Shown here: piece by piece, positions 1 to 64,000 of the stretch
Layout of the letters: each line of letters opens with the position of its first letter
Position numbering within the stretch: position 1 is the stretch's first letter
Origin: Archaeoglobus sulfaticallidus PM70-1
Lineage (GTDB): Archaea; Halobacteriota; Archaeoglobi; Archaeoglobales; Archaeoglobaceae
Reading direction: 5' to 3'
Length of the DNA stretch: 64,000 bases
Assembly (NCBI RefSeq): GCF_000385565.1
Contig: NC_021169.1
Coordinates: 434,001-498,000 of the forward strand
Notes under the pieces: generated by a model
Database searches by the model: none
What the model saw: the letters and a program-made list of their open reading frames with translations, nothing else
Told to the model about the DNA's origin: nothing
Program-made: the position numbers and the translations under genes

Positions 1-1552
1 TATGATCTCAGTGGTATCGGTTCAGACTGTCTATGGGCTAATGCCAATACTCGGCATACCTCTGTCTGAACACACCAATGGTGCTTTACCGATGCTCATC
101 GGACTTGCAATAGAATATGGTGCCCAGCTCCAGAACAGGTATGAGGAGGAGCGGAAGGAAGGCAGGGATAAGGATGAGTCCATAGTCATATCAATAACGA
201 GAACAGGCGTTGCGATTGTTATGGCTCTGATCACAACAGTAATAGGCTTCATGTCAATGCTTGCTCCTGGCATACCATCCATGGCACAGTTCGGGATAAT
301 AGCCTCTCTGGGCTTGATCATGGCATACATATTCACGCTCACATTCCTTCCAGCGATTCTTAAACTAATAGACAGAGAGAAGACTGAGGTTAGGGCTGTT
401 GAGAAAGAAAAAGGTATTCTGGAGAGATCTCTTGCGATGATTTCATCGCTCACAGCCACAAGACCAGTGGGAATACTGGTTTTTGCATTTGCTATCGTCG
501 TATTCGGTCTCTACGCTTCCTCCTACATACAGCTTGAGACGAACTACAACAAATATGTCCCTCAGGATCTTCCAGCAATGCAGAGGTTCAATGAGCTTGA
601 AAGGGTTGTCGGAGGTCAGGCGATATACACCCTCGTGCTGAATACAGATGAAGTCAGTGCTAAGACGCTTGAGGATGTGGATGAACTCTCACAGTACATA
701 GTTTCGAGAGAAGATCTCGTTTACGATTATAGTTCAGTGACAAAAGTAATTAAAGAAGTGAGAGCGGCTTACGGCAGAGATGGGATTCCAGAAAGCGATG
801 CAGAACTCTCATATATACTGGATTCTCTCCCGCAATCGGAACTTAAACAGTACATTTCCGGGAATTTGATAGCTGTTCATTTCTACACCAACGCAGACTC
901 TCAGGATGAGTATGAAAGGTTATATGAGTCCATAAAGAGAGATGTTCAGTACTTTGGCTGGTCTGGTGGATATTATGTAACAGGCAGTCCGGTAATCTAC
1001 GCTGAGATGGGTAACATAATGATCAACGGCCAGACAACCATGACTTTAACAGCCTATGCCCTCATTGTGATCCTGCTTCTCGTCGTTTACAGATCGATCA
1101 GGAAGGCTGTGGTTCCACTTATCGCAATTACAACAGTAATCGGAGTTATGAACACAATAATGTATCTGACTGGCACAAAACATACGATGATATCTATAGC
1201 TTTGAACTCGATCACACTTGGTCTGGGAATAGACTTCTCAATTCATGTTCTCGAGAGATACTTTGAGGAGAGGCAGAGTTATTCGCCAATCGAGTCAGTA
1301 AGAAGAACCATAGAGAGAACAGGCAAGGCTATTACCACTTCTGCACTAACTATGGCTGGAGGCTTCGGCTCTCTGATGTTCTCGTCATTCCCGATAATGC
1401 AGAGCTTTGGCTTCATAGCGTTGATAGCGATAGTGTTTAGTTTGATTTCCGCATTAACAGTGGTTCCAGCGTTTCTAATGGTTACCGAAAAGATAAAGGT
1501 CGGTTCGAATCTCGCTGAAATAAAGAATTTTGCATCTAACTCTGAAACTTAA
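1..1552 (+). CDS. RND superfamily (MMPL/HAE3-type) exporter, 5' truncated by the window edge
   Basis: The visible 516 residues are the C-terminal two thirds of an RND/MMPL-type permease. They begin inside the first membrane bundle, with the conserved segment around GLAIEYGAQLQNRYEEER. A large extracytoplasmic domain follows (about residues 165-345), then a second bundle of about five helices. That bundle contains the matching GLGIDFSIHVLERY segment, with the acidic residue typical of proton-coupled RND transport. The duplicated membrane/loop/membrane plan and the archaeal setting point to the hydrophobe/amphiphile efflux-3 group. Substrate cannot be read from the sequence; export of lipids, isoprenoids or drugs is known in the family. 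The real start lies upstream of base 1, so the ATG at base 2 is an internal methionine. The gene ends with TAA, followed by about 130 bp of AT-rich intergenic DNA. Confidence 0.85.
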   Translation, partial: MISVVSVQTVYGLMPILGIPLSEHTNGALPMLIGLAIEYGAQLQNRYEEERKEGRDKDESIVISITRTGVAIVMALITTVIGFMSMLAPGIPSMAQFGIIASLGLIMAYIFTLTFLPAILKLIDREKTEVRAVEKEKGILERSLAMISSLTATRPVGILVFAFAIVVFGLYASSYIQLETNYNKYVPQDLPAMQRFNELERVVGGQAIYTLVLNTDEVSAKTLEDVDELSQYIVSREDLVYDYSSVTKVIKEVRAAYGRDGIPESDAELSYILDSLPQSELKQYISGNLIAVHFYTNADSQDEYERLYESIKRDVQYFGWSGGYYVTGSPVIYAEMGNIMINGQTTMTLTAYALIVILLLVVYRSIRKAVVPLIAITTVIGVMNTIMYLTGTKHTMISIALNSITLGLGIDFSIHVLERYFEERQSYSPIESVRRTIERTGKAITTSALTMAGGFGSLMFSSFPIMQSFGFIALIAIVFSLISALTVVPAFLMVTEKIKVGSNLAEIKNFASNSET

Positions 1553-1688
1553 CTTTCCTATTTTTTGAGATATTCGAGCACATCATAATGTATTATAGAA
1601 ATCTTTATTTAGTTCAAAAATCTCGTTTTCGATATCATTAAATAAAGAAATTTCCAATTGTGTGGTAAATATATTACGGAGTGATAAA

Positions 1689-3035
1689 ATGGCTCTGGAG
1701 GGTAAAATAATCCACACACAGTTCAATGAGTACCAGCATGCAAGGGAGGAATTAATTGAAGAAATAAATAAAATAAAGAAATCTGGATTTGAGGTGGATT
1801 TCATTCTTCTGTTTTTCACAAAAGGAACGATGAATGATTATTTGAGATACAACGAGATTTTCAAGAAAAATTTTCCCGATGCTCAGATGCTTGGTTGCGT
1901 AATTGAAGGATATATGGTTGAGGAGGAGGTCTGGACGATTGGACTGGTGGCAATGCTTGCGAATTTTGATGGTAAGGTTCAGGTTTTCTGGGAAAGTGGT
2001 AATGATGCAAGGGTTGTAAGTGAGAGAGTTGGCAGAAAGATTGGTGATAAATGGGATGTTGTGCTTGCTATGTTTCCCGCATTCTATTTTCCTAGTAAGC
2101 TGAGGTTTCTGGAGGCATTTTTGAAGGATAGGATTCAGTATGTCTCATACAGGAATAAAGGAACGAAGGAGGAGAAAGAAGAGATTTTAAGAAATATTTC
2201 AAGGTATTATAGAGAGAACTTTATATACCCTGTTGATGAAGTCCTTGAAGGACTTGGTAGACATTGCAATGCTAAGATCATAGGGATGAACCTGATGCCG
2301 ATTGAAGCTCAGCCGAATATGCCAGTCATTCTCGCGAATTATCGGGATATTGGAAGAGGGCTGGCTGTAATGTGTTTTAAGGGAAAAGTTAACGCCATGT
2401 ATCACGACATCTTTCCAGAGAGAGGTAGTAGTTTGGAAGAGGTTGAGGAGATAATTAGGGGTTATTTTTCTTATGTTGAAGAAGTTGAAGTTGTTAAGGC
2501 AGATGTTGCGATAGGCGAGATCAATGGTGTGCCATCCATTGAATTTCTGAAAAGTAGAAGAGCTTTCGAGGAAATAGATGAAAACAAGTTCATCAACAAG
2601 CTTGAAAGGGGCAGGGTTGAGATGGTTTCACCATATGGGTTGCTCTTCACTAGTAAAGCTACTTTCGGATGTGCACCATTGGGATTAATAACTTCTCCTG
2701 TGAAGGTATATCCTTCAATTTTTAATTTAGATCTTTTTGTTGATTCTTGTTTTTTCGTGGGGGAAAGTTTTAAGGGTGGTATTGACAAGTTTTTGGAAAT
2801 TTTTAATTTTAGGAAATTAGATAATTTTGACATATTGTTTATGGATATCAATGTAATTCCTGCTTTTGGTAGTAATTTAACACGATTAAGTGAGAGAATT
2901 GGAAGCAATAATAAGTTAGTTCTTTTTACATCTAATCCTTCAATGAGTTTTGAAAGTAGCACGAAATATTTCACGAATATAAAGGATAGTTTATATTTTA
3001 CAACTTATGGATCAACAACGTTATTAGAATTTTAA
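1689..3035 (+). CDS. FIST-like sensory domain protein (tentative)
   Basis: This encodes 448 residues from the ATG at 1689, which has a good ribosome binding site (GGAGTGAT) a few bases upstream. A GTG at 1662 would add nine residues without such a site. The protein looks soluble, with no signal peptide or membrane helix. A segment reading AQMLGCVIEGYMVEEEVW resembles the N-terminal part of FIST domains, where a GC-x(2-4)-GE-like turn is typical. The length also suits a FIST_N plus FIST_C architecture, seen in sensory proteins thought to bind small ligands. The last 350 bases are markedly AT-rich compared with the flanks. It is followed by a convergent prenyltransferase gene that overlaps by 12 bases. 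The family assignment rests on pattern resemblance only; an unrecognised archaeal protein is the alternative. Confidence 0.45.
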   Translation: MALEGKIIHTQFNEYQHAREELIEEINKIKKSGFEVDFILLFFTKGTMNDYLRYNEIFKKNFPDAQMLGCVIEGYMVEEEVWTIGLVAMLANFDGKVQVFWESGNDARVVSERVGRKIGDKWDVVLAMFPAFYFPSKLRFLEAFLKDRIQYVSYRNKGTKEEKEEILRNISRYYRENFIYPVDEVLEGLGRHCNAKIIGMNLMPIEAQPNMPVILANYRDIGRGLAVMCFKGKVNAMYHDIFPERGSSLEEVEEIIRGYFSYVEEVEVVKADVAIGEINGVPSIEFLKSRRAFEEIDENKFINKLERGRVEMVSPYGLLFTSKATFGCAPLGLITSPVKVYPSIFNLDLFVDSCFFVGESFKGGIDKFLEIFNFRKLDNFDILFMDINVIPAFGSNLTRLSERIGSNNKLVLFTSNPSMSFESSTKYFTNIKDSLYFTTYGSTTLLEF

Positions 3036-3896
3036 TGCTATTATAACTGTCAAAAAAACTAAGCTGAGTATATTTATCTGGGGAATTATTCTAATATATT
3101 TATGTACTGAAGCGAAATCCCACTCAGATTTTACCAATTTTATAAGAACTGTGGCTGGAAAAAATCCCACAAATGAAACTAATATTGCTGGTCTTGGTAA
3201 AATGTTATTCATTGAGAACAAAAAAATCGATAAGTACAGTGCGATTAGTATAACTGTGGAAGCTGTGTATAGCGTCTCAGGGCTGAATTTAACAGCCATA
3301 GTATATAATCCGGCAAGTTTATCAGATGACACATCTTTTAGATCCTTTAAAAATACCGTCCACAGGTTTATGAATAGAACTACCGCTACAGCACAGTATG
3401 CCCGTACATTAAAGTCAGATACAATAAACCAAATCGATAGAGCGAAGGTTACGGCTGTCACAGTGTAAGTTAGAACCTCAGTGATGTAATGCTCTTTTAA
3501 CCTTTTAATGTATCTACCAAACACTATTTTGTCAGAGTACAGCCATGTAAAAATCAATGTTATGATTGGGTAGATTATATACTCGCTTTTAATGCTGAAA
3601 TAAAACAATATCGATGAGGAATACAGCACTAAAACGATGATTAAACCAAGATTTCTGATCTTCTTGTCTGAGAATATGTTGTTTTTTCCAGCCAGCAAAT
3701 CTTCTTCAATATCGTTGACATGGTTGAATAGATTTACAGCAGCAAAAAATGGAAATGTAAATAGTATTGTGTTTATTAAATCACCAATCTCTCTGTTTCC
3801 GGAGAGAGCGAAAATAAACAGTTGAATCAGAGGTATCGGGTAAAAAATTGATAGAGGTGTACAAGAAAGTAAAAAAATATCTTTTGCAAGTTTCAT
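3024..3896 (-). CDS. UbiA-family prenyltransferase-like integral membrane protein
   Basis: This is a 290-residue polytopic protein with about eight to nine hydrophobic helices. Both aspartate-rich motifs of the UbiA superfamily are present: N58-x2-ND-x3-D66 (NHVNDIEED) after helix 2, and D185-x2-D188-x3-D192 (DLKDVSSD) in the second half. These bind Mg-diphosphate of the prenyl donor. Family members attach prenyl chains to quinone, haem, chlorophyll or glycerol-phosphate acceptors. In a menaquinone-using archaeon a quinone or lipid role is plausible, but the acceptor cannot be deduced. The ATG lies 2 bases after the stop of a 20-codon leader ORF and has no ribosome binding site of its own, which suggests translational coupling. 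The 3' end overlaps the convergent gene by 12 bases. Confidence 0.8.
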   Translation of the reverse strand: MKLAKDIFLLSCTPLSIFYPIPLIQLFIFALSGNREIGDLINTILFTFPFFAAVNLFNHVNDIEEDLLAGKNNIFSDKKIRNLGLIIVLVLYSSSILFYFSIKSEYIIYPIITLIFTWLYSDKIVFGRYIKRLKEHYITEVLTYTVTAVTFALSIWFIVSDFNVRAYCAVAVVLFINLWTVFLKDLKDVSSDKLAGLYTMAVKFSPETLYTASTVILIALYLSIFLFSMNNILPRPAILVSFVGFFPATVLIKLVKSEWDFASVHKYIRIIPQINILSLVFLTVIIALKF

Positions 3897-3898
3897 AT

Positions 3899-3961
3899 TT
3901 AGCTCATGAACAATTTTATCTTCTTGAATGTCTCCTCAGCCTCTCTTCTCCTGTCCTTCAT
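3899..3961 (-). CDS. 20-residue leader ORF upstream of the UbiA-like gene
   Basis: Reading the minus strand from 3961 gives ATG-AAG-GAC and so on to TAA at 3899. It encodes a highly charged 20-residue peptide (MKDRRREAEETFKKIKLFMS). An archaeal ribosome binding site (GGTGAT) sits five bases upstream of the ATG, whereas the following membrane-protein gene has none. The stop is two bases from that gene's ATG. It could be a translated leader that couples ribosomes into the UbiA-like gene, or the C-terminal remnant of a larger gene. No family is recognised. The evidence is the start signal and spacing only. Confidence 0.45.
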   Translation of the reverse strand: MKDRRREAEETFKKIKLFMS

Positions 3962-4287
3962 TTTTATCACCGTTATTTGGTTTAATTACAAGTATTTAAA
4001 TTTTTTCTTAATATAGAAATACTAATTATAATTACTATGATTATTGATACGATAATGAAACTCTCTAATCGATTAAGCAGAAAATCAGAAATAATAGTTC
4101 GATTATCTATCAAATTTAATTTGGAGAAAAGCCCATTTCGAACTCCCAAATATATAAAAATTTTTCTAAACATTGCATGATAGTGCTGCTTTCAATCCAA
4201 TTTAAATTTTACTATTTTTGGTTAAACATTATCTTTAGCTAATATTTTCGATGAAAATGTTATTAGCTCTGAACCCAATAAACCAGC
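3962..4287. other. AT-rich intergenic region with a strong hairpin
   Basis: This 326 bp stretch lies between the divergent UbiA-like and DUF502 genes and is very AT-rich. A 63-codon reading frame on the minus strand (4173-3982) has one hydrophobic stretch of isoleucines but no ribosome binding site, so I do not call it a gene. The region contains the hairpin listed at 4237-4268 and must hold promoters for both flanking genes. Confidence 0.5.
4237..4268. promoter_or_regulatory. 13-bp stem hairpin upstream of the DUF502 gene
   Basis: AGCTAATATTTTC at 4237-4249 pairs with the complementary bases at 4253-4268. The loop is GAT and there is one three-base bulge (GTT). The structure ends 19 bases before the DUF502 start codon, so it could be an operator or an RNA element in the 5' leader. 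Confidence 0.45.
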
Positions 4288-4869
4288 ATGAAAAAGGAAA
4301 TCAAGAACATATTTGTAACTGGGTTGCTAATCTTTGTGCCGATTTCCGCAACTCTCTTCCTAATATTCTGGGTTTTTAAGTACATCGAGGACTTTTTATA
4401 CCCGTATCTGGCAAAATCAGGACACTACATTCCGGGGATGGGATGGCTTGTAGTGGTACTCACAATATTTCTTTTCGGTCTGCTTGGAAGATTCACGCTG
4501 GGCAACAGAATACTGGGTTATGCAGAAACTCAGGTGCGGAGGATACCTATCATAAGGACAATCTATGTCGGGGTTAAGGAGGCAACCAAAGCTATTCTTG
4601 TATCTGAAGCTGAGAGACTCAAAGGTGTAGTTTTAATTGAGTATCCAAGGAAAGGTGTTTACACCCTTGGTTTTACAACCGGATCGGTGATAGAGGATGC
4701 GATAGAGAAAACAGGGAAGAAACTGATCAATGTTTTCGTGCCGACATCTCCGAATCCAACTTCTGGATTCGTAATTCTAGTGCCGGAAGAGGAGGTGATA
4801 TATCTGGATGTGAAGGTTGAGGATGCGCTCAAGGTTGTAATCTCCGGAGGATTTACGCAGCAAATCTAA
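4288..4869 (+). CDS. DUF502 family membrane protein
   Basis: This is a 193-residue protein with two N-terminal membrane helices (about residues 8-30 and 50-72), followed by a soluble C-terminal domain. The order matches DUF502 proteins: a conserved RRIPIIRTIYVGVKE segment after helix 2, then GVVLIEYPRKGVYTLGF, and a VFVPTSPNPTSGFVILVP block near the C-terminus. The biochemical role of DUF502 proteins is not established; they occur in bacteria, archaea and plants as envelope proteins. The ATG at 4288 precedes a typical positively charged MKKEIKN start. A thiolase gene follows 33 bases downstream but has its own promoter. Confidence 0.85.
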   Translation: MKKEIKNIFVTGLLIFVPISATLFLIFWVFKYIEDFLYPYLAKSGHYIPGMGWLVVVLTIFLFGLLGRFTLGNRILGYAETQVRRIPIIRTIYVGVKEATKAILVSEAERLKGVVLIEYPRKGVYTLGFTTGSVIEDAIEKTGKKLINVFVPTSPNPTSGFVILVPEEEVIYLDVKVEDALKVVISGGFTQQI

Positions 4870-4870
4870 A

Positions 4871-4880
4871 TTTTTAAATA
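4871..4880 (+). promoter_or_regulatory. TATA-like box of the thiolase gene (leaderless)
   Basis: TTTTTAAATA is centred about 27 bases upstream of the thiolase ATG at 4903. No ribosome binding site lies between them. This is the spacing expected of a leaderless archaeal transcript starting at or next to the ATG. Confidence 0.5.
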
Positions 4881-4902
4881 TTATCATTTTTGATTTTCGT
4901 TC

Positions 4903-6096
4903 ATGAGAGAAGTTTACATTGTCGATTATGTGAGGACTCCATTCTCGAGAAGCAGACCCAAGAAGCCGGAAAAGGATGTTTTCCATAAAATAAGGGGAGA
5001 TGAGCTGGCCAAAATTGTTCTGGATAGAATCGTTGAAAAGGCCGGCATCAGCAAAGAAATAGTTGAAAGAATAGTGATGGGCTGTGCTTTTGGAGTGTGG
5101 GAGAACTGGGCCTATGGTGGTAGAGGAATTTCGCTGCTGGCAGAGTACCCTGTGGAGACTGCAACAATGATCACAGATATGCAGTGCGGATCTTCGATAG
5201 CCTCAGCCCAGACGGCATCGCTCGAGATCATGGCTGGAGTTTGTGATGTCGCAATAGCTGGCGGGTATGAGCACATGACGAGGGTTCCGATGGGAATGGA
5301 GAATCAGCACATAAGCCCGAACTTCAGGCTCATTCAGGATGAGAGGTATAAGAAATACGAGATGAACATCGGGTTTGTCATGGGTCTGACTGCAGAAAGA
5401 CTTTTTCAGGAGGCTAAAAATATAACCAAGGAAGACCTCGATGAATGGGGATTGAGAAGCCACAGGCTCGCATATGAGAGCCTTAAAAGCGGATATTTCA
5501 GGGGAGAAATAACTCCGATATCTGCGGAGCAGGCTGATGGTAGTGTGATCGTTGTGGAAAGCGATCAGTCGATAAGAGGTGATACAACTCTGGAGCAGAT
5601 CTCCAACCTGCCACCAGTATTTATGCCGAACGGTGTTATAACCGCCGGAAACTCCTCTCCGCTAAATGCGGGAGCTTCAGCCCTTCTTTTGATGTCTGCT
5701 GAGAAGGTTAAAGAGCTCGGTCTGGAACCTCTGGCAAAAATAAAAGCTTTCGGCTATTCGGGTGTGCATCCAGCGGTTATGGGAAAGGGTCCCGTGCCGG
5801 CAAGTAAAAAGGCTGTGGAGAAGGCGAATTTAAAGCTATCGGATATAGACTACTGGGAGATCAACGAGGCTTTTGCCATAGTAACGCTCTACGCAGTCCA
5901 TGAGCTTGGTATTGAGCCTGAGAGGGTGAATGTGCATGGAGGGGCTATAGCGATTGGACACCCTCTTGGAGCGACGGGAGCGAGGCTGATCGGCACCCTT
6001 GCGAGAACGCTCAGGGAGAAAGAGGCTGACTACGGTGTAGCTACAGCATGCATAGGGGGTGGACAGGGAATTGCGATGGTTATAGAGCGGGTTTAA
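4903..6096 (+). CDS. Acetyl-CoA acetyltransferase / 3-ketoacyl-CoA thiolase
   Basis: This is a full-length 397-residue thiolase. The nucleophilic cysteine is C95 in the MQCGSSIASAQT segment. The NEAFA loop, the GHPLGATGARL box (catalytic His) and the C-terminal ACIGGGQG motif (second catalytic Cys) are all intact. The enzyme either condenses two acyl-CoAs or cleaves 3-ketoacyl-CoA with CoA. Unlike the archaeal HMG-CoA-pathway SCP2-type thiolase, this sequence has the bacterial-type GHPxGxTG and CxGGGxG motifs, so beta-oxidation or acetoacetyl-CoA metabolism is more likely. The ATG follows a leaderless-type promoter. An HTH-10 regulator gene lies convergently 23 bases downstream. Acyl-CoA ligase and methylmalonyl-CoA genes elsewhere in the window suggest a CoA-ester based carbon metabolism. 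Confidence 0.92.
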   Translation: MREVYIVDYVRTPFSRSRPKKPEKDVFHKIRGDELAKIVLDRIVEKAGISKEIVERIVMGCAFGVWENWAYGGRGISLLAEYPVETATMITDMQCGSSIASAQTASLEIMAGVCDVAIAGGYEHMTRVPMGMENQHISPNFRLIQDERYKKYEMNIGFVMGLTAERLFQEAKNITKEDLDEWGLRSHRLAYESLKSGYFRGEITPISAEQADGSVIVVESDQSIRGDTTLEQISNLPPVFMPNGVITAGNSSPLNAGASALLLMSAEKVKELGLEPLAKIKAFGYSGVHPAVMGKGPVPASKKAVEKANLKLSDIDYWEINEAFAIVTLYAVHELGIEPERVNVHGGAIAIGHPLGATGARLIGTLARTLREKEADYGVATACIGGGQGIAMVIERV

Positions 6097-6119
6097 TGTG
6101 AGCAATGTGAACCTTAACA

Positions 6120-6728
6120 TCAGGCCTTAAAATACCTCTCAAGAACCTTTTTCTGAGCACGCCTGAGGATCTCGGACAGTGTTGATGGGGCTATGCCGAA
6201 GTAGCTGGCAAGCTCCTCGAGCTTTATTTTCTTCGGGTAGTCAAAGTATCCTTTCTGCAGGGCTATCCTCAGAACCTCCTCCTCTCTGTAGGTTATTTTC
6301 TCATCGCTTTCCGGCTTTCCCTTGTAGGTTATCTCAAAATCAACATCGTAGTCCTCTAAATTCCGGATCAGGGTTATGAATGAATCATCATCACATATTA
6401 TATCCCAGAATATGTTCTGCTTATCAAAATCGACATCGGTAATTATGCAGCCGGATTCAAGAATTGGATATGCAACAAGGCAGGTATGCTCCCTTATAAG
6501 AACCTTGGCCTCTTTCTGGGAAACGGCCAGTCCATCGCAGAAGGATGGAAGGTTTTCGAGAATCTCACCGACCTTCGTGGCCTTGAGGTTAACGAGTCCT
6601 TTGATTCTGTTCTTGGATATGGTTAAGCCCTCGATTTTGAGGGTGACCTCCTTTGAGATTTCCTTGAGGGTTGAGAGGGCACAGTTCTCTGGAAGCTTTG
6701 TCTTTATCTGGATCTTTAACATGGGCAT
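6120..6728 (-). CDS. HTH-10 (bacterio-opsin activator type) transcriptional regulator
   Basis: This is a 202-residue soluble protein. The C-terminal 55 residues form the HTH_10 domain: YREEEVLRIALQKGYFDYPKK, then ELASYFGIAPSTLSEILRRAQKKV, which is the diagnostic order for this archaeal family. The N-terminal 140 residues form a mixed alpha/beta putative ligand-binding domain, as in many Bat-like regulators. The start MPMLKIQIKTKLPEN is natural for the family. The gene is convergent with the thiolase and precedes the AMA ATPase terminus by 60 bases, so it appears to be a single transcription unit. Its target is unknown; the adjacent thiolase is the obvious candidate. Confidence 0.85.
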   Translation of the reverse strand: MPMLKIQIKTKLPENCALSTLKEISKEVTLKIEGLTISKNRIKGLVNLKATKVGEILENLPSFCDGLAVSQKEAKVLIREHTCLVAYPILESGCIITDVDFDKQNIFWDIICDDDSFITLIRNLEDYDVDFEITYKGKPESDEKITYREEEVLRIALQKGYFDYPKKIKLEELASYFGIAPSTLSEILRRAQKKVLERYFKA

Positions 6729-6788
6729 AGATATTCAGGATAGCTTAATTACTTTTATCATACTTTGTTGGCTTAGGGTTAAAATGGA

Positions 6789-7853
6789 TCAGACAAACAT
6801 CTGCTTTGGAGGAGTTCCAGCGGGCTTCTTCACCCTCATAATCGATGTGATCAGGTCGTTGGTCTCTATGTAGTCCTTGCCGTCGGCTATGGCTCTGTGC
6901 AGAGCTGGTTTTATGACCTTCTCAACGAGATCTCTGCCAGAGAACCCTTCGGTGTTGCTTGCAACTATCTCTAGGTTCGCCTTCACCTTTAGCGGGAAGT
7001 CCTTGAAGTTTTTCCTGAGAATCTCTAGTCTCTCGTTGAATGATGGCAGATCGAACATGATCTCCTCCTCAAACCTGCTCTTGATAGAGTAGTCAATCAT
7101 CTCGATTCTGTTCGTGGCTGCGATCGTGCAGATACCCTCATTGCTCTGGATACCATCAAGCTCCGTGAGCAGGGAGTTGACAACCTCTGAGACATCCCCT
7201 CTCAGGTCCTGATAGTTTCTGTCGAGGGCTATCGCATCGAACTCATCGAGAAAGACAATGCATGGAGCGAGATTCCTCGCTCTATCATACAGCTCGTGTA
7301 TTCTCCTCGCACTATCGCCGACATGCTCTCCTATCAACTTGGTTGACTTAATTGACAGGAAGGGAACCTTTGCCTCATTTGCGAGAGCCTTGGCCATCAT
7401 GGTCTTTCCCGTTCCGGAATATCCGTGGAACAGTACATTCTTTGGTGCCCACTTTCCGAACTTTTCCGGATTCTTGAGGTATTCGAGGATGATTCTGACC
7501 TTCTTCTTTGCCTCCTCATGCCCGACAACATCATCAAGCGTTACATCTCTAACGATCTCGGTCTCAAAGGTTTTATTCTGAGATTCAACAAAAATTATCG
7601 TTGATTCTCCAATGATACCGAATTCCGGATCGAGGTTGACGACCTCAAATGCGAAATCGGGAAACATCCTCATATCAAACAGGAGTTTGCCTTTGGCTAC
7701 AAACTCTCCTTTCCACTGATCCTTCGCATACTTCTCAAAAACCCTCAGGTTATCTACGGTAGGATACTCATGATAGCTCGCCTTCAGCGGATAACCGAGG
7801 GGCTTGAGAATCAGATACTTGACTTCCGAGTTCTTCGATTGTTTCTTGGTCAT
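6789..7853 (-). CDS. AMA-type AAA ATPase (PAN/proteasomal-ATPase relative)
   Basis: This 354-residue protein has one AAA domain. Walker A is GYSGTGKT, Walker B is IVFLDEFDA, and the arginine-finger region reads IKSRFEEE. The N-terminal 100 residues replace the coiled coil and OB domains of PAN, and contain GYPL at residues 20-23. That motif is characteristic of AMA, the AAA group described from Archaeoglobus and methanogens, where the N-domain drives hexamer formation. Such rings are thought to unfold proteins, possibly for the proteasome or as chaperones. The C-terminus (PPKQMFV) does not end in the clear HbYX motif used by PAN to dock on the 20S proteasome, so a proteasome partnership is not supported by sequence alone. 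It is transcribed divergently from thpR. Confidence 0.85.
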   Translation of the reverse strand: MTKKQSKNSEVKYLILKPLGYPLKASYHEYPTVDNLRVFEKYAKDQWKGEFVAKGKLLFDMRMFPDFAFEVVNLDPEFGIIGESTIIFVESQNKTFETEIVRDVTLDDVVGHEEAKKKVRIILEYLKNPEKFGKWAPKNVLFHGYSGTGKTMMAKALANEAKVPFLSIKSTKLIGEHVGDSARRIHELYDRARNLAPCIVFLDEFDAIALDRNYQDLRGDVSEVVNSLLTELDGIQSNEGICTIAATNRIEMIDYSIKSRFEEEIMFDLPSFNERLEILRKNFKDFPLKVKANLEIVASNTEGFSGRDLVEKVIKPALHRAIADGKDYIETNDLITSIMRVKKPAGTPPKQMFV

Positions 7854-7899
7854 TTAATTGGTAAAGTATTTCAACCTGTTAATATTCTTTACCCTTGGT

Positions 7900-8448
7900 A
7901 TGAGGCTGTTTGTAGCAGTAGATCTGAGTGAAAATGTGAGGGAGGAAGTTTACAGACTGACGAGATCGTTCACTCCGTTTAATGGAGTAAAAACGGTTGA
8001 AAAGGAGAACCTTCACATAACGCTGAAGTTTCTTGGGGAAGTGAAGGAAAGTAAGCTGAATAAGATCACGGAGAAGCTTGGGGAGATAGATTTTGAGAAG
8101 TTTGAACTCTCATTCCGTGGCATTGGATTTTTCCCGAATATATCGAGAATGCGGGTTATCTGGGTTGGTGTAAAAGACGACTCAAAAATAAACATTCTCG
8201 CTGAAGAGGTTGAAAAGAGGTTGGCTGAGCTGAAGTTCAAGAGGGAGAACAGGTTCAAGGCACATGCGACCATAGCGAGGATTAAAAGACTGAATCCATC
8301 GGATAAAACTAGGATTCTGAATTTGCTGGAAGGATATGAAGACAGAGAATTTGGAGATATGGTTGTTGAAAAATTTGTGCTGAAAAAGAGCACGCTAACG
8401 CCTAAGGGACCAATATATGAAGATGTAGAGGTTTTTGAGCTTAAATAG
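7900..8448 (+). CDS. thpR: RNA 2',3'-cyclic phosphodiesterase (LigT/ThpR family)
   Basis: This encodes 182 residues from the ATG at 7900 (MRLFVAVDLSENV), the canonical start of the family. An upstream in-frame start at 7858 would add 14 non-conserved residues. Both HxTx signatures of the 2H phosphoesterases are present: HITLKFLGEV and HATIARIK. The enzyme hydrolyses 2',3'-cyclic phosphates or ligates RNA ends with 2'-5' linkage. The CCA-adding enzyme gene begins 10 bases after the stop, so the two probably form a tRNA-processing operon, a pairing known in archaea. Confidence 0.93.
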   Translation: MRLFVAVDLSENVREEVYRLTRSFTPFNGVKTVEKENLHITLKFLGEVKESKLNKITEKLGEIDFEKFELSFRGIGFFPNISRMRVIWVGVKDDSKINILAEEVEKRLAELKFKRENRFKAHATIARIKRLNPSDKTRILNLLEGYEDREFGDMVVEKFVLKKSTLTPKGPIYEDVEVFELK

Positions 8449-8458
8449 GTGCATAGCG

Positions 8459-9805
8459 ATGGAGTTTGATGAAAAATTCGAGATTTTGCTACCAAAAATA
8501 CTGGAGCTTGTTGTTCCGGATGAAGACGAAGTTAGAAAGGGAAATCTCGCAAAAAAAGAGCTTGAAAATAGGGTTGTAGATGTTTTGAAGGATTATCCTG
8601 AACTGGAGTACAGGTTTCTTGGATCTTTTCCGAGGAATACCTGGTTGAAGGGTAATCTTGAGCTTGACCTCTTCATACTGTTCCCGGAAAATTTTAGCGA
8701 GAAAGATCTGGAGAGAATCGGGCTTGAGATAGGGAAAAGACTGCTCGATAGCTGGGAAGCCAGATACGCTTCACACCCATACATACATGGTACAGTTATG
8801 GGTGTGGAGGTGGATGTAGTTCCCTGCTACAAGCTCAAAAGTGCTGAAAAGATTAAATCCGCTGTTGACAGAACTCCTTTTCATCATGACTGGGTGTATG
8901 AGAGGCTGAAGGGAAAGGAAAATGATGTGAGAATTCTGAAAGGGTTTTTGAAGGCCAACGGAATATACGGTGCGGAATACCAGGTCAGGGGTTTCTCTGG
9001 ATACCTCTGTGAGCTACTGATAATACACTACGGCAGCTTTAAGGAACTTGTTAAGAGGGCCATAAACTGGAGGAGGGGGTTGAAGATAGAGGTTGGAGGG
9101 AATGAAGGATTTGAGAGGAACCATGTCCTTTTCGTTGTGGATCCGGTAGACAGCAAGAGAAATGTCTCAGCTAACCTCAGCTTGGATAACTTCGCGAAGT
9201 TCGTTGAGATATGCCGGGACTTCTACAGCAGTCCAAAAATAGAGTTTTTCATCAAAAAGGAAATAGATCCTGAGATAGCAAAAAGCAGGGTTGAAAAAGA
9301 GATGGATAGAAGAGGAACAACCATATTCTCTCTAATCTTCAGGAAACCGGATATTGTAGAGGATAACCTCTACACCCAGCTTGAAAAGGCGAGGAAGAAG
9401 CTCTTTGAGGTTCTTGAGGATCAGGATTTCATGCCTTTAAACTCAGGTTACACTGTAACCGAAGATAGCTGCATTCTGATATTTGAGACTCAGGTTAGCA
9501 GGTTATCCAGCATAAGGAAAATTATTGGACCTCCTTTTGAAGACTGGAAAAATGTAAGGAAGTTCAGGGAAAAAAGGAAAGATTACAGTGCTTTTATTGA
9601 AAATGGAAGATACTGCTCTTTCGCAACCAGAGAGCATGTTAAGCCAGAGGAGGCGGTTATGGATTACATAAGAAAACATCCGAAATCGCTTGGGAAGAAC
9701 ATTTCTGAAGAAATCGTTAATTGCAGGCTGCTTTCAGGCAGAGAAATTCTGGAAATTGAAGGCATCGCCCCCTTCCTGTTTGAGTTCTTTAAGCTTTCTC
9801 CATGA
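8459..9805 (+). CDS. cca: CCA-adding tRNA nucleotidyltransferase (archaeal class I)
   Basis: This encodes 448 residues from the ATG at 8459, which has AGGTG eight bases upstream. A TTG at 8435 lies inside thpR and is less likely. The polymerase-beta-type active site reads GSFPRNTWLKGNLELDLFILF, with the two metal-binding acidic residues in ELDLF. A third acidic residue lies in GVEVDVVPC. The central and C-terminal domains match archaeal class I enzymes, which add CCA to tRNA 3' ends without a nucleic acid template. It is co-transcribed with thpR. The last 17 bases overlap the convergent HhH-GPD-like gene. Confidence 0.93.
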   Translation: MEFDEKFEILLPKILELVVPDEDEVRKGNLAKKELENRVVDVLKDYPELEYRFLGSFPRNTWLKGNLELDLFILFPENFSEKDLERIGLEIGKRLLDSWEARYASHPYIHGTVMGVEVDVVPCYKLKSAEKIKSAVDRTPFHHDWVYERLKGKENDVRILKGFLKANGIYGAEYQVRGFSGYLCELLIIHYGSFKELVKRAINWRRGLKIEVGGNEGFERNHVLFVVDPVDSKRNVSANLSLDNFAKFVEICRDFYSSPKIEFFIKKEIDPEIAKSRVEKEMDRRGTTIFSLIFRKPDIVEDNLYTQLEKARKKLFEVLEDQDFMPLNSGYTVTEDSCILIFETQVSRLSSIRKIIGPPFEDWKNVRKFREKRKDYSAFIENGRYCSFATREHVKPEEAVMDYIRKHPKSLGKNISEEIVNCRLLSGREILEIEGIAPFLFEFFKLSP

Positions 9806-10448
9806 TCTGCAAATACTTCTTTATTTTAAGGTCATCATACTGAACGAACCATGTCATCCAGCACAGTTCGATGCTCCTGTACTCTGTTTTCTTTGAAATA
9901 TCTTCTACCCACTTTATGAACTCTATGTCCTTCTTTGGAACACTGCCAAAAATTTCGGTAAAGACCTTTCTCACGATTTTATCTGGCATTACGGTGTCTA
10001 TCCCACCCATCATCCTCAGATACTGATATGTGTTGATCCCGACTCCCTTTATCCTGCCTATGACATCCTCTTTCCATCCATCAAGGCTGGACTCAGAAGC
10101 CCAGTTTCTCAGCATTTCTCTATCGGATTTGCCGAATGAGAGCAACGCTTCCGCAACATTTCTTGCAGTTCTCCAGCTTCTTCTGTTCTTCCAGATTGAA
10201 AAAAGTTTATCCTCTGGAATTTCGAGAAACTCCGAGAGACTGATGTCTCCGAAGGTCTCTTTGAACCTCAGCACTGCGGGAACTATTACATTGAAGTAGT
10301 TAAGGCCTATGGAAACGAAGGAGGCATCCACCACCATTGCTGCTACATTTCCATCATACCTCTCAGTCCTGAGACACCTCTCGCAGAGCCTTCTTACCTC
10401 CGGAACCCTCTCCATGTATGAGTTTATCTTAGCGATGGCTGTCTTCAT
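9789..10448 (-). CDS. HhH-GPD superfamily-like protein (possible DNA glycosylase)
   Basis: This is a 219-residue helical protein. Residues about 131-150 (GRIKGVGINTYQYLRMMGG) resemble the helix-hairpin-helix of base-excision DNA glycosylases. An aspartate follows at the expected distance (D156 in VMPDKIV), matching the catalytic Asp of the HhH-GPD fold. No C-terminal four-cysteine iron-sulphur cluster motif is present. The resemblance is to the GVG-turn and Asp only, so the substrate is unknown and the enzyme could be inactive. Its ATG overlaps the stop of the upstream ligase gene by four bases (10445-10448), indicating translational coupling with a functionally unrelated-looking partner. Confidence 0.55.
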   Translation of the reverse strand: MKTAIAKINSYMERVPEVRRLCERCLRTERYDGNVAAMVVDASFVSIGLNYFNVIVPAVLRFKETFGDISLSEFLEIPEDKLFSIWKNRRSWRTARNVAEALLSFGKSDREMLRNWASESSLDGWKEDVIGRIKGVGINTYQYLRMMGGIDTVMPDKIVRKVFTEIFGSVPKKDIEFIKWVEDISKKTEYRSIELCWMTWFVQYDDLKIKKYLQIMEKA

Positions 10449-11758
10449 AAGTTGTCTCGCATATCTATAACCCTCTTCGATTTCAGCTTGAATCTCTCTA
10501 TGGTTCCTTTCTCAACAAGCTCAACATTCGTTCTCAGATTGAGCTCCTTATACAGCTCTCTCTGAACCTTTTGCTGGATTCTCTGGAAGTCTGAAAGCTC
10601 TCCTGTGAAAACCTCATCGACCATCTCGACTCTAACCGTTATCTCATCTAAAGATCCATTTCTCGTTATCAGCACCTGGAAGTGGTCTCCAACTTCGGGA
10701 ATTCTCATCAGGACATCCTCTATCTGGCTTGGGAAGACATTTATCCCTCTGATGACGACCATATCGTCGCTTCTTCCGAGTATCCTGTGTATCCTGGGAT
10801 GGGTTCTTCCACAGCTACATTTGCCCTCGTCGAGGATGTAGGTTATATCTCCTGTTCTATATCTGATCAGGGGCAGGGCTTGCTTGGTCAGAGGGGTCAG
10901 GACAAGTTCACCTTTCTCTCCGTCAGAAACAGGTTCAAGGGTTTCTGGGTCTATTATCTCTATGAAGTAGTGATCTGCCCATATGTGCAGTCCATACTGC
11001 TCCTCACACTCGAAGGCAACTCCGGGCCCGTTCATCTCGCTCAATCCATATGAGTCATAGGCCTTTATGTCGTAGGCATCCTCCAGCCTTTTTCTCGTGT
11101 TGTCGCTCCATGGTTCTGCACCGAAGCATCCGATTCTCAGCCCGATCTCTCTGGGATCGATTCCCATGCCCTCAGCAACCTCCTTTATGTGCATCGCATA
11201 GCTTGGGGTTGCGTGTATAACCGTTGTGCCAAAATCGAACATGTACTGGATCTGCTTCTCTGTCTGGCCCGTGCCTGATGGTACAACCATTGCCCCAATC
11301 CTCTCGGCAGCGTAATGGAATCCAAGCCCTCCAGTGAAGAAGGTGTAGCTCACCATGTTCTGGAAGACATCATGGTCTCTAATTCCAACCATGTACAGAC
11401 ACCTGGCAACCATGTTTATCCAGTTCTCAAGGTCATCTCTTGTGTACCCCACAACCTTTGGTTTTCCAGAAGTGCCAGAGGAGGTGTGGATCCTTATGAT
11501 CTCCTTTTTATCCACTGCAAAGAGTCCAAAGGGATAGTTCTCCCTCAAGTCCTCCTTTACCGTTAACGGAACCTTTGCCATATCTTCTCTCTTTTTTATA
11601 TCCTCTGGTTTTATTCCGGCCTCTCTAAACTTCCTGTGATAGAACGGAACATTCTCATAGGCATTTTTTAAAGTGAACCTTAATCTTTTCATCTGAAGCT
11701 CCTCAATCTCCTTTAGCGGCATTATCTCCTCTTTTTCCCAGTATTTGTCCGAATACAT
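10445..11758 (-). CDS. Phenylacetate-CoA ligase family (PaaK-like) acyl/aryl-CoA synthetase
   Basis: This is a 437-residue adenylate-forming enzyme of PaaK type. The phosphate-binding loop is TSSGTSGKPKVVGYT, followed by the conserved FTGGLGFHYAAERIGA and YDSYGLSEMNGPGVAFECE segments. A GDxT-like motif (RYRTGDITYIL) precedes a cysteine pair (CSCGRTHPRI) typical of the group. The C-terminal domain carries DDMVVIRGINVFPSQIED. These enzymes form aryl- or acyl-CoA thioesters from carboxylic acids with ATP. Hyperthermophilic archaea usually carry several copies, and their substrates include phenylacetate and indoleacetate-like acids. The gene is followed without a gap by the HhH-GPD-like gene. Confidence 0.88.
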   Translation of the reverse strand: MYSDKYWEKEEIMPLKEIEELQMKRLRFTLKNAYENVPFYHRKFREAGIKPEDIKKREDMAKVPLTVKEDLRENYPFGLFAVDKKEIIRIHTSSGTSGKPKVVGYTRDDLENWINMVARCLYMVGIRDHDVFQNMVSYTFFTGGLGFHYAAERIGAMVVPSGTGQTEKQIQYMFDFGTTVIHATPSYAMHIKEVAEGMGIDPREIGLRIGCFGAEPWSDNTRKRLEDAYDIKAYDSYGLSEMNGPGVAFECEEQYGLHIWADHYFIEIIDPETLEPVSDGEKGELVLTPLTKQALPLIRYRTGDITYILDEGKCSCGRTHPRIHRILGRSDDMVVIRGINVFPSQIEDVLMRIPEVGDHFQVLITRNGSLDEITVRVEMVDEVFTGELSDFQRIQQKVQRELYKELNLRTNVELVEKGTIERFKLKSKRVIDMRDNL

Positions 11759-12227
11759 GATGAACCTCCCTTGTTTATGTGTTACATAGTATCAATGGAT
11801 TTAAAGTTTTTTGATTGAAACTTTTTTGATTTTTGAAGCTCCTGAAACCACTCCTCGAAGATAAAGAAGTCCTCAATTTTTACAAAAAGTCGCAAAGAAA
11901 GCTCCCCGCTTCACAGTACTTCACAAAGTAACTCAAGATAATCATAATAGAAATTTAATTGTAATATTTAATAAAAAATATAGAGGCATGTTAACTTTCT
12001 TTTGGTGAAATTTAATGTAGTTTGAGTGTTATACTAAAAGAAATTCTAAATTTAATTTACAGGCTTATAAATTATTCTTTGATGGATTTAACTTCCTGCT
12101 TTCATTGTTAATTAAGAGTAGTTTTTAATCTTTTCAGCAATAGTTGGTTCTATATTTCCCCATTGGTGCTGCCAAGATAACAACAAAAAATAAATAGAAC
12201 AAATACAATGTATGCACCCTACACTCA
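11759..12227. other. AT-rich intergenic DNA
   Basis: About 470 bp lie between the PaaK-like gene and the transposon remnant. The stretch is unusually AT-rich and full of short A/T runs, with stop codons in all frames. The right part of it could be the outer flank of the IS200/IS605-like remnant. The part next to 11758 should contain the PaaK promoter. I see no RNA gene or coding frame. Confidence 0.5.
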
Positions 12228-12396
12228 GCCAGTTATTGACACTCACCCCCACTCTAGTGGGTGATTCTAGCTTCTGAGGGTTTCACGCTATCCATACCCA
12301 CATCGAGCTTTTACTCTCAGATGCGTCGTCCACCCTCAGAAGCAAGGGTGAGCCAACACCCCGTTAAACCCGTCTCCGCATGTTCATCTCTAACGA
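12228..12396 (-). mobile_element. Decayed 3' end of an IS200/IS605-family tnpB element (tentative)
   Basis: Read on the minus strand, this stretch looks like the last codons and right end of a tnpB gene. Short broken frames such as RDEHAETGLTGCWLTLASEG and DVGMDSVKPSEARI are followed by a compact hairpin (12243-12264) and the sequence GGTGAGTGTCA. Similar C-termini and hairpin ends occur in archaeal tnpB elements. An 11-bp perfect inverted repeat (GCTTCTGAGGG at 12270-12280, its complement at 12333-12343) spans it. No intact transposase is present. The remnant abuts the stop codon of the COG1361-type gene. Assignment is by resemblance only. Confidence 0.4.
12243..12264. repeat. Hairpin at the putative IS200/IS605-like right end
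   Basis: TCACCCCCACT at 12243-12253 pairs with AGTGGGTGA at 12256-12264, with two extra cytosines bulged. Subterminal hairpins of this sort are recognised by TnpA in IS200/IS605 elements. Confidence 0.5.
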
Positions 12397-13971
12397 TCAA
12401 CGCCTTTTCAACATTGCCAACAATATCGCAATCGCTATCACCGCAGCGACTATTATCAAAGTGTTCCTTTCAACCCAGCTCTTCTCCTCGACAAACAAGT
12501 ACGCGTAGAAGCTGTCTGAAATTTCCTCCCCTTCTGTATTTTCAGCTTTATAGGTGATGTCGATTCTGTATTCGTTTCCCGCTATCACATCATCATCAAC
12601 GTCTACTCTGAAGCTAATGTTCGCTCTTTCATCCCTCTTTAGCTCAGCAATGTACGCTTCTGGCATCTTCAGTTTTATCCCCGGACTAGGATTCAGCTTG
12701 AAGTGAACATTCTTTGCATACCCACCAACATTCATAACTTCAAGCTTTACGATGTTCTCCCCGTGGTATACGATGGGCTTATTCAAAACTATGAAATCAG
12801 GGTTTTCTTTAACAACTATCTTGATAGATTTTGTGATTTCTCTCTCTTCGAGCTTTGAAGCCAATATTGTGTATTTAGCCTGAATCATTATCTCCCCATT
12901 TCCAAAATCCGCATTTTCGTCAACGTTGTATGGAATTCCGATTACTTTAACTTCTCCAGAATTTAGATATCCAATTAAAAACTTCGTTGCAGAGAAATCT
13001 ATTCCATCAGGCTCTGAAATAACCAGTTCAAGTCCCTTAATCGGATAGAGGTAGTTGTTCATCACGAATAGATCAATGACTCCGCTTTCTCCCCTCTCAA
13101 GCTCATCTTTGCCAATACTAAATTCAATACCCCTTCCAATTTTCTCGACGAATATTTTGAATGTAACTTCATCGAATCCATCGATCCATCTTTCCCCATC
13201 GAAGTATGTGTAGTTTATTCTTGCCTTTACATTTAATTCTCCTTCCCTTTCTGGTGCTACAACATCGAATTCGACAACAGTAATCGATGATGGGCCAAGA
13301 TGAGGCACTATGACCTTTCCAGGTTGAATAACCTCTATTCCTTCCAGAGTGACCTCTACATTCCTCGCATCGGACAAACCAACATTTGCCAATTGCAAAG
13401 CAATCCTATCCTGCTCTGAAGCGTAGAGGGTTGATTTCAGCGGATAAACTCTGAACTCAGGCTCAGCAGTTTGTAGAATCTCGACTTTTATTGGAATCTC
13501 GACCGTCTCGTCCCTGTAATAATAGTCGACTTCGTAGCTACCTGACAGATTCCCAGTAACATCTACGTACCTTATTCTCTCATAGTTTACCCTTAAAGTC
13601 AGTGTATGCTCTCCTGAAAGGTTATTTGGCACTGAGATCTGGAAGCTAACTACTTGCTGAGAATTGGCAGGCAGAACCGGTATTCTGACTCTCTCGGTAA
13701 GGATTTTTATCTCGTCCGATTCAAGTTCTAAAGTCAGATTGTAGGCATTTAGCGACATGTTATATGCTATTTCCTTCTCCAAAGTCCCTCTCTCGCTCCA
13801 CTCATGCTTTGCTGCATTAAGTATAACTATTTTCAGTTCCTGAATCTTTCCAGCCTGAACAGATTTGGTTAAGGTGTGTGCGTCCAGTTTGGGCTCATCG
13901 GAAACGAGATAAGCATTTGCTGAGCCAACTACCAAAACCAGAAAAACCGCAAATAATAAGATCCTTCTCAT
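12397..13971 (-). CDS. Secreted, membrane-anchored COG1361/CARDB-type protein linked to an ABC exporter
   Basis: This 524-residue protein has an N-terminal Sec signal peptide (MRRILLFAVFLVLVVGSANA) and a single C-terminal membrane helix (about residues 501-521) followed by KRR. The bulk would thus be outside the cell, with the short tail inside. The body consists of repeated beta-sandwich segments resembling CARDB/NEW3-like domains of COG1361 S-layer-related proteins: VEVTLEGIEVIQPGKV, ELERGESGVIDLFVMNN and NIVKLEVMNVGGYAKNVHFKL. The ATG overlaps the stop of the ABC permease (ATGA), so the two are translationally coupled. Archaeal operons commonly pair such proteins with ABC-2 exporters; a role as an extracytoplasmic component of the exporter is inference. 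Downstream lies the transposon remnant. Confidence 0.75.
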   Translation of the reverse strand: MRRILLFAVFLVLVVGSANAYLVSDEPKLDAHTLTKSVQAGKIQELKIVILNAAKHEWSERGTLEKEIAYNMSLNAYNLTLELESDEIKILTERVRIPVLPANSQQVVSFQISVPNNLSGEHTLTLRVNYERIRYVDVTGNLSGSYEVDYYYRDETVEIPIKVEILQTAEPEFRVYPLKSTLYASEQDRIALQLANVGLSDARNVEVTLEGIEVIQPGKVIVPHLGPSSITVVEFDVVAPEREGELNVKARINYTYFDGERWIDGFDEVTFKIFVEKIGRGIEFSIGKDELERGESGVIDLFVMNNYLYPIKGLELVISEPDGIDFSATKFLIGYLNSGEVKVIGIPYNVDENADFGNGEIMIQAKYTILASKLEEREITKSIKIVVKENPDFIVLNKPIVYHGENIVKLEVMNVGGYAKNVHFKLNPSPGIKLKMPEAYIAELKRDERANISFRVDVDDDVIAGNEYRIDITYKAENTEGEEISDSFYAYLFVEEKSWVERNTLIIVAAVIAIAILLAMLKRR

Positions 13972-15067
13972 CTCCTACCACCTCCAATAACCTTTCTTAA
14001 CAGCAAAATCGCAATCGAGACGCTGACGAGAGTATAGATGGACAAAATCGATATGTGGGGATAAACGACTTCTAAACCGTTTCCCTTTATCATAATCTCC
14101 CTAAAAGCTATGTTGGCGTAAGTTAAGGGGACGAAATAGGCTATCATCCTCGCTCCTTCAGGCATGCTTTCGAGGGGGTAGAAGAATCCGGAGAGAAAAA
14201 TGCTTATCAGGGCAAAGAGCATTGAAGCCTGAATTCCCTGCAGTTGTGTTGCTGAAACAGCCGAAATCGCAAGACCGACACCTATCGAGCCTGTCAGAAA
14301 TAGCAGCAGGGCGAGGATGAGAAGAGCGAGGTTTCCCCTTATCTCCACATCGAAGGCGAAATGGGTTATAATCATGACAACGAAGACATCAAGCATTATT
14401 ATCGCTGTCACAGCGACAAATTTTCCCAGAATTAACTCGGAACTCTTCAGCGGTGTTGAGAAGATGAGTTCAAGTGTCCCCTCCTCCCTCTCTCTCGCAA
14501 TTGAGCTTGACGACAGAATCAGGCCAAGCATCTGAGTGACTACTCCAATGATAGCGGGAGCTATGAAGTCTATTAGCCTGCTCTTTGTCGTGAAGACGTA
14601 TCTCTGCTCAACAGCTATACCACCAAAAAGACTCTTTGAAAACTCTGAAGCTATCGCGTTTATCCCCTTAACAGCAGAATTCGCCACATTGTAGTTAGAC
14701 TCATCCACGTAAACCTCCAAAACAGCGGAACCATTTCTAAAATCTTTTTCAAAATTTTCGGGATGTAGATGGCGGAATGTACCTTACCGAGCCTTATAAG
14801 CTCTATTGCCTCGCTCCTGCTGTAAACAAAGTACTTTATGTCGAACGCATCACTTGAGTGGAGAGCGGAGATGAGTTTTTGCGAGAGTTCGCTGTCGTCG
14901 TCATCAACAACCGCAATGCCAACGTTCTTTATCTCTCCAGAAAAGGCATAGCCGAAGATGGAGACGAGGATTATCGGCTGCATTATCACTATAGCAAGCA
15001 ATCTCCTCTCCCTCGCTATAACTCTCAGCTCCTTGAGAAACACCGAGTATATTTTCTCAACCCTCAT
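13968..15067 (-). pseudogene. ABC-2 type permease, interrupted by a single-base frameshift
   Basis: Two adjacent frames together make a typical ABC-2 permease of about 366 residues. The N-terminal part starts at 15067 (MRVEKIYSVFLKELRVIARERR, first helix, then a large extracytoplasmic domain). The C-terminal part has five helices and the conserved REREEGTLELIFSTP motif. The frames join near 14760-14762. The coding strand reads ATC-CCG-AAA in the first frame, whereas the family-like continuation P-E-N-F-E-K-D-F is in the next frame. One base missing from the CCC run explains the shift, and the total length (1100 bases, two over a multiple of three) agrees. The ATG overlaps the ATPase stop by four bases. 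It is either a real inactivating mutation or a base-calling error. Confidence 0.8.
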
Positions 15068-15930
15068 CCTTCCACCAGCCTCAAAAAAGCCTCTTCGAGC
15101 GTTGCTTTGACAGTCTCAACCTCTTTAACTTCAACTCCTCCTGCCTTGAGAAGATCAACTATTCTTGGAACTTCGGGCGATGCCATTGCAGTTTTTACAG
15201 CAACCCAATCATCAACTACAACTTCGTAGTCAGCAGAAGAGAGCAATCTGAAAGCTCTCTGCCTGTCATCAACCCTGATTCTGACAATTTCACCACCCAG
15301 AGCCCACCTTTTGACATCTTCAGGACTACCCTCCGCAATCTTTGTCCCGTTCCTCATCAGAACTATTCGATCGCAGTTCTCGGCCTCATCCATGTAGTGA
15401 GTGGTTACGAGAATGGTCTTTCCCTCAGCGTTAAGCTCCTCGAAATGTTCCCAGAAGGTTTTTCTAAGTGGTGGATCAACCCCTGCAGTCGGCTCGTCGA
15501 GGATCAGCAAATCGGGATCGTGGATCATCGCGCAGGCAAGCATTGCCCTCTGTTTCATCCCACCACTGAGATTTCTGACGAGCCTCTTTCTGAAATCGTA
15601 TAGGTTCACGAGCCTCAGCAACTCCTCGATCCTCTGTTCCGCATTCCTTATTCCATGGAGGGATGTGAAGAACCTCATGTTCTCCTCAACCGTCAGATTC
15701 AGATAGAGGGGGGAATTCTGAGGCATCCAGCCTATTGAACCGGCGTTGATTCTGATCTTGCCTTCATAAGACACCATTCCGAAAATCGCCCTTATAGTAG
15801 TAGTCTTTCCAGCTCCGTTTGGACCAAGCAATCCGAGGATTTCTCCTCTCCTGACCTTCAAGCTGAAATCTTTTACAGCGAGAAAATCTCCGAATCTCAC
15901 TGTGAGGTTCTCGATTTCCAGAATACCCAT
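15064..15930 (-). CDS. ABC transporter ATP-binding protein (DrrA/NodI-type)
   Basis: This 288-residue ATPase subunit has all the motifs in order. Walker A is GPNGAGKTTT at about residues 36-45, the Q-loop lies in GWMPQNSPLYL, the signature is LSGGMKQR, and Walker B is LLILDEPTAGVDP. The H-loop follows in TTHYMDEAE. The C-terminal 70-residue extension resembles DrrA/CcmA-type exporter ATPases. It is first in a minus-strand operon with the frameshifted permease and the COG1361-type protein, all with overlapping stop and start codons. It is divergent from a TrmB-type regulator across only 54 bases. The gene looks intact although its permease is interrupted. Confidence 0.93.
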   Translation of the reverse strand: MGILEIENLTVRFGDFLAVKDFSLKVRRGEILGLLGPNGAGKTTTIRAIFGMVSYEGKIRINAGSIGWMPQNSPLYLNLTVEENMRFFTSLHGIRNAEQRIEELLRLVNLYDFRKRLVRNLSGGMKQRAMLACAMIHDPDLLILDEPTAGVDPPLRKTFWEHFEELNAEGKTILVTTHYMDEAENCDRIVLMRNGTKIAEGSPEDVKRWALGGEIVRIRVDDRQRAFRLLSSADYEVVVDDWVAVKTAMASPEVPRIVDLLKAGGVEVKEVETVKATLEEAFLRLVEG

Positions 15931-15984
15931 ACAAATTCTTTATGAGCAAAAATTTAAAAATTTGTTGTCACTAAAGCTGGTTAC
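15931..15984. promoter_or_regulatory. Shared bidirectional promoter/operator of the ABC operon and TrmB-type gene
   Basis: This 54-bp divergent region contains AAATTTAAAAATTT-like DNA (about 15950-15963), placed 20-25 bases from both start codons. One AT-rich element could therefore serve as a TATA box in either direction, giving leaderless or nearly leaderless transcripts. A perfect 7-bp inverted repeat, ACAAATT (15931-15937) and AATTTGT (15959-15965), spans it and may be an operator. Confidence 0.45.
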
Positions 15985-16747
15985 ATGATTGAGATAAATG
16001 AAGTTGTTGAAAAGCTAAGGGGTTTTGGTTTGACACCTTACGAAGCAAAAGCTTTCGTGACTCTCGTACATCTAAGCGAAGCGTCTGCGAGAGAGATAAG
16101 TGATTATTCTAAAATTCCAAGGACGAAGGTTTACGATGTGCTAAAGAAGCTCGCTGAAAAGGGTTTTATTGAGGTTCAGCCGGGAAATCCTACCATCTTC
16201 AGAGCTTTGGAGCCGTCGGAAGTTGCAGAAAAGCTTCAGCAGGAGATGGTGAGTAGGATAAAGGAGTTCGTGACTCTGGTAGAAAAGATAAAGGTAGAGA
16301 GGAGGGAGAGGATCCAGCACGTCTGGGTTTCGAGGGGAAAAATTTGCAGTTGAGAGCAAAGTGAAGGAGCTCTTGAATTGGGCAGAGGAGGAGCTCCTTC
16401 TCTTCGTAATAGATTCTGAGTTTACAGTTAGCATTTCAAAACCAGAGATTACAAGGATTTTGCTTTACGAGAAGATCTCAGTTCCAGTTAAGTCGTTCAA
16501 GGTAATTGATAAGGAGAAGCTGATGAAATCGGGCGGTTTCTTCAGAAAATTTGCCAAACTCCTCGATGGATACATCTTTGATGGAGTGAGATTCAAACCG
16601 AGTCTTCTTGGTATATCGGATGGTAAAAAATCCGTTTTAGCTTTCAGAGAAGGCGAAGAGCTTGTTGCAGTCACAATCATGATTCCAATGATAGTTTTGC
16701 TTCAGAAGGTCATGTTTGAGAGTTTATGGGAAAGCTTCACATTATGA
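15985..16747 (+). pseudogene. TrmB-family transcriptional regulator, interrupted by a single-base frameshift
   Basis: The first 115 codons form a TrmB-type winged helix: LRGFGLTPYEAKAFVTLV, then ASAREISDYSKIPRTKVYDVLKKLAEKGFIEVQPG, then a coiled linker. The downstream frame continues with the TrmB C-terminal domain (ELLNWAEEELLLFVIDSEF and so on). The frames join at a GGGG run at 16334-16337. Removing one G gives a smooth junction (VSREKFAVESKVKEL) and a 253-residue protein of usual length. The total of 763 bases is one over a multiple of three. Divergent placement suggests it controlled the ABC exporter operon. A true knockout or a base-calling error would look the same. Confidence 0.8.
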
Positions 16748-16826
16748 GGAGGGAGAATATTGTTCAAAGATGTGCCCTATTGAAAAATTTTAATGAACGG
16801 TAAGAGGATGCGGTAAAGAAGAGGGG

Positions 16827-17095
16827 ATGGTAGCTAGGAAGTGTTACGTGTTTTGTAGAAAAAGCTTACCGAGACACACGAGTAAAAAGGGGGCGAAGAA
16901 GTCGAGTTTTGGTAGTTAATAGCCATGTATTTGTACGGTATTTTAATTTAAGCTACAGGGATATAGAGGAAGAGTTTAGAATTAGCGCGAAGTGCTAAGG
17001 AGGGCATTAAATCTGGAGGGGTTCCAGACGATCTATAAGGCTGTAAAGAGTTGAGGGAAAAATTAGGATGAAGGAGAGGTTAATTGAGGATTAGT
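16827..17095 (+). pseudogene. Degraded IS4/IS5-like DDE transposase, N-terminal remnant
   Basis: Three short frames in a row resemble the N-terminal part of an archaeal DDE transposase: MVARKCYVFCRKSLPRHTSKKGAKKS, then HVFVRYFNLSYRDIEEEFRIS, then VLRRALNLEGFQTIYKAVK. The SYRD motif and the following leucine-rich stretch are typical of these families. At least three frameshifts or stops separate the pieces, and the catalytic DDE domain is not visible, so the element is long dead. It lies just downstream of the frameshifted TrmB-type gene. Confidence 0.6.
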
Positions 17096-17402
17096 CGACG
17101 GAGCATGTTTATAATTCATCTATCTCTACTTTCCAATCATTTGAAACAGAACAGGAAATAGAACGTGGTAAATTTGGTTTTTTCCAAAAAAGGTGATAGC
17201 TTGTTTGCACATAAGTGTCAAATAACGTGATGTTTTAACTATTTGTTAAATTAGATATGCATCATTCATGGTGTTAAAATTTTTTGGAGAAATGATCTGC
17301 CTGCAACCGTATAACTGCTTGCAGGGGATTATGCATAAGTGAAAAGCCAATAAACAGAATGTAAACAGAAAGATTTATGATTGGTCACTCCTAGTATTAT
17401 TC
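17096..17402. other. Non-coding stretch after the transposase remnant
   Basis: About 300 bp are without a coding frame. The stretch contains a perfect 7-bp stem (CCTGCAA at 17300-17306, TTGCAGG at 17319-17325, 12-base loop), which may be a transposon end or an operator. A TATA-like AGATTTATGA at 17371-17380 sits at leaderless spacing from the next gene's ATG. Confidence 0.45.
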
Positions 17403-17723
17403 ATGGATGGATTCATGCATCAGTTCGGTTATCCTTTCGGATTCTTCTATGGATTTAACATATTCTGGTGGATAATCTTTCTGGCTATAGGCTATCTAGT
17501 ATATCAGGATGCCAATAAGAGGGGAATGAACGGGCCGCTCTGGTTTATTCTCGTCATCCTGCCCATGGTTGGGTTGATATTTCTCCTGATATACATCGTG
17601 ATAAGAGAAACTTCCGGAAAGTCTGAAAGGGATGAGCCTATGTATATCCTGAAAGAGCGGTATGCAAGGGGAGAGATAAGCGAGGAAGAGTTCAAAAGGA
17701 TGAAGGAGGAACTGGAGAAATAG
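17403..17723 (+). CDS. Small membrane protein with C-terminal SHOCT domain
   Basis: This 106-residue protein has two hydrophobic helices (about residues 16-33 and 45-66), linked by a short loop reading VYQDANKRGMNGPLW. This is the arrangement of PLDc_N-like or phospholipase-related small membrane proteins. The last 30 residues (YILKERYARGEISEEEFKRMKEEL) form a clear SHOCT motif, a short helical oligomerisation tail common in archaea and bacteria. The first ATG is used, probably in a leaderless transcript. The function is unknown. Confidence 0.8.
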   Translation: MDGFMHQFGYPFGFFYGFNIFWWIIFLAIGYLVYQDANKRGMNGPLWFILVILPMVGLIFLLIYIVIRETSGKSERDEPMYILKERYARGEISEEEFKRMKEELEK

Positions 17724-17858
17724 GCTCAGCAGGCAAAAGCTCAGCAACAATTTATCATAATTTTACATTTTCATAAAACTCAACAAAACAGAGAAAGAGT
17801 TTTAAATTGCCAAAGTAATAGGTTAAAGATAAATAAACTTGTTGGAAAGGTGAAGTAA

Positions 17859-18134
17859 ATGGAATTTGATGATGAAATCTTTGAGATCATAGATGAAGAC
17901 ATCGAAGATATTGAAGATGTGGATGATGATACGAAACTGGCTGAAATATACAAGCTTGCTGTAAAGCTGATCAAGTTACTCGATAGCATAAAGAGTCAGG
18001 AACTCAGAGAGGGTGCATTTCTGCTCCTGATCAAGGAAATACTCAATGACGATCCGCTTTTAATGGGTTTGACATCCAAAATGATACAGGATCTGGCTTT
18101 TGGAATATCAGAGAATGAGAATTATGTCTCCTGA
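17859..18134 (+). CDS. Acidic hypothetical protein
   Basis: This is a 91-residue protein with an extremely acidic N-terminus (MEFDDEIFEIIDEDIEDIEDVDDD) followed by a helical region rich in leucine. A ribosome binding site (AAAGGTGAAG) lies just upstream of the ATG, which supports translation. No domain is recognised. It precedes the NOG1-like GTPase by 26 bases, but a TATA-like stretch between them suggests the GTPase has its own promoter. Confidence 0.65.
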   Translation: MEFDDEIFEIIDEDIEDIEDVDDDTKLAEIYKLAVKLIKLLDSIKSQELREGAFLLLIKEILNDDPLLMGLTSKMIQDLAFGISENENYVS

Positions 18135-18160
18135 TTTTTATTTAATATTGAATGTTGATT

Positions 18161-19135
18161 ATGTCCGATGAAATGGTTGATGAAGCAATTGATGTTGCTC
18201 ACAGAAAATTCGAGCCGAGAAAGCTCCCAACAGTTCTCACGGCTGAGGAGCTGATAGATAAAGCTTTCAGGAGGGCTTCAAAGGTTGTAGGAAGAAATAA
18301 AAAGGAGAGGGCTATAAACAAGCTCTCAACACTATCAAATGTCTTCAAGGACTACTTTGACAGAATCATCTCAGCCCATCCGAGCTATAACAACCTGCCC
18401 GATTTCTACAGGGAGCTTGTAGACATTCTTGTTGGGATAGGAAACCTCAGAAAGAGTCTTGGAGCGCTATCATGGGCTGATACGACGATACAGAAGGTCA
18501 TAAATAAGGGAATAAGGGAGATAAAGGGTGGAAAGAATCCGGATATCGTTCTGAAATCCACATATGGAAGGATAGCCTCAATTGTTGAGCAGATAGGAGA
18601 TAGCTTGGAGTTTCTGAACTCAGCAAAGCAGAAGATGAGGGAGATTCCAACGCTGAGTGATGAGCCCACTGTGGTTGTGGCGGGCTACCCTAATGTTGGG
18701 AAGTCGAGCCTTGTTTCAGCGATATCCACCGTACAGCCTGAGGTGGCGAGCTATCCATTCACAACAAAGAAGATTTTTGTCGGGAAAGGCAAAATAGACG
18801 GAGTTACATTTCAGATAATTGATACTCCAGGTCTGCTCGACAGGCCGATACAGAAAAGGAACAAGATAGAGAGGAAGGCGATTCTGAGCCTGAAGTACCT
18901 TGCGAACTGCATTGTTTTCGTCATAGATCCAACAGAAACATGCGGGTTTGAGGTAGAGAAGCAGCAATCTCTTCTGGAAGAGATAAAGAGGGAGTTCAGG
19001 GTTCCGATCATAGCTGTTTACAGCAAGGCAGACCTGCATGACTTCAGGGATAAGCCAGCTTACTCAGCCTATACAAAAGAGGGAATAGAAGAGGTATTGA
19101 AAATTATCAGGAGTACACTAACTGGGCTGAACTAA
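18161..19135 (+). CDS. NOG1-like Obg/HflX-type GTPase
   Basis: This encodes 324 residues from the ATG at 18161; an ATG at 18152 would add three residues. TTTTTATTTA lies about 25 bases upstream, suggesting a leaderless message. An N-terminal helical domain of about 160 residues (KLPTVLTAEELIDKAFRRASK, GALSWADTTIQKV) precedes the G domain. G1 is GYPNVGKSS, G2 lies in ASYPFTTKKIFVG, G3 is DTPGLLDRP and G4 is SKAD. This order matches archaeal and eukaryotic NOG1, a GTPase of large ribosomal subunit assembly. The archaeal form lacks the long eukaryotic C-terminal extension. Confidence 0.9.
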   Translation: MSDEMVDEAIDVAHRKFEPRKLPTVLTAEELIDKAFRRASKVVGRNKKERAINKLSTLSNVFKDYFDRIISAHPSYNNLPDFYRELVDILVGIGNLRKSLGALSWADTTIQKVINKGIREIKGGKNPDIVLKSTYGRIASIVEQIGDSLEFLNSAKQKMREIPTLSDEPTVVVAGYPNVGKSSLVSAISTVQPEVASYPFTTKKIFVGKGKIDGVTFQIIDTPGLLDRPIQKRNKIERKAILSLKYLANCIVFVIDPTETCGFEVEKQQSLLEEIKREFRVPIIAVYSKADLHDFRDKPAYSAYTKEGIEEVLKIIRSTLTGLN

Positions 19136-19154
19136 TCAGGCTCATGTAAGCAAG

Positions 19155-20501
19155 CTAAGACAGAAGCTCCCTGATGGATTGAACAACGATCTCAACCCTC
19201 TTCTTTGCAGTACCGAGGTAGTTCTCAGCTTTCAGAAGCTCTTTTAGCTCATCTGAAGATATGTACTTCTTTACTTCTTCGTTGTCCTTCAGAGCCTCGA
19301 AAAGACTCAGCTTTCTCTCGTAAGCCTTCATCGCCGATTCTCTCAAAATCTCGTGAGCACTCTGCCTCCCAACACCTCTTTTAGTCAGTTCAATCATAAC
19401 AGCCTCGCTAAGGTTTAACTGCTTCTGCTGTTCGAGATTTCTCTTTATGGCTTCCATGTCAAGGCTTAAGCTTTCGACAACCTTTATCATCTTCGTGAGG
19501 ATGTGATCTACGAGAACCGAGGATTCTACCAGAGTAATTCTCTCTGCAGAAGAGTTTGTGAGGTCCCTTTCCTCCCAGAGTATTGAGCTCTGATGCTGCG
19601 GTTCTACGAAACCCCTCACGACCCTTGCAAGCCCGCATATGTTCTCGCTGTCGATGGGGTTTCTCTTGTGTGGCATCGTGGAGCTTCCAACCTGCTTCTT
19701 TCCGAATCTCTCCATAACCTCTCCAACCTCGGCCCTCTGCAGTATCCTGAAGTTCGTTGCGATCTTTTCGAGGGTTGTTGAGAGGTTGGCAAGAAACTCC
19801 AGATACTCGCAGTAGATGTCTCTCGGAATTATCTGGGAAGATATTACTGCCGGTTTGAGGTTTAAAAGCTCCATAACTCTCTTCTCAATCTCCATACCTT
19901 TTTCGCCAAAACTTGCCTGGGTTCCAACAGCTCCACTCATCTGTCCCACGATAAGCCTCTCCCTAATTTCTTTAAGTCTCTGATAGTGCCTCGCAACCTC
20001 TGATGCCCATAAGGCAAACCTGAAGCCGTATGTGGTTGGCAGGGCTGGCTGGCCATGTGTCCTTCCAAGGCAGACAACACCCTTGTACTCCTCAGCCTTA
20101 TGGATGAGGAGTTTCAAAAGCCTCCTGATCTTGCACTCGAGAACCTTCAGCGCATCCCTCAGTTGCGTGGCTGTTGCTGTGTCGATTATGTCATTTGAAG
20201 TCGCACCGAAGTGAACCCATCTCGCCGTATCTTCATCGAGCTTAGATGTTATGGCTTTAACAAGGGCCATTATATCATGCTTGATCTCGTCTTCTATCCT
20301 CCTAACCTCATCGGGAGTTACCATGAGCATCCTCTTCTTAACATCCTTGGAGTTCATGCTGAAGTATCCGAACTCAGAAAGGGCTTTTAAAAGGCAGAAC
20401 TCAACTCTGACCATTCTTTTAATCTTACTATCTTCACTCCAGATTCGTTTCATCTCAGGTGTGCCGTATCTGTAGTCGATTGGGTGGACAATCAAGCTCA
20501 T
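19155..20501 (-). CDS. purB: Adenylosuccinate lyase
   Basis: This is a 448-residue member of the fumarase/aspartase superfamily. The signature is SSTMPHKRNPIDSENICGLAR. The catalytic regions GRTHGQPALPTTYG (His general acid) and HFGATSNDIIDTATA are intact. The enzyme removes fumarate from SAICAR and adenylosuccinate in purine synthesis. The first methionine (MSLIVHPIDYRYGTPEMKRIW) matches the usual purB N-terminus. It is convergent with the GTPase gene and divergent from a small unknown gene. Confidence 0.95.
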   Translation of the reverse strand: MSLIVHPIDYRYGTPEMKRIWSEDSKIKRMVRVEFCLLKALSEFGYFSMNSKDVKKRMLMVTPDEVRRIEDEIKHDIMALVKAITSKLDEDTARWVHFGATSNDIIDTATATQLRDALKVLECKIRRLLKLLIHKAEEYKGVVCLGRTHGQPALPTTYGFRFALWASEVARHYQRLKEIRERLIVGQMSGAVGTQASFGEKGMEIEKRVMELLNLKPAVISSQIIPRDIYCEYLEFLANLSTTLEKIATNFRILQRAEVGEVMERFGKKQVGSSTMPHKRNPIDSENICGLARVVRGFVEPQHQSSILWEERDLTNSSAERITLVESSVLVDHILTKMIKVVESLSLDMEAIKRNLEQQKQLNLSEAVMIELTKRGVGRQSAHEILRESAMKAYERKLSLFEALKDNEEVKKYISSDELKELLKAENYLGTAKKRVEIVVQSIRELLS

Positions 20502-20590
20502 GCCATAGCATTGGTAAGGGAGGTTAAAAAGGTTTGTTCAGAATTTGCTTTTAGGGTACAATCTAAATAATCCTGTGTTGATGGTAGTCT

Positions 20591-21013
20591 ATGCAAGACG
20601 AGATTGCCAAGGCTGTGCTGGAGTTTGCCGGGAGAGTTGAGAATAAGGAGGTGGTGGTTTGCGATGACTTCGCAGCTTTGCTGTCAAAGATCTTCAGGAG
20701 GGTTTATGTCATAGCTAGCAGGGAAATGGCCAAGAAGCTGAAAACTGAGCTTGGTGGGCTTGGCATAAGAAATGTTGGAATAGTTGTTGGAAACAACCCA
20801 GTTTTCGATTTCAGGGTAAACCTCGTGCTGCTTTCGGGTTTGTGTAAAATGGACATGGAATGGGCTAAAGATGCAGATTACATGATTGTTGTGGAGAAGA
20901 AAACGGAGAAGAGTACTGGAATATCTGGATTACCGGTTACAGAGGATTTTGAGATTCTTGAAGTATATACTACCAAAAATTGCAGCATAATCTTCGCAAA
21001 AAAGCTTGGCTAA
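20591..21013 (+). CDS. Hypothetical protein, alpha/beta
   Basis: This 140-residue protein is predicted to be alternating alpha/beta, with strands such as EVVVCDDFAALL, RVYVIASREMAKKL, NVGIVVGNNP and DYMIVVEKK. The pattern resembles a Rossmann-like nucleotide- or SAM-binding fold, without a recognisable signature. The first ATG is used. The last four bases overlap the convergent MoaD-like gene. It is divergent from purB. I cannot assign a family. Confidence 0.6.
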   Translation: MQDEIAKAVLEFAGRVENKEVVVCDDFAALLSKIFRRVYVIASREMAKKLKTELGGLGIRNVGIVVGNNPVFDFRVNLVLLSGLCKMDMEWAKDADYMIVVEKKTEKSTGISGLPVTEDFEILEVYTTKNCSIIFAKKLG

Positions 21014-21291
21014 CCTCCAGCAACCGGAGGGAACACGGCTATGAGGTCTCCATCCTTTAGCTGAGGAATTCCCTTTATATCCTTCAGATTTCGTCCATTT
21101 ACCGTTATCAGCCTGTCATCTCTGAATATTCTCTCTTCGAAGTTGCTGTAAACATCATTCAGAAACTCTTCACCGAGAATTCTGCTCGCAGAAACGAAGA
21201 AATCGTGTAAGTCTCCCTCGAACTCGACATCCAGTTTCTTTACTCTATACTTCTCTCTGAGTGTGGCGAAAAGCTCAAGGGTGCATCGCAT
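21010..21291 (-). CDS. Ubiquitin-like MoaD/ThiS/SAMP family protein
   Basis: This 93-residue beta-grasp protein ends in the diagnostic Gly-Gly (DLIAVFPPVAGG). Such proteins are adenylated at the C-terminal glycine by an E1-like enzyme. They then carry sulphur for molybdopterin or thiolated tRNA, or, in archaea, are conjugated to lysines as SAMPs. The N-terminus CTLELFATLREKYRVKKLDV is typical of MoaD. No E1-like or MoaE gene lies next to it, so the pathway cannot be decided from context. Confidence 0.88.
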   Translation of the reverse strand: MRCTLELFATLREKYRVKKLDVEFEGDLHDFFVSASRILGEEFLNDVYSNFEERIFRDDRLITVNGRNLKDIKGIPQLKDGDLIAVFPPVAGG

Positions 21292-21432
21292 AATTTGATC
21301 TCCTACTGATTGTATTTTAACTTTGTTTTCTATGACAATCGAAAATAAATATGCTCAGCAAAAAAGCAATCAGAGAGTACAAAAAGGTCAGAACCAAAAC
21401 AGTCTTAAGAACGCAGAAGCAAATTGGCTTTA

Positions 21433-22866
21433 ATGGACGATGTGCTGTTTGAGGAAGTTGTTGTTAAGGAATCATCCTCGCCGAAGTATCTGCTCAATGG
21501 GGAAGAGGTTGACATCTGGGACTCAGACCTTAGAGAGTATCACTCGAAATCTGTTGCTGAATACATTGCTGAGAAGCTGCTTGAGCTTGAAAAAAATGGA
21601 ATAGATCCGTTTCCGGAGATTGTCGGTAAGGATATGGAGAAAGAGATGGTAAAAAACGCTCTGCTAAGCGGATCAAACATACTCTTTAAAGGAATGAAGG
21701 GGTTCGGCAAAACAACTTTCTCGAAATCCATATCGAAGCTTCTCCCTGAAAGGATTCTTGCGATCAAGGGGTGCAAGATCCACGACGATCCGGCAAGACC
21801 AGTCTGCTTCTCATGCAAGAAAAAGGTTCTGGAGGATAACGAGGTTGAGCTAACCTGGGTTGGCAGAAAGTGGGTCAGAATTCTTGGCGATCCAATGATG
21901 ACAACGAGACAGCTAATTGGCGGGATAAGTATTCAGAAGCTTAGGGAAGGCTACGACATAGACTCTCCCGAGGTATTCTCTCCCGGGAGAATTCTAAAGG
22001 CTAACAGGGGTATTGCCTATGTGGATGAGCTTGGTGCGATCCCATCAGCGATGCAAACCCTGCTCCACGAACTCCTCGAGGAAAGGCAGGTTACAACACC
22101 AGAGGGGGATATAATCCCGATGAGGATCGATACGCTCTTCATAGCCTCCACAAATCCTGCCAACTACCGTGGAACTGCAGACATAAAAGAGCCTCTGCTT
22201 GATAGAATGGAGGAGATATTCATTGGAGAGCCTGAGACCATTGAGGAGGAGATAGAGATCGGGCTCAGGAATATGCGGTTGAAAGGGAGAGCAAGGATAC
22301 CGGAGTGGCATTTGAGGTGTGTTGCGAGGATCGTGAGGATAGCGAGGAAGAAGGAGGGCAAGTTTTCGAGAATTGAAGTTGAGCCTTCTTGCAGAGCGAC
22401 GATAAAGATCTTCGATCATCTCGTTTCCTCTGCGATCAGGAATGGCAGGGATGTCACAATGCTCGAGGATTATGGTGTTAATTATGCCAACATAAAACTC
22501 GGCCTCAGGAGCAGGATCGAGCTTGATTACGATAGCGGGAATGAGAAAGACAACATCATAGAGGCTTTAGTTGAGGAGGCCCTTAACAAAACCGCCATCG
22601 AGGTGTATTCAAAGATCCCGAAGGAGAACTTCAACGATTTTGTGAAAGAACTCTCTGAGATAGGAACACTGGATGTGAGTGAGGTTGATGGAGAGTACCT
22701 GAAAGTTTATCCGAATCTGATGGATGTGGTTAGGAGGATAGCAAAGGACGATGCGGAGCTTGTTTCCACCACGGAAATAATTCTGGAGTCTCTGAGGAGA
22801 TGTACAGGCATTCTTTCCAAGGTAGCGTGTGGAAAATACGAATACACTGGTGAAATGCGTAGATAA
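21433..22866 (+). CDS. MoxR/ChlI-type AAA+ ATPase, partner of the adjacent VWA protein
   Basis: This encodes 477 residues from the ATG at 21433; the TTG at 21424 would add only three residues. Walker A is KGMKGFGKTTFSKS, Walker B lies in GIAYVDELGA, and sensor 1 is IASTNP. The arrangement matches magnesium-chelatase subunit I and MoxR-like ATPases. A distinctive insert after Walker A holds cysteines (GCKIHDDPARPVCFSCKKK) that could bind zinc. The next gene, 69 bases downstream, encodes a von Willebrand A domain protein, recreating the ChlI-ChlD/MoxR-VWA pairing used for metal insertion or protein-complex remodelling. No third chelatase subunit is seen here. Confidence 0.85.
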   Translation: MDDVLFEEVVVKESSSPKYLLNGEEVDIWDSDLREYHSKSVAEYIAEKLLELEKNGIDPFPEIVGKDMEKEMVKNALLSGSNILFKGMKGFGKTTFSKSISKLLPERILAIKGCKIHDDPARPVCFSCKKKVLEDNEVELTWVGRKWVRILGDPMMTTRQLIGGISIQKLREGYDIDSPEVFSPGRILKANRGIAYVDELGAIPSAMQTLLHELLEERQVTTPEGDIIPMRIDTLFIASTNPANYRGTADIKEPLLDRMEEIFIGEPETIEEEIEIGLRNMRLKGRARIPEWHLRCVARIVRIARKKEGKFSRIEVEPSCRATIKIFDHLVSSAIRNGRDVTMLEDYGVNYANIKLGLRSRIELDYDSGNEKDNIIEALVEEALNKTAIEVYSKIPKENFNDFVKELSEIGTLDVSEVDGEYLKVYPNLMDVVRRIAKDDAELVSTTEIILESLRRCTGILSKVACGKYEYTGEMRR

Positions 22867-22935
22867 TCCTAATTTTTTAAATGCCCGCATGGAAAACAAT
22901 AAATCGGTTGATGAGAATGCTTTTGTGGGGCTGGT

Positions 22936-24144
22936 ATGAACACTCAGAATCAGACTAAACCTGAATGCAGGCTATGCAAAAAGGAAGAGGGCAGAATATC
23001 TGAAACCCTTGCTAAGGAGCTTGTGTACTCTCTGTTCAACCCTTATTCTAGAAAAAAAGGAGAGGTGGATGTCAGGGATTACATCAGGGAGCACATGAAG
23101 GAAAATCTGTCAGACAGCATCGATGAGTTCAATGAAATAAACACATTCGGTTTTCTGAATACTAACTGGATCGAAAAGATGGACAGGATGGATGAATACA
23201 GGAAGGCGAGAGAAAAAGCATGGGAACAGATCAAAAGAGACATAAATGAGGGAAGGATTGATGAAAGTGAGTTGAGCCCAACGGAATTGCTAGACCACCT
23301 CAAGGAGGAGATAATAGAGGATCTGGTAAAAGAGGGCTACATAGATGGTTACGAGAGGAGAAGGTACTTCAAAAGAGTCATCTATAACGCCAGAGCGGAA
23401 AAGCTGATTGCTGAAAAAATTCTGGAGCTCGTGCTCTCAGAAATCAAACCGAAAATGGTTGGAGATGCGGAGCTGCCCAGGGAAGGGATCTCAATATTCT
23501 CCGGAAACTCCATTGTGGAGTACGATCCCTTCATTCATCTCTTCGACAACATCGACATCCATGAGACCTTTGTGAGGAATAAGGGTTTCAGGTTTAAGGA
23601 TATTGTTGCTAGGGCGCCAAAACACAGAGAGAAGATAGTCTATGTAATGCTTATAGATGTCAGCGACTCCATGCGTGGTAAGAAGTTCGTTGGAGCAATC
23701 GAATCTGCAATTGGTCTGAGAAAGGTTATTGAGAGAAGGGCGGAGAAGGAGTTGAGGGTTGTTTCCTTCAACCACGATGTTAGGGAGGTTAACAGAGGAG
23801 AGATTCTAAGCTTATACCCTCATGGCAGAACGGACATCGGACTGGCTCTGAGAAAAGCCAGGGAGATAGTGGAGAGGAGTAACTCGAGCGGCGTCATTTT
23901 CCTGATCACGGATGGTGAGCCAACATCGAGCTACAACCCACACATCTCACCTTCGATGTGTGCTGTGAGGGAGGCTAAAAAGCTCAGAAATCTGCCCGTG
24001 AATCTATCAATACTCATGCTCGGAAATGATGAGAACTTCAGGAGGGTTTGCGAGAGAATGGCTGAAGCTTGCAGGAGATCCAAAATACTTTACTTCTCAG
24101 ACCCGCTGGATCTAAAAAATTATTTTATGAGGAATTATTCTTGA
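22936..24144 (+). CDS. von Willebrand factor A domain protein, partner of the AAA+ ATPase
   Basis: This 402-residue cytoplasmic protein begins with a cysteine-containing stretch (CRLCKKEEG). About 200 residues of charged helical sequence follow, then a C-terminal VWA domain. The metal-ion-dependent adhesion site is complete: DVSDSMRG (DxSxS), a threonine in PHGRTDIGLALRKA, and an aspartate in FLITDGEPTSS. The coupling of a MIDAS-bearing VWA protein with a MoxR/ChlI-type ATPase is a recurring archaeal and bacterial module. By analogy with BchI/BchD, the ATPase remodels a target selected by the VWA partner. The target here is unknown. Confidence 0.85.
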   Translation: MNTQNQTKPECRLCKKEEGRISETLAKELVYSLFNPYSRKKGEVDVRDYIREHMKENLSDSIDEFNEINTFGFLNTNWIEKMDRMDEYRKAREKAWEQIKRDINEGRIDESELSPTELLDHLKEEIIEDLVKEGYIDGYERRRYFKRVIYNARAEKLIAEKILELVLSEIKPKMVGDAELPREGISIFSGNSIVEYDPFIHLFDNIDIHETFVRNKGFRFKDIVARAPKHREKIVYVMLIDVSDSMRGKKFVGAIESAIGLRKVIERRAEKELRVVSFNHDVREVNRGEILSLYPHGRTDIGLALRKAREIVERSNSSGVIFLITDGEPTSSYNPHISPSMCAVREAKKLRNLPVNLSILMLGNDENFRRVCERMAEACRRSKILYFSDPLDLKNYFMRNYS

Positions 24145-24156
24145 ATTATTCTCAAT

Positions 24157-25374
24157 TTACAGCCTGACGAATGGCAGGTACGCGAATACCTTGGCATCTT
24201 CCACGAGATTATCTATTCTGCAGTACTCGTTTGGCTGATGGGCTGTATTATCAACCGTGCTCCACACGGCAGTCTGAAATCCTGCCTTTCTGAAGAAAGC
24301 TCCGCAGGTGTTGCCTCCCATTCCATACACTCCTGGTCTTATCCCTCTTACAGATTCTATTGCCCTGCTCAACACTCTCACGACCTCTGAGTTCTCGTCA
24401 GTTGGTGGAGAGAACTCCCTCTGCACAACCTCAACCTCGATTCTGCATCCCTTTTCTTTCTCGAAACCTTCTTTCATCCTGTTTACGAATTCTATCACTT
24501 CATCAACATTGTATTCTGGCAAAATTCTGCAGTCCATGTAGCTTACATCCAGTCCGGGAATAGTGTTCACATTGTCCACATTGGCTTCCCTCTTTGTGGG
24601 CTCGAATGTTGACACGGGAGGCTGGAAAATCGGGTTCGTTTTGCTATATTTATCTCTCAAAGCCCTGTCAATGCCTAAAAGAAACTCCATAGCCATTCTG
24701 TTCGCGTTTAAACCTTTTTCCGGCATGCTTGCATGAGTCTGTTTGCCGAAAACCGAGAACTTAAACCACACTACGCTCTTTTCAGCGATCTCAATCATAT
24801 CTCCCTTCGGAGTTCCACCATCTGGAACGACGATTAGATCATCCTTCTCAAAAACTCCTCTTTTTATCAGCTCTTGAATGCCATACTTACTCCCTGTCTC
24901 CTCATCTGCCACAAAAGCGAGACCGAGCGTGTAGTATGGGGTCAAACCAAGCTCCAGAATAGCTTTCCCGGCAATTAAAGATGCTACGAGGGACTGTCCG
25001 TTATCCTCGCTCCCCCTTCCATATATCTTCCCATCCTCGACAACGGCCCTGAACGGTGGTGTGTTCCAGAGCCTTTCATCTCCTTCGGGAACAACATCCA
25101 TATGGCTAACGATCCAGATTGTTCTTTTCTGCTCCCCTCTGATCCTGGCGAGAATGTTGGGTCTGACACCGCCATAGGCTCTGTCGTCTTTTACATCGAG
25201 TCTCTCAACATCGAAACCATCCAGATGGCTTTCGATCTTTTCAGCCTTCTTTAATTCTCCCTCTCCTCCAGAATCTGGGCTTATTGCTTTGATCTCAATT
25301 ATTTTGGATAGGATCTCGATTGCTGAATCCCTCAGACCATCAACTTTTTCCTTCAAATCCGGCAGCATAACCAT
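24157..25374 (-). CDS. M20 family metallopeptidase (ArgE/DapE-related)
   Basis: This encodes 405 residues from the ATG at 25374, four bases after the stop of the upstream regulator, so reinitiation is likely. The M20 metal and catalytic residues are in place: VSHMDVVPEGD, GRGSEDNGQS, the general-base region ADEETGSKYG and a C-terminal metal ligand near DNTAHQPNE. A dimerisation domain sits between them. Family members hydrolyse N-acyl amino acids, succinyl-diaminopimelate or dipeptides; the exact substrate is unclear. Many archaeal homologues are annotated as diaminopimelate aminotransferase or Xaa-His dipeptidase without proof. Confidence 0.88.
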   Translation of the reverse strand: MVMLPDLKEKVDGLRDSAIEILSKIIEIKAISPDSGGEGELKKAEKIESHLDGFDVERLDVKDDRAYGGVRPNILARIRGEQKRTIWIVSHMDVVPEGDERLWNTPPFRAVVEDGKIYGRGSEDNGQSLVASLIAGKAILELGLTPYYTLGLAFVADEETGSKYGIQELIKRGVFEKDDLIVVPDGGTPKGDMIEIAEKSVVWFKFSVFGKQTHASMPEKGLNANRMAMEFLLGIDRALRDKYSKTNPIFQPPVSTFEPTKREANVDNVNTIPGLDVSYMDCRILPEYNVDEVIEFVNRMKEGFEKEKGCRIEVEVVQREFSPPTDENSEVVRVLSRAIESVRGIRPGVYGMGGNTCGAFFRKAGFQTAVWSTVDNTAHQPNEYCRIDNLVEDAKVFAYLPFVRL

Positions 25375-25378
25375 CAAC

Positions 25379-25840
25379 TCAATTTATGATCTCTTTAATT
25401 TTCATTTCAAAATCCCTTATCTTTTCAAGTGCCTCCTTATCGCTTGTCTGCCTCTTTAATATTTCAAGCTCGGTTCTTACAGGAGCCAGAATCCTGAACG
25501 GATCATCACCATTAGCCTGATTTAAAACCTCCTCAAGAACACTGAGTTTCTTCCTTGCAACGAAGTCCTTGTTCAGCTCAGCTCTTAACCGCTTGAACAG
25601 TTCAGCTATCTTCCTCCCATCTCTGGTGAACTTTACCACTCTGACTCTCCCTTTGAATTCGCTCTCTATGAGGGCGTTCTCCTCAAATTCGCTCAGAACC
25701 TTCGATATGTAGCTGTAAGGTGAACCAACTTCCTTGGATATCCCAAGCGGGTAAGCCTCTTCTCCCTTTTCTTCAGCTTCAAGAATCTTCAGCATGATCT
25801 CCACAGTCTTCTCATGCAGAAACATCTTTTCGAGTGACAA
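25379..25840 (-). CDS. Winged-helix transcriptional regulator (MarR/ArsR-like)
   Basis: This encodes 153 residues from a TTG start at 25840, supported by a near-perfect ribosome binding site (GGAGGT, six bases upstream). The N-terminal 90 residues form a winged helix: IMLKILEAEEKG, GISKEVGSPYSYISKVLSEFEENALIESEFKGRVRVVKFT. A C-terminal helical part probably dimerises. The M20 peptidase gene follows almost without a gap, so the pair forms an operon. A perfect inverted repeat 50 bases upstream is a candidate autoregulatory site. Confidence 0.8.
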   Translation of the reverse strand: MSLEKMFLHEKTVEIMLKILEAEEKGEEAYPLGISKEVGSPYSYISKVLSEFEENALIESEFKGRVRVVKFTRDGRKIAELFKRLRAELNKDFVARKKLSVLEEVLNQANGDDPFRILAPVRTELEILKRQTSDKEALEKIRDFEMKIKEIIN

Positions 25841-25888
25841 GTTGATACCTCCCTGATCATTTTATTCCTCGCATTTCTTTAATTTTTT

Positions 25889-25905
25889 CCTTGGATCAAC
25901 CAAGG
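25889..25905. promoter_or_regulatory. Palindromic operator candidate
   Basis: CCTTGG-ATCAA-CCAAGG is a perfect inverted repeat in the divergent region between the winged-helix regulator and the polyprenyl synthase gene. Its size and two-fold symmetry suit binding of a dimeric winged-helix protein. Confidence 0.45.
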
Positions 25906-26003
25906 TCAATTAGTGCAACACTATCAGCAAAACTTATAAAAGCTAAACGCTTTGAAATCTTCAGGAAATAATAGTTAGTTTAAATTATTTAATCGGGTGT
26001 GTT

Positions 26004-26921
26004 ATGATGATTGATGGGTGGGAGGAATTCAAGATAATCAACAGAGCTTTAAATGAGCTTGTCGAAAACTCAAATTCAATTCCTAAAATAAAGAAGGCTT
26101 TAAAATATATCATCTCAGCGGGAGGTAAAAGAACCCGCCCGATAATTGTTTTACTCTCTGGGAAGATGTGTGGTGGAGATTACAACGATGTACTCAATGC
26201 AGCAATCTCTGTTGAGTTAATACATACAGCATCACTAGCCCACGATGACATAATTGACAGGGGCGTTATGAGGAGAAATGTCCGAACGCTCCACATAGAA
26301 TATGACTTGCCAGTAGCGATACTCGTAGGAGACTGGTTAATATCGAAATCCGTTGAGCTGACATCTATCTATGGAGAGGAAATAGTCAAGGAATTCGCGA
26401 GTGTCGGGAGGATGATGTCCGAAGGTGAGTTACTCGATGTTTACAGCACTAGGGAAGAGTTCAGTGAGAAGGATTACTTCAAGTGCATAGAGAGCAAAAC
26501 AGCTTCTCTATTTGCATACAGTGCTAAAAATGCGTGCAGAATAGTATCGGATGATGAAAAGGCTGCAGAAGAGCTCTTCAAATATGGAAGGAACCTTGGA
26601 ATGGCCTATCAGCTTGTTGATGACCTCATAGAGTACCTTGAGATATACGATGATAAAAGCTCTGAATTTGAGTCAAGAACGCTGCCAATGATTTACGAGG
26701 AGAAATACGGCTTTGATGAGGCTATATGCCGAACAATGGAGTTTATCAAGAAATATTCCATGGAAAGCGAGAAAGCACTAGATTACTTCGACCATTCTGA
26801 GGAGAGGGAAAAGCTCAGGTATATGATAAACTACATGACAAGAAATCAGATAAGGAGCTACATCGAAAAGAATAAAAGCAAGCTGAACACCCCAAGAGTA
26901 TCGGCTTATTTAGCTTTTTAG
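26004..26921 (+). CDS. Polyprenyl diphosphate synthase, probably long-chain
   Basis: This 305-residue trans-isoprenyl diphosphate synthase carries the first aspartate-rich motif DDIID at residues 81-85, preceded by GGKRTRP. The second motif reads DDLIE (206-210) instead of the usual DDxxD. The residue five places before the first motif, which limits chain length, is a small alanine (A76) and the next is serine. Archaeal GGPP synthases usually have a bulky aromatic there. A product longer than C20, such as the side chain of menaquinone, is therefore likely. CTTATAAAAG at about 25930 is a plausible TATA box, and GGTGTGTT precedes the ATG. Confidence 0.85.
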   Translation: MMIDGWEEFKIINRALNELVENSNSIPKIKKALKYIISAGGKRTRPIIVLLSGKMCGGDYNDVLNAAISVELIHTASLAHDDIIDRGVMRRNVRTLHIEYDLPVAILVGDWLISKSVELTSIYGEEIVKEFASVGRMMSEGELLDVYSTREEFSEKDYFKCIESKTASLFAYSAKNACRIVSDDEKAAEELFKYGRNLGMAYQLVDDLIEYLEIYDDKSSEFESRTLPMIYEEKYGFDEAICRTMEFIKKYSMESEKALDYFDHSEEREKLRYMINYMTRNQIRSYIEKNKSKLNTPRVSAYLAF

Positions 26922-26962
26922 ATTTTTTAGCCTGAACTTTTAGTAATCGATTTTTAAACTTG

Positions 26963-28492
26963 TTAGATCCTGATCAGCTGAAGGTTAGGGATCACGATTG
27001 ACAGAATTATCGATGCGAAAACCAGTATCGCCAGAACCTTTCCAGTATTCATCGATATCTTTTCTGCCCTGTCTCCATATTTTCTGCTTAACAGCATGGT
27101 CATCGTCTCGTGGAATACTCTACCACCGTCCAGCGGTATTGCTGGCAGGCAGTTGAACAGCCCAACATAGAAGTTGATCCACCCGATCCAGTACAGTGTG
27201 TTGAGCAGGTAGAATATTGTTTCTCCCTTGTCCTCCCAGAATCCCTGCGGGAGGAAGTAAAAGGAAGTCTCCTCCCCGAAACCTCTGAAATTTAATGGCA
27301 TCGAGACTAGTATGAACAATCCTTTTGGTGAGGACAGCATATCTGGAATGGACTTCAGCCAGTCGAGAAGCAGGCTGGAGTATGCGATCCTCATTCCTGA
27401 AATCTGTTCCTCTACTGAAACGCCCAAAAACCCGCTGTCATAGTTAGGATGCTTTGTAAGCTTTACCTCTTTGGTTATGAACTTTCCATCACTGTATAGA
27501 ACAACCTCAACAACTTGTTCGGGCTTTGTTTTCTTCATGGCGTTGAAGAAGGAGTTGATGGAATAGGTTCTTTCTCCGTTGATGGAATAAATTATCATGC
27601 CCTCTTTCAGCCCGGCATTTTTTGCCGGATAGCCATCGAGCAGGTAAACTATCCTGGGTCCAGCAAGGTTCTCAACTTTTATCTCCTTTACAACCCCATT
27701 TTTTTCGATCTCGATTGTTAGTATCTCGCTTTTCAGAACTTTATCCATATCTTCAGGGGTTTTTACCTCCACACCATTGATCTTCGTTATTATGGAATCT
27801 TTTTCCACTAAGCCATAAAGTGGAGAGTCTTCGTACACCCCAATGACGCTGACAGTTGGACTTAAAAAGTTGATCAGGTAGAAGAAGAGGGAGAATGCAA
27901 AAATAGCCACTATGAAGTTGCTTATAACCCCAGCCGAGAATATTCTTATTCTCTGAATTCTTTTTACGCTCTGACTCATCAACTGTCCTTCATCAGGCTC
28001 TGCAAAACCACCTATTGGGACTAAAGCGAGTATTATGCCCATGGCTTTTACCTTAACACCCTCTACCCGGCATAGTATTGCGTGGCTGAACTCATGGACG
28101 ACAAGTGTTACGAGCAGTCCTATAACCCCCCACTCAAACGGGATCCAGTCGTTTACACCGGGAATGAGCAGAATATTTTTCGGATTTGTAATCTCTGACG
28201 GAGGAGGTGGGTTTGTGAACAGGACTATGTCCATCAGTATTATCAGAACGAACATGAAAATCATTCCGGCAAATACTGCTGGAATTCCTGCGTTTGCAAA
28301 CAACCTCCAGAATCTTTTCTTTTTTCCGATCTTATCTATCAGTTCAAGTCCTTTCTCTGTTTTTATCATCAGAATTGGACCATAAGCTGTGATTCCATGC
28401 TTTTCAAGAATTTTCTTGGAGTTAAGGATCGCAACAACTACCCAGTAAACGATAAATATTCCGACACCCAGCAGCAATGTGTGGGAAACCAT
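26963..28492 (-). CDS. Site-2 protease family (M50) intramembrane metalloprotease with PDZ-like domains
   Basis: This is a 509-residue membrane protein. The zinc site HEFSH (in LVVHEFSHAILCRVEG) lies in an early helix. The second conserved motif LPAIPLDGGRVFHE sits near the C-terminus and supplies the third ligand. Two PDZ-like repeats lie between them: VIGVYEDSPLYGLVEKDSIITKING and GYPAKNAGLKEGMIIYSING. The architecture fits RseP/S2P proteases, which cleave membrane-bound substrates after a first cut and often release regulators. The first methionine MVSHTLLLGVGIF starts directly with a membrane helix. Its 5' end overlaps the region upstream of cutA, and the two genes are divergent. Confidence 0.9.
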   Translation of the reverse strand: MVSHTLLLGVGIFIVYWVVVAILNSKKILEKHGITAYGPILMIKTEKGLELIDKIGKKKRFWRLFANAGIPAVFAGMIFMFVLIILMDIVLFTNPPPPSEITNPKNILLIPGVNDWIPFEWGVIGLLVTLVVHEFSHAILCRVEGVKVKAMGIILALVPIGGFAEPDEGQLMSQSVKRIQRIRIFSAGVISNFIVAIFAFSLFFYLINFLSPTVSVIGVYEDSPLYGLVEKDSIITKINGVEVKTPEDMDKVLKSEILTIEIEKNGVVKEIKVENLAGPRIVYLLDGYPAKNAGLKEGMIIYSINGERTYSINSFFNAMKKTKPEQVVEVVLYSDGKFITKEVKLTKHPNYDSGFLGVSVEEQISGMRIAYSSLLLDWLKSIPDMLSSPKGLFILVSMPLNFRGFGEETSFYFLPQGFWEDKGETIFYLLNTLYWIGWINFYVGLFNCLPAIPLDGGRVFHETMTMLLSRKYGDRAEKISMNTGKVLAILVFASIILSIVIPNLQLIRI

Positions 28493-28544
28493 TTATTTTA
28501 CCTCTCTCCTCTTTCAATTTAAAAAACCATTGGAGGGTTGTTGT

Positions 28545-28853
28545 ATGTATTTGTTCATATATGTTACGGCTAAGGATGAAGAGGAGGCTGAAAAGATAGC
28601 AACAGTCCTGCTGGAGAAAAGGCTGGTTGCCTGCGTGAACATGTTCAACATAAAGTCGATGTACATCTGGGAGGGGAAGATTGAGAAATCTCCGGAGGTT
28701 GTGATGATCCTCAAAACTAAAGCGGAAAAGTTTAAGGAGATAAGGGATGAAATAAAGAGGATACACAGCTATGAAGTGCCATGTATATGTGCGATTAGCA
28801 TAGAGGATGGACTGAGAGAGTTCCTGAGCTGGATCGATGAGACTGTAGGATGA
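28545..28853 (+). CDS. cutA: CutA-family protein
   Basis: This encodes 102 residues from the ATG at 28545, with GGAGG eight bases upstream. An in-frame start at 28479 would add 22 non-conserved residues. The sequence has the ferredoxin-like CutA pattern: YVTAKDEEEAEKIATVLLEKRLVACVNMF, SMYIWEGKIEKSPEVVMILKT and a C-terminal LREFLSWIDETV. CutA forms very stable trimers and is linked to divalent metal tolerance, although its role in archaea is uncertain. It heads a plus-strand run of genes that continues to the release factor. Confidence 0.93.
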   Translation: MYLFIYVTAKDEEEAEKIATVLLEKRLVACVNMFNIKSMYIWEGKIEKSPEVVMILKTKAEKFKEIRDEIKRIHSYEVPCICAISIEDGLREFLSWIDETVG

Positions 28854-28887
28854 ATGGAAGGATGAATGTAATGCGAAGGATAAGGAA

Positions 28888-29595
28888 ATGAGAAAGAAAA
28901 CGGCCATATTTGGGGAAAGCAGGAAGGTTGTTTACTCCGAAGAGAGATGGAATCTCCTTGAGGAGAAGAGGGACAGGGCTATAGAAATAATGGAAAAATT
29001 CGAGGAGAGGGCGATCCCTTCCGGGGTTTACGGTAGCGTGGCAAGAGGAGATGTAAATGTGAGCAGCGACATCGACATCTTTGTCAATTTAAGGCTGCCA
29101 TCGTATCTGATCGAGCTACTCGTTGAGGACTTTGGGATTCTGGAGAGGAAGATCGTTCAGGCCACTCCGAACTATGCGATAAAGGGTGACATAGCTCTGA
29201 CAGACAACACCAAAATAAGCTTTCCGCTTGTTGGCTTTAAGGATAGGGAGATCGAGTTTTACAGGTTCGGTGGATTTCTCAACTACAAACAGCTTGAAAA
29301 AAATGAGAGGGTTGCAGGGGTTGATAAAAGGCTGATGCTGATAGTTCCCAAGGAGTACGGCCATTTAGAGATGCCGATAACGGATATAGATGAGATTGAA
29401 CTTTCCAAAATTGTGGGAGTAAGTTTGGACATAATCAGGGAGCGAAAAAGGGTGCTTGAGAGGAGGAGGGAGACCGGTAGGACAGGAGTATTTTTAAACC
29501 AATTGGTTCCAGATCATGAAAGTTTCGAGTCATATCTCGAGCAGATAGCCAGTAAAAATCCCGCAGTAAGGAAAGTGCTTAGGGAAAGGGGTTGA
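28888..29595 (+). CDS. Archaeal nucleotidyltransferase-domain protein
   Basis: This 235-residue protein has a minimal polymerase-beta nucleotidyltransferase fold. The active-site loop reads GVYGSVARGDVNVSSDIDIFV, with GS and the DxD pair intact, and a third acidic position is likely in IKGDIALTD. The C-terminal half is helical and basic. It resembles an archaeal family annotated only as predicted nucleotidyltransferase. The next gene, a radical SAM protein, starts one base after its stop, suggesting joint function. Substrate is not predictable. Confidence 0.78.
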   Translation: MRKKTAIFGESRKVVYSEERWNLLEEKRDRAIEIMEKFEERAIPSGVYGSVARGDVNVSSDIDIFVNLRLPSYLIELLVEDFGILERKIVQATPNYAIKGDIALTDNTKISFPLVGFKDREIEFYRFGGFLNYKQLEKNERVAGVDKRLMLIVPKEYGHLEMPITDIDEIELSKIVGVSLDIIRERKRVLERRRETGRTGVFLNQLVPDHESFESYLEQIASKNPAVRKVLRERG

Positions 29596-29596
29596 G

Positions 29597-30613
29597 ATGA
29601 GAGAGATAATAGAGATCGAAGAGGGAAGCTACTACACATACCTTCCCGAAGGATGTGAAATATGCAGGGATGGTGGGAAGCTCGTGCTATTCCTCACAGG
29701 AGAGTGTGTACACTCATGCTACTACTGCCCGATCTCTGAGGAGAGGAAAGGCAAAGATGTGATGTTTGCCAACGAAAGAGAGGTAAAATCCCTCGAGGAC
29801 ATTGAAAAAGAAATTGAGCTGATGTCCGCAGAGGGGGCAGGAATAACTGGGGGAGAGCCATTAGCCAAGCAAAAGAGGCTACTGGAAGTCCTTAAATTTT
29901 TGAAGGAGTTTGATATGCACATACACATTTATACGAGCATCCCGGCTGGATGGAGAACGATTGAGAAAATTGCTGACTACACGGATGAGATAAGATTCCA
30001 TCCGGTCGGGCTTGAAAATGCCGAGAAATTCATCGACAGTATAAGGTATGCCAAGGAACTGGGGATAGATGCGGGATTTGAGATTCCAGCCCTGTACTTC
30101 AAGCCGGACATTGCGGAGATAGCGAACTCCCTCGACTGCTTCGTGAATCTGAACGAACTCGAATTCTCTCATACGAACTATGAAAAGCTGATCGAGAGGG
30201 GATATAAGGTTGATGAGTTCTATGGATCGATCGGGAGTGATGAAATCGCTGATAGCTATCTGCGGGTAGTAAGGAAATTCCATTACTGCACCGCGACATT
30301 CAAAGATGCAGTTCAGTTCAGGAGGAGACTCCTCAGGATGGCTTTAAACCATCCGGAGATGTATGATGTCTTAGAGGATGGAACGATAATGTGTGGTTTG
30401 CTTAAAGGAGATGGAGAAAAAATTCAAAAAGCCATTGATTTTTTAACTATGGTGTCTGAAGAGTATGTTAGGATCTCGGATATTGAGGTTGAGATCCGAA
30501 CTGAGACAGCGAGAAGGTATCTTAACAAATTCAAAGAAATTGGACTTGAGGTCAGCATAATCGAAAGATATCCTACATCGAAAAGAATCATCGTTGAGGT
30601 AGAGCCGCTATGA
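29597..30613 (+). CDS. Radical SAM protein, archaeal (COG2108-like)
   Basis: This 338-residue protein has the radical SAM cluster motif CVHSCYYC near residue 36, preceded by a CEICRDGGKLVLFLTG segment with another cysteine pair. The SAM-binding GGEPLAKQKRLLEVLKFLK follows. The cluster would cleave S-adenosylmethionine to a 5'-deoxyadenosyl radical, but the reaction is unknown. It sits between a nucleotidyltransferase and a DUF2551 protein whose ATG overlaps this stop (ATGA). That tight conserved-looking arrangement suggests a nucleotide or RNA modification theme. Confidence 0.85.
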   Translation: MREIIEIEEGSYYTYLPEGCEICRDGGKLVLFLTGECVHSCYYCPISEERKGKDVMFANEREVKSLEDIEKEIELMSAEGAGITGGEPLAKQKRLLEVLKFLKEFDMHIHIYTSIPAGWRTIEKIADYTDEIRFHPVGLENAEKFIDSIRYAKELGIDAGFEIPALYFKPDIAEIANSLDCFVNLNELEFSHTNYEKLIERGYKVDEFYGSIGSDEIADSYLRVVRKFHYCTATFKDAVQFRRRLLRMALNHPEMYDVLEDGTIMCGLLKGDGEKIQKAIDFLTMVSEEYVRISDIEVEIRTETARRYLNKFKEIGLEVSIIERYPTSKRIIVEVEPL

Positions 30614-30993
30614 GCGTGAAAGATGAAGGAGTGAAAGGTGAAGAAGTGAAGGAGTCTGCCGATGTTAATCCCAAGGTGACGAAAGAAATAGAGGTTAGGC
30701 TCAGGAAGTACCTTGATAGAGACAAAAAGAAAGTTAGGTCAGCCCTGCTCAGGATTCTGCTTAGCGGAAAGAAGTACACGACGGATGAAATCTACGAAGA
30801 GCTGAAAGCATCTGGTGTTGATATAAAGATGAGGGGAGTCTCTGCGATGGTTGGTTTGATAAGTGCGAGATTGGGAATAGTGAAGATGGAACTTGGAAAT
30901 AAAAACAGGTATTACCTCAAGAAGGAGTATTACGATCTCGTAAGAAGGATTCTTGAAGAGTACATGATAAAGGCTGAGAAGAATGAGGATTAA
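30610..30993 (+). CDS. DUF2551 family protein
   Basis: This is a 127-residue, highly charged protein. Residues 25-115 match the archaeal DUF2551 pattern: EVRLRKYLDRDKKKVRSALLR, KYTTDEIYEELKASGVDIKMRGVSAMVGLISARLGI and NRYYLKKEYYDLVRR. The predicted fold is a winged helix, so DNA or RNA binding is likely. The start overlaps the radical SAM stop, and its own 3' end overlaps the uppS start by 11 bases. It is thus translationally coupled on both sides. Confidence 0.83.
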   Translation: MSVKDEGVKGEEVKESADVNPKVTKEIEVRLRKYLDRDKKKVRSALLRILLSGKKYTTDEIYEELKASGVDIKMRGVSAMVGLISARLGIVKMELGNKNRYYLKKEYYDLVRRILEEYMIKAEKNED

Positions 30994-31768
30994 TCTGGGG
31001 ATAATATACAGAATATATGAGAAAAAGCTCACTTCTGAAGTATTAAAACGGCAGATGCCGTCTCACATAGCCATCATTATGGATGGTAATAGAAGATATG
31101 CGAGAAGTAGGGGTATGCCCGTTAAAATGGGTCATTATTTCGGATCCAAGAAAGCTGAAGAGGTTCTGAACTGGTGCTGGGAACTCAGGATCAAAAACCT
31201 TACAGCCTATGCTTTTTCAACTGAAAATTTCAGAAGGGATAATGAGGAGAAGAAGAACATCTTCGAGCTGATGAAGAGAGAGTTGAGGAGGCTGGTTGAG
31301 GATCCAAGAATCCATAAAAATAAGGTTAGGGTTAGGATAATAGGCAGAAGAGATCTTCTGCCTGAAAGCCTCATTGAGGTGGTTGAAGAGGTTGAAAGAA
31401 GGACTAAAAAGTATAAAAATTTCTTTCTGAATCTGGCCATAGCCTATGGCGGAAGACAGGAAATTCTGGATGCGATAAAGAATATCCTCAGGAATGTTAA
31501 AGACGGTAAAATAGATCTGGATGATATAGATGAGAACCTGATTGAGCAGCATCTGTACACCAACTGCGGGAATCCCAAAGTTGATCTGCTCATAAGGACT
31601 GGAGGAGAGCAGAGGTTATCGAACTTCCTTCCGTGGCAGTCGGCAAAGGGAGTTGCCTATTTCTGTGACATTTACTGGCCCGAGTTCAGGAAGATAGACC
31701 TCCTGAGGGCGATAAGGACATGGCAGAACCTTAAGGAAAGAGAAATTCAAGGAGAGGTGATTTCATGA
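30983..31768 (+). CDS. uppS: Undecaprenyl/cis-polyprenyl diphosphate synthase
   Basis: This 261-residue cis-prenyltransferase carries the conserved IAIIMDGNRRYARSRG segment with the catalytic Asp, and also AYAFSTENFRR. The C-terminal LLIRTGGEQRLSNFLPWQSAKG and VYFCDIYWPEF-like blocks are present. In archaea it makes the dolichol-type lipid carrier for N-glycosylation and S-layer assembly. About 25 extra residues precede the catalytic core. The gene overlaps DUF2551 upstream and prf1 downstream (ATGA). Confidence 0.95.
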   Translation: MRINLGIIYRIYEKKLTSEVLKRQMPSHIAIIMDGNRRYARSRGMPVKMGHYFGSKKAEEVLNWCWELRIKNLTAYAFSTENFRRDNEEKKNIFELMKRELRRLVEDPRIHKNKVRVRIIGRRDLLPESLIEVVEEVERRTKKYKNFFLNLAIAYGGRQEILDAIKNILRNVKDGKIDLDDIDENLIEQHLYTNCGNPKVDLLIRTGGEQRLSNFLPWQSAKGVAYFCDIYWPEFRKIDLLRAIRTWQNLKEREIQGEVIS

Positions 31769-32988
31769 CTTCCAAGCTGACATATGAGTTTAAGAGGAAG
31801 CTTGAAGAGCTGGAAAAGATGAAGGGTAGGGGAACCGAGCTTATAACCCTGTACATTCCTCCTGATAAGAACATTGCCGATGTTGCAAACCAGCTGAGGA
31901 GTGAACTCAGTCAGGCGGCTAATATAAAGTCCAAGCAAACGAGAACGAGTGTTATGGCTGGTCTGGAGGCGATACTTCAGAGGTTGAAGTACTACAAAAA
32001 ACCACCAGAGCATGGAATGGTCATACTGAGCGGAAATATCGATCTCGGAGGGGGGAAACAGAAGCAGATAACAGAGATAATTGAACCTCCAGAGCCGGTA
32101 CCGCTTTACAAGTACCACTGCGATTCGAGCTTCTATCTCGAACCTCTGAAGGATATGCTGAAAGAAAAGAAGGTCTATGGCTTGATAGTGATAGACAGGA
32201 GGGAGGCGGCGATTGGACTGCTAAGGGGGAAGAGGATCGAGGTTTTGAACTATGCCTCATCGATGGTTCCGGGCAAGCACAGACAGGGTGGTCAGAGCAG
32301 CGTGAGGTTCGAGAGGCTGAGGGAGATAGCGATCCACGAGTTCTACAAGAAAGTTGGTGACAAAGCAACTGAAGCTTTGCTCCCGCATCTCGAAAATCTG
32401 GTTGGGGTTTTGATAGGAGGGCCAAGCCCGACAAAAGAGGAGTTCTATGAGGGAGAATATCTGCATCACGAACTTCAGAAGAGGATAATTGGGTTGTTCG
32501 ATGTAAGTTATACGGATGAGAGCGGGCTTTACGAGCTTGTGGAGAAAGCGCAGGACAAGCTACAGGAGCTGGATCTGATCAGGGAGAAGAAGCTGATAAG
32601 CAGATTTCTGCATGAGATCGCAAAGGATGGGCTTGTTGCATATGGCGAGGAGGAAGTAAGAAAGTATCTTGAGATCGGAGCGGTTGATATACTATTGCTG
32701 AGCGAGGATTTGAGGTATGACAGGGTTAAATACAAATGTCCTGTATGTGGGAAAGAAGAGATCGTTACACTGAGGCAGGGAATGGAAAAGATTCCGAAAT
32801 GTGAGGAAGATGGAGTTACGATGGAGGAGGTTGAAAGGGAGGACGTTGTGCTTGAGTTAACTGAGCTTGCGGAATCCATGGGTGCAAGGGTTGAGTTCAT
32901 ATCAACGGAATCTGAAGAGGGAGCAATGCTGATGAACGCTTTTGGTGGCATAGGTGCTATCTTGAGATTTAAGCCCGAGAACAATTAG
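31765..32988 (+). CDS. prf1: Peptide chain release factor aRF1
   Basis: This 407-residue class 1 release factor carries NIKS at residues 53-56, which reads the stop codon, and GGQ at 175-177 (RQGGQSS), which triggers peptidyl-tRNA hydrolysis. The C-terminal domain holds a zinc-ribbon pattern (CPVCGKEE, then CEEDGV). The single factor recognises all three stops in archaea. A strong ribosome binding site (GGAGAGGTGA) precedes the ATG, which overlaps the uppS stop. argS follows 26 bases later. Confidence 0.97.
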   Translation: MTSKLTYEFKRKLEELEKMKGRGTELITLYIPPDKNIADVANQLRSELSQAANIKSKQTRTSVMAGLEAILQRLKYYKKPPEHGMVILSGNIDLGGGKQKQITEIIEPPEPVPLYKYHCDSSFYLEPLKDMLKEKKVYGLIVIDRREAAIGLLRGKRIEVLNYASSMVPGKHRQGGQSSVRFERLREIAIHEFYKKVGDKATEALLPHLENLVGVLIGGPSPTKEEFYEGEYLHHELQKRIIGLFDVSYTDESGLYELVEKAQDKLQELDLIREKKLISRFLHEIAKDGLVAYGEEEVRKYLEIGAVDILLLSEDLRYDRVKYKCPVCGKEEIVTLRQGMEKIPKCEEDGVTMEEVEREDVVLELTELAESMGARVEFISTESEEGAMLMNAFGGIGAILRFKPENN

Positions 32989-33014
32989 ATGGGCTTGGAT
33001 AGTTAGGTGAGATT

Positions 33015-34694
33015 ATGTTCAGAATCTTCAGAAAGGATGTTGAAAAAGCGTTAGAAAGCGTTTTGGGCTATTCTGTAAGCAACTTTGTTAGGGAGAGCGA
33101 GCATGCTGACCTCTCATGCACAGTAGCCTTTAAGCTTGCTAAGGAGAGAGAAAGAAAACCAAACGAGATTGCTGAAGAGATTGTGGAAGAGCTTGTAGAT
33201 GAGATCTCCGAGTATATCGGAAGTGTTGAGGCCGTAAACGGATACATAAACTTCAACGCCAGTTATGAGTTTTTGGAGGATGCTGTTAACACGATACTCG
33301 ATGAGGATGAGGATTATGGCTCCATGACGGAGCAGGGAGAAGTTCTGATAGAGCATACCTCAGCAAATCCCGATGGGCCCTTGCACATAGGACACATAAG
33401 GAACTCGATAATAGGAGACACCCTCGCAAGAATTTTCAGAAAAGCTGGCTTTAATGTCACCACCCAGTACTACATGAACGACATGGGCAGGCAGGTGGCT
33501 CTGGCTGTTCTCGGCGTTAGGAGATTTGGTCTGAGCGATGAGAAACCGGATCATGCCGTGGCTAAAGCATACATAGAGATAAACAGGCTCATGGAAGATA
33601 ATCCTGAGGAGAAAGAGAAGATTCAGGCTGAGGCGGATAGGATAATGCTCGATTATGAGCTTGGCAAGGAGTATGCGGTGGAGGAGTTCAGAAGGGTAGT
33701 TGAAACTGCATTGACGGGGATAATGGAAACGCTCTCAAACCTGAACATTGAGCATGATGAGGTTGTATGGGAATCGGAGTTCATAAGGAACGGTTATGTT
33801 GATAAGGTTCTCAAGAAGATTGAGGAGCTTGGGTTGCTGTTGAAGGATGGAGCCTGGTTCATAGATCTTCAATCAAAGGGATATGAGAAGAATGTTGTTG
33901 TCAGGAGAGAGAACGGGACAACGCTGTATATCACAAGAGATCTGGCATATCATGCCTGGAAGAATGAGAACTTTGAGAGGTTCATAAACATTCTCGGTTC
34001 AGATCACAAGCTTATCGGGAAGCAGCTGAGCGATATACTTCAGCTTCTTGGGCTCAAACCTCCTGAAATAGTGTTCTTTGAATTCGTCTCTCTGCCTGAA
34101 GGGTCGATGAGCACGAGGAAAGGCAAGTTCATCTCAGCTGATGATCTAATAAGAAGGGTTTACAACGAAGCCTACAGTCTCCTCAAGGACAGAAACTTCA
34201 GCGAGGAGGAGAAAAAGGAGATAGCGAGGAGTGTAGCTGTGGGTGCTCTAAGGTTCGACTTCGTCAGGGTGTCTCCAGAGAAGCCCATGACCTTCGACTG
34301 GAAGAAAGCCCTCGATTTCGAGAGGCAGACGGCAAGCTACATCCAGTACTCCCATGCAAGGGCGTGCAGCATAATGCGAAAGGCTGTGGAGAAGGGTATG
34401 CCCGATCTTGAAATTTCTGGAGAGATTTGCACAATGGAAGAGAGGAAGCTGATCCTGACACTCTCGAAGTTCACAACGGTCATTGAGAGAATACTTAGGG
34501 AGCTGCGACCAAATGTCTTCGCGGACTATCTCATGGATGTGGCGATCAGGTTCAACGACTTCTACACGACTCATCCAGTTCTGAAGGAAAGCAGCGAGGT
34601 AAGGATGCACAGGCTCGCAATAGTCGATGCCACAAGGATAGTTTTGAAGAACGGCCTCGAGCTACTGGGAATAGATGCACTGGAAAAAATGTAA
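33015..34694 (+). CDS. argS: Arginyl-tRNA synthetase
   Basis: This is a 559-residue class I synthetase. HIGH is exact at residues 124-127 (SANPDGPLHIGHIRNS) and the KMSKS equivalent is MSTRKG at about 365-370. An N-terminal additional domain that recognises the tRNA D-loop and a C-terminal anticodon-binding helical domain ending in LGIDALEKM are both complete. GGTGAG precedes the ATG. The gene ends the run that began with cutA and is convergent with the methylmalonyl-CoA mutase operon. Confidence 0.97.
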   Translation: MFRIFRKDVEKALESVLGYSVSNFVRESEHADLSCTVAFKLAKERERKPNEIAEEIVEELVDEISEYIGSVEAVNGYINFNASYEFLEDAVNTILDEDEDYGSMTEQGEVLIEHTSANPDGPLHIGHIRNSIIGDTLARIFRKAGFNVTTQYYMNDMGRQVALAVLGVRRFGLSDEKPDHAVAKAYIEINRLMEDNPEEKEKIQAEADRIMLDYELGKEYAVEEFRRVVETALTGIMETLSNLNIEHDEVVWESEFIRNGYVDKVLKKIEELGLLLKDGAWFIDLQSKGYEKNVVVRRENGTTLYITRDLAYHAWKNENFERFINILGSDHKLIGKQLSDILQLLGLKPPEIVFFEFVSLPEGSMSTRKGKFISADDLIRRVYNEAYSLLKDRNFSEEEKKEIARSVAVGALRFDFVRVSPEKPMTFDWKKALDFERQTASYIQYSHARACSIMRKAVEKGMPDLEISGEICTMEERKLILTLSKFTTVIERILRELRPNVFADYLMDVAIRFNDFYTTHPVLKESSEVRMHRLAIVDATRIVLKNGLELLGIDALEKM

Positions 34695-34717
34695 CGGAGT
34701 TGAAATAATATAAAAGG

Positions 34718-36361
34718 TTAAAAGACCTGCGGGGCCCTGAATTCACCAAAAACCTCTCTCAGAACATCCGTGATCTCACCAAGCGTTGCCTTGGCCTTGA
34801 CACACTCGAGTATTGGCGGCATAAGATTGTCGCCACTCTCTGCAGACCTTCTCAGCTTATCCAGTGCCGATTCAACCTTTGACTTATCTCTGCTATCTCT
34901 GAACCTCTTTAACCTTTCAATCTGCTTTCTTACCATGTTTTCATCTATTCTGAGAATCTCAAGCTGGATCTCCTCTTCGATCTGGTACTTATTCACACCA
35001 ACAACCGTAATCTCTCCGGAGTCTATCTTCTTCTGCTTTTCATAAGCGCTCTTCTGAATTTCCCTCTGTGGGAATCCCTGCTCTATTGCTTTGATCATTC
35101 CGCCCATCTCATCTATCTTCTCGATGTACTTCATCGCTTCCTCCTCTATTTTGTCGGTAAGCCATTCGAGATAGTAACTACCCCCGAGTGGATCGACAAC
35201 ATCAGCAACTCCGCTCTCTTCAGCAATGATTTGCTGAGTCCTTAGAGCTATTCTTACAGCTTTCTCCGTTGGCAGGCTCAGAGCCTCATCGAAGCTGTTG
35301 GTATGCAGGCTCTGGGTCCCTCCGAGCACCGCAGCAAGAGCCTGAATCGTAACCCTGATAATATTGTTCTCGGGCTGTTGAGCTGTCAATGTGCAGCCAG
35401 CGGTTTGGGTGTGGAACCTGAGCATCATCGACCTCTTGTCTTTGGCTCCAAACCTGTCTTTCATTATCTTGGCCCACAACCTCCTTGCCGCCCTGAACTT
35501 CGCAACCTCCTCAAGCAAATTGTTTCCAGCAGCAAAGAAGAAGCTCAGTCTTGGAGCGAACTCATCAACCTTCATCCCCCTCTCGATAACCTTCTCGACA
35601 TAGGTGATTCCATCAGCCAGCGTGAATGCGACCTCCTGAACTGGAGTTGCTCCAGCCTCCTCCATGTGATAGCCTGAGATGGATATCGAGTTCCACTTAG
35701 GAACCTCTTTCGCACAGAACATGATTATGTCCGTTGCGAGCTTTATCGAAGCCTCTGGCGGGAAGATGTATGTCCCTCTCGCGATGTATTCCTTCAGCAT
35801 GTCATTCTGCACAGTTCCTCTGAGCTGAGCTCTCGACACTCCCTGTGATTCTGCTATTGCTATGTACATGCTCAGTACCTGAGCGCAGGTTGAGTTGATC
35901 GTCATCGATGTTGAAACCCTATCAAGAGGAATCCCATCGAAGAGTATCTGCATGTCCTCTATCGTGTCAATGGCAACTCCAACCTTGCCAACCTCTCCGG
36001 CAGCCATTGGGTGGTCTGAATCATATCCGATCTGGGTTGGCAGATCAAAAGCAACACTCAAACCGGTCTGACCCTGTTCAAGCAGATACTTGTACCTCTT
36101 GTTCGTCTCTTCGGCAGTGCCAAAACCAGCATACTGCCTCATTGTCCACAGCCTTCCTCTGTACATCGTTGGGTAAACTCCTCTTGTGAACGGATATGCA
36201 CCGGGAAAGCTCAGCTCCTCTTCATAATCGATTGTTACATCTTCAGGTGTGTAAACTCTATCAACCTCAAAACCAGAAGCGGTTTTAAACTCCTTTTTCC
36301 TCTCTCCAGCCTTCTTCAGGAAGGGATCGAGATATTTTTCCTCCCACTCCTTCTTGTTCAT
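34718..36361 (-). CDS. mcmA1: Methylmalonyl-CoA mutase, large (catalytic) subunit
   Basis: This 547-residue protein holds the TIM-barrel substrate-binding part. Typical blocks are [64 protein letters not shown] and [11 protein letters not shown]. The cobalamin-binding domain is absent here and encoded by the separate gene at 38941-39357, the split form common in archaea. The enzyme interconverts succinyl-CoA and (R)-methylmalonyl-CoA. It is the last gene of the minus-strand operon. Confidence 0.95.
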
Positions 36362-36412
36362 AATTCACCTCCGAATGTTAATATTAATTATTTTAAATAA
36401 TTTCAAAAAAAT

Positions 36413-36832
36413 TTAAGAAATGTATGCTACAACATCTCCGGCAGACACTCTGTCTCCTTCTTTAACTGTGATCTTGGTTATCTTACCGCTCTTCGGAGCA
36501 GATATGGCATTTTCCATCTTCATGGCTTCGAGAATCAGTATGTCTTCTCCCTCTTCAATCTCTTCTCCCTCATTCTTCAGAACTTTGGTTATCACGCCAG
36601 CCATCGATACCTTAACCGGGGTTCCCTCACCAGCCTCAACCTTTTCAGCTTTCTCAACTCTCTCAACTCTCTCCACTTTCTCCACTTTCTCCTCAACAGG
36701 CTTTGCAAATGAAACCTCTTCAACCTTTATCGTTGCAGTCTTTCCAGAAACGCTGACGGAGAAGACATTCGGTTCGATCTCCTCAACCTCCACATCGTAC
36801 TTCTTGCCCTTAACAAAAACGCTATACTTCAT
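36413..36832 (-). CDS. Biotin carboxyl carrier protein (decarboxylase gamma-type subunit)
   Basis: This 139-residue protein has a small N-terminal beta domain, then a stretch rich in Val-Glu-Lys-like repeats (VEKVERVERVEKAEKVEAG). That linker is flexible in function and low in complexity. A C-terminal biotinyl domain carries the lysine in EAMKMENAI. The linker corresponds to the Pro/Ala-rich arm of bacterial carriers. It is co-transcribed with the carboxyltransferase and the small subunit between them. Confidence 0.93.
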   Translation of the reverse strand: MKYSVFVKGKKYDVEVEEIEPNVFSVSVSGKTATIKVEEVSFAKPVEEKVEKVERVERVEKAEKVEAGEGTPVKVSMAGVITKVLKNEGEEIEEGEDILILEAMKMENAISAPKSGKITKITVKEGDRVSAGDVVAYIS

Positions 36833-36841
36833 CGCACCACC

Positions 36842-36964
36842 TCACAACCTCGAGAGCATCTTCCAGTAGCTGAAACCCCTCTTTACTTCCGGTGGTCTCT
36901 CCCTCGACTCCATCAGATACCTGTGGATGGCAGCAATTGCCGCAACAAACTCATCAGCCTCCAT
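36842..36964 (-). CDS. 40-residue small subunit of the carboxylase/decarboxylase (OadG/epsilon-like)
   Basis: Translation on the minus strand from the ATG at 36964 to TGA at 36842 gives 40 residues. They are acidic/alanine-rich at first (MEADEFVAAIAAIHRYL), then basic and Trp-containing (PEVKRG, then SYWKMLSRL). Small subunits of methylmalonyl-CoA decarboxylases and related biotin carboxylases show the same plan: an AAIAAAI-type helix followed by a basic SPWK-like tail. It sits exactly between carboxyltransferase and biotin carrier genes, ten bases from each, with GGTGATAGA before its ATG. It is too short for common gene-finding cut-offs. It may bridge the two large subunits. Confidence 0.7.
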   Translation of the reverse strand: MEADEFVAAIAAIHRYLMESRERPPEVKRGFSYWKMLSRL

Positions 36965-36973
36965 TCTATCACC

Positions 36974-38530
36974 TCAGAGCGGTATGTTTCCATGCTTCTT
37001 TGGAGGCAGCTTCTCCCTCTTTGTATCTATGATTCTCAAGGCGGAGATTATCTTGCTCCTCGTGAATTTTGGATCGATAACATCGTCTATGTAACCCCTC
37101 GATGCAGCCCTGTACGGGTTGGCGAACCTCTCTCTGTATTCAGCAATCTTCTGTAGCTTGGTCTCCTCTGGGTTGTCAGAAGACTTTATCTCCTTCCTGA
37201 AAACGATCTCTGCAGCACCTTCTGGACCCATTACTGCTATCTCTGCTGTTGGATAGGCGTACACTATGTCAGCTCCAAGATGCTTGCTTCCCATCGCTAT
37301 ATAAGCTCCTCCGTAAGCTTTCCTCAGGATTATCGTTACGAGCGGAACGGTAGCCTCGCTGTAAGCGTACAGAATCTTGGCACCATGTCTGATTATCCCG
37401 CCATATTCCTGATCAACTCCCGGCAGATAGCCCGGAACATCCATGAAGGTTATTATCGGGATGTTGAAGGCATCACAGAACCTCACAAACCTCGCTATCT
37501 TATCGCTCGAGTTGACATCGAGCGTTCCGGCGAAGAACTTTGGATTGTTGGCTACTATCCCAACACTCCTGCCATCCATCCTTGCGAATCCAACAGTAGC
37601 GTTTGGTGCGTAGTTTGCATGGATCTCAAAGAACTCCCCATTATCCACGACCTCTCTGATCACATCTCTTACATCGTAGGGCTTCTGCGGGTCCTCAGGG
37701 ATTATATCGTATATTCTTGGAGTTGTTCTCGCAGGATCATCTCCTGTTTGAATTACAGGGGGATCGTCGAGGTTGTTAAGAGGGAGATAACTAATCAGCT
37801 TTCTTACGAGCTGTAGTGCATGAACATCATCCTCAGCAACAATATGACAGTTCCCGCTTTTTACTGCATGAGCTTCCCATCCACCAAGCTCCTGTGGAGT
37901 TATCTCTTCACCAGTAACGGTCTTGATAACCCCTGGCCCGGTTATGAACATGTAACACGACTTGTTCTTGGTCATTATTATGAAGTCCCCTATTGCAGGG
38001 CTGTAAACCGCTCCTCCAGCACATGGACCCATGATAACAGATATCTGCGGTATTACACCGCTTGCGAGGGTGTTTCTGTAGAATATGTCTCCGTATCCCT
38101 TCAGGGCATCAACACCCTCCTGAATCCTCGCCCCTCCTGAGTCATTGAGTCCTATTATCGGAATTCCCATCTTCATTGCGAAATCCATGATGTAGGCGAT
38201 CTTGTATCCGTGCATCTCTCCAAGGCTTCCTCCCATGACGGTAAAATCCTGGGCGAACACTGCAACAGGCCTGCCATCTATCGTTCCATAACCAGTTACA
38301 ACACCATCTCCTGGAAGGTAAACCTTATCGAGGCCAAAATCTGTGTTTCTCTTCTCCACAAAGGGATTTATCTCGTTAAAACTTCCCTTGTCGAGCAGTA
38401 TCTCTATTCTCTCCCTCGCTGTCAGCTTTCCCAGCTCGTGCTGCTTCTTTATCCTTTCCTCCCCACCCATCTTTTTTATCGTTTCCTTTCTCTTATACAC
38501 CTCGTTAACGAGATCTTTCATCTTTTTCAT
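36974..38530 (-). CDS. mmdA: Acyl-CoA carboxyltransferase (methylmalonyl-CoA decarboxylase alpha / propionyl-CoA carboxylase beta)
   Basis: This encodes 518 residues from the ATG at 38530, which follows a strong GAGGAGGGAT; an in-frame TTG at 38545 is less likely. Both crotonase-like halves are present: [49 protein letters not shown] (acyl-CoA oxyanion hole), then [25 protein letters not shown] and [16 protein letters not shown]. It transfers CO2 between biotin and propionyl-CoA/methylmalonyl-CoA. Direction (carboxylation or decarboxylation) cannot be told from the sequence; neither a biotin carboxylase nor a membrane beta subunit lies in the operon. Confidence 0.92.
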
Positions 38531-38541
38531 TGAATCCCTCC

Positions 38542-38931
38542 TCAACCCTCAACGAACTCCAGCAGCACACCTTTAGTGCTTTTCGGATGTACGAATGCAA
38601 CCTTCTTTCCACCGGCACCAATCCTTGGCTTCTCGTCGATGAGCGTCAATCCCTCTGCCTTGACCTTTTCGAGGGCTCTCTCAATGTCTTCAACATTTAT
38701 GGCGATGTGGTGTATTCCCTCACCCCTCTTCTCAATGAACTTGGCAATGGCGCTTTCTGGAGATGTAGCTTCAAGCAGTTCGATCTTGCTTTCTCCAACA
38801 GGGAGCATGGCAACCTTAACCTTCTGTTCCTCAACCTCCTCAATTCCCTTTACCTCAAAACCGAGCTTTTTGTACAGTTCAACGGCCTCATCCAGATTTT
38901 TTACAGCGATACCGATATGGTCTATCTTCAT
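38542..38931 (-). CDS. mce: Methylmalonyl-CoA epimerase
   Basis: This 129-residue vicinal-oxygen-chelate protein is built from two beta-alpha-beta-beta-beta units. Metal ligands are visible in [12 protein letters not shown] (His) and [12 protein letters not shown] (His), with the C-terminal glutamate in GVLLEFVEG. The enzyme interconverts (R)- and (S)-methylmalonyl-CoA, linking the carboxyltransferase with the mutase encoded on both sides of it. Spacing to its neighbours is only a few bases. Confidence 0.95.
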
Positions 38932-38940
38932 ATACTCACC

Positions 38941-39357
38941 TCAGCTAACCTTTTTTATTTTTGAAACACTCTCTCTGATGAAGGAGATGATTTCCTCGAG
39001 AGGTGTTCCTGGTCCAAATATCCCGGAAAATCCAAGCTCTTTTAGCTTGTCAACATCTTCTTTTGGTATAATTCCACCAATTAGCAGCACAACATCTTTG
39101 TTTGGCTCTAAACCCCTCTTCCTCAACTCCTCAATGATCATGGGTGAAAGCTCGAGATGAGCCCCGCTTAAAATGCTGAGTCCAATAACATCGACATCCT
39201 CCTGAAGGGCAGTTTCAGCAATTTCGGATGGAGTCCTTCTGATTCCAGAATAGATCACTTCAAAACCCGCATCCATCAAAGCTCTCGCAACAACCTTAGC
39301 CCCCCTGTCATGTCCGTCAAGTCCGGGTTTTGCGACAAGAACTCTAATCTTTCTCAC
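38941..39357 (-). CDS. mcmA2: Methylmalonyl-CoA mutase, small cobalamin-binding subunit
   Basis: This encodes 138 residues from a GTG start at 39357, chosen because GGAGGTGGG lies immediately upstream; earlier in-frame starts lack a site. The cobalamin motif DxHxxG is D14-G-H16-D-R-G19 ([11 protein letters not shown]). Conserved SILSGAHL and [10 protein letters not shown] blocks follow. The histidine replaces dimethylbenzimidazole as the lower ligand of B12. It heads the minus-strand operon of the methylmalonyl-CoA pathway. Confidence 0.94.
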
Positions 39358-39458
39358 TTTCCCACCTCCAGAATGAGCTTTAATTAACCCAAAATTGGAA
39401 ATTTTGAGATAAATATCTTTCGAAATTATCATTAAGGATAAAAAAGAATTATTTAAGA

Positions 39459-40250
39459 TTATTCATTAGAATAGGGCAGAGCAGAGCCTTCGGAGCGGGA
39501 GTAGAGAACTCCCATCATTGTGTGAAACAGTGTGATCACAAGAGGGAGTGCGAGGAATAGGGGTGGAAAGACTGCTGAGAGGGTGATAATCGGGAAGGAA
39601 ATAACGAACCACGCGAAAAATGCCAGAATTACTGTAAATGAATTTCTCAGGAGGAAGGCTGAACCTCTGGCTACTGCATCAAACACTCCAGCATCTCTAT
39701 CAACTATGGCGAACTTCGAGAATGTCAGAAGCAAGAAAATTATTGTCATTGAAATCGACATGTACGCCTCGCCAAGAATGGGAAAGTTTAGGTAATAGAG
39801 GATGAAGGATGGTGAGGACAGAGCTATAAGAATCAGAATTCCGAGCAGATCGATCTTTATTACTTTCATCGTGTTCAGATAGGCGCTCTCAAAGAAGTAT
39901 CTTATGCTGGCATAACCCTCTCTAGCTATTTTAAGGGATGATGCTGTCAGTCCGGCAATATCGAACTCGTGGAGTATGAACACCAGAAAGCTGAACAGCA
40001 GGATTGTGGAGATGTTTTTTGTGAAGTCAGCGTAGAAAGCATCTCCCATTTTTTGAAGGACTTCCTTTTCGTTTAGCTCGCCTTTCTGGTATTTCATGCC
40101 TATCTCTTCGAAAACATCTCCAGGAATTACTGATATAAGTGAATAGGCTATGATCAAGTAGCCCAGGAAGATCAGGAGGTACACAGGAATATTTATCTGG
40201 AGGTTTTTGACGAACAGCGAGAATCCCTCTTTGATCAGATCGAGGCTCAT
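39459..40250 (-). CDS. Polytopic membrane protein of unknown function
   Basis: This 263-residue protein has about six hydrophobic helices. It begins with [30 protein letters not shown], a pattern shared with archaeal DUF4013/YIP1-like membrane proteins in which a short amphipathic entry precedes a first helix. No catalytic motif is visible. It is divergent from hemD across 51 bases and stands upstream of, but apart from, the mutase operon. Function cannot be assigned. Confidence 0.7.
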
Positions 40251-40301
40251 GATTCCAGATTCAACACAAGTAATAAAAAACTTGGGACTGATAGTCTGAA
40301 A

Positions 40302-41006
40302 ATGAAAGTTGCAATAATGAGGCCAGAGAAATACATCGATGAAACGAGAAAGATTCTCGAGGAGAATGGCTTTGAGATAATCTCAGCACCGTTTTTGAAA
40401 ATTGAAGAGGTTGAGGTTGATATCTCAGAGAGTTACGATTATGTTATTGTCACCAGCCAGACCTCTGCCAGAATTGTGGTTGAGAGGTATCCAGAGCTTT
40501 TAAAGGGCAGGATAATCGCCATAGGCAGGAAAACGGCGAGTGTTTTTGAAGGTATGGGTGTGGAGAATGTGGAGACACCATCGAAGTTCGACTCTAAAAC
40601 GCTCTACGAGGAGTTCCATCAGAAGCTGAGAGGTAAGAGGGTTGCCATTGTCAGAAGCAATATGGGCGATCCAGTACTGCTTAAGCTGAAAGAGTTCTGT
40701 GATGTTGATGAGATTGTGGTTTACAGAATAGAGTTTGAGCATGGAGACAAGCAGAGGGAATTTTTGAGGAGGGTTGCTGAAGGAGAGGCTGAGGCTATAG
40801 TCTTCTCTTCAAGAATGATGGTCAGGAGCTTTTTCTCTCTTGCTGAGAAGCTTGATCTGGTTGATGATGTTAAGAACGCTCTCAAGAAAATGAGGGTTGT
40901 TGCCATAGGCCCTCCAACCAAGAGTGAGCTTGAGAGGTACGGTGTTGACGCTGTGATGCCGGAGGAATATACATTTGAGGGTGTTGTGAGCATCTTGAAA
41001 AGTTGA
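40302..41006 (+). CDS. hemD: Uroporphyrinogen-III synthase
   Basis: This 234-residue protein matches the poorly conserved HemD fold, with two alpha/beta domains joined by a two-strand hinge. Recognisable pieces are MRPEKYIDETRKILEENGFEI, YVIVTSQTSARIVVE, GRIIAIGRKTASVFEGMG, VAIVRSN, VYRIE, AIVFSSRMMVRSF and RVVAIGPPTKSELERYG. The enzyme cyclises hydroxymethylbilane with inversion of ring D, the last common step of tetrapyrrole synthesis (sirohaem, haem, cobalamin). It stands alone here, without other hem genes. Confidence 0.88.
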   Translation: MKVAIMRPEKYIDETRKILEENGFEIISAPFLKIEEVEVDISESYDYVIVTSQTSARIVVERYPELLKGRIIAIGRKTASVFEGMGVENVETPSKFDSKTLYEEFHQKLRGKRVAIVRSNMGDPVLLKLKEFCDVDEIVVYRIEFEHGDKQREFLRRVAEGEAEAIVFSSRMMVRSFFSLAEKLDLVDDVKNALKKMRVVAIGPPTKSELERYGVDAVMPEEYTFEGVVSILKS

Positions 41007-41090
41007 CTCGCTGAATTTCTGGTTTAGAGCTATCAGCCAAACCATCAGCTTCTGTGGGGTGAGAGTATTATAGATGAGTTCATGGAATTG

Positions 41091-41106
41091 ATAAAAGGTC
41101 TTTTAT
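41091..41106. promoter_or_regulatory. Inverted repeat in the ppsA upstream region
   Basis: ATAAAAG-GT-CTTTTAT is a perfect 7-bp inverted repeat 35 bases before the ppsA ATG. It overlaps a possible TATA element, so a protein bound here could control initiation. Confidence 0.4.
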
Positions 41107-41140
41107 TATCTTCGGGTAACCTACCTCCAAAGGTGAGACG

Positions 41141-43384
41141 ATGGGCGTTCTCTGGTTTGATGAGATAGATAAAGATGATGTCCCCCTCGTGGGCGGTAAA
41201 GGTGCAAATCTGGGAGAGCTGTTCAGGAACGAAATTCCCGTCCCGAACGGATTTGTTGTTGATAGCAAAACATACAGACACTTTATCGAAGTCACCGGTA
41301 TAAAAGAAAAGATCGAGAAGATGCTGGAAGGGATCGATGTTGAGGATACTGATGCTCTAACGAAAACCTCTCAGGACATCAGGAAGCTTGTTGAATCAAC
41401 TCCGATACCTGAGGAGGTTGCTGAGGAGATAATGAACGCTTACAGAAAACTCTGCGAGGAGGAGGGCGAAAAAGTCTATGTTGCAGTCAGAAGCTCTGCT
41501 ACCGCTGAGGATCTGCCTGGTGCGAGTTTTGCGGGACAGCAGGACACATTCCTTAATGTTGATGGTGATAGTCTCGTAGAGTATGTCCGAAAATGCTGGA
41601 GCAGTCTTTACACACCAAGGGCGATCTACTACAGGGTTCAGAAAGGCTTCAGGCATGAGGATGTCAGCATAGCTGTAGTCGTTCAGAAGATGGTGAACAG
41701 TGAAAAAAGTGGGGTTATGTTCACATCTCATCCTGTTACAGGAAAGCTTGAAACGATAATTGAGGCTGTATTCGGCCTAGGAGAGGCGATAGTCAGTGGT
41801 ATGGTTACTCCGGACACTTATATCTTCGACAGGGAGAAGAGAAAGATCGTGGACATTAAGGTTGGAGAGAAGAATATCATGATAACCAAAAAAGACGGAA
41901 AAACTGTGAAGATCGAGCTTGACGAGAAGAAGGCCAAGGAGAGGGTTTTGAGTGATGAGGAGATAATAAGGCTTGTTGAACTTGGAGAGATCATCGAGGA
42001 TCATTACGAGAATCCACAGGATGTTGAGTGGGCGATTGAGAAGGGCAAGATCTATATAGTCCAGTCAAGGCCCGTAACCACGATTCAGGCTGGTAGAGTG
42101 GTGAGCGAAGTAGAGGGAGAAGTTCTGGTTTCGGGACTTGGAGCATCTCCGGGGATAGCTACCGGTGTTGTGAAGATAATCGGAGATGAAAGGGAGATCT
42201 CGAAGATTCAGGAGGGTGATGTGCTCGTTACAAGCATGACCACCCCTGACATGGTTCCGGCGATGAAGAGAGCATCTGCCATAGTAACGGATGAGGGTGG
42301 TATGACCTGCCATGCGGCGATAGTCTCAAGGGAGCTTGGAGTTCCGGCAGTTGTTGGTACGAAGAATGCAACTAAGGTTCTGAAAGATGGCATGATTGTA
42401 ACTGTTGATGGTGAGAAGGGACTGGTTTATGCCGGAGCGGTGAAGAAAGAGGAAAAGAAAGAAGAGAAGGTTATGGCCGTTGAAACCCCAATTCTGACGG
42501 CAACCGAGGTAAAGGTGAATGTTTCAATCCCAGATGCTGCTGAGAGGGCTGCAGCAACCGGTGCTGATGGTGTTGGACTCTTCAGAATCGAGCACATGGT
42601 TCTCGGTTTGGGTAAACACCCAATGCAGTACATCAAGGAGGGCAAGGTGGACGAGTACATCGAGGAGCTTTACAAGGGAATGAAGAGAGTTGTTGAAGCA
42701 TTCTATCCAAAGCCGGTGTGGATCAGAACGCTTGATGCCCCAACAGATGAGTTCAGAGCCATGGAGGGTGGAGAGGATGAGCCGATTGAGGCAAATCCGA
42801 TGCTTGGATTCAGAGGTATTAGAAGGGATCTTTTAGAGACCGAACACTTCAGGGCTGAGATGAGGGCTATCAAGAAGCTCATCGATGAGGGATTCACGAA
42901 CATAGGAATAATGCTTCCCCTGATAACGAATGTTGAGGAAGTCAGGAAGGCAAAGCAGCTCATAATTGAGGAGGGCATACCTCTGAACAAGATAGAGTTT
43001 GGAATAATGGTCGAAACTCCAGCAGCAGCACTGATAATCGAGGATCTGGTTAAGGAGGGAATAGATTTCGTGTCTTTTGGAACAAACGATCTGACCCAGT
43101 ACACAATAGCCGTGGACAGAAACAACGAGAATGTAGCATACCTTTTTGACGAAACACATCCAGCAGTGATGAAGCTGATCGAGATGGTCATAAAGGTCTG
43201 CAGGGAGCACGGGGTTAAGACATCAATATGCGGTCAGGCTGGAAGCTACCCGCATGTGGTGGAGAAACTCGTGCTGCTCGGGATAGACAGCGTATCAGCA
43301 AATCAGGATGCCGTTAAGGCTGTCAGGGAAACGGTTTACAGGGCTGAGAGGAAGATAATGCTTGATAAGCTTAGAAACCTCTGA
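41141..43384 (+). CDS. ppsA: Phosphoenolpyruvate synthase (pyruvate, water dikinase)
   Basis: This 747-residue protein has three domains. The N-terminal ATP-grasp-like domain includes GGKGANLGEL and RSSATAEDLPGASFAGQQDTFLN. The phosphohistidine swivelling domain has the catalytic His391 in DEGGMTCHAAIVSRELG. The C-terminal PEP/pyruvate barrel includes GFRGIRRDLLE, FGTNDLTQYT and the catalytic Cys697 in SICGQAG. The enzyme makes PEP from pyruvate with ATP, a gluconeogenic step in archaea. AAAGGTGAG precedes the ATG. Confidence 0.96.
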   Translation: MGVLWFDEIDKDDVPLVGGKGANLGELFRNEIPVPNGFVVDSKTYRHFIEVTGIKEKIEKMLEGIDVEDTDALTKTSQDIRKLVESTPIPEEVAEEIMNAYRKLCEEEGEKVYVAVRSSATAEDLPGASFAGQQDTFLNVDGDSLVEYVRKCWSSLYTPRAIYYRVQKGFRHEDVSIAVVVQKMVNSEKSGVMFTSHPVTGKLETIIEAVFGLGEAIVSGMVTPDTYIFDREKRKIVDIKVGEKNIMITKKDGKTVKIELDEKKAKERVLSDEEIIRLVELGEIIEDHYENPQDVEWAIEKGKIYIVQSRPVTTIQAGRVVSEVEGEVLVSGLGASPGIATGVVKIIGDEREISKIQEGDVLVTSMTTPDMVPAMKRASAIVTDEGGMTCHAAIVSRELGVPAVVGTKNATKVLKDGMIVTVDGEKGLVYAGAVKKEEKKEEKVMAVETPILTATEVKVNVSIPDAAERAAATGADGVGLFRIEHMVLGLGKHPMQYIKEGKVDEYIEELYKGMKRVVEAFYPKPVWIRTLDAPTDEFRAMEGGEDEPIEANPMLGFRGIRRDLLETEHFRAEMRAIKKLIDEGFTNIGIMLPLITNVEEVRKAKQLIIEEGIPLNKIEFGIMVETPAAALIIEDLVKEGIDFVSFGTNDLTQYTIAVDRNNENVAYLFDETHPAVMKLIEMVIKVCREHGVKTSICGQAGSYPHVVEKLVLLGIDSVSANQDAVKAVRETVYRAERKIMLDKLRNL

Positions 43385-43402
43385 TTTTTTATTTTTTCGT
43401 TT

Positions 43403-44380
43403 ATGACTCCTGGCATTACTGAAAGAATAGATTTTGATGGGATTTTTGAGGAATTAAAGAGAAGGAATGCTTTAAGGGTGGGATTACAGCTACCCGATGG
43501 CCTTAAGTTCAGGGCTAAGGAGATAGCAGATATATTCGAAAGCAGAGGATATGAGGTTATAATTTCTGGAAGCCACTCATTTGGAGCATGCGACCTTGAT
43601 TTATCTCTGCTTGATGAGGTTGATGTTCTCGTGCATTTTGCCCACACGCCAATTTACGAGCTTGACATGGTCATCTATGCTCCCTATTACTATGAATACG
43701 ATTTTGATAGGATATATGACATACTGAAAGAAACGGGGGAGAAAAAGATCGTTCTTGCTGGCACGGCACAGTATGCATGGAAGTTCGAAGAACTGAAGAG
43801 GTTTCTTGAGGAAAGGGGATTTGAAGTTAGCATAAATCCTGCAAAGCGCGTTAAGTTCAGGGGACAGGTGCTTGGATGCAGCTATGGAGCCTTGAGGGCT
43901 GAGGGTGCTATAGTTTATATTGGTGATGGGCTGTTCCATGCGTTCGGTGCTGGAGTTTATACTGGCAGGAGGGTCTATGCAATCAACCCCCTCAGCGGGG
44001 AACTCAGAGTTATAGGTGAGAGGGAAATAAACGATTTTCTGAAAGCAAGATATCTGGCGATTTCCAAAGCCATGGAGAGAATCGATGAAGGTGTGGGCAT
44101 CATTGTGACATCGAAGATAGGTCAGAAACGAATTGCTTTAGCCAGAAAGCTCAAGAAAATGGCTGATAATGCGAATGTAGCATCTAAAATCCTCTTTTTT
44201 GATGACATCAGCCCTGAAAAGCTGGCAAACTTCAACTTTGGCGTTTATGTCAACACAGCATGCCCGAGAATATCCTATGATGACATCAGAAGATATGATA
44301 GGCCGATTATAACTCCGCAGGAGTTCGAGATAGTTCTCGGGCTGAGAAAATGGGAAGATTACGAGATGGATGAGATGTAG
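43403..44380 (+). CDS. dph2: 2-(3-amino-3-carboxypropyl)histidine synthase (diphthamide step 1)
   Basis: This 325-residue protein has three pseudo-repeats, each supplying one cysteine of the 4Fe-4S cluster: SHSFGACDLD, LGCSYGALR and NTACPRISYDD. The N-terminus LRVGLQLPDGLKFRAKEIADI is typical. The enzyme uses a non-canonical radical SAM reaction to modify a histidine of elongation factor 2. It starts 18 bases after the ppsA stop. Confidence 0.95.
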   Translation: MTPGITERIDFDGIFEELKRRNALRVGLQLPDGLKFRAKEIADIFESRGYEVIISGSHSFGACDLDLSLLDEVDVLVHFAHTPIYELDMVIYAPYYYEYDFDRIYDILKETGEKKIVLAGTAQYAWKFEELKRFLEERGFEVSINPAKRVKFRGQVLGCSYGALRAEGAIVYIGDGLFHAFGAGVYTGRRVYAINPLSGELRVIGEREINDFLKARYLAISKAMERIDEGVGIIVTSKIGQKRIALARKLKKMADNANVASKILFFDDISPEKLANFNFGVYVNTACPRISYDDIRRYDRPIITPQEFEIVLGLRKWEDYEMDEM

Positions 44381-44406
44381 CTGATTTCTGGTGCGATCAG
44401 ATATGA

Positions 44407-45411
44407 TCAGATATGGTATATGAAGATCAGAACTGAGTACACTATGAAGAATACAAAGCCGACAATCAACCCCCACCATGGAACCCTCTGTTTTGCAACG
44501 AAGTATAGCAGGATTAGCGAGATCGCAGTGGTGCCGATAACGCTCATGTACGCGTGAACATCCAGAGTCCAGGATGTGAGCAGCAGACCCATTGCGGGAT
44601 AGAATGTTGAGTACAGGATTTTCTCTCCTATTAGCGAGGCTATGCTGAGCGAATCCCTCCCTCTGAAACTCCATATCAGGGCACTGGCAGTCTCGGGTAT
44701 GGCCGTTGCTGCTGGGATTATTATCAGAGCCAGCCCGAGAGGGCTGATGTTCAGCATTCTTGAAACCTCATCAACAGAGCTTACAAGCCCGTGTGAACCA
44801 TAGTACAGCAGTATCACAGAGGATATTAGCTGGATAATCCCTCCAGCCTTCTGATTTGGGATAACTCTGCATGCGTAAGGCTCTTCGGCAGATTCGAGGG
44901 TCTCTCCCATCCCATTTTTGTACATGGTAAAGATGTAACTGACATAGATCAGGAAGAACAGGATGCCAAATAGTTTGTGGAATCCCAGAAACGCCGGAAC
45001 CAGTGTTAAAGGAAAAGCAATGGAGACGACTGCGTAGGGTATAACGAGTTCTCTATCAACTTCAAGCACGAGATCATCTCTTCTCTTGAGATGGTAGCCC
45101 AGCAAAACGGATATTCCTACCAGTCCATAGGACAGGCTTGAGGCCATGAACGGCTGGCCGAAGACTGTACCGACACCTATGGCTTCTCCACTTTCCACGC
45201 CGGAAAAGAAAATGGCTACGAGGAAAACTATCATCTCCGGCAGGGATGTGAAGAGAGGGGATAGAATTGCGCCAACAAAAGAACCCCCAAGCTCGAACAG
45301 GCTTCCCAAGTACTCTATCGCATTGACAAAAAGTAAGGCTGCTATAAAAACAACAAAAATTTCTATCAGTATTTCAAAAACTGGCTCAAGCATTATGGGC
45401 ATTGGGGGCAT
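44407..45411 (-). CDS. Sodium/calcium exchanger family membrane protein
   Basis: This 334-residue protein has about ten helices and the two inverted alpha repeats of the cation/Ca2+ exchanger family. The first is GAILSPLFTSLPEMIVFLVA and the second LALIIIPAATAIPETASALI, with the ion-binding glutamates after SLP and AIP. It probably exchanges Na+ or H+ for Ca2+. Its ATG shares an adenine with the stop codon of the upstream leuC-like gene (TAATG), which fixes the start and implies translational coupling to an apparently unrelated enzyme. Confidence 0.88.
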   Translation of the reverse strand: MPPMPIMLEPVFEILIEIFVVFIAALLFVNAIEYLGSLFELGGSFVGAILSPLFTSLPEMIVFLVAIFFSGVESGEAIGVGTVFGQPFMASSLSYGLVGISVLLGYHLKRRDDLVLEVDRELVIPYAVVSIAFPLTLVPAFLGFHKLFGILFFLIYVSYIFTMYKNGMGETLESAEEPYACRVIPNQKAGGIIQLISSVILLYYGSHGLVSSVDEVSRMLNISPLGLALIIIPAATAIPETASALIWSFRGRDSLSIASLIGEKILYSTFYPAMGLLLTSWTLDVHAYMSVIGTTAISLILLYFVAKQRVPWWGLIVGFVFFIVYSVLIFIYHI

Positions 45412-46664
45412 TACAGGAACTCCCGTGGATCGACGATCCTTCCCTTTATTGCAGAAGCTGCTGCTGTGGCTGGAGAACTCAGGTATATGAATCCCTCTGG
45501 ATTTCCCATCCTGCCCTTGAAGTTTCTGTTCTGGGTTGAGAGGCAGACCTCTCCATCAGCCAGTATTCCCTGATGTATGCCCACACACGGTCCGCATCCA
45601 GGAGGCAGCACAACTCCTCCAGCCTCAACTATTGTTTTTAGTAAACCCTCCTCCATCGCCTTCAGGTAGATCCTCCTGCTTGCTGGCCCAACGATCAGCC
45701 TGATCTTTTTGCTCACCTTTCTGCCCTTGAGTATTTTGGCAACCACCCTCAAATCCGAGATTCTGCCATTGGTGCAGGTTCCTATGAAGACCTGATCGAT
45801 CTCTGTGCCCTCAACCTCGCTTACCTCTGCAGTATTGTCAACATTGTGTGGCTTGGAGATCATCGGCTCTAAATCGGAAAGCTCATAGTAGAATTCCTTT
45901 TCGTACTCTGCATTGGCATCAGCTTTAATCTCTTTGAAATCGTCTGCTCTGCCCAGCTCAGCCAGATACTGTTTCGTAAGCTCATCCGAGGGGAATATCC
46001 CGGCCTTTGCTCCGCATTCCACTGCCATGTTGGATATCGTCAGCCTGCCCTCCACCTCTATGTTGTGTATGTCACCATCAAACTCCATCGCCTTGTATGT
46101 GGCTCCATCCACTCCCAAGTCTCCGATTATTTTTAATATAAGGTCTTTTGCGAACACGCCCTTCTCGAATTTCCCGCTGATGTTGAATCTGAAAACCTCC
46201 GGCACCCTGAACCAGTTCTTTCTGAGAAGGATCGCAACGGCAACATCCGTTGAACCCATCCCGGTTGAGAACGCTCCGATCCCACCATAGGTACATGTGT
46301 GTGAATCCGCTCCTACTGCAAGGTCTCCGGGCTTTACATATCTCTCAACCATTATCTGGTGTATTATCCCCTCTCCCGGTGGGTTGAAGTCCATTGAATG
46401 TTCTTCGGCAAAGTTCCTGATGAACTTCTGGTCGTTGCTGAGTTCTTTTCTCGGAGATGGTGAAGCGTGATCAACAAAGAAATGAGTTATCTCGGATCCT
46501 CTAATTTCTTTGGACATCTCCTTTACCTGCCTGATTGCGAGAGGAGCGGTCCCATCCTGGAGTGCTATCTGGTCTATCTCTGCGATGACAATATCTCCAG
46601 CCCTGACATCGCTGCCACTCTTCTCAGAGAAAATTTTCTCGGTTATCGTTTTTCCATCGGTCAT
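45411..46664 (-). CDS. leuC: 3-isopropylmalate dehydratase / homoaconitase-type large subunit
   Basis: This 417-residue aconitase-superfamily protein has the three cluster cysteines in FIGTCTNGRISDL and PPGCGPCVG. Also present are VDHASPSPRK, GADSHTCTYGGIGAFSTG and MAVECGAKAGIF. Archaea use closely related paralogues for isopropylmalate, citramalate-derived and homocitrate chemistry, and the large subunit alone does not show which. The small (LeuD-type) subunit is not adjacent. A GGTGATC ribosome binding site lies three bases before the ATG. Confidence 0.9.
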   Translation of the reverse strand: MTDGKTITEKIFSEKSGSDVRAGDIVIAEIDQIALQDGTAPLAIRQVKEMSKEIRGSEITHFFVDHASPSPRKELSNDQKFIRNFAEEHSMDFNPPGEGIIHQIMVERYVKPGDLAVGADSHTCTYGGIGAFSTGMGSTDVAVAILLRKNWFRVPEVFRFNISGKFEKGVFAKDLILKIIGDLGVDGATYKAMEFDGDIHNIEVEGRLTISNMAVECGAKAGIFPSDELTKQYLAELGRADDFKEIKADANAEYEKEFYYELSDLEPMISKPHNVDNTAEVSEVEGTEIDQVFIGTCTNGRISDLRVVAKILKGRKVSKKIRLIVGPASRRIYLKAMEEGLLKTIVEAGGVVLPPGCGPCVGIHQGILADGEVCLSTQNRNFKGRMGNPEGFIYLSSPATAAASAIKGRIVDPREFL

Positions 46665-46974
46665 ACGATCACCTGAACCTTTGCTTAGCTATTGTTCTCG
46701 GTTAAAAAATCTTTTACCTAATTTTGAAAAATCCCATGCCAAAACTCGCCTTCGCACCAGCCCCCTGTAAGTTCACCTGTTAATAGAAATCTAAGTGCGT
46801 TTTTTATCAGGTCTGTGATTTTTTCACATTCGGAACTCTGGGTATCATTAATCCACTTAAACCTCAAAAAACTGTCTCCAAATCGAATCCTTATAGGTTA
46901 AACATCAAAACTCATATCCTAAAATCAGAATTATGGGCACCGTGATTCCCAGAACTGAGGTGCACGAAATATAA
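46665..46974. other. Intergenic region upstream of the leuC-like gene
   Basis: About 310 bp are without a convincing frame. The part nearest 46665 holds the leuC promoter. The rest is AT-rich with scattered stops and no recognised repeat or RNA. Confidence 0.45.
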
Positions 46975-47121
46975 AAGAAGGGACGAACCCTCCTTTATGG
47001 AAAAAGGAAGGTTGGTAAGACTTCTCTCATAAGAAATTTCACTGAATACACTAACTTCTTCTTTGAAAGAGCTGGACCGACTTTGATGGAGAGTGATGGT
47101 AGCTTCAGGTCTATTGACTAA
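46975..47121 (+). pseudogene. Fragment of an archaeal AAA ATPase (ATPase_2/DUF234-type) with intact P-loop
   Basis: A 48-codon open stretch bounded by stops encodes a P-loop segment. It reads RTLLYGKRKVGKTSLIRNF followed by YTNFFFERAG. YG-x-R-x-VGKT followed by a short helix and an aromatic strand is the hallmark of the archaeal ATPase_2 family, normally 350-450 residues long. No start codon or remaining domains are present, so this is a relic of a deleted gene. Confidence 0.6.
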
Positions 47122-47148
47122 CATTTAAATACGGTGAAGAAGAGGATG

Positions 47149-47243
47149 ACTCCTGAAAATGGAGATCGAAAGGAAATACTTGGATGAAAAAACACAATAA
47201 TTCAAAGAGAAGAAGAGTAAAAACTCCTAAAAATGGAGACCAA
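47149..47243. repeat. Two copies of a 21-base motif with a CTCC/GGAG hairpin
   Basis: ACTCCTGAAAATGGAGA at 47149-47165 recurs as ACTCCTAAAAATGGAGA at 47223-47239. The similarity extends a few bases with three mismatches over 21. Each copy can fold CTCC onto GGAG. Spacing is 74 bases and there are only two copies, so this is not a CRISPR array. Confidence 0.5.
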
Positions 47244-47361
47244 ACGCTCAGATCTCGAGAGCAAAAGTAACGGTAGGAAACTATCTCAAAAATCCTGCTG
47301 AACCTACACTTTAGAAGAAACCAAAAAAATATTAAGAGCTATTTTTCTTATCGTATATTGG

Positions 47362-50300
47362 ATGAAATCTTGGATGAAATTTTCTGGAGATGATAGAGCA
47401 GTTTCGGAACTTATCAGCATAATTTTAATGATAGCCATAACTGTTGGGGCTTTCTCGGTTATCGCAGTTAGCATATATTCCTTCCTCCAGACTCCTCCCT
47501 CAAAACATGCGGACTTCCAGGCTGAGAAAATAGGGGATGAGCTGGTAATATATCACACCGGTGGTGAGGAACTATCCGGTGATGACATCATCATTTTTGA
47601 AGCTGGCAGTATAAAAATTGAGAGAACGATAAACGATTGTCTGGCAGGAAATGGTTGTTATTTTTACGATGTAAATGACGATGGAAAGTGGAATCTTGGA
47701 GAGAAAATAGTATTCAAAACATCCGGTTATGAAAATGTTGGAGTGATGATTATCTCTGAGGAGGCAAATCAGGTTCTCTTCTCCATGCCCGCTGAAGCTC
47801 TTCCGGAAAAAGACCTTACGATCAGTTTGAAGGTTAGTAATGCAAACCCGGAGGTTAACGAGGAAATCACGATTTATGCTGATGTTATGAATGTTGGAAG
47901 TGAAGACATAAATGAAAGTTTTACAGTCAGATTTTACTATGACTCCATTGAGATCTACAATGAGATCATCAATGGTTTAACCTCCCAGTCAGTAGAGCAT
48001 ATAAGTTTCAGCTACACCCCAACAAGCACAGGGCAGCATGTAATCAAAGGAGTTGTGGATGCTGATGGAGCTATTGTGGAAGATAATGAGAACAACAATG
48101 TCTCAAGCAAGACTATTAGCGTTAGTGAGCCTGCGAACAATCCACCAGTGGCAGCATTCACTTACACTCCGGCGACCCCACTGGTTGGAGATATTATAAC
48201 CTTCAACGCCTCTTCGAGCTACGATCCAGACGGAGATAAAATCACAGACTACATATGGGATTTCGGAGATGGAGATACTGCTACGGGTGTTGTGACGACT
48301 CACTCTTACTCCTCACCCGGAACCTATGATGTGACGCTGACGGTTTACGATGAAAGAGGTGGTGTGAATTCAACTACGGTAGCTATAGAGGTTATCGAGT
48401 CGATCTGTGAACTCCCCGGCTGGGACTACAGAAAGGCCATCACAATAACCAACCAGAACAGCTTCTCCCTGACAGACTACCAGATCAAAATAGAACTCAA
48501 CTCCTCCAACTTCGACTTCACCAAGGCAAACTCAGATGGATCAGACATCAGATTCACAGAATCCGATGGATCGACCTTCCTCAACTACTGGATAGAGAGC
48601 TGGGATCCCTCCAATCAGACAGCCACCATATGGGTTAAAGTCAACATCCCTGCAAGCACATCCAAGACCATCTACATGTACTACGGAAACAGCTCAGCAA
48701 CCTCCATGAGCAACGGAGACTCAACGTTTGTGTTCTTCGATGATTTTGAAGGTACATCTCTCAACACGACCAAGTGGGCAACGAACACAGACACCTATCA
48801 GGTGGAAAATGGAGCAATCAGGTTGTGGGGCAGCTGGAATGATGGAGCGTACCTGAACACAAGAGACAGCTTCAGCGGAAGTTTTGTTGTTGAGGGTAGA
48901 TGGAGATTGAGTACGACTTCCAAAGATGTGGATCTTGCTGTGGTATTCGCGGAATACAGCAACTCCTACATGTGGGAATCAACATCCATAACCTGTACCT
49001 ATGACAGCCAGAGCACATCACGCCCGTATTACCAGAAAGATCTGAATGTGAAAGGTACACATGTGGATTGGGGTCCGGAGATAGAATCTTCAGACTGGCA
49101 GAAGTTCAGGATAATCTTCACACAATCCTACATAAACTACTGGGACTCGTGGAGTGCGGAGAACTCTGCCAAACCATCCCTTGAATACTCTGGCAGCACA
49201 TTCAGCACGTTCTATCTCGGAATTGCTGCTGATTCTGACAGCACAAGCAGATACGGGTACATAGATTACATTTTCATGAGAAAGTATGTTGAAAATGAAC
49301 CATCTGTGGTTATATCTGCCACCGAAACTGACTGTACTGTGCCATCCCCAACAGCCGATTTCACCTTCACCCCATCAACCCCCCAGGTAAACGAAGAAAT
49401 AACCTTCAACGCCTCATCCTCAACCCCATCAGAGCCAGGAGGAAGCATAACCAACTACCACTGGGACTTCGGAGATGGTAATGTAATAGACACGACATCA
49501 CCAACAATAACCCACACCTACTCTTCAGCCAACACCTACAGCGTAACGCTGACAGTCACAGACAGCCTTGGAAGGCAGGACTCAGTAACCAAGCAGGTGG
49601 AGGTTTTGGAGGCAAGTGTTTGTGAACTTCCCGGCTGGGACTACAGAAAGGCCATCACAATAACCAACCAGAACAGCTTCTCCCTGACAGACTACCAGAT
49701 CAAAATAGAACTCAACTCCTCCAACTTCGACTTCACCAAGGCAAACTCAGATGGATCAGACATCAGATTCACAGAATCCGATGGATCGACCTTCCTCAAC
49801 TACTGGATAGAGAGCTGGGATCCCTCCAATCAGACAGCCACCATATGGGTTAAAGTCAACATCCCTGCAAGCACATCCAAGACCATCTACATGTACTACG
49901 GAAACAGCTCAGCAACCTCCATGAGCAACCCGGAGAAGACGATGTTCCTGTACGAGAACTTCGAAAGCGATCCGGGTAATCTGTATGGTGATGCCTACTA
50001 TGATTCTGCTAACAGGTATGTCGTGCTGACCCGACCACTAATATTTCAGACTGGATATATGGTCTACAATTCCGTTCCAACAAATCCAACTGGCTTTTAC
50101 GCCAAATTCTACTTCAAATCCGGTGGAGGGAGGGGGGCGGATGCTCTGTGGATGGGAGCATATGACACAGACTACACAGGCACGAGAGAGGACATTGTAG
50201 ATGGTGGATACCACTTCACATATGATGAGTACAACGATAGAATAGCGTTTACAAAAAGCACAACCGATAACGGAGCCCCGATAGCATACTACTCGATAGA

Positions 50301-51912
50301 TGGATCTCAGATAGCCAACTTGGAGTGGCATCTGGCAGAGATTTACTTCTGGTATGATGGAAAAGCAAATACGAGAATATACCTCGATGGCTCTGAAGTA
50401 GCTTCATCCTCAGATACGAACCCGCAGATCAATGTCATTAATGGTGTGGGCAAGATAATCTTTGGTGGAAGAACCGGTGCCCTGACGAACTACCACATAA
50501 TCGGTAATGGTTTGCTGTACATCGCTAAATATACACCTAATGTTGGCTATACAATAGAAGATGCTGACACTCAATGCCTGCCATCCCCAACAGCCGATTT
50601 CACCTTCACCCCATCAACCCCCCAGGTAAACGAAGAAATAACCTTCAACGCCTCATCCTCAACCCCATCAGAGCCAGGAGGAAGCATAACCAACTACCAC
50701 TGGGACTTCGGAGATGGTAATGTAATAGACACGACATCACCAACAATAACCCACACCTACTCTTCAGCCAACACCTACAGCGTGACGCTGACAGTCACAG
50801 ACAGCCTTGGAAGGCAGGACTCAGTAACCAAGCAGGTGGAGGTTTCTGAAACACTCTTCGATCCAGGATTTGCTTATGAAGATGTCAATGGCAACCTTAT
50901 GTATGATCCGGGAGTAGATGTCCAGATACTGGCTTCTGAAATACAGGATGGTGTTTATGATGCTGGTAGCAATGGACTTGTGATACCTCCGAGTGTCGGG
51001 GATATAACTGCAAGCAGTATTTACTTCAAAGGGAGAGATGTCGTTGTATCTGTAGATCTTACAGCAAGCAAAGGTGTTGAGATAATCGGAAGTGATAGTG
51101 TAGATATAACCGGTGTATCCGTCTCTTCTACTAACTACAATAGGGATGTGGTTATACAGGCAGGAAAGATACTGGCGAATGGTACAGATATAACAGCCCA
51201 CGGGGAAGTTTTTTTGAAAGCCACCAATATATACATCTCAGATTCGACAATAGATACTTCCTCAGAGTACAATATGAAAATATCGATAGATGCCACCAAT
51301 TATGTCTTCGCAAACAATGCCACTCTGAAGTCTCAGGCTAAGATAGATCTCGGCGGAAATTCGCTGTCTGGAGATGGTATGAGTATCGACAACAGCAAGG
51401 CATATGACATGAAAGTGAATATTGTGTTTCTGGAGGACATTTCACTCAACAATGCCAATATAGTATCGCAGGGTGTTGTTACGATAAATGCTGGAACCCA
51501 GCTAACCGCATCTGACATCAAGATCGACAACACCAAGGCATACAACAAGAAGGTTGAGATATACTCGAGTGGAGACCTCAATATTACCGGTGGAGAAATC
51601 CGCTCGAAAGGAAATGTCCTGATTCAGACATATGGTGGAGATCTGATAGCTAATGCTATTCATGTAGATTCCTCTGGTGCATACAGTAAAGATATAACTT
51701 TCAAGGCTGAAAACGATATCTATCTAAATTCTAGCAAGTTGGTCACAAATAAGGGAGATCTTAAAGCAAAGGTCACTGGAAGTCCTGCAAGTCAGAGGAC
51801 AGTTTATGTGGATCAGGCAGAATTTTATGATAAAGACAATAAGCTGGAGGTATCACCCAAGAGTGTAAAGGTTGTTGGAACTCCTAAGCATGGGGGTATT
51901 AAGTATAAGTAG
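47362..51912 (+). CDS. Giant secreted surface protein with type IV pilin-like signal, CARDB, PKD, DUF2341 and beta-helix-like regions
   Basis: This protein has 1516 residues. The N-terminus GDDRAVSELISIILMIAITVG is an archaeal class III (prepilin-like) signal with probable cleavage before AVSEL. Order of parts: CARDB-like (about 151-255), PKD 1 (257-345), DUF2341 copy 1 (349-451), a concanavalin/LamG-like spacer, PKD 2 (661-748), DUF2341 copy 2 (754-856), a second divergent LamG-like spacer, and PKD 3 (1073-1161). A C-terminal region (1165-1516) follows, with repeating turns such as IDNSKAYDMKV and IDNTKAYNKKV, probably a beta-helix. It ends without a membrane anchor. ATG 47362 or 47374 could be used. 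A role in adhesion or cell-surface structure is likely. DNA repeats inside are listed separately. Confidence 0.85.
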   Translation: MKSWMKFSGDDRAVSELISIILMIAITVGAFSVIAVSIYSFLQTPPSKHADFQAEKIGDELVIYHTGGEELSGDDIIIFEAGSIKIERTINDCLAGNGCYFYDVNDDGKWNLGEKIVFKTSGYENVGVMIISEEANQVLFSMPAEALPEKDLTISLKVSNANPEVNEEITIYADVMNVGSEDINESFTVRFYYDSIEIYNEIINGLTSQSVEHISFSYTPTSTGQHVIKGVVDADGAIVEDNENNNVSSKTISVSEPANNPPVAAFTYTPATPLVGDIITFNASSSYDPDGDKITDYIWDFGDGDTATGVVTTHSYSSPGTYDVTLTVYDERGGVNSTTVAIEVIESICELPGWDYRKAITITNQNSFSLTDYQIKIELNSSNFDFTKANSDGSDIRFTESDGSTFLNYWIESWDPSNQTATIWVKVNIPASTSKTIYMYYGNSSATSMSNGDSTFVFFDDFEGTSLNTTKWATNTDTYQVENGAIRLWGSWNDGAYLNTRDSFSGSFVVEGRWRLSTTSKDVDLAVVFAEYSNSYMWESTSITCTYDSQSTSRPYYQKDLNVKGTHVDWGPEIESSDWQKFRIIFTQSYINYWDSWSAENSAKPSLEYSGSTFSTFYLGIAADSDSTSRYGYIDYIFMRKYVENEPSVVISATETDCTVPSPTADFTFTPSTPQVNEEITFNASSSTPSEPGGSITNYHWDFGDGNVIDTTSPTITHTYSSANTYSVTLTVTDSLGRQDSVTKQVEVLEASVCELPGWDYRKAITITNQNSFSLTDYQIKIELNSSNFDFTKANSDGSDIRFTESDGSTFLNYWIESWDPSNQTATIWVKVNIPASTSKTIYMYYGNSSATSMSNPEKTMFLYENFESDPGNLYGDAYYDSANRYVVLTRPLIFQTGYMVYNSVPTNPTGFYAKFYFKSGGGRGADALWMGAYDTDYTGTREDIVDGGYHFTYDEYNDRIAFTKSTTDNGAPIAYYSIDGSQIANLEWHLAEIYFWYDGKANTRIYLDGSEVASSSDTNPQINVINGVGKIIFGGRTGALTNYHIIGNGLLYIAKYTPNVGYTIEDADTQCLPSPTADFTFTPSTPQVNEEITFNASSSTPSEPGGSITNYHWDFGDGNVIDTTSPTITHTYSSANTYSVTLTVTDSLGRQDSVTKQVEVSETLFDPGFAYEDVNGNLMYDPGVDVQILASEIQDGVYDAGSNGLVIPPSVGDITASSIYFKGRDVVVSVDLTASKGVEIIGSDSVDITGVSVSSTNYNRDVVIQAGKILANGTDITAHGEVFLKATNIYISDSTIDTSSEYNMKISIDATNYVFANNATLKSQAKIDLGGNSLSGDGMSIDNSKAYDMKVNIVFLEDISLNNANIVSQGVVTINAGTQLTASDIKIDNTKAYNKKVEIYSSGDLNITGGEIRSKGNVLIQTYGGDLIANAIHVDSSGAYSKDITFKAENDIYLNSSKLVTNKGDLKAKVTGSPASQRTVYVDQAEFYDKDNKLEVSPKSVKVVGTPKHGGIKYK
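48406..48714 (+). repeat. Long direct repeat A, copy 1 (DUF2341 coding)
   Basis: This 309 bp stretch is identical to 49621-49929 except for one base (C/T near 48413). It encodes the DUF2341 domain, starting CELPGWDYRKAITI. The distance of 1215 bases is a whole number of codons. Confidence 0.95.
49341..49606 (+). repeat. Long direct repeat B, copy 1 (PKD coding)
   Basis: This 266 bp stretch is identical to 50580-50845 except for one base (A/G in the codon after TACAGC). It encodes a PKD domain containing NYHWDFGDGN. The distance of 1239 bases is in frame. Confidence 0.95.
49621..49929 (+). repeat. Long direct repeat A, copy 2 (DUF2341 coding)
   Basis: This is the second copy of repeat A and encodes DUF2341 copy 2. 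The sequences immediately after the two copies diverge abruptly after AGCAAC. Confidence 0.95.
50580..50845 (+). repeat. Long direct repeat B, copy 2 (PKD coding)
   Basis: This is the second copy of repeat B and encodes the third PKD domain. Identity starts and stops abruptly at both ends. Confidence 0.95.
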
Positions 51913-52192
51913 TTTTTTATCATTTTTTAACTTCCACCAAGATCACAGAATCGTTGAAGTCGACTGCTGGTTGTATTATAGATTTGTAGGATCTCTATAT
52001 TTGCCCTGCCGTTTCAGTTCAGATCTGTTCTAAGAGCTGGATCCTTTTACTAAATACCTATGCAGTACCGGGCAGAGTACTTCCGAACTCCCTTTATTCA
52101 GAGTAACTTCAAAAGAGAATAACCAGATTTTTCAAAGACAAGATGCATCATATTTCAATAACTCGGGTAATTTATGAGAAAGGAATTGTCCA
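51913..52192. other. Intergenic region after the giant surface protein
   Basis: 280 bp are without a coding frame. A T-rich stretch directly after the stop (AGTTTTTTATCATTTTTT) is a plausible archaeal oligo-T terminator. Nothing else was recognised. Confidence 0.45.
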
Positions 52193-52765
52193 TTATAAAT
52201 CCATTTCAAGCTTTTTTAACTGTTCCATTTCCTTTTTGATCAGGATGATGGAAAGTATGTCGACTGCGGCTACCATTGCCAGAAGTCGCCACTCGCCGTA
52301 GATGATGTAAATATAGAGTATGCCCAGATTTACCAACACAAGCATTGGTGTCAGAAGTGCCAGTGCAAACTTTAAAGACAGCCTCTTCTTCTCAATGCTG
52401 GGCTTGGATAACTGAACAACATATTTTGCTCTTTTCAGGTCGGACCATATCACTGAAAAAACAATCATGAATGCGGCTAAATAAACCAGCTCAGGATTGA
52501 TTTCCATCAGGAAATCTAGATCAAACTTTTTAATGAGGTTTCCGCCTTTTGCAGCATCATCGGCTATAATAAACAGAGGTAGTGCCAAGAAGAGGATGAT
52601 TTCTCTCAACCGCTTCTCCAATCTTTTATGCTCAGCTTTTACCTTGATCCACCTTCTGCAGGATGGACATTTGTTGTAGTACCCTCCTGACCTTCTGTAA
52701 CTGATTTCAGCTATCCTCCACCACCACGGAAGTCTTGTTCCACAATTGGGACATCTAAGCTCCAT
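52193..52765 (-). CDS. Zinc-ribbon membrane protein of unknown function
   Basis: This 190-residue protein opens with a zinc-ribbon pattern of two CxxC pairs, CPNCG at residues 5-9 and CPSC near 33. It continues with four hydrophobic helices in two pairs, and the charged loops suggest the ribbon is cytoplasmic. No catalytic signature is seen. It appears to be a single-gene unit, divergent from gatB across 250 bp. Confidence 0.72.
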   Translation of the reverse strand: MELRCPNCGTRLPWWWRIAEISYRRSGGYYNKCPSCRRWIKVKAEHKRLEKRLREIILFLALPLFIIADDAAKGGNLIKKFDLDFLMEINPELVYLAAFMIVFSVIWSDLKRAKYVVQLSKPSIEKKRLSLKFALALLTPMLVLVNLGILYIYIIYGEWRLLAMVAAVDILSIILIKKEMEQLKKLEMDL

Positions 52766-52985
52766 ACAATCACCCTCGTTTGGATCGGCTGTGGATGATA
52801 TGATTTATTCAAAGGGAATTTTGGTTTATTTATAAGATGTTTGCTCAAGTGATAGGTTCTTGCAGGTTGTAGTGTTAGGATGCATTAACCCCAATGTCTG
52901 AAACCTCCATGGTCATGTGATCTGCAGGTTACGAGGCTGAGAAAGTTTGGCTCGCTGTATAACCCTTTAACCTCACAACAGAAAA

Positions 52986-52995
52986 CTTTTATTTA
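52986..52995 (+). promoter_or_regulatory. TATA box of the gatB operon (leaderless)
   Basis: CTTTTATTTA is centred about 26 bases before the gatB ATG with no ribosome binding site between them, consistent with a leaderless transcript of gatB-topA-GPN GTPase. Confidence 0.5.
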
Positions 52996-53015
52996 CCCCC
53001 TTCCAACGCACTTCT

Positions 53016-54455
53016 ATGCAAACATTGGAGCAAGAAGTGGTAATCGGTCTGGAGGTTCATGTTCAGCTAAACAAGCTCAACACGAAGCTCTTCTGTTCAT
53101 GCTCAACATCATATCACGAGGATGAGCCGAACACTCATGTCTGTCCTGTATGCCTCGGATTACCGGGGGCAATGCCGGTCATAAATAAGGAGGCTGTTAA
53201 ATTTGCCGTGAAAACAGCCCTGGCTTTGAATGCTGAGGTTCAGCCGTTTACAGTTTTTGACAGGAAGAACTACTTTTATCCAGACCTTCCGAAAGGATTT
53301 CAGATCAGTCAGTATGATAATCCCTTAGCACTGGGAGGATATGTTACAATAGAGACAGATTCCGGAGAGAAAAAGATAACCCTCAAAAGGATACACATGG
53401 AGGAAGACCCGGGCAAGCTGAGCTATAAAGGATCGATAACAACTGCAAAGTATTCTCTGATAGATTACAACAGATCCGGAATGCCCCTCCTGGAGATAGT
53501 TACCGAGCCGGTCATGCACTCCCCCAAGGAGGCGAGGGAATTCTTAAACAAGCTGAGGATAATCCTCGAGTATCTGGATGTGTTCGATGGCTCGCTTGAA
53601 GGTGCGATGAGGGTAGATGCTAACATATCGCTGAAGGGTGGAGGGAGAGTTGAGATCAAGAACATATCGTCATTCAAAGGTGTTGAGAGGGCTTTAACCT
53701 ATGAGATAACGAGGCAGAAGAACCTGCTGAGGAGAGGAAGGAAAGTCGAGAGAGAGACAAGGCATTTCGATGAGGCGAACAACATAACCGTATCGCTCAG
53801 AACTAAGGAGGAGGAGCAGGACTATAGATACTTCCCGGAGCCGGATCTCGTGCCGATATATACAGCGGAGATAGTTGAAGAGGTTAAAGGACAGATACCT
53901 GAGATGCCGGAAGAGAAGAGGGATAGGTTCATCTCTCAATACGGTATATCTTTATCTAAGGCCAAGATACTCGTTCTCGATCCCAAGATGGCGGATTACT
54001 TTGAGGAGGTAGCATCAAAGGTCGATTCAAAAAAGGCAGCGAGATGGATCGTGGATGTCCTGAGAGGGGAGTTGAACTACAGGGATAAGGACTTCAGATA
54101 TGCGTATGAGAGATTTCCTCCTGGGGATATGGTCAGGGTTATAGAGTATCTTGAGAATGAAAAGATAACCGACAAATCTGCTGTGGAAATCATAAGGACG
54201 AAGCTCGATCATGGTGGAGATGTTGATGGCATAATTCAGGAGAAGAACCTGTTTGCGATTGATGAAGAGGAGGAGATTTTAAATCTCTGCAGGAAAGCTG
54301 TGGAGGAAAATCCGAAGGCTGTTGAGGACTATCTCAGCGGAAAGAAAAATGCCATCAACTTTTTGGTTGGTCAGGTTATGAAAGCTACCAAAGGCAGGGC
54401 GGATCCTGCAGAGTGCTTCCAGATAATTAAGAAAATCATCGATGAAAAAAATTAG
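53016..54455 (+). CDS. gatB: Aspartyl/glutamyl-tRNA amidotransferase subunit B
   Basis: This 479-residue protein begins [15 protein letters not shown], the GatB/GatE hallmark. Further blocks are [32 protein letters not shown] with four zinc-type cysteines, [19 protein letters not shown], and the YqeY-like C-terminal tail domain ending in a lysine-rich helix. It lacks the AspRS-like insertion that marks GatE, so this is GatB of the GatCAB complex. The complex converts Asp-tRNA-Asn and/or Glu-tRNA-Gln to the amides. gatA and gatC are not adjacent. Confidence 0.95.
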
Positions 54456-54464
54456 TAGGATAGA

Positions 54465-56477
54465 ATGGCTGGAAAATGGCTCATAATAACAGAAAAGGAC
54501 AATACAGCGAGAAGAATTTCTTCAATTCTTTTTAAGAATGTTAAAAAGGTAAGGAAGAAGGGAATAAATGTTTATCAGGCTGATAACACATATGTTATCG
54601 GATTGAAGGGTCACATTGTGCAGCTCGATTTTCCGGAGGAGTACAACAACTGGAGCAAGGTTCCGCTCAAGTCTCTGCTGAGGGCTGATATTATCAAGAA
54701 GGTGACTGAGAAGAACCTCGTTGAAGTGCTGAAAAGCATCGCTAAGGAGATAGACAGAGTTACGATAGCAACCGACTACGATAGAGAAGGAGAACTCATT
54801 GGTGTTGAAGCTCTGGAGATAATCAGAAATGAGAATCCGAATGTCAGGTTTGACAGAGTGAGATACTCAGCAATAACACCATCGGACATAAAAAAGGCAT
54901 TCTCCAGCCCCACGGAGGTTGACTTTAACCTCGCAAAGTCTGCTGAGATCAGACAGAAGATAGACCTGATATGGGGGGCTGTGCTTACAAGGCTGATCTC
55001 ACTGTCATCGGGAAGGCTGGGAAAGGACTTTCTGAGTGTTGGGAGGGTTCAGTCTCCAACTCTGAGGCTTATAGTTGAGAGGGAGGAGGAAATAAAGAAC
55101 TTCAAGCCGAAAAAGTACTGGGAGATTTTTGCCAGCTTCAGGAAGGGTGAAGAGGTATTCCAGTGCAAGCATGAAAAGAGGTTCGAAGATAAGGAGCAGG
55201 CAGAGAAGGCTTTTGCGAAAGTTGGAGACAAAGGTGTTGTGGTAAGTTTCGAGAAGAAAGAAAGGGCTGAGAAACCTCCAACACCCTTCAACACCACTGA
55301 ATTTTTGAGAGAGGCTTCAAAGTTCATGAGCGTGAACAAGGCGATGATGGTAGCTGAGTCTCTGTACATGTCAGGATACATATCATATCCAAGGACTGAC
55401 AATACTGTTTATCCAAAGACTATAAATCTGAGGGCTATTGTTGAGAAGCTGACTCAGGGCGAGTTTAAAAAGGAGGCGGAGTTCGTTCTCTCGCAGGAAA
55501 AGCTCAGGGCAACGAGGGGAAAGAAGGAGAGCAAGGACCACCCACCCATTCATCCAACTGCGGTAGCAAAAAAAGATGAGTTGAGCAAGGATGAATGGGT
55601 GATTTATGAGCTGGTTGTCAGAAGATTTCTCGCAACGCTGTCTCCGGATGCCATATGGGTTGTAAGGAGAGGAAAGATAGATTCCAGTGGTGAGATATTC
55701 AGGTTCAATGGCAGGAAGCTAATTGAAGAGGGATGGAGGAAGATATACATATACTCGAAAGCTGAAGAGGTTCCGGTTCCAGACCTTCAGGAAGGAGAGG
55801 TGCTGGACATAGTCAGCAAGAAGCTGGAAGAGAAAGAGACCAAACCTCCAAACAGGTACTCTTCTGGAAGTCTGATAAAGGAGATGGAGAAGCTCGGACT
55901 CGGAACAAAATCAACAAGACATGAAATAATAAACAAGCTTTATTCGAGAAAGTATGTTTACGGAAATCCCCTCAGACCATCGGAAATAGGTATGGCCGTT
56001 ATAAACGCCCTGAAAAAAGAGGCAGAAACTATAACTCAGCCAGATATGACCTCAAAGCTTGAGGAAGACATGTATGCGATAGCTGAAGGAAAGCTGAGCG
56101 ATGAGTATGTTGTTGAGGAATCAATACGATTCCTTGATGAAATCCTGTCGAATCTTGACAGAGAATCCCTCTCGAAAACATTGAGAGATGGAATCCGGAA
56201 GGACAAAATCGTTGGAAAATGCCCGAAATGTTCGAGGGATCTCGTTATAAGGAAAAAGAAGGGAGACTCAAGGAGATTTATTGGATGCAGCGGATACCCA
56301 GACTGCAACTTCACGCTACCGTTACCCCAGAAGGGCACGATATACATAACATCCAAGCTCTGCGAGAAGCATGAGATAAAGAGGATCAAAATCCGGACAA
56401 AGAAGGGCTACTGGGATCTCGGATGTCCATACTGCAACTATCTTGAGTGGCAGGAAAAGAACAAGAAAGTTAATTAA
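54465..56477 (+). CDS. topA: DNA topoisomerase I (type IA)
   Basis: This 670-residue protein has an N-terminal Toprim domain (WLIITEKDNTARRISSIL and the acidic TDYDREGELIG). The catalytic tyrosine is Y308 in GYISYPRTDNT. The GRVQSPTLRLIVEREEEI and YSSGSLIKEMEKLGLGTKSTRHEII blocks are also present. C-terminal zinc-binding pairs follow (CPKCSRDLVIRKKKGD, then CSGYPDC, and a last ribbon with CPYC). The archaeal enzyme relaxes negative supercoils. It lies ten bases after gatB and 22 bases before the GPN GTPase. Confidence 0.96.
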   Translation: MAGKWLIITEKDNTARRISSILFKNVKKVRKKGINVYQADNTYVIGLKGHIVQLDFPEEYNNWSKVPLKSLLRADIIKKVTEKNLVEVLKSIAKEIDRVTIATDYDREGELIGVEALEIIRNENPNVRFDRVRYSAITPSDIKKAFSSPTEVDFNLAKSAEIRQKIDLIWGAVLTRLISLSSGRLGKDFLSVGRVQSPTLRLIVEREEEIKNFKPKKYWEIFASFRKGEEVFQCKHEKRFEDKEQAEKAFAKVGDKGVVVSFEKKERAEKPPTPFNTTEFLREASKFMSVNKAMMVAESLYMSGYISYPRTDNTVYPKTINLRAIVEKLTQGEFKKEAEFVLSQEKLRATRGKKESKDHPPIHPTAVAKKDELSKDEWVIYELVVRRFLATLSPDAIWVVRRGKIDSSGEIFRFNGRKLIEEGWRKIYIYSKAEEVPVPDLQEGEVLDIVSKKLEEKETKPPNRYSSGSLIKEMEKLGLGTKSTRHEIINKLYSRKYVYGNPLRPSEIGMAVINALKKEAETITQPDMTSKLEEDMYAIAEGKLSDEYVVEESIRFLDEILSNLDRESLSKTLRDGIRKDKIVGKCPKCSRDLVIRKKKGDSRRFIGCSGYPDCNFTLPLPQKGTIYITSKLCEKHEIKRIKIRTKKGYWDLGCPYCNYLEWQEKNKKVN

Positions 56478-56499
56478 GCCATCTGATATTCTCACTTCA

Positions 56500-57273
56500 A
56501 TGATCCAGGTTCTGATATACTTCATAGGAACCGCCGGCTCCGGAAAAACCTATCTTACGAAGGCTTTTGCAGACTGGCTGGACTTCAAGAACCTTGAGAA
56601 CATCATCGTGAACCTCGATCCGGGAGCGGAGAATCTACCTTACTCTCCAGAGGTTGACATAAGGGATTACTTCACGCTTGAAGATGTGATGCTCAACTAT
56701 GGTGTTGGGCCAAATGGAGCACAGATAATCTCGGCTGATCTGATCAGCACAAAAATAGGCGACATAAAGGACGAGATTGATTACTTCGATGTACCGTATG
56801 TCTTGATAGACACTCCAGGGCAGATGGAGCTCTTTACCTTAAGGCAGAGCAGCAACCTGCTTATAGACTTCCTCGGTAGAGATAGAAGTGTGATGGTTTA
56901 CCTCTTCGACCCTGTGGTCGCCAAAACACCTTCGGGCTTTCTTTCCCTTCTGTTCATGGCATCCTCATCGGTTTTTAAGCTAAAGCTACCGCAGATTCAG
57001 GTGCTTGCAAAGTCTGATATTCTCGAGGATTATGAGGTTGAGAGGATAGTTGAGTGGAGTGACGATCCGGAAACACTTTTCGATGATCTTGGCAGAGAGG
57101 TTAGCAACATCAAGAACATCAGCGGTGAGCTGTTCTACATGCTCAGGGATCTTGGGCTCTTCAGAACACTCATTCCAGTTTCCGCCATGGACAGTACAGG
57201 AATGGAGGATGTTTACGATGGAATACAGGAAATATTCTATGGAGGCGAGGATCTGGAGAGGATACTTTACTAG
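56500..57273 (+). CDS. GPN-loop GTPase
   Basis: This encodes 257 residues from the ATG at 56500. An earlier in-frame start at 56443 lies inside topA and adds 19 unrelated residues. The P-loop is GTAGSGKT (residues 10-17), the family-defining Gly-Pro-Asn is G70-P71-N72 (GVGPNGAQ), and DTPGQMELF is switch II. The G4 equivalent is AKSD. Archaeal members form homodimers. Their eukaryotic relatives assemble RNA polymerase II, but the archaeal role is unsettled. The position after topA, with a nucleic-acid theme, is consistent. Confidence 0.92.
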   Translation: MIQVLIYFIGTAGSGKTYLTKAFADWLDFKNLENIIVNLDPGAENLPYSPEVDIRDYFTLEDVMLNYGVGPNGAQIISADLISTKIGDIKDEIDYFDVPYVLIDTPGQMELFTLRQSSNLLIDFLGRDRSVMVYLFDPVVAKTPSGFLSLLFMASSSVFKLKLPQIQVLAKSDILEDYEVERIVEWSDDPETLFDDLGREVSNIKNISGELFYMLRDLGLFRTLIPVSAMDSTGMEDVYDGIQEIFYGGEDLERILY

Positions 57274-57365
57274 CATTTCTCTTCTCCGCCCAGCTTGTTT
57301 ATATGTCACTGCCACAAGGCTGCAGATTAATTATCCTTCATAAGGAAAATAATCTACACAAAACC

Positions 57366-57411
57366 AGCGCCAGAGTGCCCCAAGCTTTCAGCTTGGGGGG
57401 TGAATGGCGCT
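57366..57411. repeat. Nested hairpins at the left end of the TnpB element
   Basis: The outer stem is AGCGCCA (57366-57372) with TGGCGCT (57405-57411). The inner stem is CCCCAAGC (57378-57385) with GCTTGGGG (57391-57398). Both are perfect. This is typical of the subterminal palindromes of IS200/IS605 elements. Confidence 0.7.
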
Positions 57412-57425
57412 AAAATATAAATTTT

Positions 57426-58808
57426 TTGGAAACGAACAAAATAGAAATGATAGAAATTTTGGCAGCTATAAAGACAGCAATCGGAAAAGCAATCATCGAG
57501 GAAGGCGATCCTGCAAAGGTAGACGAGGCTTTGCTCGAATCCAGGAGGGTTTTCAACGAAGTCCTGATCAAGCTTTTAGACGGCGAGAAGGTAAGCGATA
57601 AAGATATCCAATCATTCTTAGTTGACAACACGAAGCAGAGGATAATAGCGAAGGCAAAGGAGACCTTCAAATCATTCAAAGAGCTCGAGGAGAAGGGAGA
57701 GGCTGAAGAACTCAGAATATACGAAAACAAACCCCTGCCTTTGAGAATGAACTTCGGTGAGGGTTACAACCTCTGGATAAATGATGGCAGGATATGGTTC
57801 AGGGTCACACTGATCCCTCGCAAGGAGTACGTTAAGGGGTACCTTCAGTTCTCAAAAGAGCAGGAGGAGATCGTGAGGAAGGCCATAGAGGAAAAGAAGA
57901 AAGCCATCAAGTTGAGAAAGCAGGGGATCGACTACACTCCTGAATACGATGTAACCATCGCAGAACTCGTTAAACGGAAAGGAGAATACTATCTGCACAT
58001 CACGATAACCAGAAACGTTCCAGTTTCGTCGATCAGGTATGCTGCTGGCATCGACGTCAACGAGGACAACGTGGCCATTACTGTTTACGACTTAACGACG
58101 AGAGAGGTTGTAGATTCTTTCATCGTTGATTACGCTGTCATCAAGTTCATCAGGCACTACTGGTTCGCGATAAGGAAGAGGCTGCAGGAGCACGGAGCTA
58201 AGAGCAAGAGGAAGTTAGGTTTCACAGGGAAAGAGCACAGGCAGATCGAGTATTTACTGCACCTCGTTTCCAGGAGGGTTGCAGACTATCTATCGAAATA
58301 TCAGGGTCTTATCGTCTTCATGGAGGATTTAAACAGCATCAGAAACGGAAACAAAGGAAAGAGGATGAACCGTCGTTTGCATTCGTGGCCATTCCGCAAG
58401 TTGCAGCTGTTCCTCAAGTACAAGCTCGAATGGCTTGGCGTGCCAGTAAAGTTCGTGCCTCCCGAGGACACCTCGCGTAGGTGTCCCCTATGCGGGGTTC
58501 TCGGGATCAGACACAAGAAGCTGTTCACCTGCCCTAACGGCCACAAAGGCCACGCTGACAGAAACGCTTCCGTTAACATCCTGATCAGGGGCTGTGTGTT
58601 ATACCTGCATGTGCCCTACTCGGCTTTCCGTTCGATGAAGCTTCCGAACTTCAGGATGTGGAAGCTAAGGCGGGATGAGTGTGGGGTATGGGGCTGCGTG
58701 AACCAGCCACTCCCCGCCGGGGTGGAGTCGCACACTGCCGCTCAAAGGCAGGAGGCTGAGAAGCTCCGGTTCCAGCAGGAGGAAGCCGCAAGCTTTAGCT
58801 TGCGGTAG
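57426..58808 (+). CDS. tnpB: TnpB-type RuvC nuclease (IS200/IS605 family), stand-alone
   Basis: This encodes up to 460 residues; a TTG at 57426 is the earliest start and an ATG at 57447 an alternative. The RuvC acidic triad is complete: D210 (GIDVNEDN), E300 (VFMEDLN) and D378 (HADRNAS). The zinc finger is C353-x2-C356, then C369-x3-H373, so a histidine replaces the usual fourth cysteine. The N-terminal half does not begin with the common TnpB motif and is charged. The C-terminal tail runs into the right-end hairpin. No TnpA gene lies nearby. TnpB proteins are RNA-guided nucleases using an omega RNA encoded at the 3' end of the element; that applies by family knowledge only. Confidence 0.9.
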   Translation: METNKIEMIEILAAIKTAIGKAIIEEGDPAKVDEALLESRRVFNEVLIKLLDGEKVSDKDIQSFLVDNTKQRIIAKAKETFKSFKELEEKGEAEELRIYENKPLPLRMNFGEGYNLWINDGRIWFRVTLIPRKEYVKGYLQFSKEQEEIVRKAIEEKKKAIKLRKQGIDYTPEYDVTIAELVKRKGEYYLHITITRNVPVSSIRYAAGIDVNEDNVAITVYDLTTREVVDSFIVDYAVIKFIRHYWFAIRKRLQEHGAKSKRKLGFTGKEHRQIEYLLHLVSRRVADYLSKYQGLIVFMEDLNSIRNGNKGKRMNRRLHSWPFRKLQLFLKYKLEWLGVPVKFVPPEDTSRRCPLCGVLGIRHKKLFTCPNGHKGHADRNASVNILIRGCVLYLHVPYSAFRSMKLPNFRMWKLRRDECGVWGCVNQPLPAGVESHTAAQRQEAEKLRFQQEEAASFSLR

Positions 58809-58812
58809 TTCA
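58600..58812 (+). ncRNA. Possible omega (right-end) RNA locus of the TnpB element
   Basis: In studied TnpB elements the guide RNA is made from the 3' end of tnpB and the element's right end. Here the last 200 bases include the hairpin at 58786-58805. The borders are a guess: I see the hairpin and position, not a transcript. Confidence 0.3.
58786..58805. repeat. Right-end hairpin overlapping the tnpB stop region
   Basis: CCGCAAGC-TTTA-GCTTGCGG is a perfect 8-bp stem ending one base before the tnpB stop codon TAG. It shares AAGC-loop-GCTT with the left-end hairpin. Confidence 0.75.
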
Positions 58813-60723
58813 CTTAATCCTAGACTTCCCTGGAGGCAGGAACTTCATTATCTCGTCTGGTGTGGATATGCTTCTGACAATGTATTTCTCATCCTCCTTT
58901 GCCATTTCCACGAGCTTCGAGGCTATCTCTATGGATATTTCGTTTGGAGTTTTATCTCCGATATCGATCTCCACGAAGTAGTCAGCATATTTCTCTACTG
59001 CACTCTTTGGACCTCCGATAACCCTCAAATTCTTCAAGTCAACCCCTATGGCACACGACACCTCTGCTGAAATGTAGTTCCTCTTTCCCTCGATGTAGAA
59101 GCTCCCTCTGGCGAGGTACTCTCCCGCTTTTGCACTCCTCTTAACCTGCTCAGGCCTGACATAATAAACCTCTCCGCTGTACTTACCCTCCCTCCAGAGG
59201 GATGAGTATGTGGCGGAGAAAATTGCAGCCTCCTCCAGGCTCTTCTCCCCGGCACTCTGACCATTCTTGAGTATTGTTGCCGGAGCTCCGGGAACCTGGG
59301 TGTGGAAGAACAGATCGTTCTTTTCCATGTATCTGGAGACTATCTCTTCGTTCATCTTCGCGTTTCTGCCCCCTATAACCAGAAAACCCTCACTCGTTAT
59401 AAACCACCTGAATCTCTCGTACCACTCCCTCTTTCTCGAGACCCTTATGCTCGTTACGAATCTCTTTTCGTTCTTTATCTTTTCCATGGCTGCTTTTGTG
59501 TTATCGATTGCCTTAAGCACTCCCTCGTACTTCTGTCTTATCTTCTTCGCCTTGCTGTAGTAGATGTCTGCAATCTGAGGGAGGGTTTTGTCGAGGTAGA
59601 GGTCGATTGTATATCCATCGAGTCTCACGCTAACCCTGTTCTCTGCTGAGTTTATGTCTTTAACAAGCTCTCTCAGCTTTTTGTCTTTTTTCACTATCTC
59701 TTTAATCTCATCCCATGACTTCTTCTCTCTTGCTTTCCTGAAAACATCCAGGATCTTCTCGATTTTCGTGTATTGCTCGTAGATGAAATCACCCTTTTTT
59801 CTCAGCTCGTCCATCTCTCTCTCGAACCTCTCTTTAGCTGATAGCTGGTCTTCAAGTCTCTTTCTGAGTCTCTGAAGCTCTTTGTTCTCTTCCTCCCTTT
59901 TCTCAGCTTCTTCGACTATTTTTCTCGAGTAGAACTCATCAACTGCATCGTTAAAGCTATCGAAGTACTTCTTCTCATAGTCGTCGAAAATTCTGAGTTC
60001 TATCGGAAGAAAGTCAGCATACTCTCCTTCTTTTATGAGAATGTGTGGTTTAAAACTCTCGTTTGCTATTGGCAAGAATATCTCCTCCACAGCCCTAACG
60101 ATTCTATCCTTCTCTTCATCATTCAGCTCAGAAGCCAGCTTTTTCTTGTTGATTCCAGCCCTCAGGCAGATCTCCTCAGCGTAAATCCCGCCAACGCTCA
60201 GGCTTGTTGCGAGAGCCTTTACGATCTCTTTGTCACCCAACACATCGAGATCCTCTTTCTTGAGCTCAAACGGGCTTTTTTGGGGTTTGGGTAGCCTGTA
60301 AGTCTCTCCAGATTTGAAAAATGGCTTTAAAGGCATGATTATCTTCCAGTTCTCATCGGCGAGAATGACATTGCCCTTTTTGAAGATCTCTGCAATCAGT
60401 ACCTTCTTCTCCTCTCGCTCAACTTCAACAAACACGATCCTGTCGAAGTCGTGCTGATAAATTCTCCTTATCCTCCCTCCCTCGAGGTGCTTTCTGAGGA
60501 GCATTGCAAAACTCGAAGGAATTCTTGGAGCCTGTCTTGGGAATTTTGTCAGGTGTATTCTCTTTCCTGCCTCTATGATAAGCTCAAACTTGCTTCCGGG
60601 CTTTCTGATCCTTATCCTTATCTCGTCTGGAGGATTGTGGTATATCTTGTCGATTCTACCATCCTCAATTACCTTAAGCTCGCTAATAATGGCTTTGATG
60701 TCAACGGCTGACATCTGTTTCAT
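58810..60723 (-). CDS. Rqc2/NEMF/RqcH-family ribosome quality control protein
   Basis: This encodes 637 residues from the ATG at 60723, which has AGGTGA five bases upstream; a TTG at 60753 is less likely. Domains are an NFACT-N region (MSAVDIKAIISELKVIEDGRIDKIYHN), two helix-hairpin-helix-like segments, a long coiled coil (about residues 265-390), and NFACT-R (RFRWFITSEGFLVIGGRNAKMNEEIV, then HTQVPGAPATI). Archaeal homologues bind stalled 50S subunits and are thought to add C-terminal tails to nascent chains. The stop codon TGA is the complement of TCA right beside the TnpB element. Confidence 0.9.
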   Translation of the reverse strand: MKQMSAVDIKAIISELKVIEDGRIDKIYHNPPDEIRIRIRKPGSKFELIIEAGKRIHLTKFPRQAPRIPSSFAMLLRKHLEGGRIRRIYQHDFDRIVFVEVEREEKKVLIAEIFKKGNVILADENWKIIMPLKPFFKSGETYRLPKPQKSPFELKKEDLDVLGDKEIVKALATSLSVGGIYAEEICLRAGINKKKLASELNDEEKDRIVRAVEEIFLPIANESFKPHILIKEGEYADFLPIELRIFDDYEKKYFDSFNDAVDEFYSRKIVEEAEKREEENKELQRLRKRLEDQLSAKERFEREMDELRKKGDFIYEQYTKIEKILDVFRKAREKKSWDEIKEIVKKDKKLRELVKDINSAENRVSVRLDGYTIDLYLDKTLPQIADIYYSKAKKIRQKYEGVLKAIDNTKAAMEKIKNEKRFVTSIRVSRKREWYERFRWFITSEGFLVIGGRNAKMNEEIVSRYMEKNDLFFHTQVPGAPATILKNGQSAGEKSLEEAAIFSATYSSLWREGKYSGEVYYVRPEQVKRSAKAGEYLARGSFYIEGKRNYISAEVSCAIGVDLKNLRVIGGPKSAVEKYADYFVEIDIGDKTPNEISIEIASKLVEMAKEDEKYIVRSISTPDEIMKFLPPGKSRIK

Positions 60724-60743
60724 ATGGTTCACCTGCTTCACAG

Positions 60744-61821
60744 CTAAAAGCACTTCCAGTATTTCGAATGCACTTTCTTCACATCGTTGATGTTGTCCTC
60801 CAGCTTTTTAAGTGCACTCTCCTTTCTCCTGAACTTTAACTCCTGCAGGTAGTTGAGCGGCTCCCTTATGCATGATATATCAAGCCCGGCCATCGCCGAG
60901 ATAATCCCGAGATTTGTGTATGGAAGTGCCGACTCAACACTGTAGCCTCCTTCCAGCACGGCAACAATTCTGCCATCGCAGTATTTCTCCGAGAGCCTGA
61001 CAGCTTCCCTCATTATCTCAGCATAGCCTCTTGCAGTTAGAGCCAGTCCTGTTATGGGATCTGTGAAGTGGTTGTCCTGACCGGCAGAAACAGCTATGAA
61101 TTCTGGCTCGAACTCCTCGGCAACAGGCTTTATTATCTCTTCAATGACCATCATGTATCCATCATCCGATGTTCCAGGGGGCAGCGGGATGTTGATCGTA
61201 TAGCCCTCCCCATCTCCCGCACCGCACTCGTATGGGAATCCCGTTCCGGGATAGAGCGGCATCTGATGGGTTGAGATGAAGAGAACCTTGTCATCATAGT
61301 AGAAGATCTCCTGAGTCCCATCTCCGTGGTGTGCATCCCAGTCAAGGATCATGATCTTCCTGATGCCATGCTTCTGAAGCCATTTCACCATTATTGCCAT
61401 GTTGTTGAGGTAGCAGAAGCCTGCTCCTATGTACGGTTTGGCATGATGCCCGGGAGGGCGGATCATCGCAAAGCAGTTGTCAACCTCTCCTTCCAGAACG
61501 GCTTTTCCAGCCCTTATCGCTCCACCTGCAGAAAGGAGGGCGATCTCGAAAACTCCAACAGGGATGTTGGTATCCCAATCTATGAAACCTCCCTTCTTAC
61601 TTTCTTTTTCTCAGAAACTCGACATACTCCTTTGTATGTACTGTCAGAACATCATCAATACTCGCTTCAAACGGTTCAATCAACTTTATTCTTGGGTTAT
61701 CGAATATTCCTTCTTCGATTAGCTGATCCATTGTATACGCCAACCTCTCCTTCCTCTCCGGGTGGGTTGGACTCTGTTCATGCTCCAAATACTTCTTGTG
61801 ATAAACTATACCGGTAACCAT
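60744..61821 (-). pseudogene. Histone deacetylase/acetylpolyamine amidohydrolase-like gene with a single-base frameshift
   Basis: Two frames together give a 358-residue deacetylase. The first 74 codons from 61821 (MVTGIVYHKKYLEHEQSPTHPERKERL) run to VHTKEYVEFLRK. The second frame continues GGFIDWDTNIPVGVFEIALLSAGG. It contains RPPGHHA (the two catalytic His), LDWDAHHGDGTQEIF and LEGGY. The shift is at a TTTTT run on the plus strand (61605-61609). Removing one base restores a continuous reading through ESKKGGFIDW. The total of 1078 bases is one over a multiple of three. Such enzymes deacetylate lysine or polyamines. The gene lies between hyuA-like and NEMF genes in one minus-strand operon. Confidence 0.8.
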
Positions 61822-61825
61822 AATA

Positions 61826-63319
61826 TCACCACAAAAGCTCCTTGCTTATGCCGGGCTGAATCTGAACGACTATGTCTGCAATCTTCCCCCTCTTGATTCC
61901 CCCTCTGACCACGCTGTAGGAGTTGAAGTAGATCACATTGACCTTTTCATCCACATCGTAGCCCTGCTCCTTTATAACATCTATCAGCTTTTGCTCAGCG
62001 TAGGCCATCATCTCTTCATCAGACGGCAGGGAGCCGAGTTTGAAAGGACAGCTTTCAACAACCCCGTTGTAGATAGCCTTTCCACTTTCGGTATCGTATC
62101 TAACATACATCGTCAGGCTTATGCGAGACACAGCAACACCGACAGCGTTAACTGACTCGCTGTGGTCTGGGACTATGACGCTAACCTTTGAAGCTCTGGA
62201 AATTCTCTTTGCAAGATATCTGCTGAGATATCCGGTCAGTATTATTCTCTCAGCTTCCATTGACTCTATGCTCTTCGCAATCATCTCAACAAAGCTGTCA
62301 ATAGCTCTGCTGTCGATTCCGTGGCTTTCAGCGTATTCGATTGATTTTCTGTAATCGCCAATCTCTGAATCTTCGAGGTTGAGGGCATCGGTCAGCGTGA
62401 AATTCTCTCCACCAAACGCGATGGGTTTTCCAATCCTCCCCGGCTTCAGCTTTCCGTTTTCAACCGCAGAGTCACCACCAAACGGGATTGAAAATGAGTC
62501 AACACACCTTATCAGAGTTTTCCTTCCAAAAAATTCGATGTTCTCCACTATTTTTGGAAGTCCATCTTCTATCAAAACGAAGTCCGTTGTTGTGCCGCCA
62601 ATATCGATAACCAGAGCTTTCCTTTCTTTGGTCAGGAAATAAGCCCCAACTGCCACCGCCGCCGGGCTGGAATTGTAAAGTTCGGATGGGTTTCTGAGGG
62701 CTATCTGATAGGGAATTATCCCACCATCACCCTTGTAGTAAAAGAAGTCCCCAACAAGGGATTTTATTGTATCTGTTAGCTCATAAACGGTTTTTATGAT
62801 TTTGGCGTTTATTATCGCCGTGTTTATTCTGTAAGGGAATATCATTCCTCCTCCGTAATGGGACAGGGCTATGGATCTCTCATCACAGTATTTTCTGGCT
62901 ATCTCGAAGATCTTGTTCTCTATGCTCGCATTCCTTACACTGAACTTGGAGGATATCGCAATGTTGTCGTACTCAGAGCTCTTCAGGATCTCCTCTATCT
63001 CCCTTTCGTCTATATCCTCAACAACATCTCCTCTGTGGTTTACAAAGCCCCTGACAACCTTTCCGAACTTCTCATAGTTCAACCCCGGCCCGGGAACAAC
63101 AATGGAGAGGGTGGGATACTGCTCAGATCTGCTGAGCAGAAGGTTGAGCGGTAGAGATGTGCTCACAGCTATCCTGCTTTTTTCAATATCCTCTGCGGGT
63201 ATTCTCCTGAAGGCACCCTCAAAACCCTCCTCATTGGGGATCTTGATCGTTTTGATCTCATTATCCTTTATTATCGCGATATCTGTATTCGTTCCACCGA
63301 CATCGATACCAATGAACAT
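61826..63319 (-). CDS. Hydantoinase/oxoprolinase A (HyuA)-like protein
   Basis: This 497-residue protein has the ASKHA-type phosphate loops of the family: MFIGIDVGGTNTDIAIIK at the N-terminus and ALVIDIGGTTTDFVLIEDG near residue 240. Family members bind ATP and open cyclic amides such as hydantoins or 5-oxoproline, usually with a HyuB partner. No HyuB is seen here, and some archaeal members may act on other substrates. It starts a minus-strand operon with the deacetylase-like and NEMF-like genes; the deacetylase ATG is four bases after this stop. Confidence 0.85.
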   Translation of the reverse strand: MFIGIDVGGTNTDIAIIKDNEIKTIKIPNEEGFEGAFRRIPAEDIEKSRIAVSTSLPLNLLLSRSEQYPTLSIVVPGPGLNYEKFGKVVRGFVNHRGDVVEDIDEREIEEILKSSEYDNIAISSKFSVRNASIENKIFEIARKYCDERSIALSHYGGGMIFPYRINTAIINAKIIKTVYELTDTIKSLVGDFFYYKGDGGIIPYQIALRNPSELYNSSPAAVAVGAYFLTKERKALVIDIGGTTTDFVLIEDGLPKIVENIEFFGRKTLIRCVDSFSIPFGGDSAVENGKLKPGRIGKPIAFGGENFTLTDALNLEDSEIGDYRKSIEYAESHGIDSRAIDSFVEMIAKSIESMEAERIILTGYLSRYLAKRISRASKVSVIVPDHSESVNAVGVAVSRISLTMYVRYDTESGKAIYNGVVESCPFKLGSLPSDEEMMAYAEQKLIDVIKEQGYDVDEKVNVIYFNSYSVVRGGIKRGKIADIVVQIQPGISKELLW

Positions 63320-63455
63320 CCTTCATACTTTGTTATGTAGAGTATTTGAAATTTTTTTAATGCTTTTTCCTTGCTTTAGCATGTCTGACACAACTTAAAA
63401 TCAAACAACTCAAAATTAAAATACTCTAAAAGATAAAGTTGAGAAAGGTGGAAGG
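63320..63455. other. Divergent promoter region
   Basis: 136 bp lie between the HyuA-like and MBF1-type genes. The stretch is AT-rich with TATA-like runs on both strands and GAAAGGTGGAAGG just before the ATG at 63456. No other feature was seen. Confidence 0.5.
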
Positions 63456-63929
63456 ATGGAATGCGAGGTCTGTGGTGCAGAGCTGAGGGGCAAGCCATTT
63501 AAGGTAATCATCGAAGGAAGCGAGGTAAATGTTTGCAAGAGGTGCAAGAGCCTCGGAAGCGAGAAGCCCGTGGAGAGGATCTCTCAGAAGGATGTTAAAA
63601 AGGTGTTTTTGAGGAAGAAAAGTCCTAGGAAAAAAATCGAATTTGAAGAAGAACTTCTTGAGAACTATAACCTGATAATAAAGAGGGAGAGGGAGAAGAG
63701 AGGCTGGAGTCAGGAAGTTCTGGCCAAAAAAATTCAGGAGAAGGAATCTCTTATAAGAAAGATAGAAAATGCCGAAATAACACCTGAAACCGAAGTGATT
63801 GAAAAGCTTGAGCGGCTTTTTAACATAAAGCTCAGGGAGAAGGTTGTGGAAGTGAAGGTAAACCTGAACAGGAAATCTCTAACCCCAACTCTCGGAGATA
63901 TAGTTGTCATCAAAAAGAAAAAGAGCTGA
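63456..63929 (+). CDS. Archaeal MBF1 (multiprotein bridging factor, TIGR00270-like)
   Basis: This 157-residue protein begins with a zinc ribbon (CEVCGAEL, then CKRCKSLG). It continues through a basic linker to an XRE-type helix-turn-helix (REREKRGWSQEVLAKKIQEKESLIRKIENAEITPE) and a short C-terminal tail. This is the conserved archaeal MBF1 architecture. The eukaryotic homologue bridges activators and TBP; the archaeal protein also contacts ribosomes and basal transcription. The ATG has a clear ribosome binding site. Confidence 0.92.
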   Translation: MECEVCGAELRGKPFKVIIEGSEVNVCKRCKSLGSEKPVERISQKDVKKVFLRKKSPRKKIEFEEELLENYNLIIKREREKRGWSQEVLAKKIQEKESLIRKIENAEITPETEVIEKLERLFNIKLREKVVEVKVNLNRKSLTPTLGDIVVIKKKKS

Positions 63930-63949
63930 GCTAAATCGGGCTAAAAAGA

Positions 63950-64000
63950 ATGATTGTAGAGATCAAACCCACAGATTTTGAAAAAATAGATAGGGAAGTT
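63950..64000 (+). CDS. Start of an unidentified gene, cut by the window edge
   Basis: An ATG at 63950 opens a frame of 17 codons (MIVEIKPTDFEKIDREV) to the end of the window. It begins 20 bases after the MBF1 stop and could be in the same operon. The piece is too short to identify. Confidence 0.5.
   Translation, partial: MIVEIKPTDFEKIDREV

Follow-up and report, generated by a model that had tools for sequence, protein, structure and literature searches.

How are the biotin-dependent carboxylases of archaea assembled, and does their assembly involve a subunit small enough to be missed? These questions are raised by a 40-amino-acid open reading frame (ORF) of Archaeoglobus sulfaticallidus PM70-1, which lies in the 64,000-nucleotide stretch of DNA that was analysed here (the window; GC content 44.2%) and belongs to a genome of one contig and 2,076,931 bases (G000). 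In published work, it is called unclear whether the two-subunit pyruvate carboxylases of archaea share the bacterial architecture (PMC5059739), and the suggestion that one biotin carboxylase serves both kinds of carboxyltransferase (CT) in Archaeoglobus fulgidus is given as untested to its authors' knowledge (PMC3199775).

The ORF (36842..36964, minus strand), which we propose to encode an epsilon-type docking subunit, was delimited by open-frame reading, conservation and selection; it starts with ATG, and its product is MEADEFVAAIAAIHRYLMESRERPPEVKRGFSYWKMLSRL. Upstream lies mmdA, the gene for a CT of 518 aa (36974..38530, minus strand; TIGR01117 (mmdA) E 7.7e-288, at 955 bits slightly below the cut-off of 999; Carboxyl_trans 693 bits), and downstream lies mmdC, the gene for a biotin carrier of 139 aa (36413..36832, minus strand; Biotin_lipoyl E 2.3e-19), with spacers of 9 nt to the mmdA stop and 9 nt to the mmdC start. 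A Shine-Dalgarno sequence, GAGGTGAT (36968..36975, minus strand), was read directly from the DNA; it overlaps the mmdA stop codon and is separated from the ATG by 3 nt. Along the minus strand, the operon runs from the B12-binding subunit of methylmalonyl-CoA mutase (38941..39432; TIGR00640 191 bits, cut-off 57) through methylmalonyl-CoA epimerase (38542..38931; TIGR03081 174 bits, cut-off 115), mmdA, the ORF and mmdC to the mutase large subunit (34718..36361; TIGR00641 925 bits, cut-off 304). The original prediction of a short ORF with its own ribosome binding site between CT and carrier genes was thus confirmed, and its assignment of the operon to methylmalonyl-CoA chemistry holds, since Pfam and NCBIfam models identify an mmdA-type CT, a biotin carrier, an epimerase and both mutase parts. 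The further expectation, that the ORF goes unannotated in relatives, may hold, the signs for it being indirect. A paper on A. neptunius gives the cluster as five accessions, WP_202319622-WP_202319626 (PMC8322695); the cluster here has six genes. The ORF of the window matches no Pfam or NCBIfam model, and 18 of its family members compared with Pfam gave scattered, chance-level matches to unrelated families (E 0.009 or more). We read 30 genomes, A. sulfaticallidus included, for the gap between CT stop and ORF; it measures 9 nt in 19 of them, the extremes being -4 and 22 nt, and AGGTG occurs within 22 nt upstream of the ORF in 25 of the 30, a raw count with no chance control. As a separate observation, mmdA, the ORF and mmdC share one reading frame in the window (36413-38530, minus strand), with TGA and nine nucleotides between each pair; this is not so in relatives with overlapping starts.

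Is the ORF a gene? In a first sample of 40 genomes, which includes that of the window, matches at E<=1 were found in 21, of which three weak ones (G009, G020, G039) were dropped from the counts. The 18 genomes with strong matches (E<=2.6e-4) all belong to the family Archaeoglobaceae, and in 18/18 the ORF is flanked by a CT and a carrier-type ORF. Family genomes with the ORF number 18 of the 24 sampled, and its presence can be set against that of the CT, which was found at E<=1e-50 in 20 of the 24: the ORF occurs in 18 of these 20 and in none of the four others (G007, G010, G017 and G021, in which no CT was found at that threshold). The two exceptions, G009 and G020, have a CT at 71-72% identity without the ORF. 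A second sample of 294 genomes of the phylum, from which 25 of 64 match rows were dropped (each with an E of 0.002 or more), gave strong matches in 39 genomes, all of them among the 51 that the sample lists for this same family. Selection at the amino-acid level is evident: over 38 gap-free codons of 18 sequences, pairwise pN/pS is 0.35, compared with a mean of 0.89 and a minimum of 0.59 in 200 site shuffles; pairs of sequences differ on average by 0.32, 0.22 and 0.58 at the first, second and third codon position; and eight residues (E5, F6, A12, Y16, P24, W34, K35 and R39) are invariant in 18/18. Lack of conservation of the frame in related genomes or lack of codon-level selection had been named beforehand as grounds for giving up the prediction, and we found the frame at the same locus in all 18 genomes and the codons under constraint. 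The 40-residue ORF is a genuine protein-coding gene under purifying selection.

What kind of protein does it encode? The best leads come from the C-terminal ends of two larger proteins. A profile of the 18 ORFs matched seven MmdD tails at E 1.1e-7 (probability 94), five biotin-carboxylase tails of Archaeoglobaceae at E 1e-5 (probability 82) and eight biotin-carboxylase tails of Bacteroidota at E 7.7e-5 (probability 62), while MmdD tails and biotin-carboxylase tails matched each other at E 3.7e-11. In each of the three ORF comparisons, 0/200 column shuffles reached the observed score; the tails had been picked by eye beforehand, and the shuffles control for composition and not for that choice. 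The Bacteroidota match is the weakest, its score of 22.5 standing by a small margin above the shuffle maximum of 18.5 and the 16.9 of reversed tails. The tail sets were drawn from seven of the ten genomes with an MmdB match (A8), from 5 of 11 family biotin carboxylases, six being left out (A9), and from 8 of 13 bacterial ones, five being left out (A10); mixed MAFFT alignments with distant tails or unlinked carrier rows (A3, A5, A6) were misplaced and were kept out of the models. These profile matches bear out the expectation that the ORF has the Ala-rich helix and the basic, Trp-containing tail seen in small subunits of biotin enzymes. The helix-plus-Trp tail occurs in A. sulfaticallidus in three forms, i.e. 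as the free ORF, on biotin carboxylase, which ends in SESWKIDARIKNLRWL, and on the membrane anchor MmdD (101 aa), which has a helix of this kind and a Trp-Lys...Ala-Arg motif at its C-terminal end and finishes with EWKKTARVEQVML; the latter two occurrences are additions to what the original prediction had described. Among the 11 Archaeoglobaceae carboxylases read, the full tail accompanies the ORF in five genomes (G000, G006, G012, G013, G015) and a divergent, Trp-bearing tail accompanies it in three (G008, G011, G014); of the three genomes without the ORF, G009 and G010 have the helix without the Trp and G007 (81% complete) has the Trp. The carboxylase-tail Trp therefore does not track the presence of the ORF cleanly, and the idea that it might is no more than a lead.

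The same tail can be followed outside the family. We examined 80 loci around MmdA relatives in named bacterial and archaeal records, assigning classes by eye from pattern scans. The tail is a free ORF in 6 loci, is anchored to the membrane in 12 and belongs to a biotin carboxylase in 13, and a PF13822-like ORF is present in 10; the remaining 39 showed none of these four classes by the same scans. Free tail ORFs are found in Archaeoglobi (L095-L098) and Thermofilales (L106, L116). In Thermococcus (L099) and Moorella (L102), among others, a membrane helix precedes the tail, and the proteins match OAD_gamma; in Thermoanaerobaculum (L113), a planctomycete (L162) and others, the tail ends an adjoining biotin carboxylase. 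In loci of the L113/L162 type, the next gene encodes a carrier of 173-180 aa whose N-terminal segment is long. Within the family, several genomes have carriers with tandem biotinyl domains in one ORF, with two AMK motifs 72-89 residues apart (L009, L012, L096, L189 and L194).

Structural comparison suggests what such a tail might do. Searches of the PDB returned no relevant chain for the ORF, whether its single sequence or its profile was used; for the biotin-carboxylase tails, matches extended into the region of the BT helix in several chains (up to profile position 75 in 8f41 and 5ks8, for example) and up to position 95 of 100 in human PCC (7ybu). When the ORF and MmdC were modelled with AlphaFold as one read-through chain (pTM 0.40), the ORF formed a helix at residues 3-21 (pLDDT about 85) followed by a hook of low confidence, and MmdC contributed a four-stranded sheet at 45-80 (45-51, 54-64, 67-72, 75-80; block means 76-88) before its carrier domain. 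The best Foldseek match of this model is a two-subunit pyruvate carboxylase (5ks8, E 1.2e-9), and VIA aligned model residues 1 to 183 with the stretch of PCC-alpha from BT domain to carrier (7ybu 519-728) with an rmsd of 13-17 Å in the end-to-end rows; the scores of these fold matches are carried mostly by the carrier domain. In a 705-residue read-through model of CT, ORF and MmdC, built with one copy per chain and with three alignment rows covering the ORF and practically one covering MmdC, the ORF had no defined place and block-mean pLDDT values of about 29-43, so that this model is evidence for nothing on docking.

Precedents for a split BT-type domain are provided by the structural literature. 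In a two-subunit pyruvate carboxylase, the C-terminal Ala-rich helix of the carboxylase and four-stranded sheets of the other subunit are described as forming a BT-like domain, and deletion of the helix or an A465R substitution as abolishing the holoenzyme (PMC5059739). For geranyl-CoA carboxylase (GCC), a hook is described directly after the BT helix; its Trp, mostly conserved among GCC and MCC enzymes, is reported to lie buried in the CT subunit, between the two domains of that chain (PMC4673880). The tail of OadG is reported to bind the alpha subunit of oxaloacetate decarboxylase (PMC7274780). With these precedents, we consider it probable that the ORF product is an epsilon-type assembly subunit of MmdA and helps to hold a propionate-metabolising enzyme together: a BT-type helix-plus-hook on a chain of its own, paired with the MmdC sheet and docked on MmdA. 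In such an assembly, the Ala-rich helix of residues 4-20 (36905..36955, minus strand), a candidate BT-type central helix by its modelled fold and by the profile match to the tails, would be wrapped by the four-stranded sheet predicted for the first 40 residues of MmdC (36713..36832, minus strand), so that two polypeptides would share one BT-type domain; the Trp34-Lys35...Arg39 hook (36848..36865, minus strand) would bind MmdA; and the ORF would keep the swinging biotin carrier attached to the CT core. Biotin carboxylase, for carboxylation, and MmdB by way of MmdD, for sodium-pumping decarboxylation, have tail copies of their own and could use the same or equivalent sites. We infer binding to MmdC and MmdA, tethering and shared sites as the most likely arrangement. 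All three named hook residues are invariant in 18/18, and pLDDT for the hook is low in both models, so the contact between hook and CT stays a proposal. Likewise, we propose from order and invariance, not from alignment, that W34 is equivalent to the BT hook Trp; the Trp columns are not covered in the five printed PDB alignments of the biotin-carboxylase tails, and we therefore make no claim of a sequence match between tail Trp and hook Trp.

A natural variation on this arrangement is found in two sister genera, of which eight sampled genomes have the ORF (G012, G022, G136, G155 and G274 in one; G016, G078 and G292 in the other). We read seven of the eight loci, leaving out that of G292 (L011, L013, L018, L032, L036, L040, L045). 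In all seven, the CT is shortened, measuring 407-432 aa from stop to stop, and both loops of its N domain, DSGGAR and GPCAGGA, are lost; the next ORF, of 38-49 aa, is the N-terminal sheet segment of MmdC alone, without a biotin domain; this carrier stub overlaps the 40-residue-type ORF by four bases in six. Both small ORFs are under purifying selection: pN/pS is 0.26 for the stub (seven sequences; shuffle mean 0.69, 0/200) and 0.19 for the ORF (six sequences; shuffle mean 0.86, 0/200). One biotin-carrier match each is present in G012, G016 and G022, outside the cassette. Genes resembling those of 2-oxoacid:ferredoxin oxidoreductases, named by eye, lie downstream in L011, L032, L036 and L040 and, as the first gene only, in L013; the next long ORF of L045 is of a different type, and L018 ends at the cassette. 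The tail follows the CT, being kept beside seven degenerate CTs without an adjoining biotin domain, and these seven cassettes are the strongest sign that ORF and sheet form a joint scaffold on the CT. A broader reading, which we offer tentatively and regard as rather unlikely as a whole, is that the helix-plus-hook is an interchangeable docking plug that allows alternative holoenzymes in one cell, and that plug, bare stub and degenerate CT make up a biotin-free complex in the sister genera. If that were true, one CT core would combine with two carriers and with three plugs, of which one is free, one is borne by biotin carboxylase and one by the sodium-pump anchor; the same MmdA could act in carboxylation or in decarboxylation; and the scaffold would have a role outside biotin chemistry, in several genomes beside the oxidoreductase-like genes.

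With which partners, then, would the proposed epsilon-type assembly subunit work? A. sulfaticallidus has one MmdA match (E<=1e-50), one biotin carboxylase, one MmdB and two biotin-carrier matches at the thresholds used. The rival with the best standing holds that the ORF product, like Veillonella MmdE, is a subunit that simply stabilizes a sodium-pumping methylmalonyl-CoA decarboxylase; it would hold MmdA to the membrane part MmdB-MmdD, with no special relation to MmdC; this is quite possible, if short of an even chance, and it is compatible with the assembly-subunit reading. It draws on the relatedness of the ORF to MmdD tails and on the genus, in which MmdB and the ORF are each found in 6/6 genomes and two models found no biotin carboxylase in five of the six (G001-G005); the complex there can hardly be an ATP-driven carboxylase. 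The argument against it is that three genomes (G012, G014, G015) have the ORF and a biotin carboxylase and no MmdB match, so the ORF is not tied to the pump; since it is present with either partner, it goes with the CT and not with one partner. A common plug on several components fits the sharing of MmdA and carriers in A. sulfaticallidus, and we infer that the components might compete for the same site. Regarding the pump genes themselves, A. sulfaticallidus has a second operon, mmdD-mmdC2-mmdB (L078, G000:C1:1891726-1893525), unlinked to the first and without an adjoining CT; mmdA is present in 5/5 congeners (G001-G005), mmdB in 5/5 and a PycB-type gene in 4/5, with two or three biotin-carrier matches in each of G001-G004, a gene content which, with no biotin-carboxylase match, points to use as a decarboxylase or transcarboxylase. 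Elsewhere, mmdB appears split between two frames (G006:C1:1265785-1266830 and G013:C74:3007-4055, with stops inside one G013 piece), possibly by decay or assembly error.

A second rival, which is also compatible with an assembly subunit of MmdA and which we regard as possible and on balance doubtful, makes the ORF the archaeal counterpart of actinobacterial AccE/PccE (PF13822), bridging CT and biotin carboxylase. The gene directly follows that of the CT in both systems, and a helix start of the form TPEE(F/I/L)..A is common to both. The ten PF13822-like ORFs of the 80 loci are actinobacterial, follow the CT and are 65-88 aa long, and 2/2 tested match PF13822; the free Thermofilum ORF (L116) gives a weak match below the cut-off (E 0.13). 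AccE was proposed by Lombard and Moreira as a substitute for the BT helix (PMC3199775). Against these points, none of the 18 ORF members matches PF13822 (E<=10), the profile comparison of ORF and PF13822 is weak (E 4.8e-4, probability 32, with no shuffle control), and the ORF is kept in five genomes without a biotin-carboxylase match. Membership of the ORF in PF13822 is accordingly not something we claim from so weak a sequence resemblance.

The remaining two rivals fare less well. Propionibacterium transcarboxylase is the model for the sharing of a carrier between an MmdA-type and a pyruvate-type CT, and the ORF could be an adaptor that helps MmdA share MmdC with PycB. Consistent with this idea, a PycB-type match is present in A. 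sulfaticallidus and in four of its five congeners, which have no biotin carboxylase, and the single PycB of A. sulfaticallidus (477 aa) and its counterpart in G001 (478 aa) have no carrier domain, in a genome (G000) with only two biotin-carrier matches; however, the sequence read on the sides of PycB in G000 and G001 contains no carrier or mmd gene, and the degenerate cassettes keep the ORF with no adjoining biotin domain, so we judge the adaptor improbable. That the ORF is a translated spacer, coupling mmdA translation to that of mmdC through an inert peptide, would suit the tight spacing and the overlap with the next start codon in some relatives, but the amino-acid-level selection, the eight invariant residues and the relatedness to protein tails of MmdD and biotin carboxylase leave it very little room.

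If the ORF is the epsilon-type assembly subunit that we propose, there are practical consequences. A missed subunit of 40 residues could make reconstitutions fail; the ORF offers a single-residue test, W34; and the interval between CT and carrier genes, where the Pfam library used finds nothing, is the place to seek other small subunits of this kind. Our search of the literature on epsilon subunits of acyl-CoA carboxylases and methylmalonyl-CoA decarboxylase, on Archaeoglobus and on Veillonella, covering the portions of those sources that were available, returned none evidently about an archaeal epsilon subunit.

How does the ORF compare with the systems already characterized? Veillonella MmdE, a small epsilon subunit that confers stability on methylmalonyl-CoA decarboxylase and resembles the delta tail, is encoded with mmdD and mmdB, whereas those genes are unlinked from the ORF here. 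Actinobacterial AccE/PccE, for which there are AccE5 structures (30hu, 9t97, 9tdm, 9yx1, 9yx2, 9yx4, 9yx5), is likewise small, encoded directly after the CT (as the ORF is in 18/18) and possessed of a TPEE-like helix start, whereas it is longer and its profile is not matched by the archaeal members. The tail of MmdD/OadG (OAD_gamma, PF04277; the MmdD of A. sulfaticallidus scores 27.2 bits, cut-off 27) consists, like the ORF, of a helix and then Trp-Lys...Arg; unlike MmdD/OadG, the ORF is the tail alone, with no Pfam match and, judged by eye over its 40 residues, no transmembrane helix. By its sequence, the ORF carries an MmdD-type C-terminal tail, and we propose that it docks by means of it. 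In two-subunit pyruvate carboxylase (5ks8), an Ala-rich helix at a chain end pairs with the four-stranded sheet of another subunit (PMC5059739), as we propose for the ORF, in which the helix is the product of a separate gene and bears a Trp hook. Finally, the alpha subunits of PCC, MCC and GCC present the same order that the ORF and MmdC present together, i.e. helix, hook, strands and carrier; there, the BT domain is an eight-stranded barrel in one chain, whereas here the elements are divided between two genes, with four strands per MmdC.
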